From contig JAKBCS010000029.1 of the NCBI GenBank assembly GCA_021807595.1, forward strand, positions 1 to 44,741: a stretch of DNA of 44,741 nt, written 5' to 3'. Position numbers and translations under genes: made by a program. The notes below the pieces were generated by a model. The model was not told the DNA's origin, did not search any database, and saw only the letters and a program-made list of their open reading frames with translations. The DNA is from Planctomycetota bacterium (GTDB lineage Bacteria; Planctomycetota; Planctomycetia; Gemmatales; Gemmataceae). Positions 1 through 44,741 of this stretch are shown here, piece by piece; position 1 is the stretch's first letter, and each line of letters starts with the position of its first letter.

Positions 1-13
1 GTTCACCCCACCA

Positions 14-2710
14 ATGCACTCTGCGGATGCTCCTTTTCCCACCCAGGCGTCCCGGCGGATCGAAGACAGGATTCTCCTCATGGCTTCAGCAGCGTCCGAT
101 GGGCAGGTCAAGATTCTCCTCGCCGATGCCTCGCATCCCAGAGGCGGTCGTTTTCGCGCTGGGATATTGCCCGCGCTGGGGGCGGCGGTGTTGCTGTTGA
201 CCGCGAGGGCTGGGGCGGCGGAGAAGCCGGTACCCGCCGATCATGCCGCCAAGATGGCCGCCGGCCGGCAACTGTTCGCGCAGACGATTCGTCCGTGGCT
301 GGAGAAAAACTGTCTGGAGTGCCACGGCGGTGCCAAGGTGAAGTCCGACTTCAATCTGGCCACCCGCGAGTTGCTGCTCAAGGGGGGCGACAAGGGCGCG
401 GCGGTCTTGCCGGGAAAGGGGGCGGAAAGCCCGCTGATAAAATACATCTCCCACGAAGAGATACCGCACATGCCGCCCAAAAAGCCGCCCACTCCCGCCG
501 ACATGGTTCGGGCCGTGACGCGGTGGATCGATCTGGGCGCGGCCTACGACAAACCGCTGGGAGCGGCGACGACGACGAAGAAACCGCTGACAGTGACCGA
601 AAAGGACAAGCAATACTGGGCCTATCGACCGTTGCAGCACGTGACGCCGCCGCAGGTGAAGAACGCCTCCTGGGTGCGTACGCCGCTGGATCGCTTCCTG
701 CTCGCCAAGATGGAGGCGCGCGGTGTGACGCCGGCGGGAGAGGCGGAGCGACGCACGCTGGTGCGGCGGCTGTACTTCGATCTGATCGGCCTGCCGCCCA
801 AGCCGGAAGAGGTCGATGCGGTGGTCGGCGCGGCCGATTTCGACAAGGAGTGGGAAGCGTTGGTGGATCGACTGCTGTCCAGCCCGCACTTCGGCGAACG
901 CTGGGCGCGGCACTGGCTCGATCCAGCTCGCTTCGGCGAAAGTCACGGATTTGAACACGATTATCCGCGGCCGTTCGCCTATCACTATCGCGATTTCGTC
1001 ATCCGCGCCTTCAACCGCGATTTGCCCTACGATCGATTCGTGCAGTGGCAGATCGCCGGCGACGAACTGGCCCCCAACGATCCCGAAGCGCTGGCGGCCA
1101 CCGGCTTTCTGGGCGCAGGCGTCTTTCCGACGCAGATCACCACTAGCGAGGCCGAGCGCATCCGCTACGACGCCCTCGACGACATGCTCGCCACCACCGG
1201 CCACACCATGTTGGCCCTCACGATCGCCTGCGCCCGCTGTCACGATCATAAGTACGATCCCATTCCCACCCGCGATTATTATCGCCTGCTGTCCGCTTTC
1301 ACGAAGACGGTGCGCAGCGAGATCGAGTGGGACCTCGGCAGCGAAGCGGAGCAGAAGGCCGCCCGTGCGTTCGAGACGAAGCTGCAATCTCTCGTCGCCG
1401 AGCGAAAGCGTTTCGAGGAGAAGGAACTGCCCAAGCGCTTCGCGGATTGGGTCGCGGCGCAGCGAGCGCGGCATGCCCCGGTTCCGAAAGTCGAGGCACG
1501 GCTACAGGCACAGATTCAGGGATTGTGGGACGGCAGCCGCACGTTCGACAAGCTCGACGCCAAGGCCCGCGCCGATCTGGTGAACTGGTTCAAAACGCGC
1601 GACGAGGAATGGAAGAAGCGCGATGCTTCAGTGCGCGAAGAGGAGAAACGGCGGCCGAAGTCCACCAAGGTGAAGATGCAGATCTGCACCGAGGGGCAGA
1701 AGCCGATGCGGCACCACACCGCCGACGGTTCCATCCCCGACTTCTATCCGCAGACGTATTACCTCAAGCGAGGCGATGTCAACCAGAAGGACGGCGCGGC
1801 CGAGCTGGGCTTTCTGCAAGTGCTGATGCGCAACCCCGAGGGAGCTGCCCACTGGACCGTATCCAAGCCGGCTGGAGCGCGGACGGCCTTCCGCCGCGCC
1901 GGACTGGCGAAGTGGCTCACCGATACCCGCGACGGCGCGGGAGCGCTGGCCGCGCGTGCGATCGTCAATCGTCTGTGGCACTATCATTTTGGCCGGGGCA
2001 TCGTGGCCACCATCAACGACTTCGGCTTGCAAGGGGAAACGCCCACGCATCCCGAACTACTCGAATGGATGGCCAACGATCTGATCGAACACGGCTGGAG
2101 CCTGAAACATCTGCACCGCCAGATCGTTCTGAGCCAGGCGTATCGGCTGTCCGGGGCGACGAACGCGGCGGGATTGAAAGCGGACCCGGACAATCGGCTC
2201 TGGTGGCGGCGGCCGCGCCGACGCATGGAGGCGGAGATCATCCGCGACAATCTGCTCGCCGTCGGCGGCCGGCTCGATGCCACGATGTTCGGCCCGGGCA
2301 CGCTCGACGAGAACATGCGCCGCCGCAGCATTTACTTCACCGTGCAGCGCAGCCGTCTGATTCCGTTCTTGCAAGTGTTCGACTGGCCCGATAGCCTGAC
2401 CAGCGCCGGCGCGCGACCGACCACCGTGGTCGCTCCGCAGGCGCTGCTGTTTTTGAACAATCCGCAAGTTCATGCCTGTGCGACCGGCCTGGCCGAGCGC
2501 CTGCTGCCCGCCGCCCAGAAAAGTCTGCCCGAGGCCGTCGATCTCGCCTATCGGCTGGCATTCAATCGACCGCCCAGCTCGCGCGAGAGAGAGGACGGCG
2601 CGGCGTTTCTCAACGCCCGGCGCGCCGCGCCCGGCGGCAACCTGACGCGAGCGCTGTCCGATTATGCCCTGGTGCTTTTGAGTCTCAACGAGTTCATCTA
2701 TGTCGAGTAA
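14..2710 (+). CDS. Planctomycete cytochrome C / DUF1549 / DUF1553 secreted protein
   Basis: Predicted exported, heme-binding planctomycete protein with no proven reaction. Residues about 45-68 form a signal peptide (basic GRFRAG, then a hydrophobic run ending in ARAGA). A single CxxCH (CLECH, residues 100-104) opens a Planctomycete cytochrome C domain, followed by MPPKKPP. DUF1549 follows (YFDLIGLPP, HFGERWARHWLD, around 250-350), then a charged helical insert, then DUF1553 (AIVNRLWHYHFGRG, THPELLEWMA) up to the usual C-terminal NEFIYVE. The first in-frame ATG gives an unusually long pre-signal segment. The ATG at position 80 is also possible, so the start is uncertain. The last 11 nt overlap the DUF1501 gene at 2700, the standard partner of this family. 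Family assignment is secure; function is unknown, with surface redox or polymer degradation often proposed. Confidence 0.9.
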   Translation: MHSADAPFPTQASRRIEDRILLMASAASDGQVKILLADASHPRGGRFRAGILPALGAAVLLLTARAGAAEKPVPADHAAKMAAGRQLFAQTIRPWLEKNCLECHGGAKVKSDFNLATRELLLKGGDKGAAVLPGKGAESPLIKYISHEEIPHMPPKKPPTPADMVRAVTRWIDLGAAYDKPLGAATTTKKPLTVTEKDKQYWAYRPLQHVTPPQVKNASWVRTPLDRFLLAKMEARGVTPAGEAERRTLVRRLYFDLIGLPPKPEEVDAVVGAADFDKEWEALVDRLLSSPHFGERWARHWLDPARFGESHGFEHDYPRPFAYHYRDFVIRAFNRDLPYDRFVQWQIAGDELAPNDPEALAATGFLGAGVFPTQITTSEAERIRYDALDDMLATTGHTMLALTIACARCHDHKYDPIPTRDYYRLLSAFTKTVRSEIEWDLGSEAEQKAARAFETKLQSLVAERKRFEEKELPKRFADWVAAQRARHAPVPKVEARLQAQIQGLWDGSRTFDKLDAKARADLVNWFKTRDEEWKKRDASVREEEKRRPKSTKVKMQICTEGQKPMRHHTADGSIPDFYPQTYYLKRGDVNQKDGAAELGFLQVLMRNPEGAAHWTVSKPAGARTAFRRAGLAKWLTDTRDGAGALAARAIVNRLWHYHFGRGIVATINDFGLQGETPTHPELLEWMANDLIEHGWSLKHLHRQIVLSQAYRLSGATNAAGLKADPDNRLWWRRPRRRMEAEIIRDNLLAVGGRLDATMFGPGTLDENMRRRSIYFTVQRSRLIPFLQVFDWPDSLTSAGARPTTVVAPQALLFLNNPQVHACATGLAERLLPAAQKSLPEAVDLAYRLAFNRPPSSREREDGAAFLNARRAAPGGNLTRALSDYALVLLSLNEFIYVE

Positions 2711-4157
2711 TACACATAACCTCCCGTCGCTGTGGACGCGGCGGCAACTTCTGAGTCGTTGCGGCGGCGGTCTGGGCTTGATTGCGTTGAGCAATCTCCT
2801 CCAGCGCGAGGGGCTGTTGGCGGCGGAACCGAAAACTCCGCTCAATCCACTCGCTCCACGTCCGCCGCATTTCGGCGGCCGCGCTCGCGCCGTTATCTGG
2901 ATCTTTATCAACGGCGGACCCAGCCAGGTGGATACCTGGGATTACAAGCCGGCGTTGGCTCGGCTCGACGGCAAGGAACTCCCCGGCTTCGACCGCAGCA
3001 CCGGCTTTTTCATCAACGACATCGGCCCGCTGATGAAGTCGCCGTTCGAGTTTCGCCAATACGGCCAGTCGGGCAAGTGGGTATCGAGCATCTTCCCTTG
3101 TCTGTCGAAGCATGTGGATCAGATGGCGTTTCTGCATTCGCTCCACAGCGAGTCGAACAATCACAGCCCAGCCCTGTTCATGATGAACACCGGCCTGCCG
3201 CGCATGGGCTTTCCGTCCGTCGGCTCCTGGGTCGCCTACGGACTCGGCTCCGAGAACGAGAACCTGCCGGGGTTCGTAGTGATGTCCGATCCCAAGGGAC
3301 GCGGCTTGCCCAAGGGCCACTCGCTCAACTGGACGTGCGGCTTCCTGCCCGGTGCCTACCAGGGAACCTGGCTCAAGCCCGGCGCGGATCCCATCGACAA
3401 TCTGAAACCTGTCGCCGGAGAGTCCAGCGCCGATCAGCAAGTAAGGCTGGATCTGATGGCCCGGCTCAATCGCCTCCACGTCGAGCAAACCGGCCAGGAT
3501 CCGGAACTGGAGGCGCGGATCAAAAGTTTCGAGCTGGGCTATCGTATGCAGTCCGCCGCGCCCGAAGCGCTCGAGCTTAGCCGCGAGCCGAAGCACATCC
3601 TGGACCTGTATGGCGTGGGTCGCCCCGAGTGCGATCACGTCGCCCGGCAATGTTTGATCGCGCGGCGCATGGTGGAGCGCGGCGTCCGCTATGTGCAGAT
3701 TTACTCCGGCGGCATGGAGAACGAGCGCAGTTGGGACGGCCACCGCGACATCAAGGGCAATCACACGCAGTTCGCCGGCGAGACCGATCGTCCCGTGGCC
3801 GGCTTGCTCGCCGATTTGCGTCAGCGCGGCTTGCTGGATAGCACGCTCATCATCTGGGCCGGTGAGTTTGGCCGGCTGCCAATATCCCAAAAGGGAGCGC
3901 AGCCGGGCCGCGATCACAATCCTCATGCCAACACCGTCTGGCTGGCCGGCGGCGGCGTCAAGGGCGGCGTGTCCTACGGCGAATCGGACGAGGTCGGCTA
4001 CAAGGCGGCGGTCAATCGGCTGGACGTACACGATCTGCACGCCACCATCTTGCACCTGCTCGGCCTCGATCACGAACGGCTCACCTATTTCCACAACGGC
4101 CGCCGCTATCGCCTGACCGATGTATCGGGCAAAGTCATCCGGGAGATTGTGGCTTGA
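2700..4157 (+). CDS. DUF1501 family Tat-exported protein
   Basis: DUF1501 proteins have a sulfatase/alkaline-phosphatase-like fold but no established substrate. The N-terminus carries a twin-arginine signal (TRRQLL around residue 13, then a hydrophobic stretch to LLAAEP), so export in a folded state is likely. Family features include FINGGPSQVDTWDYKP, SNNHSPALFMMNTG, and near the C-terminus WAGEFGRLP, GRDHNPHANT and the LHATILHLLGLDHERLTY ending. At 485 aa the length is typical. The ATG lies inside the last codons of the upstream DUF1553 gene (11-nt overlap), implying translational coupling. A paralogous pair with the same overlap lies at 10056-13653. Confidence 0.92.
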   Translation: MSSNTHNLPSLWTRRQLLSRCGGGLGLIALSNLLQREGLLAAEPKTPLNPLAPRPPHFGGRARAVIWIFINGGPSQVDTWDYKPALARLDGKELPGFDRSTGFFINDIGPLMKSPFEFRQYGQSGKWVSSIFPCLSKHVDQMAFLHSLHSESNNHSPALFMMNTGLPRMGFPSVGSWVAYGLGSENENLPGFVVMSDPKGRGLPKGHSLNWTCGFLPGAYQGTWLKPGADPIDNLKPVAGESSADQQVRLDLMARLNRLHVEQTGQDPELEARIKSFELGYRMQSAAPEALELSREPKHILDLYGVGRPECDHVARQCLIARRMVERGVRYVQIYSGGMENERSWDGHRDIKGNHTQFAGETDRPVAGLLADLRQRGLLDSTLIIWAGEFGRLPISQKGAQPGRDHNPHANTVWLAGGGVKGGVSYGESDEVGYKAAVNRLDVHDLHATILHLLGLDHERLTYFHNGRRYRLTDVSGKVIREIVA

Positions 4158-4199
4158 GGGAGGCGTTCGCCGACATCCGGAGACGATCCCGAACCTCGA

Positions 4200-4220
4200 A
4201 CGGGGTGCGCGGCACCCCGT
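4200..4220. terminator. Hairpin between convergent genes
   Basis: A perfect 9-bp stem with a 3-nt GCG loop (ACGGGGTGC pairing with GCACCCCGT) lies in the 74-bp gap between two convergent genes. There is no T-tract on either side. It is plausible as a bidirectional termination or mRNA 3'-end stabilising hairpin, but not a classic intrinsic terminator. Confidence 0.45.
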
Positions 4221-4231
4221 CTCCATCCCGA

Positions 4232-5542
4232 TCAGATCCCGTCCAGGCGTTCCTTGGAGTCACCAAATTTATCGAGGCGCACGCCCATTTTGTCCATTAA
4301 GGTGAGGTAAAGGCTGCACATTTTGCGGTTGGGCTTGCCCAGGTAATTCAAGATGCGCCCGGTCTTGATCTTATTGCCACCGCGACCGACCATCACCACG
4401 GGCAACTGTTGGTTGTCGTGATTGCCGGTCATCATGCTCGACATGAAGAGGATCATGCTGTTGTCGAGCAGCGTGAACTCACCCTCGTGTACTTTGTCGA
4501 GCTTGTCGGCGATATAGGCGACCTGCCGCATGAAAAACTGATTGACTTTCAGCCAATCGGCCCCATCGGTGTGCGAGAGCAAGTGGTGGATCATGTAGTC
4601 CACCTTCAAGAGTGGGAAGCGGAGCGACGAGTGGTCGTTGTTCAGTTTCAAAGTGCAGACACGGCTGGTGTCGGTGCGGAACGCCAAGACGAGAATATCG
4701 CACATCAACCGCATGTGTTGGTCGATGTCTTGCGGGATGCCATCCGCCGGTCGGGCCATGTCCGGCTTGGCGAGCGTCGGTCGCCACCCTTGAAGTCGGC
4801 CCGCCTTGCCAGCTCGATCGATCCGTTGCTCGACCTCGCGGACGGAAGCCAGGTATTCATCGAGCCGTCGCTGGTCGGCTTTGCTGACGCTGTTGCGCAA
4901 GCCGCGCGAGTCTTCCATCACGGCATCTAAAACGCTCTTGTCGGCCTTGCCCACCTCATCGCGGAAAAGGCGGTCGAAAGCCAGGGCCGGGTACAGTTCG
5001 AGCGGGGTCGGCGTCGTCGGCGAACTCCACGAGATGTGCGAGCTGTAGATCATCGAGTAGTTTTTGTGGATGGCCGCGATCGACGGCTCGCATCCCAGCA
5101 CGAGACTCGGAACCTTCGTCTGCGTCTTCATTCGCTCGGCCACGACTTGATCGCAACTGATTCCCGACTTGATCTCGCCGGCGGGGGCGAGGTGCGCGCC
5201 GGTGAGCAGGTTGCCGGTCTGGCAACTGTGGATGCCGCCAATCAGCGCCTCTTGATTGTACAGACCGCGCAGGAAGAGCAATTTCTCGCGGAATGGGTGG
5301 AGTGGCTCCAACACCTTCCCAAGAGTCATGTCCTTGCCTTCGCCCTTGGCCCACCATTCCTTGCTGTGAAAGCCATTTCCAGAGAAGAGGCAGGCGAAGC
5401 GCACCGGCGGTTCCGAGGAGCTATGCTTCGGCTTATCCTCGCCCCACACGGGCAGGGACTCCAACCACGGTAGAGCCATGCTGACGCCGACTCCACGGAG
5501 GAAAGCGCGGCGGGAGAGAGGGTGAGTGATATGTGTCGTCAT
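4232..5542 (-). CDS. DUF1552 family Tat-exported protein
   Basis: DUF1552 is a planctomycete/proteobacterial secreted family of unknown activity, normally encoded beside a DUF1592/DUF1588/DUF1585 cytochrome-like protein, as here. The N-terminus has a Tat motif (SRRAFLRGVG) and a hydrophobic stretch. Typical segments follow: FACLFSGNGFH, FLRGLYNQEA, SCQTGNLLTGA, ISCDQVVAERM and SSMMTGNHDNQQLP. I place the start at the ATG at 5542 because GGAG sits 7 nt upstream. The ATG at 5566 would overlap the upstream stop as ATGA and add 8 residues. It is the second gene of a two-gene minus-strand operon with 5563-9750. Confidence 0.9.
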   Translation of the reverse strand: MTTHITHPLSRRAFLRGVGVSMALPWLESLPVWGEDKPKHSSSEPPVRFACLFSGNGFHSKEWWAKGEGKDMTLGKVLEPLHPFREKLLFLRGLYNQEALIGGIHSCQTGNLLTGAHLAPAGEIKSGISCDQVVAERMKTQTKVPSLVLGCEPSIAAIHKNYSMIYSSHISWSSPTTPTPLELYPALAFDRLFRDEVGKADKSVLDAVMEDSRGLRNSVSKADQRRLDEYLASVREVEQRIDRAGKAGRLQGWRPTLAKPDMARPADGIPQDIDQHMRLMCDILVLAFRTDTSRVCTLKLNNDHSSLRFPLLKVDYMIHHLLSHTDGADWLKVNQFFMRQVAYIADKLDKVHEGEFTLLDNSMILFMSSMMTGNHDNQQLPVVMVGRGGNKIKTGRILNYLGKPNRKMCSLYLTLMDKMGVRLDKFGDSKERLDGI

Positions 5543-5562
5543 CGCGTTTCTCCAAGGGGCGG

Positions 5563-8500
5563 TCATTCGTGATAGTCGCTGCCGCGAATCATCATAAACT
5601 GTGAGCTGCGGACAATGGCTTGCAAGGCGGTCGATAGTCGTCCATCGTTTCGGTTCAGCTCCGCCACCATCTCATCGAGTAAGGCCGTGTCTGAGAGCGT
5701 GACGGATCTTCCTAAAGCATATCCGAGAAGTCGCCGGCAGAATAGGCGCACGATCGTATCTTTCTTCTTGGTTAGCAGGTAGGACCGTAAGCCGTCGATA
5801 CCCTCGAACTCCGTGCCGTCCTTGAGCTTTGCCCTCGCATCGACGGCTAACCCGCCGATCTCCTTCGTCCGTAATCGACCGATGGGGTCGTAGTTCTCCA
5901 ACGCGAAACCGAATGGGTCAATGCGAACGTGGCAGGTGGCGCACGCAGCGTCCTTCGTGTGTCTCTCGACCTGCTGGCGCATCGTGCGTCCGCCGTCGCC
6001 CTCCTCTTCGGGCAATCGGGGGACGTTGGCGGGCGGGCGAGGGAGTTTCTCTCCGAGCAAGGTCTCGACCACCCAATTGCCGCGCAGGACCGGGCTAGTC
6101 CGCGATGCGCCTGCCTGTTTCGTCTGCACGCTCGCCAATCCTAGCACTCCGCCGCGTCCGTATTTCCGCACTCCCTCGACGCGCCGCCAGTCCGGCCCGG
6201 TGATGCCGGGGATGCCGTAGTGCTTGGCCAACGTCTCGTTGAGGAACGTATAGTCGGCGTCGAGAATCGAGGTTACGGAGCGGTCGTTCTGGAAGAGATC
6301 CTGGAAGAACAGGATCGACTCCTGATAGATCGCCTGCCGCAAGTTCGCATCGAACGTCGGAAAAAGTTTCTCGTTCTTCTCTTTGAACTCGTCGAATCCA
6401 CGCACATGAATCCACTGCGTACCGAATTCGATGGCCAATGCCCGGAGGCGTTCGTCCTTGAGCATCCGTCGAACCTGTTCCGCAAGTACCTTCGGATCGC
6501 GGAGTCGGCCCGCCGCAGCAAGAGTTCGCAATTCGTCGTCGGGCGCACTCGACCACAGGAAGTAACTCAGGCGCGTAGCCAGTTCCCAATCGTTGACGCC
6601 CCCTGGTTTCTCTCCCGGCGGAGCCTGCTCGACACGAAACAGGAACGCGGGCGACACCAGCACTCGGGTCAACACCCCGTGAAACGCTTCCTCGTGCCCG
6701 ACATCCTTTCCGCGCAGGGTCTTGTACAGCGCGAGCAGGTCGGCCTTTTCCTTTTCTTGAAGGGGACGCCGATACGCTCGCCCGGCGAATTGCAGCAGGG
6801 CATCCAGTTGCTTCGGGATGGCCTCCGCCTCTTCCTTCAGGAGTTCGTCGGCCCGCTTTTGGAAGTTTGGCCGTTGGCTTTGGAAGTAGGCCACCATCTC
6901 CTTCGGCTGATCCTGGGTGACGAAGCCGATGAACTGCGGCAGGTAGTTGTTCTCGGCGACCGCTTGACGGCTAATGAACCGATGTTCGGCCCACAGGTGG
7001 TCGAGACGGCGCTGCGGCTCGGCGTCGAGGAATAGGCGAGTGAGCGGTTCGTCTTCGCGGTGAAACATCTTCAGAGACACCACTTCGTCCGTGGGAACGA
7101 CGGCGGGGAAGCAGAGGAAAAGCGGAAACAATTGGCGGAACTCATCGTATCCGCGTTGCAGATTCCGATAGCCCTCCTCCTTCGATGAAGCGACAACGGG
7201 ACTGACGCCGTCCCAGCGCGTCGTTGCCTTGGGTGGAGCCGTCAACACTTGGAATTGCACGAGCCGATCTTTGCCTGCACCGTCGAGCCGGCCTTCGACC
7301 GCGAAAGTCCGATCGGCGAACAGAGCCGCCGGGAGGCGCACTTCGAGGACGGAGTTCGCATCGGCGGTCAGACTTGTAACATCCCCCAGTTTATCGACCG
7401 ACTCGGTCCCGAATCGCTTTGGGGCGAGGCCGAACCTGTCTCCCTTTCGTTGCAACTTGGCGAGCCGAGCAATGTCGATGCCTCGGAACAGCGGACCATC
7501 TCTTCCCATAAGTTTGGTGTAGAGAATGCCGTCGGGTTCATTTTCTTTCACTCGCTGTGCGCCGGATAGAATCGCTTCCGCTTGTTGGGCGAGACTTGCC
7601 GCCTCCTTCTCGCGTCCCGGTTGAGTTGCGATCTTGCGCCAGCGGTCGAGGGTCGAATTGGGTGGAATGAGCGCGTTGTCGGAACCGACGCCGTTATTGG
7701 AAGCGCCGCGAACGAAACTCCAAGTGTCGTTGTAACCATGTTTGTCGGCGTGCGGATTCCCGGCCCGAATGGAGTCGGCCACGTCCGCCGACAAATCCCA
7801 GACTCGTCCGGGCTTCCCCTCTTCGACGATGGTGAGTGAGACTTCGGTCAGATCGCAGACGTGATTGCCGTCCCGCGCGTCCACAATCAATACCAGAACG
7901 TCTCTTTTATCTACTTTTGCGCTCTTCAAAGGCATATTCGCCTCTTTGCCGAGATCGACCGCACCCTCATCGAGAATAGTCGCCCGTCCCGCTCGGCGAT
8001 GTTCCAGTCGCCACGCCACGCCGTTTCCACAAGCGGGATGGGCATGGGCAACGCGGGCGGTGATACGAACGCTTCCGGTCATCGGGCTTTTCCAGGCTAC
8101 GGCCACGAACTCGTTCGGCAGGGGGTGGACGGCGACACCGTGAGCCGAGACGCGGCCTGGGATCTGCTCCGTCTTGTTCGAGGCGTTTGCGACCACGGCG
8201 GGCAGATCGGTCTGTTTCTTCCGCCAACCGGCGATGGCCGGTCGTTTGTCGTCCTTCGTCGTTTTCTCTTCGAGTAGCTCCAGGTGCGTTGCGGCTACGA
8301 TCCTCAATTCGTTCGCCTTCGTGACGGGACGAAGGGCCAAGACCGCAGTCCACGCCTTCAGCAAGGGAGCGTGGAGTCCATGTTTCGTCGCCAAATCCTT
8401 TTGGGTGAGTTTTGGGTCCATGGCGAGTTCTCTCGCGGCGGCCAGATACTTAGAAGTCTGGGCAAAGAGTGTGGGATAATCGATTTGGAAGGCGGGGCCG

Positions 8501-9750
8501 AAGTCAGCGTAGTCGCGGAGTAAAAGAGGCTGCTTGCCGGCCGTCTCGAACCGTGGCCGGTTCCAAACGACGTGTCCGCTGCCGGTTGGCCCTAATTCGC
8601 GGGTTGTAAGATACAGAATAGCCTCCGTCTGCCCGGCAGTGGGTTTGATCGCCATGCGGAGCGGGACGGACCCAACCACTTGCGGATTGTTCGCCACCTG
8701 TCGGCTCGTACTCTCGGTAAATCCCTTGCCCAACGGCATCATGTAGCTGCCGATGCGGACGGTCTTCCACAAGACCGATTGCCATGCCGCAATCTCTCCG
8801 GCGAGTGCGGGCACATCGCTTTCCGAAGCCGTGCGCCATTGAGAGCGGATTGCACGGAGGGGATACGACGGCGATTGGTCCGTCAGCGACCGCCATAAAA
8901 TCCCAAAGTATTTCGGATTCAGTTTCTCCTTGGAGGCGATGTCCTCCAAGCGTACCGTACCACTCAGCAGCGCCTCTCGGTGACGAACCGCGGCTGCAAG
9001 ATACGGTTGGACGATCCATCGCCCATCGCCCTCAGCGTAGTCCGCGTAGAAGCGACGGAGTTTGGCGGTACTTTCGTCCGTCCAATCGCGCCGCGTCTTC
9101 TTCGGGGCAAAGTGGAAGCCATCGGGTAAGAGAACGACGTGCTCGGCCGTGTCTTTTGCCGCGCCGAGATATTTATCTAGTAGTGCAGGAGAAATGTCCG
9201 AGAGGGCCTCGGCGGCGTTGGTAAACCCTTCGCCCCCCGCGCCGTCCGCGGGGAACTCACGAGCCGGCTTCAGATCGATTCCAGTCAGGTCGCGGATCGT
9301 GTTGTCGTATTCGCTATTGCTCAGGCGCCGGAGAGGAACATGGCCCGGATCGCCGGTTCGGGCGCGGGCCTCGGCATCCAGAAAATCGCGCACCCAAGTC
9401 ACGAGTCGTTTGCGTTCCTCGTCGGTGGGTTGCGGCTTCTTCTTGGGCGGCATCTCGCCTGCTTCGAGCATTTCGATCGTCTGCTGCCACGGCTTAAGAT
9501 CCTTCCGTATCGCATCCAACGAGGCGAACCGCTCCAGGTCCAGACTCCCCTTCTTGGCTTTCGTCGAATGGCAAGCCAGACAATACTTCGAGATGAGAGG
9601 GCGAATGTCGGCGACATATACGGATTTGGACTCCGCACGTTGCTTTGAGGCTGTCCCCTCTCCACCGACAACCAGCGCGAACAACCCCAGTCCGGCCAGA
9701 ATCAACGTAGAACGGAAGAGCCAGGATGTCCGTCGTTCGGCAAATCTCAT
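5563..9750 (-). CDS. DUF1587/1595/1592/1588/1585 cytochrome-like giant protein
   Basis: This 1395-aa predicted exported protein has heme-type CxxCH motifs at both ends. Residues 1-33 are a signal peptide or membrane anchor. CLACH (57-61) belongs to a Planctomycete cytochrome C domain with the following EMPPKKKP. DUF1587 (LRRLSNSEYDNTIRDLTG) lies around 140-200. A long, mostly beta-rich middle follows. The C-terminal third has the order DUF1595 (AGRAYRRPL), DUF1592 (LATRLSYFLWSSAPDD), DUF1588 (GGVLGLASV, then CATCHVRIDPFGFALENYD) and DUF1585 (LLGYALGRSVTLSD). GAGG lies 7 nt before the ATG. The ATGA overlap or short gap to the DUF1552 gene marks an operon. Domain calls are secure; the electron-transfer or degradation role is inference. 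Confidence 0.92.
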   Translation of the reverse strand: MRFAERRTSWLFRSTLILAGLGLFALVVGGEGTASKQRAESKSVYVADIRPLISKYCLACHSTKAKKGSLDLERFASLDAIRKDLKPWQQTIEMLEAGEMPPKKKPQPTDEERKRLVTWVRDFLDAEARARTGDPGHVPLRRLSNSEYDNTIRDLTGIDLKPAREFPADGAGGEGFTNAAEALSDISPALLDKYLGAAKDTAEHVVLLPDGFHFAPKKTRRDWTDESTAKLRRFYADYAEGDGRWIVQPYLAAAVRHREALLSGTVRLEDIASKEKLNPKYFGILWRSLTDQSPSYPLRAIRSQWRTASESDVPALAGEIAAWQSVLWKTVRIGSYMMPLGKGFTESTSRQVANNPQVVGSVPLRMAIKPTAGQTEAILYLTTRELGPTGSGHVVWNRPRFETAGKQPLLLRDYADFGPAFQIDYPTLFAQTSKYLAAARELAMDPKLTQKDLATKHGLHAPLLKAWTAVLALRPVTKANELRIVAATHLELLEEKTTKDDKRPAIAGWRKKQTDLPAVVANASNKTEQIPGRVSAHGVAVHPLPNEFVAVAWKSPMTGSVRITARVAHAHPACGNGVAWRLEHRRAGRATILDEGAVDLGKEANMPLKSAKVDKRDVLVLIVDARDGNHVCDLTEVSLTIVEEGKPGRVWDLSADVADSIRAGNPHADKHGYNDTWSFVRGASNNGVGSDNALIPPNSTLDRWRKIATQPGREKEAASLAQQAEAILSGAQRVKENEPDGILYTKLMGRDGPLFRGIDIARLAKLQRKGDRFGLAPKRFGTESVDKLGDVTSLTADANSVLEVRLPAALFADRTFAVEGRLDGAGKDRLVQFQVLTAPPKATTRWDGVSPVVASSKEEGYRNLQRGYDEFRQLFPLFLCFPAVVPTDEVVSLKMFHREDEPLTRLFLDAEPQRRLDHLWAEHRFISRQAVAENNYLPQFIGFVTQDQPKEMVAYFQSQRPNFQKRADELLKEEAEAIPKQLDALLQFAGRAYRRPLQEKEKADLLALYKTLRGKDVGHEEAFHGVLTRVLVSPAFLFRVEQAPPGEKPGGVNDWELATRLSYFLWSSAPDDELRTLAAAGRLRDPKVLAEQVRRMLKDERLRALAIEFGTQWIHVRGFDEFKEKNEKLFPTFDANLRQAIYQESILFFQDLFQNDRSVTSILDADYTFLNETLAKHYGIPGITGPDWRRVEGVRKYGRGGVLGLASVQTKQAGASRTSPVLRGNWVVETLLGEKLPRPPANVPRLPEEEGDGGRTMRQQVERHTKDAACATCHVRIDPFGFALENYDPIGRLRTKEIGGLAVDARAKLKDGTEFEGIDGLRSYLLTKKKDTIVRLFCRRLLGYALGRSVTLSDTALLDEMVAELNRNDGRLSTALQAIVRSSQFMMIRGSDYHE

Positions 9751-10055
9751 CGGGAAACCTCATGGAGTGAAGCGCGCCGTTGCGTGGGATAACTGCATTG
9801 TAGAAGATTCTCGCCACTCCTGCTTCCATATCGTGGTCCAGGCCGGCCCCAAGTTAGAGTGCGTTCCTTTCATCCCCTCGCCGACGCCTCGGGCCTGCGT
9901 TCTTTCGATCTTTTCGCAACGGTAGCAATGGAGCCTGCGCGGATGTAAACTAGAAGAAGACGTCGATCGAAACGAGAATCTGTCTGCATGGTTCGGACAC
10001 GGATTCCTCGTGCCCTCGACCCACCGAGCAACCCCGATTCCGCGAGGGAACATTT
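9751..10055. other. Divergent intergenic region (305 bp)
   Basis: No gene is seen between the two divergent cytochrome-type operons. On the minus strand a TACAAT hexamer (plus coordinates 9797-9802) is a fair -10 candidate for the 9750 gene, but I could not find a good -35. On the plus strand GAGG lies 8 nt before the ATG at 10056. TAAACT at 9947-9952 is a weak -10 candidate. Confidence 0.4.
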
Positions 10056-12230
10056 ATGTCGTTTCGGAGAACCACTGGAATCGCACTCCTTTTCGCGCTG
10101 GGGCTGACATCATCGGCGCGCGCCGGCGACGATTCCTTATTCGAGACGAAGATTCGGCCCGTCTTGGCGAAGACTTGTATTCGCTGTCACGGCGGCAAGA
10201 AAACCTCCGGCGGACTGCGCGTGGATTCCCGCCTCGCGCTGCTTGAGGGGGGCGATTCCGGTCCCGCGCTGATCGCCGGACAGCCGGAGCGCAGTCTTCT
10301 GATTCAGGCTCTCCGGCACGAGGGGGAGGGGCCTCACATGCCGCCCAAGGAAAAGCTGCCGCCCCAGGTAGTCGCCGATTTCACCTCATGGGTTCGCGCC
10401 GGGGCGCACTGGCCAACCGAGACGCCGTCCACTCCATCCAAAGAGGGAACATCAACCCACTGGGCGTTTCAGCCCGTGCGCGAGATCAAGCCGCCGACCT
10501 TCGAGGGACACGACGGCAACCCCATCGACGCTCTGTTGCGTGAGAAACAACGTAGGAAGGGGTTGCGGCCAACGGGTCCAGCCGACCGGCGCACATTGCT
10601 CCGCCGGATCACCTACGATCTCACGGGGTTGCCGCCTACTCCGGCAGAGATCGATGCCTTTCTTGCCGATACCTCGCCGAATGCGTTCGATCGAGTTGTG
10701 GATCGCCTACTGGCGAGTCCACACTACGGTGAGCGGTGGGGGCGTCACTGGCTCGATGTGGTGCGCTATGCCGACACTGCCGGAGAAACGGCCGATTACC
10801 CCGTCCCCGATGCTTGGCGCTACCGCAACTACGTCCTCGACGCCTTCAATGCCGACAAGCCATACGATGAGTTTCTCCGCGAGCAAATCGCCGGCGACAT
10901 TCTCGCCTCACAACTGCCCGCCGCCGCGCCGCCGCAACGCCGCGCCGAATTGATCGTGGCCACCGGCTACATCAGCATCGCCCGACGTTTCGGTTTCGAC
11001 CCGCTCAAGGATCATAACCTGACCATCGATGACACGCTCGACACACTCGGCAAGAGCGTTTTGGGATTGGCGCTCGGCTGCGCTCGATGTCACGATCACA
11101 AATACGACCCGATTCCGGCGCGGGACTACTACGCACTCTACGGCATCTTCGATAGCACCCGCTACCCCTTTCCAGGCAGCGAGAAAGACAAACGGCCACA
11201 CGAGATGGTTCCCCTGCGACCTTCGGGCAAGTCGCCGGAACAGGCCTACGCGGTAGCCGAGGGCAAGCCACACAATGTCCGCATTCACAAGCGAGGCGAT
11301 CCGGACTCCCCCGGCGCGGAAGTCCCGCGTCACTTTTTGCAGCTATTCGGCGGGCAAGCTGTATCGCCGAGCGCAGGTAGCGGCCGCTTGCAGCTCGCGG
11401 ACTGGCTGACCGATCCGCGCAATCCCCTCACTGCCCGCGTGATGGTCAATCGCATCTGGCAGGGACACTTCGGAGTCGGTCTGGTGAAGACGGCCAACGA
11501 TTTCGGCACGCGCGGCGAGCCGCCCACGCATCCCGAACTGCTCGATTACCTGGCCGCGCGCTTCATCGAGAGCGGTTGGTCGATCAAGGCGATGCACCGG
11601 TCCATCGTGTTGACGGAAGCGTATCGGCGTTCCAGCACTCTCGACGAACACAATGCGGCGCTCGATCACGATAATGCGTTGCTTTGGCGTTTCTCGCGCC
11701 GGCGTCTGTCGGCGGAGGAGATCCGAGACGCCATGCTCGCGGTTAGCGGCGACCTCGATCCGTCGCCCGGCGGGCCGCATCCGTTCCCTCACTCCAATAC
11801 ATGGGGATTCACGCAGCACACCCCCTTCCTCGCCGTTTACGATCACAACCGTCGAAGCGTTTACCTGATGGCGCAGCGGATCAAGCGCCATCCCTTCCTC
11901 GCCCTGTTCGACGGCGCGGACACTAGTTCCAGTACCGGCGCGCGCAACGCGACGACCGTGCCGACGCAGGCGCTCTTCTTCCTGAACGATCCGTTCGTCC
12001 ATGCGCGCGCGGCCCATCTGGCGCAGCGCTCGTCGAAGTTACCCGACGATGCGACCCGTCTCGATCGCGCGGCACGGCTGATGTATGGCCGACCGGCGAC
12101 GGCACGGCAGGGTGAAGCGGCGGCACGCTTTTTGAAAGCGCGCAGGGCGGAGAAAGCGAGCGACGCCGATGCCTGGGCGGCCTGGCTGCGCGTGATGTTG
12201 TGCAGTAACGAATTCCTTTATGTGGATTGA
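10056..12230 (+). CDS. Planctomycete cytochrome C / DUF1549 / DUF1553 secreted protein (second copy)
   Basis: This is a shorter paralogue (724 aa) of the gene at 14-2710 with the same domain order. It has a signal peptide (residues 1-23, ending SARAG). One CxxCH (CIRCH, 41-45) is followed by GPHMPPKEKLPP. DUF1549 has TYDLTGLPPTP and HYGERWGRHWLDVVRYADTAG, then GCARCHDHKYDPIP, which also contains a CxxCH. DUF1553 has RVMVNRIWQGHFGVG and THPELLDYLA and ends in NEFLYVD. It lacks the roughly 170-residue charged insert of the first copy. The start has GAGG 8 nt upstream. The last 11 nt overlap the DUF1501 gene. Confidence 0.92.
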   Translation: MSFRRTTGIALLFALGLTSSARAGDDSLFETKIRPVLAKTCIRCHGGKKTSGGLRVDSRLALLEGGDSGPALIAGQPERSLLIQALRHEGEGPHMPPKEKLPPQVVADFTSWVRAGAHWPTETPSTPSKEGTSTHWAFQPVREIKPPTFEGHDGNPIDALLREKQRRKGLRPTGPADRRTLLRRITYDLTGLPPTPAEIDAFLADTSPNAFDRVVDRLLASPHYGERWGRHWLDVVRYADTAGETADYPVPDAWRYRNYVLDAFNADKPYDEFLREQIAGDILASQLPAAAPPQRRAELIVATGYISIARRFGFDPLKDHNLTIDDTLDTLGKSVLGLALGCARCHDHKYDPIPARDYYALYGIFDSTRYPFPGSEKDKRPHEMVPLRPSGKSPEQAYAVAEGKPHNVRIHKRGDPDSPGAEVPRHFLQLFGGQAVSPSAGSGRLQLADWLTDPRNPLTARVMVNRIWQGHFGVGLVKTANDFGTRGEPPTHPELLDYLAARFIESGWSIKAMHRSIVLTEAYRRSSTLDEHNAALDHDNALLWRFSRRRLSAEEIRDAMLAVSGDLDPSPGGPHPFPHSNTWGFTQHTPFLAVYDHNRRSVYLMAQRIKRHPFLALFDGADTSSSTGARNATTVPTQALFFLNDPFVHARAAHLAQRSSKLPDDATRLDRAARLMYGRPATARQGEAAARFLKARRAEKASDADAWAAWLRVMLCSNEFLYVD

Positions 12231-13653
12231 ACCGATGATTCCTCGATCCGATTGCTCCTGTTCTCGCCGTTCGTTCGTGCGCTCCGCCGTGGCCGGTTCG
12301 CTGCTGATGCCGGCCATTCTCTCCGAGCTGCTTGCCGAGGATGCGGTTCGCTCTCCTACCGATCCGCTGGCGTCCAAGCGTTCTCACTTTCCGGCCCGTG
12401 CCAAAAGCGTCATCTTCCTCTTTATGAGCGGCGGCGTTTCGCACGTCGATTCGTTCGATCCCAAGCCAAAGCTGTTCGCCGACCACGGCAAATCTATTAA
12501 GCTCGATCATCCCGAAACGCGCAATAGGCCGGGCTACGAGAAGTTATTCCTCAAACGTCCGCAGTGGGAGTTTCATCGTCGCGGAAAGTGTGGCACCGAG
12601 GTCAGCACCCTATTTCCGCATATGGCCGAATGCGTGGACGATCTCGCCGTCCTCCGTTCGCTGCACGCCGACCACTCCAATCATTACAACGCCACGTTGG
12701 GCATGCACACCGGCTCGTTCAATCAAGCCCGGCCCAGCATCGGCTCCTGGGTGAGTTACGGTCTGGGTACTCCCAATCGGAATCTGCCGTCGTTCGTAGT
12801 CCTGGCTCCCCACACGCCGTATGCCGGCGGACAGGTCTGGGCGTCCGACTTTCTACCGGGCAGTCATCAGGGTACGCTGGTGCAGCCGGGTGCCGAGCCG
12901 ATGGCCAACGTGCGTCCGCGCGTCCCAGTCGCACAACAAAAACGCGAACTCGAAGCCTTGGCCGAGTTGAATCGAGAACACTTGGACCGGCACGACGACG
13001 ATCCGGATCTCGTCGCCCGGATTCGCAGTTTCGAGACGGCCTTCGGCATGCAGATGGCCGCCCCGGAAGCGTTCGATCTGTCGAAAGAAAGCGACGCCAC
13101 GCTGGACCTCTACGGATTGCCGCGCGGCGGCACGAAGGGCTTCGCCTGGCAATGTCTCGTCGCTCGCCGTCTCGTCGAACGCGGCGTGCGCTTCATCGAG
13201 CTGATCGATTCCGGGGCCTCGAACAATTGGGACGCGCACGGCGACATGATCGGGCAACATGCCCCGCTGGCCAAAAACGTCGATCGACCAATCGCCGCGC
13301 TCCTGAAAGATCTCAAACGCCGCGGCCTGTTGGACGAGACGCTGGTCGTGTGGACCTCCGAGTTCGGCCGCACGCCGTTCAACAATAGTGCCGACGCCAA
13401 GGGACGCGAACATCATCCCTGGGCCTTCTCCTCGTGGTTGGCGGGCGGCGGCGTCAAGGGAGGAATCGTCCACGGCTCGACCGATGAATACGGCATTCGG
13501 GTCGCCGAGAAGGGCGTACACGTTCACGATTTCCACGCCACCATCCTGCACCTGCTGGGGCTCGATCACACTCGCTTGACCTATCGCCACGCCGGACGCG
13601 ATTTCCGTCTCACCGATGTCAGCGGCGAGATCGTCCGCGCGATTCTCGCCTGA
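12220..13653 (+). CDS. DUF1501 family Tat-exported protein (second copy)
   Basis: 477-aa partner of the preceding DUF1553 gene. It carries a Tat-type signal (CSRRSFVRSA followed by a hydrophobic run), FMSGGVSHVDSFDPKP, HSNHYNATLGMHTGS, WTSEFGRTPF, GREHHPWAFSSWLAGGG and the HATILHLLGLDHTRLTY end. The ATG at 12220 overlaps the upstream stop by 11 nt, matching the first pair. An internal ATG at 12235 would remove five residues and leave the Tat motif intact, so the exact start is open. Activity is unknown, as for the whole family. Confidence 0.92.
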   Translation: MWIEPMIPRSDCSCSRRSFVRSAVAGSLLMPAILSELLAEDAVRSPTDPLASKRSHFPARAKSVIFLFMSGGVSHVDSFDPKPKLFADHGKSIKLDHPETRNRPGYEKLFLKRPQWEFHRRGKCGTEVSTLFPHMAECVDDLAVLRSLHADHSNHYNATLGMHTGSFNQARPSIGSWVSYGLGTPNRNLPSFVVLAPHTPYAGGQVWASDFLPGSHQGTLVQPGAEPMANVRPRVPVAQQKRELEALAELNREHLDRHDDDPDLVARIRSFETAFGMQMAAPEAFDLSKESDATLDLYGLPRGGTKGFAWQCLVARRLVERGVRFIELIDSGASNNWDAHGDMIGQHAPLAKNVDRPIAALLKDLKRRGLLDETLVVWTSEFGRTPFNNSADAKGREHHPWAFSSWLAGGGVKGGIVHGSTDEYGIRVAEKGVHVHDFHATILHLLGLDHTRLTYRHAGRDFRLTDVSGEIVRAILA

Positions 13654-13692
13654 GTCACCGCCGCGCTCGATCTGAGAAGAACGCTGCCTACT

Positions 13693-14169
13693 ATGTTGAA
13701 GATATATTTGAGATTCGTATTGTTGCTGGCTATTCTCGCCGGGTGTGGCCGTAAACCGCCGTATGTCGGTCGCAGTGTCGCCGAGTTGGAACGAATGCTC
13801 GACGACTCCAACCCCACGGTGCAGGTGCAAGGCGCGCACGGCCTGAGTCTTCACGGAGCGGAGGCGCGACCGGCGATTCCGGCATTGGCGCGCGCGCTGA
13901 AGTCGTCGAACGGCTTGCTGCGGCAACAAGCGGCGTTAGCGTTGGGGGAGGTGGGGGCGGAGGAGACAGCGATTGAGGCCTTGGTTTTGGCACTGCACGA
14001 TTCGGAATGGACGGTTCGGCGTCAGGCGGCCGTCTCGTTGGGTAAAATCGGTCCTGCCGCTCGCACTGCCTTGCCGGCCTTGCATCGCTGTCGTGAGGAC
14101 GAAAACACGCTCGTTCGCAAGGCGGCCGAACGAGCGTTGTCCAGTATCAAAGGCGATCTCAAAAGATGA
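13693..14169 (+). CDS. HEAT-repeat lipoprotein
   Basis: 158-aa predicted lipoprotein. A hydrophobic signal ends in the lipobox LAGC (Cys at residue 18). It is followed by four or so HEAT/PBS-lyase-type repeats with the pattern ArPAIPALarAL...LRQQAALALGEVG and VRRQAAVSLGKIGPAA. HEAT arrays usually serve as protein-binding scaffolds; no enzyme motif is present. It lies 39 bp after the DUF1501 gene on the same strand and could be the last gene of that transcript. It is convergent with another HEAT protein at 14226. Confidence 0.8.
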   Translation: MLKIYLRFVLLLAILAGCGRKPPYVGRSVAELERMLDDSNPTVQVQGAHGLSLHGAEARPAIPALARALKSSNGLLRQQAALALGEVGAEETAIEALVLALHDSEWTVRRQAAVSLGKIGPAARTALPALHRCREDENTLVRKAAERALSSIKGDLKR

Positions 14170-14225
14170 TCGCGCCGCTAAACACGTCTCCGGACGGCAC
14201 GGATCGAGGGGCGCTCCCACTTTGC

Positions 14226-14912
14226 TTATTTGTTCTTCTGAATGTTTCGCAAAGCCATATTCGCAGCCTGGCGCAGACCGCGAGGCGTCTTGGCTTTCTT
14301 ATCCGTTAGGGCACGCAGGGTTTCGATGGCGGCTTTATCGCCGGACTTCGCAAGGGTGCCCAATGCGGTGGCAGCGTCAATCCGCAAGTCTTCGGGAGCG
14401 ACTTTCTTCTTGCCTTTACCCGCGTTCTCTTTCACCATGTCGGTCAGGGCAGGCACGGCCGCATGCGCTGCATTGCCCAGTTTCACCAACGAATCGATGG
14501 CCTGGCGGCGCGTGGAGGCATCCTTATCGTGATCGCCGAGGACGCCAATAAGCGTTTCCAGTCCCGAAGAGCCGACCTTGCCGAGCGAGTGAGCAGCGGC
14601 GTTCTGCACTTCCTTGCGCGAATCGTTCAGGGCGGCTGTCAACGCGCGGACGGCGGAACCGGCATCCGGTCCTATCTCGCCGAGCGCCTGAGCTGCGAAG
14701 CGACGAACGAACATATCTCGATCTTTTAAGGCTTCGATGAGGGCCGGAACTGCTGCCTTGGATTGCGCGCCTCCCTCGCCCAATGATTTGGCCGCGGCGC
14801 GCCGGGCGTCGTTATCGCCGCTCTTCAGTTGTTTCACTAATTCGTCAACGCCGGCTCCCTGAGCCAACGATGCAAACACGACCACCGCAATCGACCCCAG
14901 GACGTGTTTCAT
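14226..14912 (-). CDS. Secreted HEAT-repeat protein
   Basis: 228-aa protein. Its signal peptide (residues 1-20, ending AQGA) is followed by HEAT repeats (DARRAAAKSLGEGG, VRRFAAQALGEIGPDA, VQNAAAHSLGKVG, DLRIDAATALGTLAKSG), about one every 35-37 residues. Tails of the repeats are Lys-rich. I start at ATG 14912, where a GGGGG run lies 7-11 nt upstream. A longer frame open to 15038 has no signal peptide and looks non-coding. It lies 143 bp downstream of the lipM-like gene on the same strand, so it may be a distal member of the gcv transcript or have its own promoter. A binding or scaffold role is inferred only. Confidence 0.8.
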   Translation of the reverse strand: MKHVLGSIAVVVFASLAQGAGVDELVKQLKSGDNDARRAAAKSLGEGGAQSKAAVPALIEALKDRDMFVRRFAAQALGEIGPDAGSAVRALTAALNDSRKEVQNAAAHSLGKVGSSGLETLIGVLGDHDKDASTRRQAIDSLVKLGNAAHAAVPALTDMVKENAGKGKKKVAPEDLRIDAATALGTLAKSGDKAAIETLRALTDKKAKTPRGLRQAANMALRNIQKNK

Positions 14913-15055
14913 GGTGGTTCCCCCTCCGCGTACACATTCGAGTTGATGGAGATACTGGGAAAGCGAAGCGCATTCCCACCGGATAAGCCAGTATAGCATG
15001 GCAAACCGGTCCCATATTGGACGGCACGAAACGCTCAAAAGTTCCTTCCAATCGA

Positions 15056-15796
15056 TCAGCGTTTTTCATTCCATGCCGGATGGGTGTATTTGGTGACTAC
15101 CAATTCCTCAATGTGTTGTCGGTCCTGAAGGCTCCACTCCGTCGGCGTCAGACTCCAATTCGTTCGGTATCTCAATTGTTCAACGATCGCGTGGCCCAAC
15201 GATTCGGGCGACAAAGTTGAGCCGGTAAGCTCTCGGATGCCCCGCAAGCGCGGAGCGTGGGGACTGGCAGCGAGTAAGACGCCGCCGTGTTGCAGCAGCG
15301 CTCCGCGCTGCTTTCGCTGCGCGCTGCCGGCGATCTTGGCGTCGCCGATGCGCAAATCGCCCGGCGTGTGATGGAGAAAACAAAGCACATTGCCGAGCTT
15401 TCTCTCTTCGTTTTGTCCGCAAGTGCTTGCCAGGATGCCGAACGATGCGAGCGCGTCGGCCAAGATTCCGTGCAGGTGACACAACCACGATTCGCCTCGC
15501 CTCTGCCAAGGAAAACCGGGAGGGAGGGCTAAGGCGTAGGTCAATTCGTAGTGGTGAACCAGCGCCTCTCCCCCCGTCGGTCGTCGCACCCAGGCGAGAG
15601 GTTGCAAGTTCGGATCGACGCGACTTGCCGCGCTCGGTTGAAAATAGCCCAGACTGAGCGTCGGTTGCGACCAACCGTAGAGACGAAACGAGGCCAACCC
15701 GCCCAGAGCCGATGCCAACAGCGTCTCATCGGCGGCCATGTTCCACGCCCCGTCGGCGGCGCGATACGGCAATAAACGACAATGAGGAGGCATCAT
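15056..15796 (-). CDS. lipM: Octanoyltransferase, LipM-like (lipoate/octanoate transferase family)
   Basis: 246-aa member of the biotin/lipoate protein ligase (BPL/LplA/LipB) superfamily. The motifs RRPTGGEALVHHYELTY (71-87) and KIAGSAQRKQRGALLQHGG (from 154) are the substrate pocket and catalytic Lys region. A Cys at residue 139 (CFLHHTPGDL) sits 15 residues before Lys154. This is the spacing I recall for the acyl-accepting Cys of B. subtilis LipM, so Cys-dependent octanoyl transfer from ACP to GcvH is favoured over ATP-dependent lipoate ligation. The start codon overlaps the gcvPB stop as ATGA (15793-15796). Its place at the end of a glycine-cleavage operon points to GcvH as acceptor. The alternative is LplA-type lipoate-protein ligase. 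Confidence 0.8.
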   Translation of the reverse strand: MMPPHCRLLPYRAADGAWNMAADETLLASALGGLASFRLYGWSQPTLSLGYFQPSAASRVDPNLQPLAWVRRPTGGEALVHHYELTYALALPPGFPWQRRGESWLCHLHGILADALASFGILASTCGQNEERKLGNVLCFLHHTPGDLRIGDAKIAGSAQRKQRGALLQHGGVLLAASPHAPRLRGIRELTGSTLSPESLGHAIVEQLRYRTNWSLTPTEWSLQDRQHIEELVVTKYTHPAWNEKR

Positions 15797-17247
15797 GGCT
15801 TCGAATCGGCTCGCCAACACAACAGAGGTTCCTTGGCCGCCTTTACTTCGTCGGGCCGACTCAACGCCAGATCGTGAGGCGCATCGTGGAGGAAATCGGC
15901 GTCCTCGTCTCGAATGCGGATCAGGGCATCGGCAAAGGCGTCGAGCGTCTCCTTGCTCTCCGTTTCGGTCGGCTCGATCATCAGCGCTTCGGGCACCACC
16001 AGGGGGAAATAGACGGTCGGTGCGTGATAACCAAAGTCGAGCAATCTTTTGCCGATGTCCATGGCGCTGATCTTGCGCTCCCGACGCAGGGCGCGCGCGC
16101 TGGCGACGAATTCGTGCATACAGCGGTCGCCGTGTGGAACATCGAATACATGCTTCAAGCGGCTGAGGAGATAATTGGCGTTGAGTACGGCATTCTCGCT
16201 CACTTCGCGGAGTCCGTCCGGCCCCAAGGTGCGAATGTACAACCAGCCGCGCAGCAAAATGCCGACGTTGCCGAAGAAGCTGCGCACGCGGCCAATGGAC
16301 TGAGGCCGATCGAAGTCGAGTGCATACCGTTCGCCGGAGCGGACGACGAGCGGCGACGGGAGAAACGGTACGAGTTGCTTCCGCACCGCTATCGGCCCCG
16401 ACCCAGGACCGCCGCCGCCGTGAGGGCCGGTGAAGGTCTTATGGACGTTGTAGTGCATCATGTCCGCACCGAAGTCGCCCGGTCGGGTGATGCCGAGAAT
16501 CGCGTTCATGTTCGCGCCATCGAGGTAGACGAGCGCTCCGCGTTGATGCAACAGATCGGTAATCGTGGCAATCTGATCGTCGAACAGGCCGAGCGTATTC
16601 GGATTGGTAATCATGAACACGGCGGCACGGTCGTCGAGCTTGGAGCGTAAATCGTCGAGATCGACCAACCCGCGCGCGTCGCTTTTGACGCTGACGGCAT
16701 CGAAGCCGGCCAGTGCGGCGCTGGCGGGGTTGGTTCCGTGCGCGCTATCGGGAATGAGAACGCGCGAACGCTTCTCGCCCTTGTCGCGATAGTAAGCCGC
16801 CGCCACCAGCAGCGCCGTCAGTTCGCCTTGCGCCCCGGCAGCCGGTTGCAGTGATACGCCGTCCAACCCGGCGATCTCGGCCAAGAGATTCTGCATTTCC
16901 CAGAGGATCGCCAGCATACCCTGGCATGAGTCATCGCTCTGTAGCGGATGCACGTCGATCAACCCCGAAAGCGACGCCAGCCGTTCGTGCCGCTTGGGAT
17001 TGTACTTCATGGTACACGACCCTAGCGGATAGAAATTGGTGTCGATGGCCATGTTGCGCGTCGAGAGATTGACGAAATGGCGGATCAAATCGATCTCGCC
17101 GACTTCGGGCAACGGTGGCAGTTCCGCGGCCAAAGCCGACGACGGCAGCGTATTCTCGGTCGGCACATCGCATGGGGGCAAACGATGGCAGCGCCGACCC
17201 GGATGGCTCAGTTCGAACAATAACTCGGTCGATTGTCGTTTATCCAT
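15793..17247 (-). CDS. gcvPB: Glycine dehydrogenase (decarboxylating) subunit 2
   Basis: 484-aa beta half of split P-protein. With GcvPA it forms the PLP enzyme that decarboxylates glycine and passes the aminomethyl group to lipoyl-GcvH. The PLP lysine is K270 in MHYNVHKTFTGPHGGGGPG. Other family segments are FYPLGSCTMKYNPK, SLQPAAGAQGE, DSAHGTNPASA and YLDGANMNA. I start at ATG 17247 rather than the in-frame codon at 17271. This ATG overlaps by 8 nt a stop created by a duplicated sequence, and GAGG lies 10 nt upstream. The first 25 nt are one copy of a direct repeat whose other copy covers the end of gcvPA. It is followed by lipM with a 4-nt overlap. Confidence 0.95.
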   Translation of the reverse strand: MDKRQSTELLFELSHPGRRCHRLPPCDVPTENTLPSSALAAELPPLPEVGEIDLIRHFVNLSTRNMAIDTNFYPLGSCTMKYNPKRHERLASLSGLIDVHPLQSDDSCQGMLAILWEMQNLLAEIAGLDGVSLQPAAGAQGELTALLVAAAYYRDKGEKRSRVLIPDSAHGTNPASAALAGFDAVSVKSDARGLVDLDDLRSKLDDRAAVFMITNPNTLGLFDDQIATITDLLHQRGALVYLDGANMNAILGITRPGDFGADMMHYNVHKTFTGPHGGGGPGSGPIAVRKQLVPFLPSPLVVRSGERYALDFDRPQSIGRVRSFFGNVGILLRGWLYIRTLGPDGLREVSENAVLNANYLLSRLKHVFDVPHGDRCMHEFVASARALRRERKISAMDIGKRLLDFGYHAPTVYFPLVVPEALMIEPTETESKETLDAFADALIRIRDEDADFLHDAPHDLALSRPDEVKAAKEPLLCWRADSKP

Positions 17248-17316
17248 ATTCAGTTTCCCTCTCGTTCCCACGCAGGAGCGTGGATACGAGGAACTCGGTC
17301 GATTGTCGTTTATCCA
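17222..17316. repeat. 25-bp direct repeat flanking a palindromic insert at the gcvPA/gcvPB junction
   Basis: Perfect 25-bp direct repeats lie at 17222-17246 and 17292-17316, separated by 45 bp. Inside is a hairpin: 17261-17273 (CTCGTTCCCACGC) pairs with 17278-17290 (GCGTGGATACGAG), a 13-bp stem with two mismatches and an AGGA loop. On the minus strand the copy at 17292 spans the gcvPA stop and the copy at 17222 begins gcvPB. Both give a (G/A)TGGATAA stop/start overlap of 8 nt. A 25-codon frame from GTG 17317 ends at TAA 17240, overlapping the gcvPB ATG, so ribosomes could be handed on twice. The simplest reading is a palindrome insertion that duplicated the old start region. Confidence 0.9.
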
Positions 17317-18722
17317 CGATTCTCTTGCCTCACTCGTCCGCCTCGGATGGACGGCGTTTGAATTCCATTCGCCTCACGCTTGTGTCGATCCTCCATCGCA
17401 GTCGCCAAGCCGTCGATCTCGCCGCGGGTCCGTTTCTCCGTGACCGCGATACTCAAACACGATTCCAAATGCGGATACCAACGACCGAGATGCAACCCCG
17501 CGTGATAGCCCTTCTCAAGCAAGTCGGCCAGCAGTGAAGGTACCGATTCCTCGACTTGCAGAGTGAACTCTTTGAAAAACGGTCGATTGAACCGAAGCCG
17601 AACGCCCGGCATCTGCGTCAGCCGCTCGGCGGCATAGTGTGCCTTGCGCGCACACAATTCTGCCGTTTCCTTTAGACCCTGGGGACCGAGCGCGGCCAGG
17701 TAAACGGTCGCCTTGAGGGCCATCAACCCCTGATTGGTGCAGATGTTGCTCGTTGCCTTTTCGCGGCGAATATGCTGCTCGCGCGTTTGCAGCGTCAGTA
17801 CCCAGCAGCGTTTGCCGCGACGATCCACCGTTTGCCCGACGAGCCTTCCCGGCATCTTGCGGACGAACTCTTGGCGGCAAGCCAGCAATCCCAAATAAGG
17901 CCCGCCGTAGCTCATCGAATTGCCAAGGCATTGCCCCTCGGCGACAGCGATGTCGGCTCCGTATTGTCCGGGACGTGTCATCAAACCCAGGCCGATGGGA
18001 TCGAAACTAACGATAAACAGAGCGCCGGTCTCGTGGGCGATTTTCGCCAACGCCTCAGGCTCCTCCAGACAGCCGAAGAAGTTGGGGTGCTGGGCCACCA
18101 CGCAAAGCGTATGCTCATCGACGGCGCGCTTGACATCGTCGGGATCGAGAAAGCCGTGGGGAGTGGGCAGCGTTTGCAACCGTAAATCGAGGTTGGCGAG
18201 ATAGGTTGCGAGTGTCTGTCGATATTCGGGATGCAGGCTTTCGGCGATCAAAACCGTATGGCGTTTGGGATGGACGTTCAAGGCCATCAGTACGGCTTCA
18301 GCCACGGCGCTACCACCTTCGTAGAGGCTGGCATTGGCCACATCCAATCCGGTGAGTTGACAAATAAGAGTCTGAAACTCGAAGAATGCCTGCAAGCTCC
18401 CCTGACTGGCTTCGGCCTGATAGGGGGTGTACGCCGTGTAAAACTCGCTGCGTCCGGCCACGGCATCGACCACGGCAGGGATGAAGTGATCGTAGGCCCC
18501 GCCGCCGAGAAAACAGACGGTGTCGCCCGCGGGTCGATTGTGCCCAGCCAATTCCCGCACCAGGGACGACAACGCAATCTCGTCGAGTGCTTCGGGAGCT
18601 TCTAAGGGACGATTGAGGCGCAGAGATGCTGGAATCTTGTCGAATAGCTCCTCAATGGAGGAGACGCCGATGGCCGCGAGCATGGACCGACGGTCTTCGG
18701 GGGTATTCAGAACGTAGGACAA
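17310..18722 (-). CDS. gcvPA: Glycine dehydrogenase (decarboxylating) subunit 1
   Basis: 470-aa alpha half of split P-protein, partner of GcvPB. Recognisable segments: SYVLNTPEDRRSML at the N-terminus, FLGGGAYDHFIPAVVDAV, FYTAYTPYQAEASQG, QTLICQLTGLDVANASLYEG and NSMSYGGPYLGLLA. The best start is a TTG at 18722 (giving MSYVLNT), because GGAGGT lies 4 nt upstream within the longer open frame. This matches the usual N-terminus of the family. A TTG at 18746 would add eight unrelated residues. The C-terminal tail is unusually basic, and the stop lies inside the 25-bp repeat shared with gcvPB. The gap upstream to gcvH is 186 bp with no other feature seen. Confidence 0.94.
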   Translation of the reverse strand: MSYVLNTPEDRRSMLAAIGVSSIEELFDKIPASLRLNRPLEAPEALDEIALSSLVRELAGHNRPAGDTVCFLGGGAYDHFIPAVVDAVAGRSEFYTAYTPYQAEASQGSLQAFFEFQTLICQLTGLDVANASLYEGGSAVAEAVLMALNVHPKRHTVLIAESLHPEYRQTLATYLANLDLRLQTLPTPHGFLDPDDVKRAVDEHTLCVVAQHPNFFGCLEEPEALAKIAHETGALFIVSFDPIGLGLMTRPGQYGADIAVAEGQCLGNSMSYGGPYLGLLACRQEFVRKMPGRLVGQTVDRRGKRCWVLTLQTREQHIRREKATSNICTNQGLMALKATVYLAALGPQGLKETAELCARKAHYAAERLTQMPGVRLRFNRPFFKEFTLQVEESVPSLLADLLEKGYHAGLHLGRWYPHLESCLSIAVTEKRTRGEIDGLATAMEDRHKREANGIQTPSIRGGRVRQENRG

Positions 18723-18908
18723 GCCGACCTCCAAACAAAAGATCAAGACTTCGCTTTATTCGGTGGGGGGTGGAGCTGGGATTCTCATCCCCGCATCATT
18801 CTCGTAGTTGCCCCAACCGATTTGCCAACACATGAAGCGTTGTTCCGGTTCTTACTTCGTCTACGGCGGCGGGATCAGAATGTTCACGCCTCGCCCCCCT
18901 CGTCTCGC

Positions 18909-19295
18909 TCAATGTTCTTCCGACGCGATCTGCTTTTCGTATTGTTCCAAAGTCATCAGATGGTCCAGAGTTGTGCCCGGCTCAACCTTGACTTTGATGA
19001 GCCAACCTTTGTCGTAGGGATCGCCGGATATGATCGCCGGATCGGTCTCCAACTTCTCGTTGATCGCAACCACGTCTCCGGTTATCGGGGAGTAAAGATC
19101 GCTGACAGCTTTTACCGATTCGATCTCGCCGAACCCTTCGCCCTCGGCGACGAGATCTTCCAGGTTCGGCAGATCGATAAAAATAATGTCGGTCAGCTGA
19201 TCGACGGCGAACTTGGTCAGGCCGACCGTGCAGATGTCGCCTTCCAAATGCGCCCATTCGTGCGATTTGGCATAACGGAGTGTTTTCGGGTCCAT
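18909..19295 (-). CDS. gcvH: Glycine cleavage system H protein
   Basis: 128-aa lipoyl carrier of the glycine cleavage system. It shuttles the aminomethyl group from P- to T-protein and electrons to the L-protein. The lipoylation site is K62 in GEIESVKAVSDLYSPITG. The N-terminal YAKSHEWAHLEGD and the later NPxY-like SGDPYDKGWLIKV are typical. I start at ATG 19295 (MDPKTLRYAKSHEW), the normal family length. The frame is open to 19355 but the extra 20 residues are not family-like. It lies 56 bp after gcvT on the same strand. Confidence 0.95.
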   Translation of the reverse strand: MDPKTLRYAKSHEWAHLEGDICTVGLTKFAVDQLTDIIFIDLPNLEDLVAEGEGFGEIESVKAVSDLYSPITGDVVAINEKLETDPAIISGDPYDKGWLIKVKVEPGTTLDHLMTLEQYEKQIASEEH

Positions 19296-19351
19296 ATCGG
19301 TTCTCGTGTTTCTCGTATGCCCCGACACACGGGGCGGTTTCGGGAAAGCGT

Positions 19352-20431
19352 TCATCCTTTGGGTCGGCGATAGAACGGCAGAGGCGTCACGCGCGCCTCC
19401 TCCATTCTGCCGCGCACATCCACCGCGCAGAGGGTTCCCGACGCCGTGTGGCCTGGTTCCATATAGGCCATGGCGATTGGCTTGTTCAGCGTCGGGGTCA
19501 CGGTGCCGCTCGTCACATGACCTACGGGGCGGCCTGCCACCAGAACGGTCGATCCCTCGCGCGCGGCACGACGTCCTAGAATCTCCAGACCGACCCGGCG
19601 CGGCAGACGCGCATCGTCGCGCCGCCGAAGGAGAGCCTCCCGACCGACAAATTCACCCTTATCCATCTTAACCGCCCAGCTTAAGCCGGCTTGGAACGGA
19701 TCGAGGTCTTCAGTCAACTCGTGTCCATACAATGGCATGGCGGCTTCGAGACGCAAGGTATCACGCGCGCCGAGACCGCACGGCTTCGCTCCCCGGCGTA
19801 TCAACTCCTCCCATAATTCAAGCCCCTGCTCGGCCGACGCGATGATCTCGATGCCGTCCTCTCCGGTGTACCCCGTGCGGCTGACGATGCAATTCTGGCC
19901 TCGATAGTGCGCCGGTGTCGCAAAATAGTAGGCCAGTCGATCGGCATCGGTGTCCGTCAGGGCACGACAGAGCGCCATGGCTTGCGGTCCCTGCACGGCG
20001 ATCATACACGTTGTCGTCGTTTCATCCTTCACGTTGACGGCGAGTCCCTTTGCATGTTGGGCAATCCAGTTCACGATCTTGTCGCGGTTGGAGGCGTTGA
20101 CAACCATCGACCAGGTGTCCGGCCAACGATAGACCAACACGTCGTCGCGGATGCCGCCGAGTTCATTGCAGATCAGACCGTAACGAACTTGCCCGTTTTT
20201 CATCGTCTCGGCATTATTCGTATAGATTCGTTGGAGTAGAGCCAGCGCGTCGGGGCCAGCAAAAGACAGACGGCCCATGTGTCCGATGTCGAACAGCCCC
20301 GCCGCTTTGCGGACGACGTGATGCTCCTCGACGATACTCCCGTACTGAACGGGCATATCCCAACCGCCGAATTCGACCGTGCGGCCGCCGTGGGAGACGT
20401 GCCAATCGTACAACGGAGTGCGTAACGCCAT
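19352..20431 (-). CDS. gcvT: Aminomethyltransferase (glycine cleavage T protein)
   Basis: 359-aa T-protein. It uses tetrahydrofolate to release ammonia and form 5,10-methylene-THF from the aminomethyl group held on GcvH. Family segments: RTPLYDWHVSHGGRTVEFGGWDMPVQY near the N-terminus, GLFDIGHMGRL, GGIRDDVLVYR, SRTGYTGEDGIEI, and the C-terminal GHVTSGTVTPTLNKPIAM. I start at ATG 20431, which has AGGAG 4 nt upstream. The in-frame ATGs at 20446 and 20482 lack this. It is first in the operon gcvT-gcvH-gcvPA-gcvPB-lipM. The gene for the L-protein (dihydrolipoamide dehydrogenase) is not in the window. Confidence 0.95.
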   Translation of the reverse strand: MALRTPLYDWHVSHGGRTVEFGGWDMPVQYGSIVEEHHVVRKAAGLFDIGHMGRLSFAGPDALALLQRIYTNNAETMKNGQVRYGLICNELGGIRDDVLVYRWPDTWSMVVNASNRDKIVNWIAQHAKGLAVNVKDETTTTCMIAVQGPQAMALCRALTDTDADRLAYYFATPAHYRGQNCIVSRTGYTGEDGIEIIASAEQGLELWEELIRRGAKPCGLGARDTLRLEAAMPLYGHELTEDLDPFQAGLSWAVKMDKGEFVGREALLRRRDDARLPRRVGLEILGRRAAREGSTVLVAGRPVGHVTSGTVTPTLNKPIAMAYMEPGHTASGTLCAVDVRGRMEEARVTPLPFYRRPKG

Positions 20432-20513
20432 GATGCTCCTTTGCATGCGCGGAAACGGCACCATTGGATTTCGCCTTCCCACGCTGTCCCGCAGCGGGAA
20501 GACTCCGTGCCCT
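20432..20513 (-). promoter_or_regulatory. Folded 5' leader of the gcv operon (possible cis-regulatory RNA)
   Basis: The leader between the predicted start site and gcvT can form a closing helix, GGCAC (20511-20507) with GUGCC (20461-20457). It encloses a strong hairpin: CUUCCC (20501-20496) pairs with GGGAAG (20480-20475), with an inner 4-bp helix GCUG/CAGC around a 5-nt loop and a 2-nt bulge. The fold starts almost at the inferred transcript 5' end and ends about 15 nt before the AGGAG site. I do not recognise the glycine riboswitch core or a known THF riboswitch. A regulatory role is inference. Confidence 0.4.
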
Positions 20514-20520
20514 ATGGAAT

Positions 20521-20549
20521 ATGGTAGGCAGCATTCCGGCGTTCTCCAA
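20521..20549 (-). promoter_or_regulatory. Candidate promoter of the gcv operon
   Basis: On the minus strand TTGGAG (20549-20544) and TACCAT (20526-20521) are separated by exactly 17 bp, giving a sigma-70-like promoter with its start near 20514. This places the folded leader at the very 5' end of the mRNA. Only hexamer matching supports it. Confidence 0.4.
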
Positions 20550-20555
20550 GCGGGT

Positions 20556-20584
20556 TTGTGTCGTTTTCATGGATACGGTAGAAT
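20556..20584 (+). promoter_or_regulatory. Candidate promoter of the M28 peptidase gene
   Basis: TTGTGT (20556-20561) and TAGAAT (20579-20584) with a 17-bp spacer face the peptidase gene. The resulting leader contains a 7-bp GC-rich hairpin (CGGGGAG 20604-20610 with CTCCCCG 20618-20624), followed by GGAGG 6 nt before the ATG at 20660. It sits back to back with the gcv promoter. Confidence 0.45.
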
Positions 20585-20659
20585 GCACTGTAGATAAGGC
20601 TGGCGGGGAGGCTCTCGCTCCCCGAAAATCCTCTCGCCCAAGTAAATCGGAGGCGAACG

Positions 20660-21832
20660 ATGGCCGCGAGCACTTGGCTATTGATGTCCTTATGGATGGC
20701 GAATCCGGGTGACATATCCATCGTAGATGAGGCGGAGCTTTCCCCAGCCATTCACCAACGCGAACTGCGTGCCCACGTCTATCGTCTCGCTTCGCCGGAG
20801 TTTCTGGGTCGGAGTGGTCCAGGAGCGGCGCGGACATCGTTCCATCTCGCCGAGGCCTTCCAAAAGCTAAAATTAAAGCCGGCCTTTGGCGAGTCCTATT
20901 ATCAATCGATCCCTTCCCTCCTCAATGAAGGTACCGACAAGGCCAGCTTTATTGGCCGCAACGTCGGTGCCCTCTTGCCCGGCAGCGATCCAAAACTCAA
21001 GGACGAGTGGATTCTGTTGTGCGCCCACTACGATCATCTGGGGAAACAGGGAAAGACACTCTATCCCGGCGCGGACGACAACGCCACCGGCGTCGCCATG
21101 TTGCTCGAAGTGGCCGAGTATTTCGCGCTCACGAAGGACAAGCCGCGTCGAACCATCGCATTTTTGTCCTTCGATCAAGAAGAGACGGGGTTGCGCGGAT
21201 CGACCTACTTCGCCGCTCATCCGCCCATGCCGCTGCGTCAGCTGAAAGCGTGTCTGACCGCCGACATGCTCGGTCGTTCGATGGCCAACGTGATGGACGA
21301 ATATGTCTTTGTTCTCGGTAGCGAGTGTTCGACGGGCTTGCGCAAGCTCGTCGAAAAGACGCCTCCGCCGGAGGGATTGAAAATCGGCCGACTCGGTGCC
21401 GATCTCGTCGGAACACGAAGCGATTACGGTCCCTTCCGCGATCGGAGAGTACCGTTTCTGTTTTTCAGTACCGGCCAACATCCGGACTATCACTCTCCCT
21501 CCGACTTACCGGAGCGCGTGGATTACCGCAAACTCCAGCGAATCAGTCTTTTGATCCGCGACATGGTGAAGCGTCTGTCCAACGAAGACGGATCCCCTTC
21601 GTGGAACGAAAAGCCTTTGCCGCCGGATCTCGAAGAGGTTCGCACCGTGGCGGAGTTGGTGACGCGGGTGTTGTTGCGACAAGATAAGTTCGCTCTCACG
21701 GAGAAGAAACGCGAGTTGGTCGAAGGTGTGCAGCAACGATTGAGCAAAATCCTGAAGCAAGGAGAGGTCGCCGCCGCCGACCGCAGCTGGCTTCTGTGGA
21801 ACGCTCGTTTACTTCTCGTCACCGTCTTCTGA
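20660..21832 (+). CDS. M28 family zinc metallopeptidase
   Basis: 390-aa aminopeptidase-type zinc peptidase. Metal and catalytic motifs of clan MH are visible: CAHYDHLG (H123, D125), PGADDNATG (D139/D140), FDQEETGLRGS (E174 and E175), a following TADMLGR Asp, and a His in GQHPDYHSPSD. The N-terminus is weakly hydrophobic (TWLLMSLWMA) and may be an uncleaved or short export signal. GGAGG 6 nt upstream fixes the start. After the peptidase domain (to about 305) there is a helical, charged C-terminal extension of about 85 residues. The specific peptide substrate cannot be told from sequence. Transcription probably ends at the palindrome at 21840. Confidence 0.88.
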   Translation: MAASTWLLMSLWMANPGDISIVDEAELSPAIHQRELRAHVYRLASPEFLGRSGPGAARTSFHLAEAFQKLKLKPAFGESYYQSIPSLLNEGTDKASFIGRNVGALLPGSDPKLKDEWILLCAHYDHLGKQGKTLYPGADDNATGVAMLLEVAEYFALTKDKPRRTIAFLSFDQEETGLRGSTYFAAHPPMPLRQLKACLTADMLGRSMANVMDEYVFVLGSECSTGLRKLVEKTPPPEGLKIGRLGADLVGTRSDYGPFRDRRVPFLFFSTGQHPDYHSPSDLPERVDYRKLQRISLLIRDMVKRLSNEDGSPSWNEKPLPPDLEEVRTVAELVTRVLLRQDKFALTEKKRELVEGVQQRLSKILKQGEVAAADRSWLLWNARLLLVTVF

Positions 21833-21839
21833 CCGCCGA

Positions 21840-21887
21840 CTCGGAGCGCCAGCAAGGGAATCCCTTACTGGCGCTCCGAGCCGACAA
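21840..21887. repeat. 48-bp palindromic element, family A, copy 1
   Basis: A 41-bp palindrome (21840-21880; 19-bp arms around a 3-nt loop, one mismatch) is followed by CCGACAA. The same unit occurs at 41598-41645. The two copies share 39 of 48 bases by my count, and two stem positions differ by compensating changes (C-G to T-A and C-G to G-C). Here it lies between convergent stop codons and could serve both genes as a 3'-end hairpin. Confidence 0.85.
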
Positions 21888-21892
21888 GGCTT

Positions 21893-24451
21893 TTAATCGT
21901 CGTCATCATTCTGAGCGCGCGGCATGACGAAAGCAGCCCGCACCGGCGCGGGCATCGGCACATTTTCCCCCTTTACCGAACGCCAAACGACTTCGTTGAG
22001 CAACAGATCGTCGGCGGCATCCTCCTTCGCCAAATCGAATTTCTCCGACAGCTTCGCACCCCACGCCGTTGCTTTGTTCTTCTCCATCAAGTCCACCGCC
22101 GGCGTGCCATGCTCGTATGAACCGAGATCTGGAGTCCCTTGAAACGAGTGGACCATCGGCCGCGCCGCCGCGTCGAATTGGCTCATCGGTTTGAGACCGA
22201 GGATCAGTTCCATCGTCCGCAACATGCTGCTCGTCGAATACATCGTCGAATCGACATATCGATGTTTGGTGTAGGGGCTGATCACAAGGGCGACGGCACG
22301 ATGGGCGTCCACATGATCGGGACCGTTCTGGGCATCGTCCTCGACCACGAAAATTGCCGTGTCCTTCCAGAATTTGCTTTTGCTGACCGCCTCGACGACG
22401 AGTCCGAGGGCGAGATCATTGTCGGCCACCTGGGCGCGTGGCGTCGGCGCGCCGACTTTGGTTCCCGAAGTGTGATCGTTGGGCAATCGTAGGATCGTCA
22501 GACGAGGAAAACCTCCGTCGCGCTCGAAGCGATGCAGCTCGTCGATGAAGCGTTCGGCGCGCTTGACGTCGGGATAGTTGAGATCCCAACCGTGGAACTG
22601 CGAGTCGATGTGTCCCTTGAGCGCCTCGACGCGCGGCCTCGCCGGATCGCCGGGCTTCGCGCCCTCTTGGACCCACTCGCCGTAGCTGCGATAGCTGACT
22701 CCTGCCTCGGCGCAGCGATCCCATAGGTAGCCGCCCGCTCCTCGCGCGATGGCATCGAGGTTTCCTTCGGATGGGTAAATGCTCAGGTTTTTGATCGAAC
22801 TGCCGGTCGGTTTGCCGCGATAGGATAAGGGCCAAGTCTTCTCGACGAAATCCGTGGCATAGGCACCCATCGTCCACTGATGGCCGTCGGCGGACACTTC
22901 GCCCTCGACGTAGAAATTATCCAGTAGCACGAACTGCCGGGTCAGTTTGTGATGATTCGGCGTCACCTTCTCGCCGAATAAACACAAATTCGGAGCGCCA
23001 TTGCCCTCTTTCATGTCGCCGAATACTTGATCGTAGGTGCGGTTCTCTTTGACGATGTAGATGCAGTGCTTGATGGGGCTGGGGTCGCCAATTTTTTTGG
23101 GGATGGGGTTGCCTTCGGTCCATGCCCCGGTGGCGGCGAAATCGGCGCGGAGGGGGCAGCACGCATAGGCTTGCTTGCTGAGTTCGGCCATGGTGCGCGG
23201 CGAGGGCATTTCGAGAATGCCGAGCGTGCCTTGAAACAGTCTGCCGATGTACTGTTCGATGGACGGGAAACGACGCGGCAAAAGCGGATTCGGCCCTTGA
23301 GGATTGGGGCGCGAGGTGAGTCCCTTGCCGTTGGCGAAGTAGATCTTTTTGGCTTTGGCATCGAAGCGAACCGAGGTCGGATACCATCCGGCGGGAATAA
23401 AGCCGAGCGATCGGGCTTGTCCGCGCTTGGCGACGTGAAAGACGGCAATGTTGTTGGCGTCGGCGTTGGCCACGAAGAGCAACTCGCCGTCCGAAGACAG
23501 ACACAGGCTGCTCGGTGTGTTGCCCGAAGGCGCGTTGGGATGGAGCGCGCAGTCGATGGTTTGCAGTTCTTTCCCGTCGTTCTCGGCATCGAGGACGCAC
23601 ACGCGCGTCGAATTGGAACAGGCGACGTACAGCGTTTTTCCATCGGGAGAGAGCGCCATCTCCGTGGGGTGGCTCTGCGTGTTCCATCCGCTCTCAGCGA
23701 TCCGCTTGTCGCTTTTGAGATCGACTACGGCCACGGCAGATTTACCCCAAAGACTGACGAACAGTCTCTTGCCGCTGGGATCGACCAAGCACGTATACGG
23801 GTAGCTGTCTTTCCCCATTGGAATGGTGCGGCGCGCCTTGGGGTTTTCGAGCGGAACGATATTGACCGCGTGTCCCCACAACCCGGCGGCGTACAGCGTC
23901 TTGCCGTCGTCGGCGACGGCCAGACCGCTGGGTACGAACACGTTCGGTGGAGTCGCCATAGCCAGCGTGCGGTGGCGATGAATTAACCCCTCCTCAAAAT
24001 CCCAGACATGGACGACTTCCTGCTCGCCGCCGCTGGCGAACAGCGTCTTGCCGTCCGGCGCGAAACAGATCCCTTGAAACGCCTGGTCGATGGGCACGCG
24101 GCAAACGACACTCTGAGTGGTGCCTTGCAGGGAGACTACGGCGACCTCATGGGTGCCGAAGCCGGCGTGGAGCGCGACGATCCAGCGGCCCGATGGGTGC
24201 AGGACGAGATTGACGGGGAAGTCGCCGAGTGGAATCTGTTTGCCGGCCGGTTGCAGCGCCCATTGGTTCGGCAAACGGATCATCCCTCCCGGTTCGAGGC
24301 CCGGCAGCATCCGTCGGCGGCTGTCCTCCTTGGCGAGGACTTCGTCGCCCCGAACGGACGGCACATGAGGATGGGGAGTACGCGAAGCGTAGATTGTCAG
24401 GCCGGCGAAGCCCACGATGGGAAGCATGGCCGCGATCGAACGATATTTCAT
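21893..24451 (-). CDS. YVTN beta-propeller / phosphoesterase (PF04185-type) protein
   Basis: 852-aa predicted exported protein with a hydrophobic N-terminus (IAAMLPIVGFAGLTIYA). Residues about 75-400 hold YVTN/Lactonase-type propeller blades (VVHVWDFEEG, DDGKTLYAAGLWGHAV, DPSGKRLFVSLWGKSAVAVVD, SPDGKTLYVACSNSTRVCVLD). From about 465 comes an alkaline-phosphatase-superfamily phosphoesterase domain: YIVKENRTYDQVFGDM, SADGHQWTMGAYATDF, LPNDHTSGT and FVVEDDAQNGPDHVDAHRA, carrying the usual metal-ligand Asp/Asn/His residues. Phospholipase C or acid-phosphatase activity is possible for the fold, but the substrate is unknown. It ends in an acidic DDDD tail. A palindromic element separates it from the convergent peptidase gene. 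Confidence 0.88.
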   Translation of the reverse strand: MKYRSIAAMLPIVGFAGLTIYASRTPHPHVPSVRGDEVLAKEDSRRRMLPGLEPGGMIRLPNQWALQPAGKQIPLGDFPVNLVLHPSGRWIVALHAGFGTHEVAVVSLQGTTQSVVCRVPIDQAFQGICFAPDGKTLFASGGEQEVVHVWDFEEGLIHRHRTLAMATPPNVFVPSGLAVADDGKTLYAAGLWGHAVNIVPLENPKARRTIPMGKDSYPYTCLVDPSGKRLFVSLWGKSAVAVVDLKSDKRIAESGWNTQSHPTEMALSPDGKTLYVACSNSTRVCVLDAENDGKELQTIDCALHPNAPSGNTPSSLCLSSDGELLFVANADANNIAVFHVAKRGQARSLGFIPAGWYPTSVRFDAKAKKIYFANGKGLTSRPNPQGPNPLLPRRFPSIEQYIGRLFQGTLGILEMPSPRTMAELSKQAYACCPLRADFAATGAWTEGNPIPKKIGDPSPIKHCIYIVKENRTYDQVFGDMKEGNGAPNLCLFGEKVTPNHHKLTRQFVLLDNFYVEGEVSADGHQWTMGAYATDFVEKTWPLSYRGKPTGSSIKNLSIYPSEGNLDAIARGAGGYLWDRCAEAGVSYRSYGEWVQEGAKPGDPARPRVEALKGHIDSQFHGWDLNYPDVKRAERFIDELHRFERDGGFPRLTILRLPNDHTSGTKVGAPTPRAQVADNDLALGLVVEAVSKSKFWKDTAIFVVEDDAQNGPDHVDAHRAVALVISPYTKHRYVDSTMYSTSSMLRTMELILGLKPMSQFDAAARPMVHSFQGTPDLGSYEHGTPAVDLMEKNKATAWGAKLSEKFDLAKEDAADDLLLNEVVWRSVKGENVPMPAPVRAAFVMPRAQNDDDD

Positions 24452-24586
24452 TTCATCTCCCGACCGATGAGTGGAAGGTTGAGGCCGTTCGCCTGTCGTT
24501 TTGGTTCCATGTGGGGCACACGGAGTAGATTATTTACTCGACACAAGGTAAGACAAAGAAGATTTCCTGGCGAGAGGGATTAGTCT

Positions 24587-25345
24587 ATGAGTTCGAGCGG
24601 CGAGATGCCTGTCTCCTCCCGATGCGGGCTGCAATTCCTGGGCTGGTGCGTGCATGGCTACACAGCGCTCGGCCTCGTCGCCGCCGCCGCCATCGCCGAG
24701 CTGCTCGTGCAAGGCGGTGCGGAGGCGAATCGCCGGATTTTCTTTCTCATGCTCGCGGCTACCCTCATCGATGCCACCGACGGCACGCTCGCCCGTTGGG
24801 TGCGCGTCAAAGAAGTGTTGCCGGGGTTCGACGGTCGGCGGCTCGACGATCTCGTCGATTTTCTCACATACTCTTGTTTGCCGTTGTTTCTTATTTGGCG
24901 TGCGGCGCTCTTGCCGTCCGGCTGCGAGTCCATCTTGTTGTTGCCGCTGTTGGCGAGCGCCTACGGGTTTTGTCAAACGTCGGTCAAGACGGACGACGGC
25001 TATTTCCTCGGCTTCCCATCGTATTGGAATCTGGTGGCGTTCTATCTGTATGTCTTGCAACCCTTAGAGGTTTGGTTCACCGTCGGCTTGCTCGTCCTGT
25101 TCTCGCTGCTGACCTTCGTGCCGAGCCGATACCTCTACCCCAGCCAGCGCGGACGATTAAATCGCATTACCGCGATGCTCGGCTTGCTTTGGACGCTCTT
25201 ATTGGTCTGGATAATCTGGCTGATGCCCGACGATCGCACGCGCCCGCTAGCCGTCGTGTCGTTGTTCTTTCCCGCCTGGTATTTGGCACTGTCTTGGATT
25301 CTCAGCGTGCGTCTGTGGAGGCGGAAACTCATGTGCAAAGAATAA
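24587..25345 (+). CDS. pcs: Phosphatidylcholine synthase-type CDP-alcohol phosphatidyltransferase
   Basis: 252-aa integral membrane enzyme. The CDP-alcohol phosphatidyltransferase motif is read as DATDGTLARW, then G, then DGRRLDDLVDF, with the P-G-F-D-G-x2-LDD spacing of bacterial phosphatidylcholine synthases (CDP-diacylglycerol plus choline giving phosphatidylcholine and CMP). Six to eight hydrophobic segments follow the family layout, and YCTY/SYCLP-like (LTYSCLPLF) and KTDDGYFLGFPSYWN segments support Pcs over Pgs or Pss. GAGAGG lies about 9 nt upstream of the ATG. It is convergent with the kinase gene, with only 8 bp between stops. The alternative is phosphatidylserine synthase. Confidence 0.82.
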   Translation: MSSSGEMPVSSRCGLQFLGWCVHGYTALGLVAAAAIAELLVQGGAEANRRIFFLMLAATLIDATDGTLARWVRVKEVLPGFDGRRLDDLVDFLTYSCLPLFLIWRAALLPSGCESILLLPLLASAYGFCQTSVKTDDGYFLGFPSYWNLVAFYLYVLQPLEVWFTVGLLVLFSLLTFVPSRYLYPSQRGRLNRITAMLGLLWTLLLVWIIWLMPDDRTRPLAVVSLFFPAWYLALSWILSVRLWRRKLMCKE

Positions 25346-25353
25346 ACGCCGCC

Positions 25354-28300
25354 TTAAGGATCGAGCGGCATCCAATCTTGGATGTCGAAGCGAGCGTGAG
25401 GAGACGAGTGGGGAACGCTGGCCGCGTCCCTATAGGCGGCCCGGCTGGCCGTTAAGATTCGGTCGAGATCTTCAATACTCAGTTCGGACTGTTCGCGGCA
25501 GAACATTAAATCGGCTTGACCGGGCACATTGACCAATTGCAAATCGTCCAGAATGCGCTGCGCTTCTTCGCCGAACCGCTTGCCCGATTCGCTGGCCGGT
25601 ACGAGTAAGAAACAGCGGTCTTCCTTGGAGGACGGCGCGGGTTCGAGTAAAACGGGCGTTTGGTCGAGCGGAGGGCCACCCGCGCCGACTGCCTCGTAAA
25701 CGCCGCTGCGCCGTTTGTTCCGAGTCGTTTGGAGCGGCGGAGACGCCGAGACGTAGTAGCGGCGAATGCGTGCGTGCAGATCGGAGGCACTCGATGCGGT
25801 CGATGTGGAATCCTCGACGGAAAACTCAGCTTGTGCGACATCGGTTGTCGGTAAATGATTGCCCAGACAATGCACCGCTTGGGTGATGAGCGGCGTCATG
25901 AGGTGGCGCAGCAGATCCGTTGTGCCGAGTAATGCCTTTTGCAATCCGTCGCGTTGCGACAGCACTTGATCTTGAAAGGCCTGATCGAGTTGCGTCCAAT
26001 GATCGACGGTTAAGGTCTCAAGGAATCGTCGCGCCGCTTTTTCCAGATCTTTGACGCCGTCGGGAAGAACCACGCGCGCGGTAGCGGATTCGCGGATCGA
26101 GGCCCAAAACGATTCGGTGGATAAAACCGGCGTCGGACTATACTCCATGCCACTGGTACAGGTGGAAGGGGAGAAGTATTCGTCGGTTGATGGGTTCGAT
26201 GAAGCGGAGGTCTCTCCCGTCGATTCGGCCAACGTCTCTTGCAGATGGCGGAGTCGTTGGCGGCAAAACGACAAATCGCGCAGGCGATCGGCGAGCCGGC
26301 CTTGGAGAAAGCCGTAGAACTGTTGCACGGCGGACAGAGTGTCCTCGGCCAAACACTGGCGCGCGAAGGCGGCCAGATGGTCGATGAATACGCGCAGCAG
26401 ACGGCGCGATTTTCCGCCGAACCAGCTAAAACCGCCGGTTCCTTCGATGCAGTTGTCCAGCGCGCTTTGCAGCTGCTTTTGGCTGTGTTGCGATTTGTTG
26501 GCCTGCTGATGAAGGCGTTGCTGATGCGCTTCCATCGTGTCGCGGCAGTAACACAAGAAGCGGTTGACGGCGGCTTCGGCGAGAGCCAGACGTCGTCCGG
26601 GATGCTCGATTAGTCCGGCAACGGCGAGACCGAACCGCTGATCCCACTCCTCGGCTAGCTTCGCCGCCGCGCACTCGAGCGCGCGCGTCAAGCGGCTCTT
26701 ACGCTGGGGGCCGATGCTGGTGACGCCGGGCGGTTGTAAGCCGCCTCCCAACCAATCCTGCACCCGCGTCAACGCCTGCCGCGCCCACGCCCCTGGATCG
26801 TCTTGGGCGACCATCTGCTGCGACTGCTCCTCCACGGCGGCCAGCAATCGCGTCAATAGTTCGCGCGGACTACTCTCCAATTGTTGGCCGGCCAACTCCA
26901 AGATGCGATTGGCCAAGGCGTCGGGCTGAAGCTCGGAGTCGGCGAGTACGCGCGCTTGCGCGGCCTCAAGCAGATCGCGCGCCGTGATGCGCGGCTTGTC
27001 GTCGAGGATCGAGGGCGACAACGGATCGATCAGGGATGCGACATGCTTGTCGGAGATAACCGCATGGGCGTCCAGGTCGGGGGCCTGCCATTGTTCGAGG
27101 AGGCGTTGACAGGCACTCCGGGCGGCGAGATGCAACAACAAACCGCGCGGGAACCAAACGCCGAACGTGCCAAAGCCACGAAATGGAAAGGTTCCCTTTC
27201 GTTGTCGCGTTCGCTCCAACCGCGCGCCCAGTGGAGTCGTCAACTCGTGGAACAGATAGCTGCCTAGGTGCGCCATGGCGTCTCGCCGCGCTTCGGGAGT
27301 ACGATGCGCCAACGTCGAGAGGTAGGTACAATCGTAAGCCCCGCCCTCATCGACTAAACGTGGCCCGTCGCTGCCGTACTGCGCCGCGAAGCGCACCGCC
27401 GGATCGCTGAAGTGATAGACTTCGGTGAGCGTGGCGTAGAGATTTGCCAACTCGGCGGATGGAGTCGCTGGATCGTCCGGCGCGCCGCAGAAGAGAAAAC
27501 TCGATACCTGCCCTTCCGGCTGATGAAGCTGCGTGAGGAGTCGGCGGAGCGAATAGCCCAGATCGACGAAGAACCCACTGCCGCCGCCGCTGGCACATGC
27601 CACGACATAAATGCGCGGCACATTATCTCGAAGCGCTAAGCCGGTCGCACTGACGGTTTGATAGATACTGTCGGGATGGCACGCCGTTTGAATCTCGCGC
27701 CTCAGCCGTGCGATGAGGCGGAGGTAATTGTCGGAGAAAGCAAGTCGGCCCAAGCTGCGCGACCCCTGCGTTTTCAGAGACCGAGGCATGGCAAAGAGTT
27801 TCTCACGCGGCAGCCATTCGCTCAGCTGATCCAGCTGGCGGCGGCGATAGTGCGACACGGGCTGCAAGGGCAGATGTTGCACCTCCGTAGTGCGCAAAGC
27901 GACTTCGGGTGATCCGCGTGTCGCCTCTTTGACTGCGTCGCCGTCCGCATCGAGATAGAGGAACCGCACGAGTGGGACTTTATCGAGGTCGCCGAAACGG
28001 TCGAGGAAACGACAGCGCAGCTCTTGCAAGGCACGTCGGCCAAACGACCCGATGCCGATGACAACCGTGGGGCGCAAGGCTCCAGTATGCGGCTGAGCGA
28101 CGGTCATGCCCAGTTGCGAGATTTCTTCGTTGGGAATCGGAGCCGGATCGAGTGCCGGGGAATCCGCGGCATTCTCACCGGGCAACTGATCCAACATCAT
28201 GTTTTCCATCGTGTCGTAGATGGATTTCGGCCTCATTCCCTCCGGACCCAGCACGATGTTTTGCAACGAATCGGGACGAGTCGGCGCATGCACGGTGAAC

Positions 28301-29109
28301 AAGGCGCGGACGAAGGCCAAGCAATTGGGGAAGCGCTTTGCCGGATCCTTCGACAACGCGCGGGCCACGATGGGACGTTCGTTCTCCGGCAACGACCGCA
28401 ACTCCGGCTCTTCGTTGAGATGCTGATGCGCGAGGGTGCGGGCATTCTTCCCGTTGAACGGTCGCTGACCCGTCAATAATTCTTGATAGACAATCCCCAG
28501 ACTGTACTGATCGCTGCGCCCGCTGATCGCTCCGCTGAACGTCTCCGGCGGCGCGTACAACGGCGTCACTCCGCCCAGAAAACCCGACGTTCCCGAACGC
28601 TCGAGATGTTTGACCAATCCAAAATCGGCAACCTTCACGCGGTCGCTGATGAGGAACAAATTGCGAGGCTTAATATCGAGGTGCTGTAAATTGTGCTTCT
28701 CGTTCATGTGGTCGAGCGCTTCGGCGGCGTCGCGGATGTAGCGCAGCAACGCGTCGCGCGGGATGCCGACGAGTCCCGCCGAAAGGCACTCTTGAAAGAG
28801 ATCGTGCAGGCTCTTGTCGGCCACTTCCATGACGATGACCAATTCGCCTTCGACAATTTCGATGCGGTCCATCGACAGAACGAAGGGATGGCGGACTTCT
28901 TTCACACGGTTGAGGGCGCGCAACTCCTGTTCGGCGCGCGCGCTATCCACATCCAGCGAATTGAGATTGCCGAACACAAATTTAATGGCCTTGAACAGGC
29001 CGCCAGGAGCTTCGCATTTCCAGACTTCGCCGAAACCGCCGCTGCCGAGCGGTTCGATGAGGCGATAACCGGGAATGGGTTCCGCATTCGGTTCGCGTTC
29101 CACACTCAT
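25354..29109 (-). CDS. Ser/Thr protein kinase fused to a tubulin/FtsZ-like domain
   Basis: 1251 aa. Residues 14-270 are a Hanks-type kinase with a complete active site: glycine loop LGSGGFGEVW, AIK lysine (43), HLDIKPRN (D145), DFG (162-164) and APPE. A linker of about 75 residues leads to a tubulin-like GTPase region starting GIGSFGRRAL (351-360), with the glycine-rich signature ACASGGGSGFFVDLGYSL at about 505-521. This matches the bacterial Tubulin_2 type rather than FtsZ proper. The remaining 700 residues are mostly helical with Gln-rich stretches and no membrane segment. A cytosolic kinase controlling, or controlled by, a tubulin-like polymer is inference. The start is set at ATG 29109 because the upstream open frame is not protein-like. 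Stand-alone gene. Confidence 0.85.
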   Translation of the reverse strand: MSVEREPNAEPIPGYRLIEPLGSGGFGEVWKCEAPGGLFKAIKFVFGNLNSLDVDSARAEQELRALNRVKEVRHPFVLSMDRIEIVEGELVIVMEVADKSLHDLFQECLSAGLVGIPRDALLRYIRDAAEALDHMNEKHNLQHLDIKPRNLFLISDRVKVADFGLVKHLERSGTSGFLGGVTPLYAPPETFSGAISGRSDQYSLGIVYQELLTGQRPFNGKNARTLAHQHLNEEPELRSLPENERPIVARALSKDPAKRFPNCLAFVRALFTVHAPTRPDSLQNIVLGPEGMRPKSIYDTMENMMLDQLPGENAADSPALDPAPIPNEEISQLGMTVAQPHTGALRPTVVIGIGSFGRRALQELRCRFLDRFGDLDKVPLVRFLYLDADGDAVKEATRGSPEVALRTTEVQHLPLQPVSHYRRRQLDQLSEWLPREKLFAMPRSLKTQGSRSLGRLAFSDNYLRLIARLRREIQTACHPDSIYQTVSATGLALRDNVPRIYVVACASGGGSGFFVDLGYSLRRLLTQLHQPEGQVSSFLFCGAPDDPATPSAELANLYATLTEVYHFSDPAVRFAAQYGSDGPRLVDEGGAYDCTYLSTLAHRTPEARRDAMAHLGSYLFHELTTPLGARLERTRQRKGTFPFRGFGTFGVWFPRGLLLHLAARSACQRLLEQWQAPDLDAHAVISDKHVASLIDPLSPSILDDKPRITARDLLEAAQARVLADSELQPDALANRILELAGQQLESSPRELLTRLLAAVEEQSQQMVAQDDPGAWARQALTRVQDWLGGGLQPPGVTSIGPQRKSRLTRALECAAAKLAEEWDQRFGLAVAGLIEHPGRRLALAEAAVNRFLCYCRDTMEAHQQRLHQQANKSQHSQKQLQSALDNCIEGTGGFSWFGGKSRRLLRVFIDHLAAFARQCLAEDTLSAVQQFYGFLQGRLADRLRDLSFCRQRLRHLQETLAESTGETSASSNPSTDEYFSPSTCTSGMEYSPTPVLSTESFWASIRESATARVVLPDGVKDLEKAARRFLETLTVDHWTQLDQAFQDQVLSQRDGLQKALLGTTDLLRHLMTPLITQAVHCLGNHLPTTDVAQAEFSVEDSTSTASSASDLHARIRRYYVSASPPLQTTRNKRRSGVYEAVGAGGPPLDQTPVLLEPAPSSKEDRCFLLVPASESGKRFGEEAQRILDDLQLVNVPGQADLMFCREQSELSIEDLDRILTASRAAYRDAASVPHSSPHARFDIQDWMPLDP

Positions 29110-29447
29110 TGCGTCACGACCCCATGAATCTGATTTTGGACAGAGTGTCGAACAAGGATAGGTCGCAAGAGAGAGCTTGTCCAATGCCCGGCTCTCGCCT
29201 TGGTTCCACGATCGGAGCATCCGCTACGATCCGCGCAGTCGACAGGGTCGAGGAAAACGGCAAATTCGACTCAAAAAATGCGAGAAAGTCAATCGGATCG
29301 AGCAAAAAACATTGATTGCCGCCGCGCGTCAACCTACCGTGTAAGTGAGGCTCGGCGAAAAGCCGTCGCGCGTCGCGGTGGCCATTTGATATTTGGCGTC
29401 GGTGGAGAAGTTCGACCGCCGCTCTGTCTCGGTGGAGGGTTCAAACG
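29110..29447. other. Divergent intergenic region (338 bp)
   Basis: No gene is recognised between the kinase and the small lipoprotein gene. It must hold both promoters, but I find no convincing hexamer pair. The only clear signal is GGAGG 10 nt before the ATG at 29448. Confidence 0.4.
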
Positions 29448-29663
29448 ATGTATGTACGCCAATTGATGTTCGCGGCGTTGGCCGGCGCGGTCGTAGCCTG
29501 TGCGGGATGCAGTTGCTGCCGCGGCACTCGATCCGCCGCCTATCTCCCGCCCTATAGTACGCCGGCTGTGCCAGCCGGCGCAATCGCGGTACCCGTGCCC
29601 CCGGCTCCCGTGAGTGCGAGCTATGCTCCCGCCGCACCTTGTCCCACTTGCGCGGGTCGCTAG
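29448..29663 (+). CDS. Small Cys-rich, Pro/Ala-rich lipoprotein
   Basis: 71-aa predicted lipoprotein with signal FAALAGAVVACAGC; the lipobox Cys (CAGC) is at about residue 21. It is immediately followed by more cysteines (CSCC), a Pro/Ala/Val-rich low-complexity segment and a C-terminal CPTC. GGAGG lies 10 nt before the ATG. I do not recognise a family. It resembles the second small gene at 30115 in plan (lipobox, then clustered Cys, then Pro-rich tail), so the two may be functional relatives. Binding of metal or disulfide cross-linking at the cell surface is conjecture. Confidence 0.65.
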   Translation: MYVRQLMFAALAGAVVACAGCSCCRGTRSAAYLPPYSTPAVPAGAIAVPVPPAPVSASYAPAAPCPTCAGR

Positions 29664-30114
29664 GGACTGGTCGGGCCGGTTCGGAATCCTTGGCGCGGAT
29701 TCCGAACCATTCCGATTTCGTCGACTCCAAGACTCTTTTCTTGAGGCAATTGCCGACGATTCTCTCCCAACACTCGGTCGACCGAAACTTCGACCGATGA
29801 GGGTTGCGCGATCGGCTCGATTGTCGCTTCCGCTTCGTTCGCTTCACGTCCTTCTCCTCGTAGGCTTTCGCAGCTCTGCCCGATTACTTTCGTATATTGG
29901 TCGCGCAAGTTGTTGCTTCTCGTCGCGGCGGGGGAATACTCACAGCGGTGGATCGAGAGCGCGCTTCGTGAGTCCGCGTGCCGCGTGTCGCCATCGTCCG
30001 CCATCCCGCCAATCCGGTTTCGGATCGTCCGGCCGGCGTCCGTGTGGCCTCCAGGACGGTGGCGTGCGACCTACCCGGTGGCCGTACTTCCAAGGAAGAG
30101 AGGAGATCCTCCCC
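29664..30114. other. Gene-poor stretch between two small lipoprotein genes (451 bp)
   Basis: Open frames cross this stretch but none has a start signal or recognisable protein character. The one clear structure is the hairpin at 29678-29708. An open frame from 29614 runs into the second lipoprotein, but the real start of that gene is the ATG at 30115. Confidence 0.5.
29678..29708 (+). terminator. Hairpin after the small lipoprotein gene
   Basis: A perfect 12-bp stem (GGTTCGGAATCC pairing with GGATTCCGAACC) around a 7-nt loop begins 15 nt after the stop at 29663. No T-run follows, so it may stabilise or weakly terminate the lipoprotein mRNA. Confidence 0.5.
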
Positions 30115-30336
30115 ATGCGCTTCACTTACGTCTTACTTCCGTTGACGCTCTTGTTGCTCTCGCTGACATCCGGTTGTCACCATCGACACTGCTGTTGGGG
30201 CGGCTGTTCGTCGTGTTGCTCGCCGTGCGGCTCCTGTTGCGGTTACACGCCGTCCATCGAAAGCACCATGCCCCCCATGGCCGTGCCCACGACCGCCACC
30301 GTCGTTCCCCACATGCCCATGGTGGGATCGCGTTAG
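30115..30336 (+). CDS. Small Cys/His-rich lipoprotein
   Basis: 73-aa predicted lipoprotein: signal LLPLTLLLLSLTSGC with the lipobox Cys at residue 21. It is followed at once by a cluster of Cys, His, Gly and Trp (CHHRHCCWGGCSSCC, then SPCGSCCGY), giving ten cysteines within about 23 residues, then a Met/Pro/Thr-rich tail. The start is fixed by GAGGAGA about 8-14 nt upstream. No known family is recognised. The His/Cys density would suit metal binding or disulfide networks at the outer surface, which is only inference. Its plan matches the gene at 29448. Confidence 0.7.
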   Translation: MRFTYVLLPLTLLLLSLTSGCHHRHCCWGGCSSCCSPCGSCCGYTPSIESTMPPMAVPTTATVVPHMPMVGSR

Positions 30337-30469
30337 GATTTGGTCCCAAGTAGCTTCCCGATTGGAGAGCTTCGATAAGAGTCCGTCTTGGAACTAGCGA
30401 ACAAAACCATCCGAGCCTGCAGAGTGCGCGAGGGTTGCCCTTTTCTCCCCGTTTACGCTGCCGGCTCCG

Positions 30470-30625
30470 ATGGGTTGTTCCGCCAATCCAACGTTCGGCA
30501 ATTCTTACAACGAGGACGGCATTTTTTACAATCGAGCCTTGTATTTTTGTGGTGACGGCGATCGCTTGTATGCGCGTGTCGATATTCGCAACATCAAGTT
30601 TATCCGCCAGTTAATGCGAGACTGA
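30470..30625 (+). CDS. Possible small ORF of unknown function
   Basis: A 51-codon frame beginning MGCSANPTFGNSYNEDG and ending in a basic IRNIKFIRQLMRD. The composition (Tyr, Asn, Asp, Phe) is more protein-like than the surrounding frames. There is no clear ribosome site and I recognise no family. It could equally be a remnant or chance. Confidence 0.2.
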   Translation: MGCSANPTFGNSYNEDGIFYNRALYFCGDGDRLYARVDIRNIKFIRQLMRD

Positions 30626-30915
30626 AGCGGATTTGCCATACCTTCCCAGCGATTGGCATGGTAGTTGCTTCGATTAAAGTGTCTTCCGGACGCACGGCGC
30701 TGGAGCCGGGCGACTGTCGCTTCCCCGAGCGATGGTCGGACAGACGGCCCCAAACGGCGGCGTCTGGACGCGGCCGACCCGACTTTTGTTCGTGCCGTTG
30801 CTGTGGCCGTCCCCCCGGACGCAACAGCGGCGAATCGGGCAGGCACCCTGGAATGGCCACCTCCCCCGGTTGCCGATCCACCCTCTCCGTGTTCCGGCTT
30901 TGGCTCCCGTGCAAC

Positions 30916-30948
30916 GGCGACCCGCTCCCCCGCGGGTCGCCTTTTTTT
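30916..30948 (+). terminator. Intrinsic terminator
   Basis: GGCGACCCGC (30916-30925) and GCGGGTCGCC (30932-30941) form a perfect 10-bp GC-rich stem with a 6-nt loop, followed directly by seven T residues. This is a textbook Rho-independent terminator on the plus strand, facing the pyrG stop from the opposite direction. Confidence 0.9.
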
Positions 30949-30970
30949 ATTCACCTTGCGGACGCTTAAG

Positions 30971-32647
30971 TCAGTTCGAGACGGTGATGGCCGCTCGCGA
31001 TCGAGCGGCCTCAGCTTTTTTTTTGGCTTCGCGCCGCTTCAGGCTCGCCTCCACAAAGCCACGGAAAAGAGGATGGGCTTGCGTCGGTTTGGAGCGAAAC
31101 TCCGGATGACATTGCACGGCCACGAACCACGGATGCTCCGGCAACTCGATCATCTCCACGAGCTTGCCGTCCGGAGAAGTACCCGAAAACATCATTCCGT
31201 GGGCGGCAAACTGTTGGCGATACTGATTGTTGAATTCGTAACGATGGCGGTGGCGCTCCCGGACGGACTCGCTGCCGTAGGCGGCGCGAACGCGGCTGCC
31301 CTCGGCCAAATGACAGGGCCAGCTGCCTAGACGCATCGTGCCGCCGAGATCGGTGATCGAGAACTGCGCGTCGAGCAGACAGACGACGGGATGAGCGCAA
31401 TGCGGATTCATCTCGGTCGAGTTCGCGTCCTCAAGTCCAACCACATTGCGGGCGAACTCGATGGCGGCACACTGAAGACCGAGACAGATGCCGAAGAAGG
31501 GGATTTGCTTTTCGCGCGCGTGTCGAATGGCTTCGATCTTACCGCCCAGGCCGCGATAGTTGAAGCCGCCGGGAACCAAGACGCCATCGACGCCGCCGAG
31601 AACTTTTTCCGCTCCTTCGCGCTCCACTTCTTCCGCCTCGATCCGCCGCACGACCACGCGCGTCGACAGGGCGATACCAGCGTGATCCAGCGACTCGTAG
31701 ATCGATTTATAAGCGTCTCGGTGCTTGATATATTTCCCGACCACGGCGATGGTCGTTTCGTGAGCCGGATGGATGATGCGCTGCACCATCGCGTTCCAGC
31801 CGTTCATGTCCAGCTGCTGCGCCCGCAATCCGAACTTCTCGACGATCAACTCGTCCAGACGATTCTCCACGAGACTGAGGGGCACTTCGTAGATGCTGAA
31901 CTCCTTGTCGCGTTCCTCAATGACGGCGCGCGGTTCGACGTTGCAAAACATGGCGATCTTGTCGCGCATCTCCGGCATCATCTTCTGTTCGGTGCGGCAG
32001 ATGAGAACGTCCGGTTGAATACCGATGCGCCGCAGCTGTTCAACGGAGTGTTGCGTCGGTTTGGTTTTGGCCTCGTGAGCCGTCTTCAGGTAGGGAACTA
32101 ACGTGAGATGGATGTACAGACAATTGTGCTTGCCGACATCGAGCGCGAACTGGCGGATCGCCTCCAAGAACGGCAACCCTTCAATGTCGCCGACGGTTCC
32201 ACCGATTTCGGTTATAACCACATCCACATCTTCTCCCGCCAACTTCCGCACCGCCGACTTAATCTCGTCGGTGACATGCGGGATTACCTGTACCGTTTGC
32301 CCTTGATAGACCCCTTTCCGCTCCTTCGTGATGACCGAACCATAGATGCGCCCGGTCGTATAGTTGCAATCGCGCGTCAACGGGGCATTGGTGAAGCGCT
32401 CGTAGTGGCCGAGGTCGAGGTCGGTTTCGGTGCCGTCGTCGAGGACGTAGACTTCGCCGTGCTGATACGGGTCCATGGTGCCGGGATCGACGTTGATGTA
32501 GGGATCGAATTTCTGCAAGCGGACGTGCAGCCCGCGATGTTCCAAAAGCATGCCAATAGAAGCGGAGGTAAGCCCCTTGCCGAGCGAACTGACCACGCCT
32601 CCGGTAACGAAAATGTGTTTGGTTTGCTTGCTGGCTGATGCCGTCAT
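30971..32647 (-). CDS. pyrG: CTP synthase
   Basis: 558-aa amidotransferase making CTP from UTP, ATP and glutamine. The synthetase half begins [23 protein letters not shown], with [28 protein letters not shown], and [20 protein letters not shown]. The class-I glutaminase half (from about 290) has VPGGFNYRG and [18 protein letters not shown] with the nucleophile Cys, and ends [15 protein letters not shown]. The start is at ATG 32647 ([10 protein letters not shown]). The frame open to 32698 lacks family resemblance. The C-terminal tail is Lys/Ala-rich. A kdsB remnant lies just upstream; live KdsB would consume CTP. Confidence 0.96.
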
Positions 32648-32766
32648 GGTGTCGTCTTCTGAGGAAAGTTTAGGGAACGCTTGCGGTGATACGCGCAAGC
32701 GCCCTCCCTCGCAATATATCCAATCGGACGCGGCTTGTCAGGTTCGGATCGCGTTCCCATCGCTTC

Positions 32767-32949
32767 TCAGGCGGCGCGTCCGTTGGGACTGTGCCGATAA
32801 GCCGCGACGAAGCGTTCGTAGTCGTCGTAGGTATCGACGCCAAATCCGCTTTGTTCGACAACGCCAACCTGAATCGGATGTCCCAACTCCAACACGCGCA
32901 ATTGCTCCAGCTTCGCCAATTGCTCCAACGGTTCCGGCGGCAGAGCCGC
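32767..32949 (-). pseudogene. kdsB: kdsB remnant (C-terminal fragment of CMP-KDO synthetase)
   Basis: The 65-codon frame 32964-32767 ends with a clear C-terminus of 3-deoxy-manno-octulosonate cytidylyltransferase: AALPPEPLEQLAKLEQLRVL, then ELGHPIQVGVVE, then GVDTYDDYERFVAAYR. The full enzyme is about 250 aa, so roughly the first three-quarters are missing. Only the first five codons before AALPP are foreign, so the break lies near 32949. KdsB loads KDO onto CMP for LPS-core synthesis. The catalytic and nucleotide-binding N-terminal parts are absent, so this piece cannot be active. It faces a truncated vapC across the break. Recognition is from memory of the family pattern. Confidence 0.72.
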
Positions 32950-32956
32950 ATTGATT

Positions 32957-33091
32957 CGAGCCATTCATCGCTTCAAACCGATGGGCGCTCTCCAATTGGC
33001 GGCGGCGGTCGAACACGGAGCGAACGTCCTTCTGACTAATGACGTTCGCCTCCGTTCGTTCCCCGGTCTCACGGTCGAATTGCTGCCTTGA
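32957..33091 (+). pseudogene. vapC remnant (C-terminal fragment of a PIN-domain toxin)
   Basis: Reading in one frame from about 32957 gives RAIHRFKPMGALQLAAA, then VEHGANVLLTNDVRL and RSFPGLTVELLP before the TGA at 33089-33091. This is the typical last third of a VapC-like PIN nuclease (consensus KPxDALHLAxAxxxGAxxFLTND). The conserved Asp of the xDAL motif is Gly here, and the N-terminal two acidic residues are missing, so it cannot be an active RNase. There is no start codon in proper context and no antitoxin gene beside it. It was apparently left by a deletion that also cut kdsB. Confidence 0.7.
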
Positions 33092-33102
33092 CTCTCCGTT
33101 CT

Positions 33103-33966
33103 TCAATTCGGTTGCTGGGGAGGAACGGTTCGAGCCACGCGGTCGCTTCCTTGTTGTCGTCGCCTCGCTGGGAGAAATCCCACGCCGAATAAGCACAACT
33201 GAGTCAGCCCGAACACCATCTGTAATTTGTGCAGAGGCGGAGTGCCGTAGGAGTGATGCGGAATGTCGGCGAACCAGGCGAAGGCCACCACGATATTGCC
33301 GAGGATCGCCAAGGGAATCACTCGATGGTTCCAGGTTCGCGCCGCTAACAATAGCAACAGAGCCAGATCCCAGACCAGTACGCCTATCCCCCATGTCTCT
33401 TTTGGATGCCAGCCCCAATAGCGGCCCAGATGGTCCTTCGCCCAGACGCATCCCAGCAAAAGTCCCGCGAGCGTCAAAACCGCTGCCGTGGCCATCAGTC
33501 TGAAAACCGCTCGTTCCAGTTCTTGCATTTGCCCGGCGCTCAGGTCGCGGAAGGGACGAGTTGTCACATAACAGATGGCAAGGCTTCCCACGAGCAACGA
33601 CAGGGTATATCCGAGCGCGACAGCGCCGACATGCGCGGCCGAGAGCAATCCCACCGCTTGAGAGCAAGCCAGCAAATAGCCGACAATTAAAATCGCAAGG
33701 ACGACTGCCACAAACCTCACCACGCGCACCGGCAGCCAATTGGCTGGGGCCGCGACCTTGGCGAACTCTCGCGCCAAAGCACTCGGTTGGCCCAGACGCA
33801 ATGTGGCCAACGCCAACGCCTGCTCCTCCGTTTGTCCCGTCCTCACGAGTTGCTGAATTTCCTCGCGGAGATGGCTTTCGAGTTCGTCGAGTACCTCGTT
33901 GTTACAGCCGGTTGTTTCAGCTAGATCGCGCCGCCACTGTGCGATCCGTTGTTCCATTTCAGGCAT
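33103..33966 (-). CDS. CcsA-like membrane protein with N-terminal permease-prefix domain
   Basis: 287 aa. Residues 1-60 form a helical N-terminal region (MEQRIAQWRRDLAET, ELESHLREEIQQLVRTGQTEEQALALA) like the prefix found on PadR-linked permeases. At least six to seven transmembrane segments follow. The segment GCVWAKDHLGRYWGWHPKETWG (around 172-193) closely parallels the tryptophan-rich heme-handling motif of CcsA/CcmC cytochrome-c assembly proteins, with His replacing the usual Asp of WDPKE. A following IPHHSYG resembles the conserved heme His region. The ATG overlaps the PadR gene by 8 nt, so PadR very likely controls it. A heme-sensing or transport role is inference. Confidence 0.75.
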   Translation of the reverse strand: MPEMEQRIAQWRRDLAETTGCNNEVLDELESHLREEIQQLVRTGQTEEQALALATLRLGQPSALAREFAKVAAPANWLPVRVVRFVAVVLAILIVGYLLACSQAVGLLSAAHVGAVALGYTLSLLVGSLAICYVTTRPFRDLSAGQMQELERAVFRLMATAAVLTLAGLLLGCVWAKDHLGRYWGWHPKETWGIGVLVWDLALLLLLAARTWNHRVIPLAILGNIVVAFAWFADIPHHSYGTPPLHKLQMVFGLTQLCLFGVGFLPARRRQQGSDRVARTVPPQQPN

Positions 33967-34303
33967 GTTGCACCCCCCATAATTGATTCAAAGCCGACAA
34001 AACCACTCGCCATTGTTCTTTCTGTTCGGCCAGAGCCTTTCGCCCCTCGGTTTTCAGGACATAATACTTCCGCTTGCGTCCCGCTTCCGACTCGCCCCAA
34101 CGACTACGGATGTACCCTTGTGCTTCCAAACGATGTAGGACGGGATAGAGCATACCGTCGGTCCACTCCATGTCGCCCTGGGATAGAGCGCGCACGCGCT
34201 GAATGAGGGCATAGCCGTAACTTTCGCCCTCCTCCAGGATGGAGAGAACCAAGGGAACCGCAGAGGCCGCTACTAAATCTTTTCGGATCTTCATAAACAC
34301 CAT
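33959..34303 (-). CDS. PadR family transcriptional regulator
   Basis: 114-aa winged-helix repressor of the PadR type: AASAVPLVLSILEEGESYGYALIQRV, then WTDGMLYPVLHRLEAQGYIRSRWGESEAGRKRKYYVLK (the wing). The C-terminus is a short dimerisation helix. The start could be ATG 34303 or ATG 34294 (MKIRKDL); neither has a clear ribosome site. The stop lies 8 nt inside the CcsA-like gene, the usual pairing of a small PadR with a membrane protein bearing the permease prefix. It probably represses its own operon. The ligand is unknown. Confidence 0.88.
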   Translation of the reverse strand: MVFMKIRKDLVAASAVPLVLSILEEGESYGYALIQRVRALSQGDMEWTDGMLYPVLHRLEAQGYIRSRWGESEAGRKRKYYVLKTEGRKALAEQKEQWRVVLSALNQLWGVQHA

Positions 34304-34357
34304 GATACATAGAAGTGCTAGGCATAGCGAGAGAAAAAGTAGGAGAAGCGAAAGGCT

Positions 34358-34417
34358 CGTTTAGCCGCGACGCGCAGCGGAGTGCGAACGCGCTCCGCTG
34401 CGCGTCGCGGCTAAACG
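34358..34417. repeat. 60-bp palindrome, family B, copy 1
   Basis: Near-perfect palindrome: 29-bp arms with one mismatch and a 2-nt AA centre. The arm core is TTTAGCCGCGACGCGC. On the minus strand GTT TAG of the arm forms the last codon and the stop of the prenyltransferase-repeat gene (stop at 34413-34411). A related element is at 37497-37570. The outer third pair is T-A here and C-G there, a compensating change. Confidence 0.88.
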
Positions 34418-35355
34418 GAATGAAACAAGGCAAGAACGCCAAGTCCGTAGAACGTGTACTCTACATCGTGGCCATCATCCCACAAGCCGCCGTGAAAACC
34501 GCCCTCCGGGCGATCCAGCGACTCGGCGTAGCTCCGCACTTGCTCTGCATCCAAGCGCGACAAACCGCCGAGTTGTTCGAGCGTCCAAGCGGCGGTGAAC
34601 GTGGACAGCAGATCGCCCAGCGGAGCGCGACCGTTGGCGCGTAGTCCGCCCTCCGGCGAAGTCATGTCGGCGAGGAAGTCGATAACTCCTTCGCGCACTT
34701 CCTCCAGCGTTCCCGACATTTCCTCGGCGGCGATTTGCAGTAGACCAATGGCGGCGGCGGTCGGATTGGTGCCGCCGCGCCGCATCGGTGCGATTTCGAC
34801 GTAGCCGCCGTCCTCGCGCCTGCGCCCGGCCACGAAACGCACCACCTCGGCCAAGCGCGGCAGAGGCCGGCCCAGCAGTTGATAGCACAACGCTACCAAG
34901 AAAGTATGATAAGTGCTGCCCGACGCGCCGCCGATGGCCTTGGCGTAACCCCCATCGGCGGTATGGAAACTCTCCAGCATCGCGGCGACGCGCTCCGGCC
35001 AATCCGGCGGACTATCGGCAAGTACATCGGGACCGCCCGCCGCTTGCACCAACAGGCAGGCGTAGAGAAACGAGAAAAAATCGACTACACTCGTCTGTTG
35101 CGTCAAACTCGCGCGAAGAAAGCGTGCCGCCCCGTCGCCGACCTCCGCCGTCAGCGCATCAAGGACGGCGAGGCCGCGCAGCGCGAAGCCGGTGTAGTAC
35201 AGATCGGAGCCGCCCTCTCGGCCGGAGAAACCGCCATCGGCGTTTTGCCTCGCCCGCAAATAGGCGACGTGGCGCGCGCGCACTTCGTCCGGCAGCCGCG
35301 CCACACCCTCCGCCAGTCGAGCCGTCAAACGAGGTAAGTACGATTCGTCGATCAT
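34411..35355 (-). CDS. Prenyltransferase/squalene-cyclase-repeat protein (geranylgeranyl transferase beta-like)
   Basis: 314 aa made of alpha/alpha-barrel repeats of the protein-prenyltransferase beta-subunit and terpene-cyclase type: RQNADGGFSGREGG, FHTADGGYAKAIGG, RREDGGYVEI, TSPEGGLRANG and DRPEGGFHGG. About six repeats are spaced roughly 45-50 residues apart. The Zn-binding Asp/Cys/His set of true protein prenyltransferases is not evident, so enzymatic activity is doubtful. The start is ATG 35355, 2 nt after the upstream stop; a GTG at 35361 overlaps it. It is translationally coupled to the LRR gene. The stop codon is inside palindrome family B. Confidence 0.8.
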   Translation of the reverse strand: MIDESYLPRLTARLAEGVARLPDEVRARHVAYLRARQNADGGFSGREGGSDLYYTGFALRGLAVLDALTAEVGDGAARFLRASLTQQTSVVDFFSFLYACLLVQAAGGPDVLADSPPDWPERVAAMLESFHTADGGYAKAIGGASGSTYHTFLVALCYQLLGRPLPRLAEVVRFVAGRRREDGGYVEIAPMRRGGTNPTAAAIGLLQIAAEEMSGTLEEVREGVIDFLADMTSPEGGLRANGRAPLGDLLSTFTAAWTLEQLGGLSRLDAEQVRSYAESLDRPEGGFHGGLWDDGHDVEYTFYGLGVLALFHSV

Positions 35356-35357
35356 GC

Positions 35358-36074
35358 TCACGACTTCTTCTTGTCGTCTTTTTTCGGTTCGGGTTTCTTC
35401 TTGTCGTCTTTTTTCGGTTCGGGTTTCTTGTCTTCTTTCTTGGTTTCAGGTTTCTTCTTGTCTTCTTTCTTGGTTTCGGGCTTCTTCTCTTCCTTTTTCG
35501 GCTCCGGTTTGTCTTCGATACCGAGATTCACGTCCACACTCGGAATCGCCTTCTTCAGCTTCGCCGCGCCCGCCGGAGTGACTTTCGTGTCCCAGACGTA
35601 CAACTTTTTGAGCTTTTTCAGACCTTCGAGGTTTGCCAATCCGGCGTCGCCGATCGCCGTGCCGTACAGGTTCAAGTATTCGAGATTGATTAGCCCCTTG
35701 AGGTTCTCCAACCCCTTATCGGTGATTTTGGTTTTCTCCAGGTGCAAATGCGTCAATTCGGTCAACGGCTTGAGTTGAACGAGTTGCGTGTCCGTCACCG
35801 GCTGGCCTCGCAGGTTCAGATGCACGACGCCCTTGAGATCTTTGAGCAGGACGAGCGGTTCGTCGGTCCATTTGCCGTCGATCTGGAGGTACGACACCTC
35901 CAAATGCTTATCGTTCTGCGCCACTTCGAGGGCCAAGCCGCCCAGCTGGGCAATACGCGCTAGTGACTTCTTGCCCGCTTCGCTCTGTACGACCGGAGGC
36001 GGTGTCGGCGTATCCGCCGCGATCAAACCGACGGTCAAGCCGCACAACAATGCGATGGATGTCAACTTGTACAT
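35358..36074 (-). CDS. Secreted leucine-rich-repeat protein with Lys/Glu/Pro repeat tail
   Basis: 238 aa. A signal peptide (KLTSIALLCGLTVGLIAADT) is followed by five to six LRRs of about 24 residues (LKGVVHLNLRGQPVTDTQL, LTELTHLHLEKTKITDKGL, LINLEYLNLYGTAIGDAGL). The last 50 residues are a mixed-charge tail built from repeats of KPEPKKDDKK and KPETKKEDKK. LRRs imply protein binding. The tail could contact polyanions or the cell envelope, which is inference. The start is ATG 36074 with GGAG about 10 nt upstream; the frame open to 36113 does not carry a signal. It is divergent from the DNA polymerase gene. Confidence 0.82.
   Translation of the reverse strand: MYKLTSIALLCGLTVGLIAADTPTPPPVVQSEAGKKSLARIAQLGGLALEVAQNDKHLEVSYLQIDGKWTDEPLVLLKDLKGVVHLNLRGQPVTDTQLVQLKPLTELTHLHLEKTKITDKGLENLKGLINLEYLNLYGTAIGDAGLANLEGLKKLKKLYVWDTKVTPAGAAKLKKAIPSVDVNLGIEDKPEPKKEEKKPETKKEDKKKPETKKEDKKPEPKKDDKKKPEPKKDDKKKS
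35365..35508. repeat. Tandem 27-30 bp repeats coding for the Lys-rich tail
   Basis: Five in-frame units: two identical 30-bp units (35365-35394, 35395-35424), then units of 27, 30 and 27 bp (to 35508). All begin TTCTT and differ mainly by Asp/Glu and Glu/Thr codon changes. The identity of the first two suggests recent copy-number change by slippage. Confidence 0.88.
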
Positions 36075-36185
36075 GAGACAATATCTCCACTTGATGCAGG
36101 GGCCGGAATCCACGCCACCCTGGTTGCCCCTTTATCACGTTTTATCGCAAACGCGAACGAATCGACAGATTATTTAGGGAAACTC

Positions 36186-36204
36186 TTGACTAATATACAT
36201 TAGT
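36186..36204 (+). promoter_or_regulatory. Candidate -35 with overlapping palindromic operator upstream of the Y-family polymerase
   Basis: TTGACT (36186-36191) overlaps the palindrome ACTAATATACATTAGT (36189-36204; 6-bp half-sites ACTAAT/ATTAGT, 4-bp centre), 58 bp before the ATG. Overlap of an operator with a -35 is the usual layout for repression, and translesion polymerases are commonly LexA-controlled. The sequence is not a known LexA box, so the repressor is unidentified. Confidence 0.4.
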
Positions 36205-36262
36205 TCATGTACAAGAGAGGAAACCGTTCCTCTCAGCGACGGGGCCGCGGACGACTACGACC

Positions 36263-37483
36263 ATGCGATCTTTCAACGCCATCGGGCATCTCGACGCCGA
36301 TTGTTTCTACGTTTCGGCGGAACGGGTACGCGATCACTTTCTGTGCGGCAAGGCCGTCGGCGTGCTGGGCAATCAGGGCGCGTGCGTCATTGCCAAGAGC
36401 TACGAGATGAAGCACGCCGGCGTCAAAACCGGCATGCCCATTTGGGATGCCCTGCGCCTCTGTCCGCAAGGCGTTTACGTCAAACGCGATTTCCGTTGGT
36501 ACGAAGTTCTCAGCCGGCGCATGCTCGATGTCGTCCGCGCCTTTTCGCCGCGCGTCGAGTATTACTCCATCGACGAATTCTTCTTCGAGGTTTCCGCTGG
36601 CGTCAACTTGCAAGAGATGGCCGAGCGGATGCGCGATGCCGTGTTGCGCGAGATCGGCGTGCCGGTCACGGTCGGCATCGCGCGGAGCAAGACGCTGGCC
36701 AAACTCGTCTCCGACACGGCCAAACCGTTCGGCGCGTTGGCCCTGCTCGACCGCGCCGCCGAGTTGGCCTTGTTGGAGCGACTGGAGGTCACGGAGGTAA
36801 GCGGCATCGCTTCGCGCCGCGCCGCCCGCTTGGAACCGCACGGCATCCGTACTTGTCTCGATCTGGCGTCGGCGGATCGTCGCCTGGTGCGCCGACTCTT
36901 GACCATTACCGGCGAGGCATTGTGGTACGAACTGAACGGCGAAGCGGTGTTGCCGTTTTACACCGAACGTCCGCCGCACAAGATGCTGTCGCGCGGCGGC
37001 AGCCTCGGCGGAACGGTCGCGCGGCCGGATCGCCTCTACGCTTGGCTGGCGCGCAACGTCGAACGCCTCGTCGAGGAGTTGGAATTTCACATGGTCTGCA
37101 CGGGCGCGTTGAGCGTGTACATCCAGCACAAGGACGGCAGCGACGGCTTCGCGCGGAGGATGTTGCCGGCGCATACGGATCGCTTCGATTTATTGATGGA
37201 GGCAGCGAATTCGGCGTTGGCGCAAGCGTGGAGTGCGGATCGCCCGGCCATACGAATGCACGTCGCCGCCAGCCAGCTGCGCCGTTCCGGCTTCGTGCAG
37301 TTGGGGCTGTTCGATGCGCCTCCCGAACGAGCGGAAGCCGTGGCCAAGCTCAAGCGCGAAGTCAACGCCGAAGTCGGTCGCTTCGCCCTGCGCAGCGGAG
37401 CCACGCTGCCGTTGGCCGATGTGTATCGAGACGAAGCCCAGTCTTACGATATTTGCGACGTGCGTGGGAAGATCTGTTTTTGA
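36263..37483 (+). CDS. Y-family (DinB/UmuC-like) DNA polymerase
   Basis: 406-aa translesion polymerase. The palm metal ligands are D11 (and D13) in HLDADCFYVSAERV and D104-E105 in YYSIDEFFFEV. The finger segment QGACVIAKSYEMKHAGVKTGMPIWDA and the thumb VTVGIARSKTLAKLVSDTAKP are family-typical. The helix-hairpin-helix SGIASRRAARLEPHGI follows, and the C-terminal little-finger domain runs to about residue 385. No beta-clamp motif is certain (LGLFDAP at 347-353 is a possible one). There is no clear ribosome site at the ATG. It is followed by palindrome family B and an unidentified companion gene on the same strand. UmuC versus DinB cannot be settled by eye. Confidence 0.88.
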   Translation: MRSFNAIGHLDADCFYVSAERVRDHFLCGKAVGVLGNQGACVIAKSYEMKHAGVKTGMPIWDALRLCPQGVYVKRDFRWYEVLSRRMLDVVRAFSPRVEYYSIDEFFFEVSAGVNLQEMAERMRDAVLREIGVPVTVGIARSKTLAKLVSDTAKPFGALALLDRAAELALLERLEVTEVSGIASRRAARLEPHGIRTCLDLASADRRLVRRLLTITGEALWYELNGEAVLPFYTERPPHKMLSRGGSLGGTVARPDRLYAWLARNVERLVEELEFHMVCTGALSVYIQHKDGSDGFARRMLPAHTDRFDLLMEAANSALAQAWSADRPAIRMHVAASQLRRSGFVQLGLFDAPPERAEAVAKLKREVNAEVGRFALRSGATLPLADVYRDEAQSYDICDVRGKICF

Positions 37484-37496
37484 TAGTCGCAGTCTT

Positions 37497-37570
37497 CGCT
37501 TAACCGCGACGCGCCAGCAGAGCGCGTTGAAGAGCGCCAAGGCGCTCCGCTGGCGCGTCGCGGCTAAGCG
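37497..37570. repeat. 74-bp palindrome, family B, copy 2
   Basis: The arms (outer CGCTTA..., core CCGCGACGCGCCAGC) pair over about 29 bp with two mismatches around a partly paired centre. It lies 13 bp after the polymerase stop and ends right before the ATG at 37571 of the next gene. It may end or protect the polymerase mRNA and affect translation of the companion gene. Confidence 0.88.
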
Positions 37571-37582
37571 ATGGAGACGATC

Positions 37583-38053
37583 ATGCTTGCGGGTATGGCC
37601 TTGGCGTTGAGCGAATTGCCGGTGGAACTGATGGTCCGGCACGGTTTGGAGCGGCGCGTCTGCGATCGCGGCGGCGAGCGCGAGGTGCAGTTTCTTTTCG
37701 CCGACGCGGATCGTTTGTTGCCGGTATGGCGCAACGGTCGGCTGCAAATCCTGCGTTGGGGCAATCGGCGCGGCGAGAGCGCGCATCTGCCCTGCACGGC
37801 CTGGACGCAGCTGGACACGGTACAAAACGGCGGATGGAGCGATCGCGCGATTGAGTCGGTCGTCGTGCCGGCGACGATGGGCTTGGATAAAGGCGTTTGG
37901 TATCGTATCCGTCAGGGCATTCGCGGCCTGGTCGCCCTCGACGAGCGCGGTGGTCCGCGCGTGTATGTGATTTGCGAGCCGTCGAGTCACTATTACCAAG
38001 TGATGACGCGAGGCGGCAGCTGGATGCCAGCACTGATCGACGAGCGGATTTAA
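37583..38053 (+). CDS. Unidentified protein linked to the Y-family polymerase
   Basis: 156 aa, no family recognised. Readable features are PVWRNGRLQILRWGNRRGE, ATMGLDKGVWYRIRQGIRG, and near the end VYVICEPSSHYYQVMTRGGSWMP. The WG and terminal MP segments faintly recall the SRAP/YedK DNA-crosslink fold. However, the Cys that must be residue 2 in SRAP is absent, so I do not assign it. I start at ATG 37583 because GGAGA sits 6-10 nt upstream, beginning right after the palindrome. The ATG at 37571 is the alternative and would have its ribosome site inside the hairpin. Its position directly behind a translesion polymerase suggests a DNA-damage role. Confidence 0.65.
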   Translation: MLAGMALALSELPVELMVRHGLERRVCDRGGEREVQFLFADADRLLPVWRNGRLQILRWGNRRGESAHLPCTAWTQLDTVQNGGWSDRAIESVVVPATMGLDKGVWYRIRQGIRGLVALDERGGPRVYVICEPSSHYYQVMTRGGSWMPALIDERI

Positions 38054-38201
38054 GGCTGCACGAGCAAATCCATCCGAGCGACCCGACGGATGAACGGTAG
38101 ACAATGTTGGAGCCGTGGATTCCTCCGGCCAAGCATGGGGGATGCAAGCGAAAGGTAGACATCCGACGCATTGTCCGCGCCATCAAATAGGAGCGTCGCC
38201 G

Positions 38202-41200
38202 TCACTTTCCGCCCACGATTCGCACGCGCGCCGGGGAGCCGTTCTTGTCCTCCACTTCGCAGCGCAAGCCCCGTTCGCGTTCGTCGCGGTCCACCACGAG
38301 GGTCAGCGTATGGATGCCGACCGGCAGGTTTAGCTCCAACGATTCCTTGACCGCGATGGGTTCTCTGTCGATCCACAGTTTGACTCCCTTCGTCGAGTTG
38401 AGGCGGACGACGAACGGGCCGGAGGTGGTGACTTCGATGTGACAGCGGAGCAGTGAGACGGCGCGTTTGTCCTTGCCCAACGAGAACGAATAGGCGTCCG
38501 TCACCGGGAGTTCGCCGGATAAGGTGCTGTAGATCGAACCCCATTGGAGACCGCGTTCATCTTTGAAAGGAGTGGCCAAGCCGCCGCCCAGATGCAGGAA
38601 CGACCATGCCTCGCGCGTTGGCTCCAGGGCTTGCCAACTCCGGACGATGCGACGGGGACCGATAGCGTAGGGGCCGACTTTGCCCAATTCGGAGAGAAAT
38701 CGCACGAGATCAACCAGTTCGCCGCGCGTCAGCGTGTCGGTGAGGCCATCGGGCATCAGCGAACCGCCGGGAGATTTCTCGTCGATGTCTTTGGTTGGAA
38801 TGGCGATCTCTCGATCTTCCGCTCCGCGCAAGACCAATTCGGTTTTCGTCTCGCGGATTTTGATACCGGAGTATTGTTGTCCCTTTTTTGTGGTGACGAG
38901 TAGCGAGTGATAGTTTTCCTTGATGGCCTTATTCGGCTGCAAGAGTGAGTCGATGAGGTAATCGACGGGAGCGCTGGCACCGATGCTGCTGAGATCGGGA
39001 CCGACCTGACCGCCCGCGCCGCCGATGGCGTGGCATTTCAGGCACACTTGATCTTTGCGGCGGAAGACGAGTTCGCCGCGCGCCGGATCGCCGATCCGAG
39101 CCACGTCGGCAACCATCGCGTTCAGTTCCTTGGGTGACAGAGTCCGCACTCCAAACGTCAGACCGCCGGCCTTGGTCAACACCTCGACCAATCCGTGGTC
39201 GGGACGGCCGGTCGAACGCACGGTGCGCACGCCGATGCGGGCCACATCGGCGGGGATCTTCTGTTCGCGCAGTGCCGTTGCCAACAGAGCCGCTCCGCCT
39301 TTGCGTTGCAAGAATGCCTCGAAGACGCCGGTAGCCGCAAGCTCGTTGGGTAGTTTCGACAACACCGACGCGGCGCGGTGGGCGGCGGACTTGGCATCGA
39401 GCGGAACCAGGGCGATCAGCGCCAGAATCCGCCGCGACGAGGAATCGTCTCTATCGGCGAGTTTCTCCAATGCCTCGATGCTGGCCGATCCGCCGAGCGC
39501 TGCCAGGCCGTCGATGACCGCGCGGCGCAAGGCATCGCCGGTGTCGTCGGCGCGGGCCAATTCGAGCAATCGGGTCCGGGCCGCTTCCAACTTCCACAAT
39601 CCCGCAACGCGCGCGGCGGCGATCTGAAGACTCTCGCTATCCGTTTTTAACAGCGGGACAATGCGAGCGAGATCGCCGGCGGGACGGAGGTTGCGTTGGC
39701 GCATAGCTCGTTCCAGCGCTTCGAGCAATCGCGTCCGCTCCTCAACGGTCTGTTTCGGCGATACGACGCGCTCGAACAACAGCGCCAGTTCTTGGGGACC
39801 GCCCAGCGTAGCGATGAAGGCCAAAACGCCTACGGTGTTCGCGCCGGCTTTGCCGCTGCGCACCAATTCGATGAGTGGCTGCAAGACGGCGCGCGAATCC
39901 ACCGATTGGAGGGCGAACAGCAGTTGGCGCGCGTCGGGGACAACGAATTTACCCGCTTGCAAGGCGGGCAGCCAATAAGGCCCCAGCTCGCGCATCGTTA
40001 GCCACAAACTGTATTCGAGATATTTGTCTATCGGTTTAGTCAGCGATTTTAAGGCCAATTCGGCGGAGCGAACGTCGTGGATCTGCCCTAAGGCTCGCAC
40101 CGCCTCCAAGCGTACTTGCGGATGCTCGTCGTCGATGCGTGGCGTCAGCATTTGCAGCGGATCGGAGAGGCGTTCGTGCCAGGCCGAGACGACGCGCACG
40201 GCGGCGGCGCGAACGCGATAATCTTTCGCTTCCAGTAGCGACGCCAACAACTTCGGCTCGACGATATCGAGCGACTGATAGGTCCACAATGCTTCGAGAC
40301 GTAGCGTCTCCTCGTCGTGTTTTTCCGTCCACTCTTTCAATTCCGGCAGCGCTTTCTTGCCGCGCTCCTTGAGAACGCGGCGAGCGTGATGGCGCGTCCA
40401 ATCTTCGGGCGCATTGAGGGCTTCGAGCAGATCCGCCGTCCTGTCCTCAACCAGTTTCGGACGGGGCACGAGGGGTCGGCCCTTGGCGGTGATGCGCCAG
40501 ATGCGTCCGTGGCTGACATCGCGGCGCGGATCGCGGAAATCGACCTCTCCATGTTGGATGATCGGATTATACCAATCCGCGATGTAGATTGCGCCGTCCG
40601 GTCCCATCTTGACGTCCACGGGACGAAAGGCCGGGTGATTACTGCGGATCAGGTCGGCTTGCAAGGTGGCGGAGTAGTACGAGCCTTCTGGGGTCAGGGT
40701 GAAGCGACAGACGCGATGACCGCGGAAATCGTGGGTGAGGAGGCTGCCGCGCCACGCTTCCGGCAGATGGCGACCGCTGAGAATCTCGCAGCCGCAGTAT
40801 TTCGGATGACCGGGATTGAGACCTTGCAGTACGCGCGCCTCTCTCGGCGTGGCGGTATAGCTCGCCCCAACGATCACCGGGTTGACGCCTTCCGTGCCCG
40901 CCCCGTCGGTGACGAACGATTGACCCCAACGGTCGAAGTGATGCCCCCACGGATTCCACCAGCCGCGCGCAAACACTTCCAGCCGGCCCGTCTCCGGCCG
41001 AAGCTGCCACACACCGCCGCCGCCCAGCCGGCGCGGACCATACGGCGTTTCAATATGCGAGTGAATATAGATGGATTGATTGAAATATAAATTGCCGTCG
41101 TGGCCCCAGCGCAGGGTGTGGACGATATGATGCGTGTCCTCGGTGCCGAAGCCGGAGAGAACCACGCGGCGACGCAGCGGCCCCTTCTCGCCTTCGGGCC

Positions 41201-41675
41201 GCGACAAATGCAGCAGTTCCGTACTCGCGCCGACGTAGACGCCGCCGTCGCCCGGTTCGATACCCGTAGGGATGAGCAGCCCATTGGCGAACACCGTCGT
41301 TTTATCGGCCTTGCCGTCGCCGTCGGTGTCTTCCAGAACGATGATCTTGTCGTTGGCCTTTTGTCCGGGCTTGATCTGTGGATACGATTCGCTGCACGCC
41401 ACCCATAAGCGACCGGCGGAGTCGAAATTCATCTGAATCGGCTTGGCCAACAGCGGATCGGCAGCGAACAGATTGACCTCGAACCCGTCGGCCGCTTGCA
41501 GCGCCTTGCGCTCAATCTCCGGATCGGGATCGGGCACCTTGGCATCGCGCTGAGCGAAGACGCTGCTTTGGCAAGCGAGGAGAAGCACCACCACAAGCCC
41601 GCAGCGCCAGCAAGGGCGGCCCTTGTTGGCGCTGCGGGCCGACAAAAGGCCGTTTTGCATCATCATCTCGTTCAT
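38202..41675 (-). CDS. PVC-type heme-binding CxxCH protein with propeller and HEAT domains
   Basis: 1157 aa, exported. The order is: signal peptide (hydrophobic LVVVLLLACQSSVFA) interrupted upstream by an inserted palindrome; a six-bladed propeller-like membrane-bound dehydrogenase domain (FEVNLFAADPLLAKPIQMNFD, GRLWVACSESYP, GWWNPWGHHFDRWGQS, about 45-400); HEAT repeats (about 420-800); a cytochrome c domain with CLKCH (C877-H881) and PDLSSIGA; then a C-terminal beta domain of about 200 residues (PVTDAYSFSLGKDKRAV, LRCEVEDKNG). The family is widespread in planctomycetes and thought to oxidise sugars or polymers, though unproven. The start overlaps the SGNH-hydrolase stop as ATGA (41672-41675), giving an operon. 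Confidence 0.9.
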   Translation of the reverse strand: MNEMMMQNGLLSARSANKGRPCWRCGLVVVLLLACQSSVFAQRDAKVPDPDPEIERKALQAADGFEVNLFAADPLLAKPIQMNFDSAGRLWVACSESYPQIKPGQKANDKIIVLEDTDGDGKADKTTVFANGLLIPTGIEPGDGGVYVGASTELLHLSRPEGEKGPLRRRVVLSGFGTEDTHHIVHTLRWGHDGNLYFNQSIYIHSHIETPYGPRRLGGGGVWQLRPETGRLEVFARGWWNPWGHHFDRWGQSFVTDGAGTEGVNPVIVGASYTATPREARVLQGLNPGHPKYCGCEILSGRHLPEAWRGSLLTHDFRGHRVCRFTLTPEGSYYSATLQADLIRSNHPAFRPVDVKMGPDGAIYIADWYNPIIQHGEVDFRDPRRDVSHGRIWRITAKGRPLVPRPKLVEDRTADLLEALNAPEDWTRHHARRVLKERGKKALPELKEWTEKHDEETLRLEALWTYQSLDIVEPKLLASLLEAKDYRVRAAAVRVVSAWHERLSDPLQMLTPRIDDEHPQVRLEAVRALGQIHDVRSAELALKSLTKPIDKYLEYSLWLTMRELGPYWLPALQAGKFVVPDARQLLFALQSVDSRAVLQPLIELVRSGKAGANTVGVLAFIATLGGPQELALLFERVVSPKQTVEERTRLLEALERAMRQRNLRPAGDLARIVPLLKTDSESLQIAAARVAGLWKLEAARTRLLELARADDTGDALRRAVIDGLAALGGSASIEALEKLADRDDSSSRRILALIALVPLDAKSAAHRAASVLSKLPNELAATGVFEAFLQRKGGAALLATALREQKIPADVARIGVRTVRSTGRPDHGLVEVLTKAGGLTFGVRTLSPKELNAMVADVARIGDPARGELVFRRKDQVCLKCHAIGGAGGQVGPDLSSIGASAPVDYLIDSLLQPNKAIKENYHSLLVTTKKGQQYSGIKIRETKTELVLRGAEDREIAIPTKDIDEKSPGGSLMPDGLTDTLTRGELVDLVRFLSELGKVGPYAIGPRRIVRSWQALEPTREAWSFLHLGGGLATPFKDERGLQWGSIYSTLSGELPVTDAYSFSLGKDKRAVSLLRCHIEVTTSGPFVVRLNSTKGVKLWIDREPIAVKESLELNLPVGIHTLTLVVDRDERERGLRCEVEDKNGSPARVRIVGGK
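41598..41645. repeat. 48-bp palindromic element, family A, copy 2, inside a coding sequence
   Basis: 41-bp palindrome (41598-41638; 19-bp arms, one mismatch, 3-nt loop) plus CCGACAA. On the minus strand it is exactly 16 codons, LSARSANKGRPCWRCG, in frame and without a stop. It separates the n-region (MNEMMMQNGL) from the hydrophobic core of the signal peptide of the 38202-41675 gene. The partner copy is at 21840-21887 in non-coding DNA. Confidence 0.9.
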
Positions 41676-42616
41676 GGCTTCTTCTCCGCTTTCGGTTGAT
41701 TGAGGCGAGCCGCGGCAACACGCAGCTTGGCAATCTCTATTTCCTTGTCGGCGACCAACGGATCGAACTGCGGAATCTCGCGAGCGTTCTGCCCCTGTTC
41801 GTGTTTGCGGAAACCGAACAGATAGGTTTCGTTTTCCGGACGCCAGCGGTAGAAATAGAGACGATTCTTGGCGACGATGGTTTGTCGGAGTTTTTCGATC
41901 CTTTTGTTGTCTCCTATCGCGCCGAAGTCTGAGGCATGAGGGCAGCCCAACGCTTTTTGCAAAACCAGAGCCGACCGCATGTATCCGTCGGAAGTCAGAT
42001 GAATGCCGTTATCGGTCAGGGGCTTCTTTTCTCGACCCAAGAGATCGTATAAATCGACGAAACGATGCCCGCGTTTCTCCGCCACCTCTCCAATCGCATC
42101 GGCGTACAAACGCAGGTTCTTGTTATTCTCCGCCGGATCGGGCAGCGGGAGACCGAGGTCTTCTTGCTTGAGCGGTGACAGCAGGACGATGCGAGCCTTC
42201 AGCGGAGCGAACGTATCCAAGAGTGTTTCGAGTCCCTTGACGAAACGCGGCAAGCCCTTCGCTCCCTCGAACGATTCATTTGTGCCGTAGCCAATGAAAA
42301 TCACGGTCGGCTTGAGCGCGAGAACGTGATCTTTCAGTTGGCGGAAACCGTCGACCTGCGTGCCGAAACCGGCGCGGGCATCGCCGAATACGGTGTCGCC
42401 ACTCCAGCCGAGATTGCGAAAGATGATGGACTTATCGGGATAGCTAAGCGTCAGCGCCGTCTCCCAGTAGCCATAACGCTGCTCGCGTTCGATCAGCGTG
42501 CTGCCGACGAGAACGACGCGGTCGTCGTCGCGGAGGGCGAATGGCTCCGCCGCGCCGGCCATCGAAACCACGATTAAACCAAGAGGAAGTGACGGAAGGA
42601 GTGCATACGATTTCAC
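41672..42616 (-). CDS. SGNH/GDSL-type hydrolase, exported
   Basis: 314 aa. A signal peptide (LLPSLPLGLIVVSMAGAA) precedes an SGNH fold: block I VVLVGSTLIEREQRYGYWE (GST where the classical motif is GDS), IIFRNLGWSGDTV, block III FIGYGTNESFEG (the Asn), and block V DNGIHLTSDGY with the Asp-x-x-His pair. The Ser of GST is the likely nucleophile. An acyl-, carbohydrate- or polymer-esterase is expected; the substrate is unknown. The start codon is GTG (42616), with GGAG 10 nt upstream. The last 4 nt overlap the downstream cytochrome-domain gene, suggesting joint action on one extracellular substrate. Confidence 0.86.
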   Translation of the reverse strand: MKSYALLPSLPLGLIVVSMAGAAEPFALRDDDRVVLVGSTLIEREQRYGYWETALTLSYPDKSIIFRNLGWSGDTVFGDARAGFGTQVDGFRQLKDHVLALKPTVIFIGYGTNESFEGAKGLPRFVKGLETLLDTFAPLKARIVLLSPLKQEDLGLPLPDPAENNKNLRLYADAIGEVAEKRGHRFVDLYDLLGREKKPLTDNGIHLTSDGYMRSALVLQKALGCPHASDFGAIGDNKRIEKLRQTIVAKNRLYFYRWRPENETYLFGFRKHEQGQNAREIPQFDPLVADKEIEIAKLRVAAARLNQPKAEKKP

Positions 42617-42668
42617 GATAGGCTTGCTCCGGGTGTGAGCGTGAGGTCACAATCTTTGCGGTAAGTCG

Positions 42669-42696
42669 ATTGTATCCGAAAACGATGGGAGAACAA
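42669..42696 (-). promoter_or_regulatory. Candidate promoter of the SGNH/cytochrome operon
   Basis: On the minus strand TTGTTC (42696-42691) and TACAAT (42674-42669) are 16 bp apart, giving a leader of about 45 nt before the GTG at 42616. Confidence 0.4.
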
Positions 42697-42842
42697 CGAG
42701 AGAATGGCCGCTCGCAACCCATTTTGCACTTCTCCCCGCTCCGCTTTCCCGCGTTCAACTCCAATGGGGCGGACGATTGTTGTTGGCAAGCCGCGCGGTC
42801 AAAGGGACGCTTTCCCTCGTTCGATCCGACTCGCTTGCCACC

Positions 42843-42871
42843 TTGACACCCTTCGCTATCCACGCTACTTT
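42843..42871 (+). promoter_or_regulatory. Candidate sigma-70 promoter before the small membrane protein genes
   Basis: A consensus TTGACA (42843-42848), 17-bp spacer and TACTTT (42866-42871) lie about 68 bp before the ATG at 42939. It is the best-matching promoter in the window. Confidence 0.55.
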
Positions 42872-42938
42872 CGCGGGGGGGATGGTGATCGGAAGTCGCG
42901 TTGCCAAACTCAATCGACCGTTTCTGAGGTCTGTCATC

Positions 42939-43634
42939 ATGCAACTGCTGGCACCGGATATTCTGGAAGAGGCTCGTGGCCTGTCGCCGTGGGTGAGTGG
43001 CACGGGGATCGCGCTGGGCTTTCTTCTCTGGTTGTACGGTGGGCGAACGCATCGCTTCTGGTTGGCGATGAGCGTGACGTTGACGGCGGGGGTGATGGGA
43101 CTATCTCTGGGCCGCACCTATGGAATGCAGCCGCTCGTGGCCGGGTTGTTGTTGGCCGTGTCGGCGGGGGCGTTGGCGCTCTCGCTGGTGCGCATTCTCC
43201 TCTTTGCCGTGGGGGGCTTGACCGCGCTCACCCTACTGCAAACGCTGACACCGGCTTGGGAAGAACCGATTGCCGTCTTCCTCGTCGGCGGACTAATCGG
43301 CGTCCTACTGTACCGCTTTTGGATCGTGGTATTCTCCAGCACGATCGGCGGCGTTTTGATGGCCTACAGCGCTATGGCTTTGCTGGATCGATTTCATAGA
43401 CTGGATAGTGTCGCTTGGACAGAGAAAAACGGCCCCCTCTTGAATTGGGCGTGCGGCGCGTGGATTGTCCTGGGCGTTCTGATTCAACTCTTGTTGGATC
43501 GTCGCCGTCGCCGCAAGGCTCAAGCGTCGGAAGGAGGAGCCGATTTGGTAGAGGAACCTCCTCCACCCGCTAGACCCGTGCCGACGGGGTTGCGGACGTG
43601 GAGTGAAAAGTGGATCGATCGCCTCGCCGGCTAG
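42939..43634 (+). CDS. Multi-pass membrane protein of unknown function
   Basis: 231 aa with about seven transmembrane helices (SGTGIALGFLLWLYGG, FWLAMSVTLTAGVMGLSLG, PLVAGLLLAVSAGALALSL, ILLFAVGGLTALTLLQ, IAVFLVGGLIGVLLYRFWIVV, GGVLMAYSAMALL, ACGAWIVLGVLIQLLL) and a basic, then Pro-rich, cytosolic tail. It has the overall look of TMEM198/DUF4203-type proteins but I cannot confirm this. The start at ATG 42939 has GAGGT 8 nt upstream. It lies 12 bp before the next small membrane protein gene, so they are likely cotranscribed, possibly with bioB. Confidence 0.75.
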   Translation: MQLLAPDILEEARGLSPWVSGTGIALGFLLWLYGGRTHRFWLAMSVTLTAGVMGLSLGRTYGMQPLVAGLLLAVSAGALALSLVRILLFAVGGLTALTLLQTLTPAWEEPIAVFLVGGLIGVLLYRFWIVVFSSTIGGVLMAYSAMALLDRFHRLDSVAWTEKNGPLLNWACGAWIVLGVLIQLLLDRRRRRKAQASEGGADLVEEPPPPARPVPTGLRTWSEKWIDRLAG

Positions 43635-43646
43635 AGAGACGACTTC

Positions 43647-43847
43647 ATGCTCCGCCGCCTGCTTCTCGGACTTCTACTGGGTCTGTCCTTGCTGTTCGCT
43701 GACTCTACGACCGCGCGCGCGCAACAGCCTTCCGCCCCTGAGGTGGAGAAAAGCGATAAGTCTACTCCCGTTTTTCCCTATTTCCTTCTGATTATCTACT
43801 CGTTGTTGATTTTGACCGTCGTGTGCATGCCCAGCCGCAAGGCTTGA
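43647..43847 (+). CDS. Small membrane protein with signal peptide and one transmembrane segment
   Basis: 66 aa. The N-terminal signal (RRLLLGLLLGLSLLFADSTTARA, cleavage before QQPS) is followed by about 20 hydrophilic residues and a transmembrane helix (YFLLIIYSLLILTVVC), ending in a short basic tail SRKA. No family recognised. GAGAG lies 8-12 nt upstream. It sits between the multi-pass membrane protein and bioB in the same direction. Confidence 0.65.
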   Translation: MLRRLLLGLLLGLSLLFADSTTARAQQPSAPEVEKSDKSTPVFPYFLLIIYSLLILTVVCMPSRKA

Positions 43848-43910
43848 GGTCGCTTCGAGCGGGTCGAGCCAAGTGGAAGTACCCGAATAGTATCGAGGAG
43901 AAGTGTTTTC

Positions 43911-44741
43911 ATGCCGTCTGCCGAACTACCCGATCTACTGGCTCTCGGTCGCCGCGTCATCGACGGCGGCGAAGTGACCCGCGAAGAAGCACGGCAACTC
44001 TTCGCATTGGAAGGCGACGACCGCTACGATCTGTTCTATGCGGCTCATAAAGTCCGTCGCCATTTCCACAGCAATCGCGTGACCTTTTGCAGCATTCTAC
44101 CGACGAAGTTCGGCAATTGCGGCGAAGATTGTAAGTTCTGTGCCCAGAGCGCCCATTTCGACGCCGGCGTCACGCCGCACGCCATGATGGGTGGCGACGA
44201 GGTGGCTAAAGCTTGCACCGATGCCCGCGACCGCGGTGCCAGCGCCTTCGGCATCGTCAACAGCGGACGGGGGCCGACCAAGCGCGAATGGCCGAAGATC
44301 ATGGAAGCGGTCCACGCCATGAAGGAAGTGGACGGCATCTGCCATTGCGCGACCCTCGGCACGCTCACCGAAGAACAGGCGCTCGATCTCAAGGCGGCCG
44401 GCGTTCGCCGCATCAATCACAATCTCGAAACCTCGCGCGAGTTCTATCCGCAAATCGTAACCACTCACACCTGGCAAGAGCGCGTCGACACGGTACGGCT
44501 GGCGCAAAAGGTGGGTCTGGAAACGTGTTGCGGGTGCATCTTCGGCATGGGCGAATCCATCGAGGACCGCGTCAGCTTGGCGTTCAGCTTGAAAGAACTG
44601 AACCCCAGTGTCGTGCCGTTGAATTTTCTCTTCCCCATCCCCGGCACTCCGCTGGAGAACGCGCCGCGCCTCAAACCGATGGAGATCCTGAAGATCGTCG
44701 CCGTCATGCGCCTGATCCTGCCGCGTCAAGATTTGAAAGTG
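43911..44741 (+). CDS. bioB: Biotin synthase (5' part, truncated by window end)
   Basis: 277 codons are visible with no stop before the window edge. A radical-SAM enzyme that inserts sulfur into dethiobiotin. The Fe4S4 motif is C-x3-C-x2-C in NCGEDCKFCAQSAHF. Other BioB segments are ATLGTLTEEQALDLKAAGV, RINHNLETSREFY, THTWQERVDTV, CCGCIFGMGES, and the VVPLNFLFPIPGTPL strand. GAGGAG lies about 11 nt before the ATG. The visible part covers most of the catalytic barrel; the C-terminal end lies beyond the window. Biotin synthase is not part of the gcv/lipM pathway, though both use octanoyl/pimeloyl-type acyl chemistry. Confidence 0.95.
   Translation, partial: MPSAELPDLLALGRRVIDGGEVTREEARQLFALEGDDRYDLFYAAHKVRRHFHSNRVTFCSILPTKFGNCGEDCKFCAQSAHFDAGVTPHAMMGGDEVAKACTDARDRGASAFGIVNSGRGPTKREWPKIMEAVHAMKEVDGICHCATLGTLTEEQALDLKAAGVRRINHNLETSREFYPQIVTTHTWQERVDTVRLAQKVGLETCCGCIFGMGESIEDRVSLAFSLKELNPSVVPLNFLFPIPGTPLENAPRLKPMEILKIVAVMRLILPRQDLKV

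Follow-up and report, generated by a model that had tools for sequence, protein, structure and literature searches.

An in-frame REP-type palindrome close to the start of a planctomycete heme-binding protein gene, probably at its family's usual position just past a stop codon

Rickettsia palindromic elements (RPEs) are palindromic repeats, often in frame, that are translated inside functional genes. In E. coli, intercistronic REPs, for example those of malE-malF, place a strong hairpin right past the upstream stop codon of a co-directional gene pair. REPs associated with RAYTs, of the GTAG type, are short, high-copy palindromes, mostly near gene 3' ends, between convergent or co-directional ORFs (PMC3733652). 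The same paper lists REPs inside genes, DNA polymerase I among them, finds intragenic GTAG repeats to be most abundant in O. terrae (Verrucomicrobia, PVC), and cautions that annotation errors may account for most of the intragenic REPs at N-termini, which would really be extragenic. The event described here is unusual but recognised, in that in-frame or intragenic REPs are already known (the RPEs, DNA polymerase I, O. terrae). Less usual are an explanation based on the element's address and the replacement of one palindrome family by another at the same coding sites, the replacement resting on two sites. Our literature search found no planctomycete study of the repeats in question, which we call family A.

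The window is the whole stretch of 44,741 nucleotides that was analysed (contig JAKBCS010000029.1 of the Planctomycetota assembly GCA_021807595.1). An earlier note on this DNA had pointed to an in-frame hairpin in the N-terminal part of a large cytochrome-domain gene, and direct translation agrees, with LSARSANKGRPCWRCG as codons 11-26 of an ORF of 1157 amino acids. The genes and the element are as follows.

41672 to 42616, minus strand: SGNH/GDSL-type hydrolase gene lying upstream, with 28 nt between its stop and the REP copy
38202 to 41675, minus strand: host gene, PVC-type heme-binding CxxCH protein (TIGR02604 N-terminal domain, TIGR02603 heme-binding domain, HEAT repeats, Pfam DUF7133)
41593 to 41643, minus strand: family-A REP copy, full model length of 51 nt
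41597 to 41639, minus strand: REP hairpin, a near-perfect palindrome with arms 41620-41639 and 41597-41616 (20 nt each) and a loop of 3 nt
41598 to 41645, minus strand: the 16 codons named by the earlier note, LSARSANKGRPCWRCG

On the minus strand, the codons of 41598-41645 are TTG TCG GCC CGC AGC GCC AAC AAG GGC CGC CCT TGC TGG CGC TGC GGG. The 48 bp with exactly 16 codons are not the natural unit, however; by the family-wide model, this is the 51 nt of 41593-41643. Read from the sequence, the palindrome 41597-41639 is open in all six frames. As RNA, the hairpin folds at -46.8 kcal/mol (z -4.2 relative to 200 shuffled sequences), and its matches to known RNA families in Rfam all fell far below the gathering scores and were driven by the hairpin alone. 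We do not claim a target-site duplication. Although TTGT stands on both sides (TTGT-CGGCCC...GCGGGC-TTGT), removal of a 49-nt unit would produce a frameshift, and the outer bases of the element are not conserved; the TTGTCGG end shared by the window copies is not conserved among other family-A copies.

We examined the repeat in the genome of the window (G000, Gemmataceae-like and about 95% complete) and in three sister species of the same genus (G001, G002 and G003). The family-A consensus is about ACCAGCCCGnAGCGCnAGC...GCTnGCGCTnCGGGCTGGT, with copy lengths of about 42 to 76 nt owing to a variable loop. Counting with an 18-nt arm pattern and 3 mismatches did no better than a control (126/150 vs 135/149). 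Consequently, a covariance model was built from 19 copies aligned across the four genomes (57 positions, 23 pairs), on which the window copy, itself among the 19 training sequences, scores 58.5 bits (model R1, E 1.5e-14). Among the best 150 candidates scored per genome, the search gave at least 128 two-strand matches in G000 and at least 145 in G003. Because a palindrome matches on both strands, this corresponds to at least roughly 60-70 places in each. A two-arm pattern independent of the model returned 15, 14, 17 and 39 matches in the four genomes, against 4, 0, 0 and 4 for its control. Family A in G000 is a short palindrome repeated many times, which bears out the idea of a genome-wide palindromic repeat.

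Placement was assessed in 1.19 Mb of G000 sequence (the window and 60 further stretches) plus targeted stretches. Most of these lie on contigs that already showed hairpin matches, and copy density there is biased; ORFs came from a purpose-written codon-usage script, a non-standard gene finder. The 52 distinct copies classified in G000 comprise 48 intergenic copies, three that overlap a gene by at most 11 nt and one, the window copy, inside a CDS, in sampled sequence of which 85% is coding. The comparison of coding with non-coding copies that the earlier note proposed thus places the window copy inside a gene, but as the only such one among the 52. For 39 of the other 51, a gene 3' end is no more than 60 nt away, vs 20% of random intergenic placements (p ~4e-18), and the median distance after a stop codon is 14 nt. 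The family is extragenic near gene 3' ends; the window copy lies in the next ORF, separated by 28 nt from the SGNH hydrolase stop codon. The related copy said to sit in non-coding DNA near 21840 is real, aligning over 46 nt at 83% identity and located between gene ends.

21835 to 21885, no strand assigned: the window's other family-A REP copy, intergenic, with the closest gene 3' end 2 nt away

The relation of family A to transposases was seen in the sister species. A RAYT-like gene of G003 (L224:1342-1818), with a Y1_Tnp match just above the Pfam cut-off, is preceded by widely spaced family-A arms and followed, 1 nt on, by a full family-A hairpin. A G002 gene 79% identical to it has related hairpins on both sides (L221), and a further RAYT-like gene of G002 (L219) lies between near-identical family-C hairpins (1252-1321 and 2103-2168, with arms of 32-34 bp). 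Family A resembles the GTAG-type REPs of PMC3733652 in its high copy number, its address at gene 3' ends, its occasional in-frame copies and the presence of related hairpins around RAYT-like genes in sister species. It differs in its stems of about 20 bp, vs 5-13 bp, and in the tag: inspection by eye of the flanks of the 52 copies found neither tetranucleotide, GTAG or CGTC, conserved at the foot, and GGAG adjoins the RAYT-flanking copies in L224. As the GTAG tag was not seen, we use the name REP-type only and file family A outside the GTAG superfamily. A further difference is that the search of G000 turned up no L224-type RAYT gene, so that the case for mobilisation is argued from relatives; family A is probably mobilised, now or once, by RAYT-like HUH transposases.

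Like an RPE, the window copy is palindromic and lies in frame inside a gene, where 41598-41645 is open and its translation is predicted from sequence. Unlike RPEs, which are often in frame, family A is coding in 1 of 52 copies; its sequence differs, the host is unrelated and no membership is claimed. With the malE-malF REPs the window copy shares a post-stop hairpin in a co-directional pair, whereas here the downstream ORF starts 5' of the hairpin, which makes the element coding. The account of RPEs given here draws partly on works cited in PMC3733652.

Our preferred reading, to which we assign a probability of about 70%, is that a family-A REP lies at its usual post-stop address, has become coding through overlapping cistrons and makes up most of a Sec n-region. 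A REP-type palindrome mobilised by a RAYT would normally settle just 3' of stop codons, and the window copy would have taken this usual place, 28 nt past the stop of the SGNH hydrolase. Since the next gene of the operon would begin at an ATGA that overlaps the upstream stop, the REP would be read as protein, and its residues would form most of the n-region of the host gene's Sec signal peptide. It would be tolerated because n-regions are variable and cleaved, the palindrome is free of stops in all frames and its Arg and Lys codons supply positive charge. The element probably did not come in as a random insertion that split a signal peptide, given that it lies at the family's usual address, even if any single copy may have reached its place by another route. 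Such a history would offer a concrete route from extragenic repeat to protein, in which the normal post-stop address is kept and overlapping cistrons make that address coding. It also means that N-terminal REPs need start-codon checks.

Three further features bear on the choice of start codon.

41672 to 41675, minus strand: ATGA overlap, the host-gene start on the SGNH hydrolase stop codon, kept in 4/4 genus genomes
41684 to 41687, minus strand: Shine-Dalgarno-like GGAG, 8 nt 5' of ATG 41675
41571 to 41597, minus strand: signal-peptide hydrophobic core LVVVLLLAC, followed by the likely cut site AQRD, A|Q near 41553/41552

Codon scoring with a codon-usage gene caller places the host-gene start at ATG 41675. 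In this genome, in-frame ATGs before the hydrophobic core occur only 5' of the REP, with none between hairpin and core. The Shine-Dalgarno-like site is GGAG in G003 as well, and AGAGAAG in G001 and G002. Starting from ATG 41675, the n-region would have a net charge of +3, with every basic residue coming from REP codons, in keeping with the basic residues that had been remarked on in the element; minus the 16 codons it would be acidic. This charge is the one hint that the element may have been domesticated as protein, as the earlier note held. Translation through the REP copy is likely, because ATGs lie only upstream, the ATGA is conserved, a GGAG precedes it and the basic charge of the n-region comes entirely from the REP. 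The proposed position of the element between n- and h-region hinges on which start codon is used: from the likely ATG 41675, the element would be most of the n-region rather than a split within it.

The alternative that survives best, although we consider it unlikely, is that the N-terminus is mis-called. The start would then be a GTG after the hairpin (41592-41594 or one of the next two), and the REP would be a usual intercistronic element at the RNA level, which might for instance stabilise the upstream cistron's 3' end or damp read-through. The window REP does sit at the family's usual intercistronic place, and PMC3733652 warns that most N-terminal coding REPs may be extragenic via misannotation. 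G001, where a second in-frame ATG 80 nt past the SGNH stop leads to an ordinary signal peptide, points the same way, as do the many outgroups in which the host gene begins after a gap of 20-330 nt behind the upstream gene. However, the GTGs past the hairpin have no Shine-Dalgarno-like sequence, the first of them would yield a peptide of 14 residues with no basic n-region, and G000 has no ATG between hairpin and core. In addition, the ATGA is kept and the frame from it to the core is open in 4/4 genus members despite different inserts; with length differences of 0, 39 and 78 nt among the four genomes, this preservation rests on two length changes.

The inserts themselves show how the site differs between sister species. 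The G003 ortholog, 92% identical in the best segment, has an N-terminus reading MNEPSNLSFPRSAWERNSGRSASCTTRAAERRNVRSHAERGNEVGPRWRCGLAVAALLF. There, an unrelated 112-nt palindromic repeat, family B (CGTTCCCACGC..., L062 / L105, G003:C202:2740-2851), lies in frame at the place of the 5' arm and is followed by the same 3' arm, CCTCGCTGGCGCTGCGGGC. This repeat has about 90 two-strand matches each in G000 and G003, and its copies in the 1.19 Mb sampled from G000 are intergenic in 11/11 cases. The G002 ortholog reads MSHRPDLSLAVRRPSQGRDGPCLHYGLVIGF and has a decayed 3' arm that keeps 16/21 bases (0/20,000 shuffles were as good) and an unrecognisable 5' arm (7/21 bases), so REP homology in G002 rests on the 3' arm. 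G001 has neither arm. The residue sequence of the element is kept in neither G002 nor G003, and the family-A palindrome is lost in both. The two extra Cys that the earlier note stressed are present in LSARSANKGRPCWRCG but not conserved, the sister species reading PRWRCG and PCLHYG, and a functional CxxC (PCWRC) was rejected for this reason. The suggested check of orthologues for an uninterrupted signal peptide found that distant ones generally have short peptides of this kind. Many have an ATG near the hydrophobic core, and in some the open frame continues 5' of it, which makes the extent of the N-terminus uncertain there. The simplest history, which is not proven, would place the REP in an ancestor within the genus, with decay in G002, half replacement in G003 and retention or renewal in G000.

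These comparisons weigh on the earlier note's own reading, in which a REP entered a signal peptide that was already there and came under selection as a device controlling export or initiation. Minus the 48 nt, the conserved KPIQ motif would lie 179 nt past the SGNH stop, which equals the spacing in the ATGA-started outgroups L137 and L179, and the hairpin is well preserved in G000. Selection for such a device is nevertheless improbable when neither residues nor palindrome persist in G002 and G003. The n-region would be acidic once the 16 codons are removed, which makes the uninterrupted form no obvious ancestor. As the stem begins at about +37 from ATG 41675, beyond the usual initiation footprint, an effect of the hairpin on translation initiation is no more than possible. 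Least probable is an intrinsic terminator or attenuator between both cistrons, for although the stem is very strong and the family prefers gene 3' ends, a T tract after the stem is absent and a terminator scan gave no match at the hairpin.

A second coding site in the genus holds palindromes as well. In DNA polymerase I, within the linker that precedes the 3'-5' exonuclease domain, G003 has an in-frame family-A hairpin (L273:2998-3053), G000 a related family-A palindrome, partly eroded and in frame (L348), and G002 an in-frame family-C palindrome (L349). The n-region site likewise holds family A in G000, family B in G003 and a decayed family-A remnant in G002. Tentatively, and with some doubt, a few permissive coding sites such as the n-region and the polA linker may be landing sites where palindrome families swap in frame between sisters. 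If this were true, REP turnover would repeatedly supply new protein sequence, and family-for-family exchange at shared coding sites would be a testable system of mobile palindromes feeding variable protein segments.

Other coding palindromes were met in the same genome. A family-C copy (TAGCCGCGACGCGC) lies in frame in a PSCyt1/PSCyt2/PSD1 protein of G000 (L312:11162-11215), with a similar stretch in the G003 ortholog. A near-perfect palindrome of 101 nt with 49-bp arms, of the CCCTCACCCC family, is in frame in a protein of 1177 amino acids (L333:3342-3442, G000); a similar insert is present in the 91% identical G003 protein and absent from the best G001 and G002 matches, which are just 35-36% identical. 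Judged from the polA, PSCyt1/PSD1 and 1177-aa protein cases, rare in-frame palindrome copies are a general feature of the genus. In G000, an ORF of 678 amino acids includes a CCCTCACCC-family palindrome (L321:1206-1257) in its reading frame, where it reads TLPPLTPRGGEGRVRGGS. Within the window, two long hairpins of the family-C type, with arms of 29 and 26 bp, lie at gene edges (34358-34417 and 37504-37563). A tandem array of 27-30-nt units at 35338-35508, with start spacings of 30, 30, 27 and 27, falls mostly inside a predicted gene on the minus strand (35358-36074).
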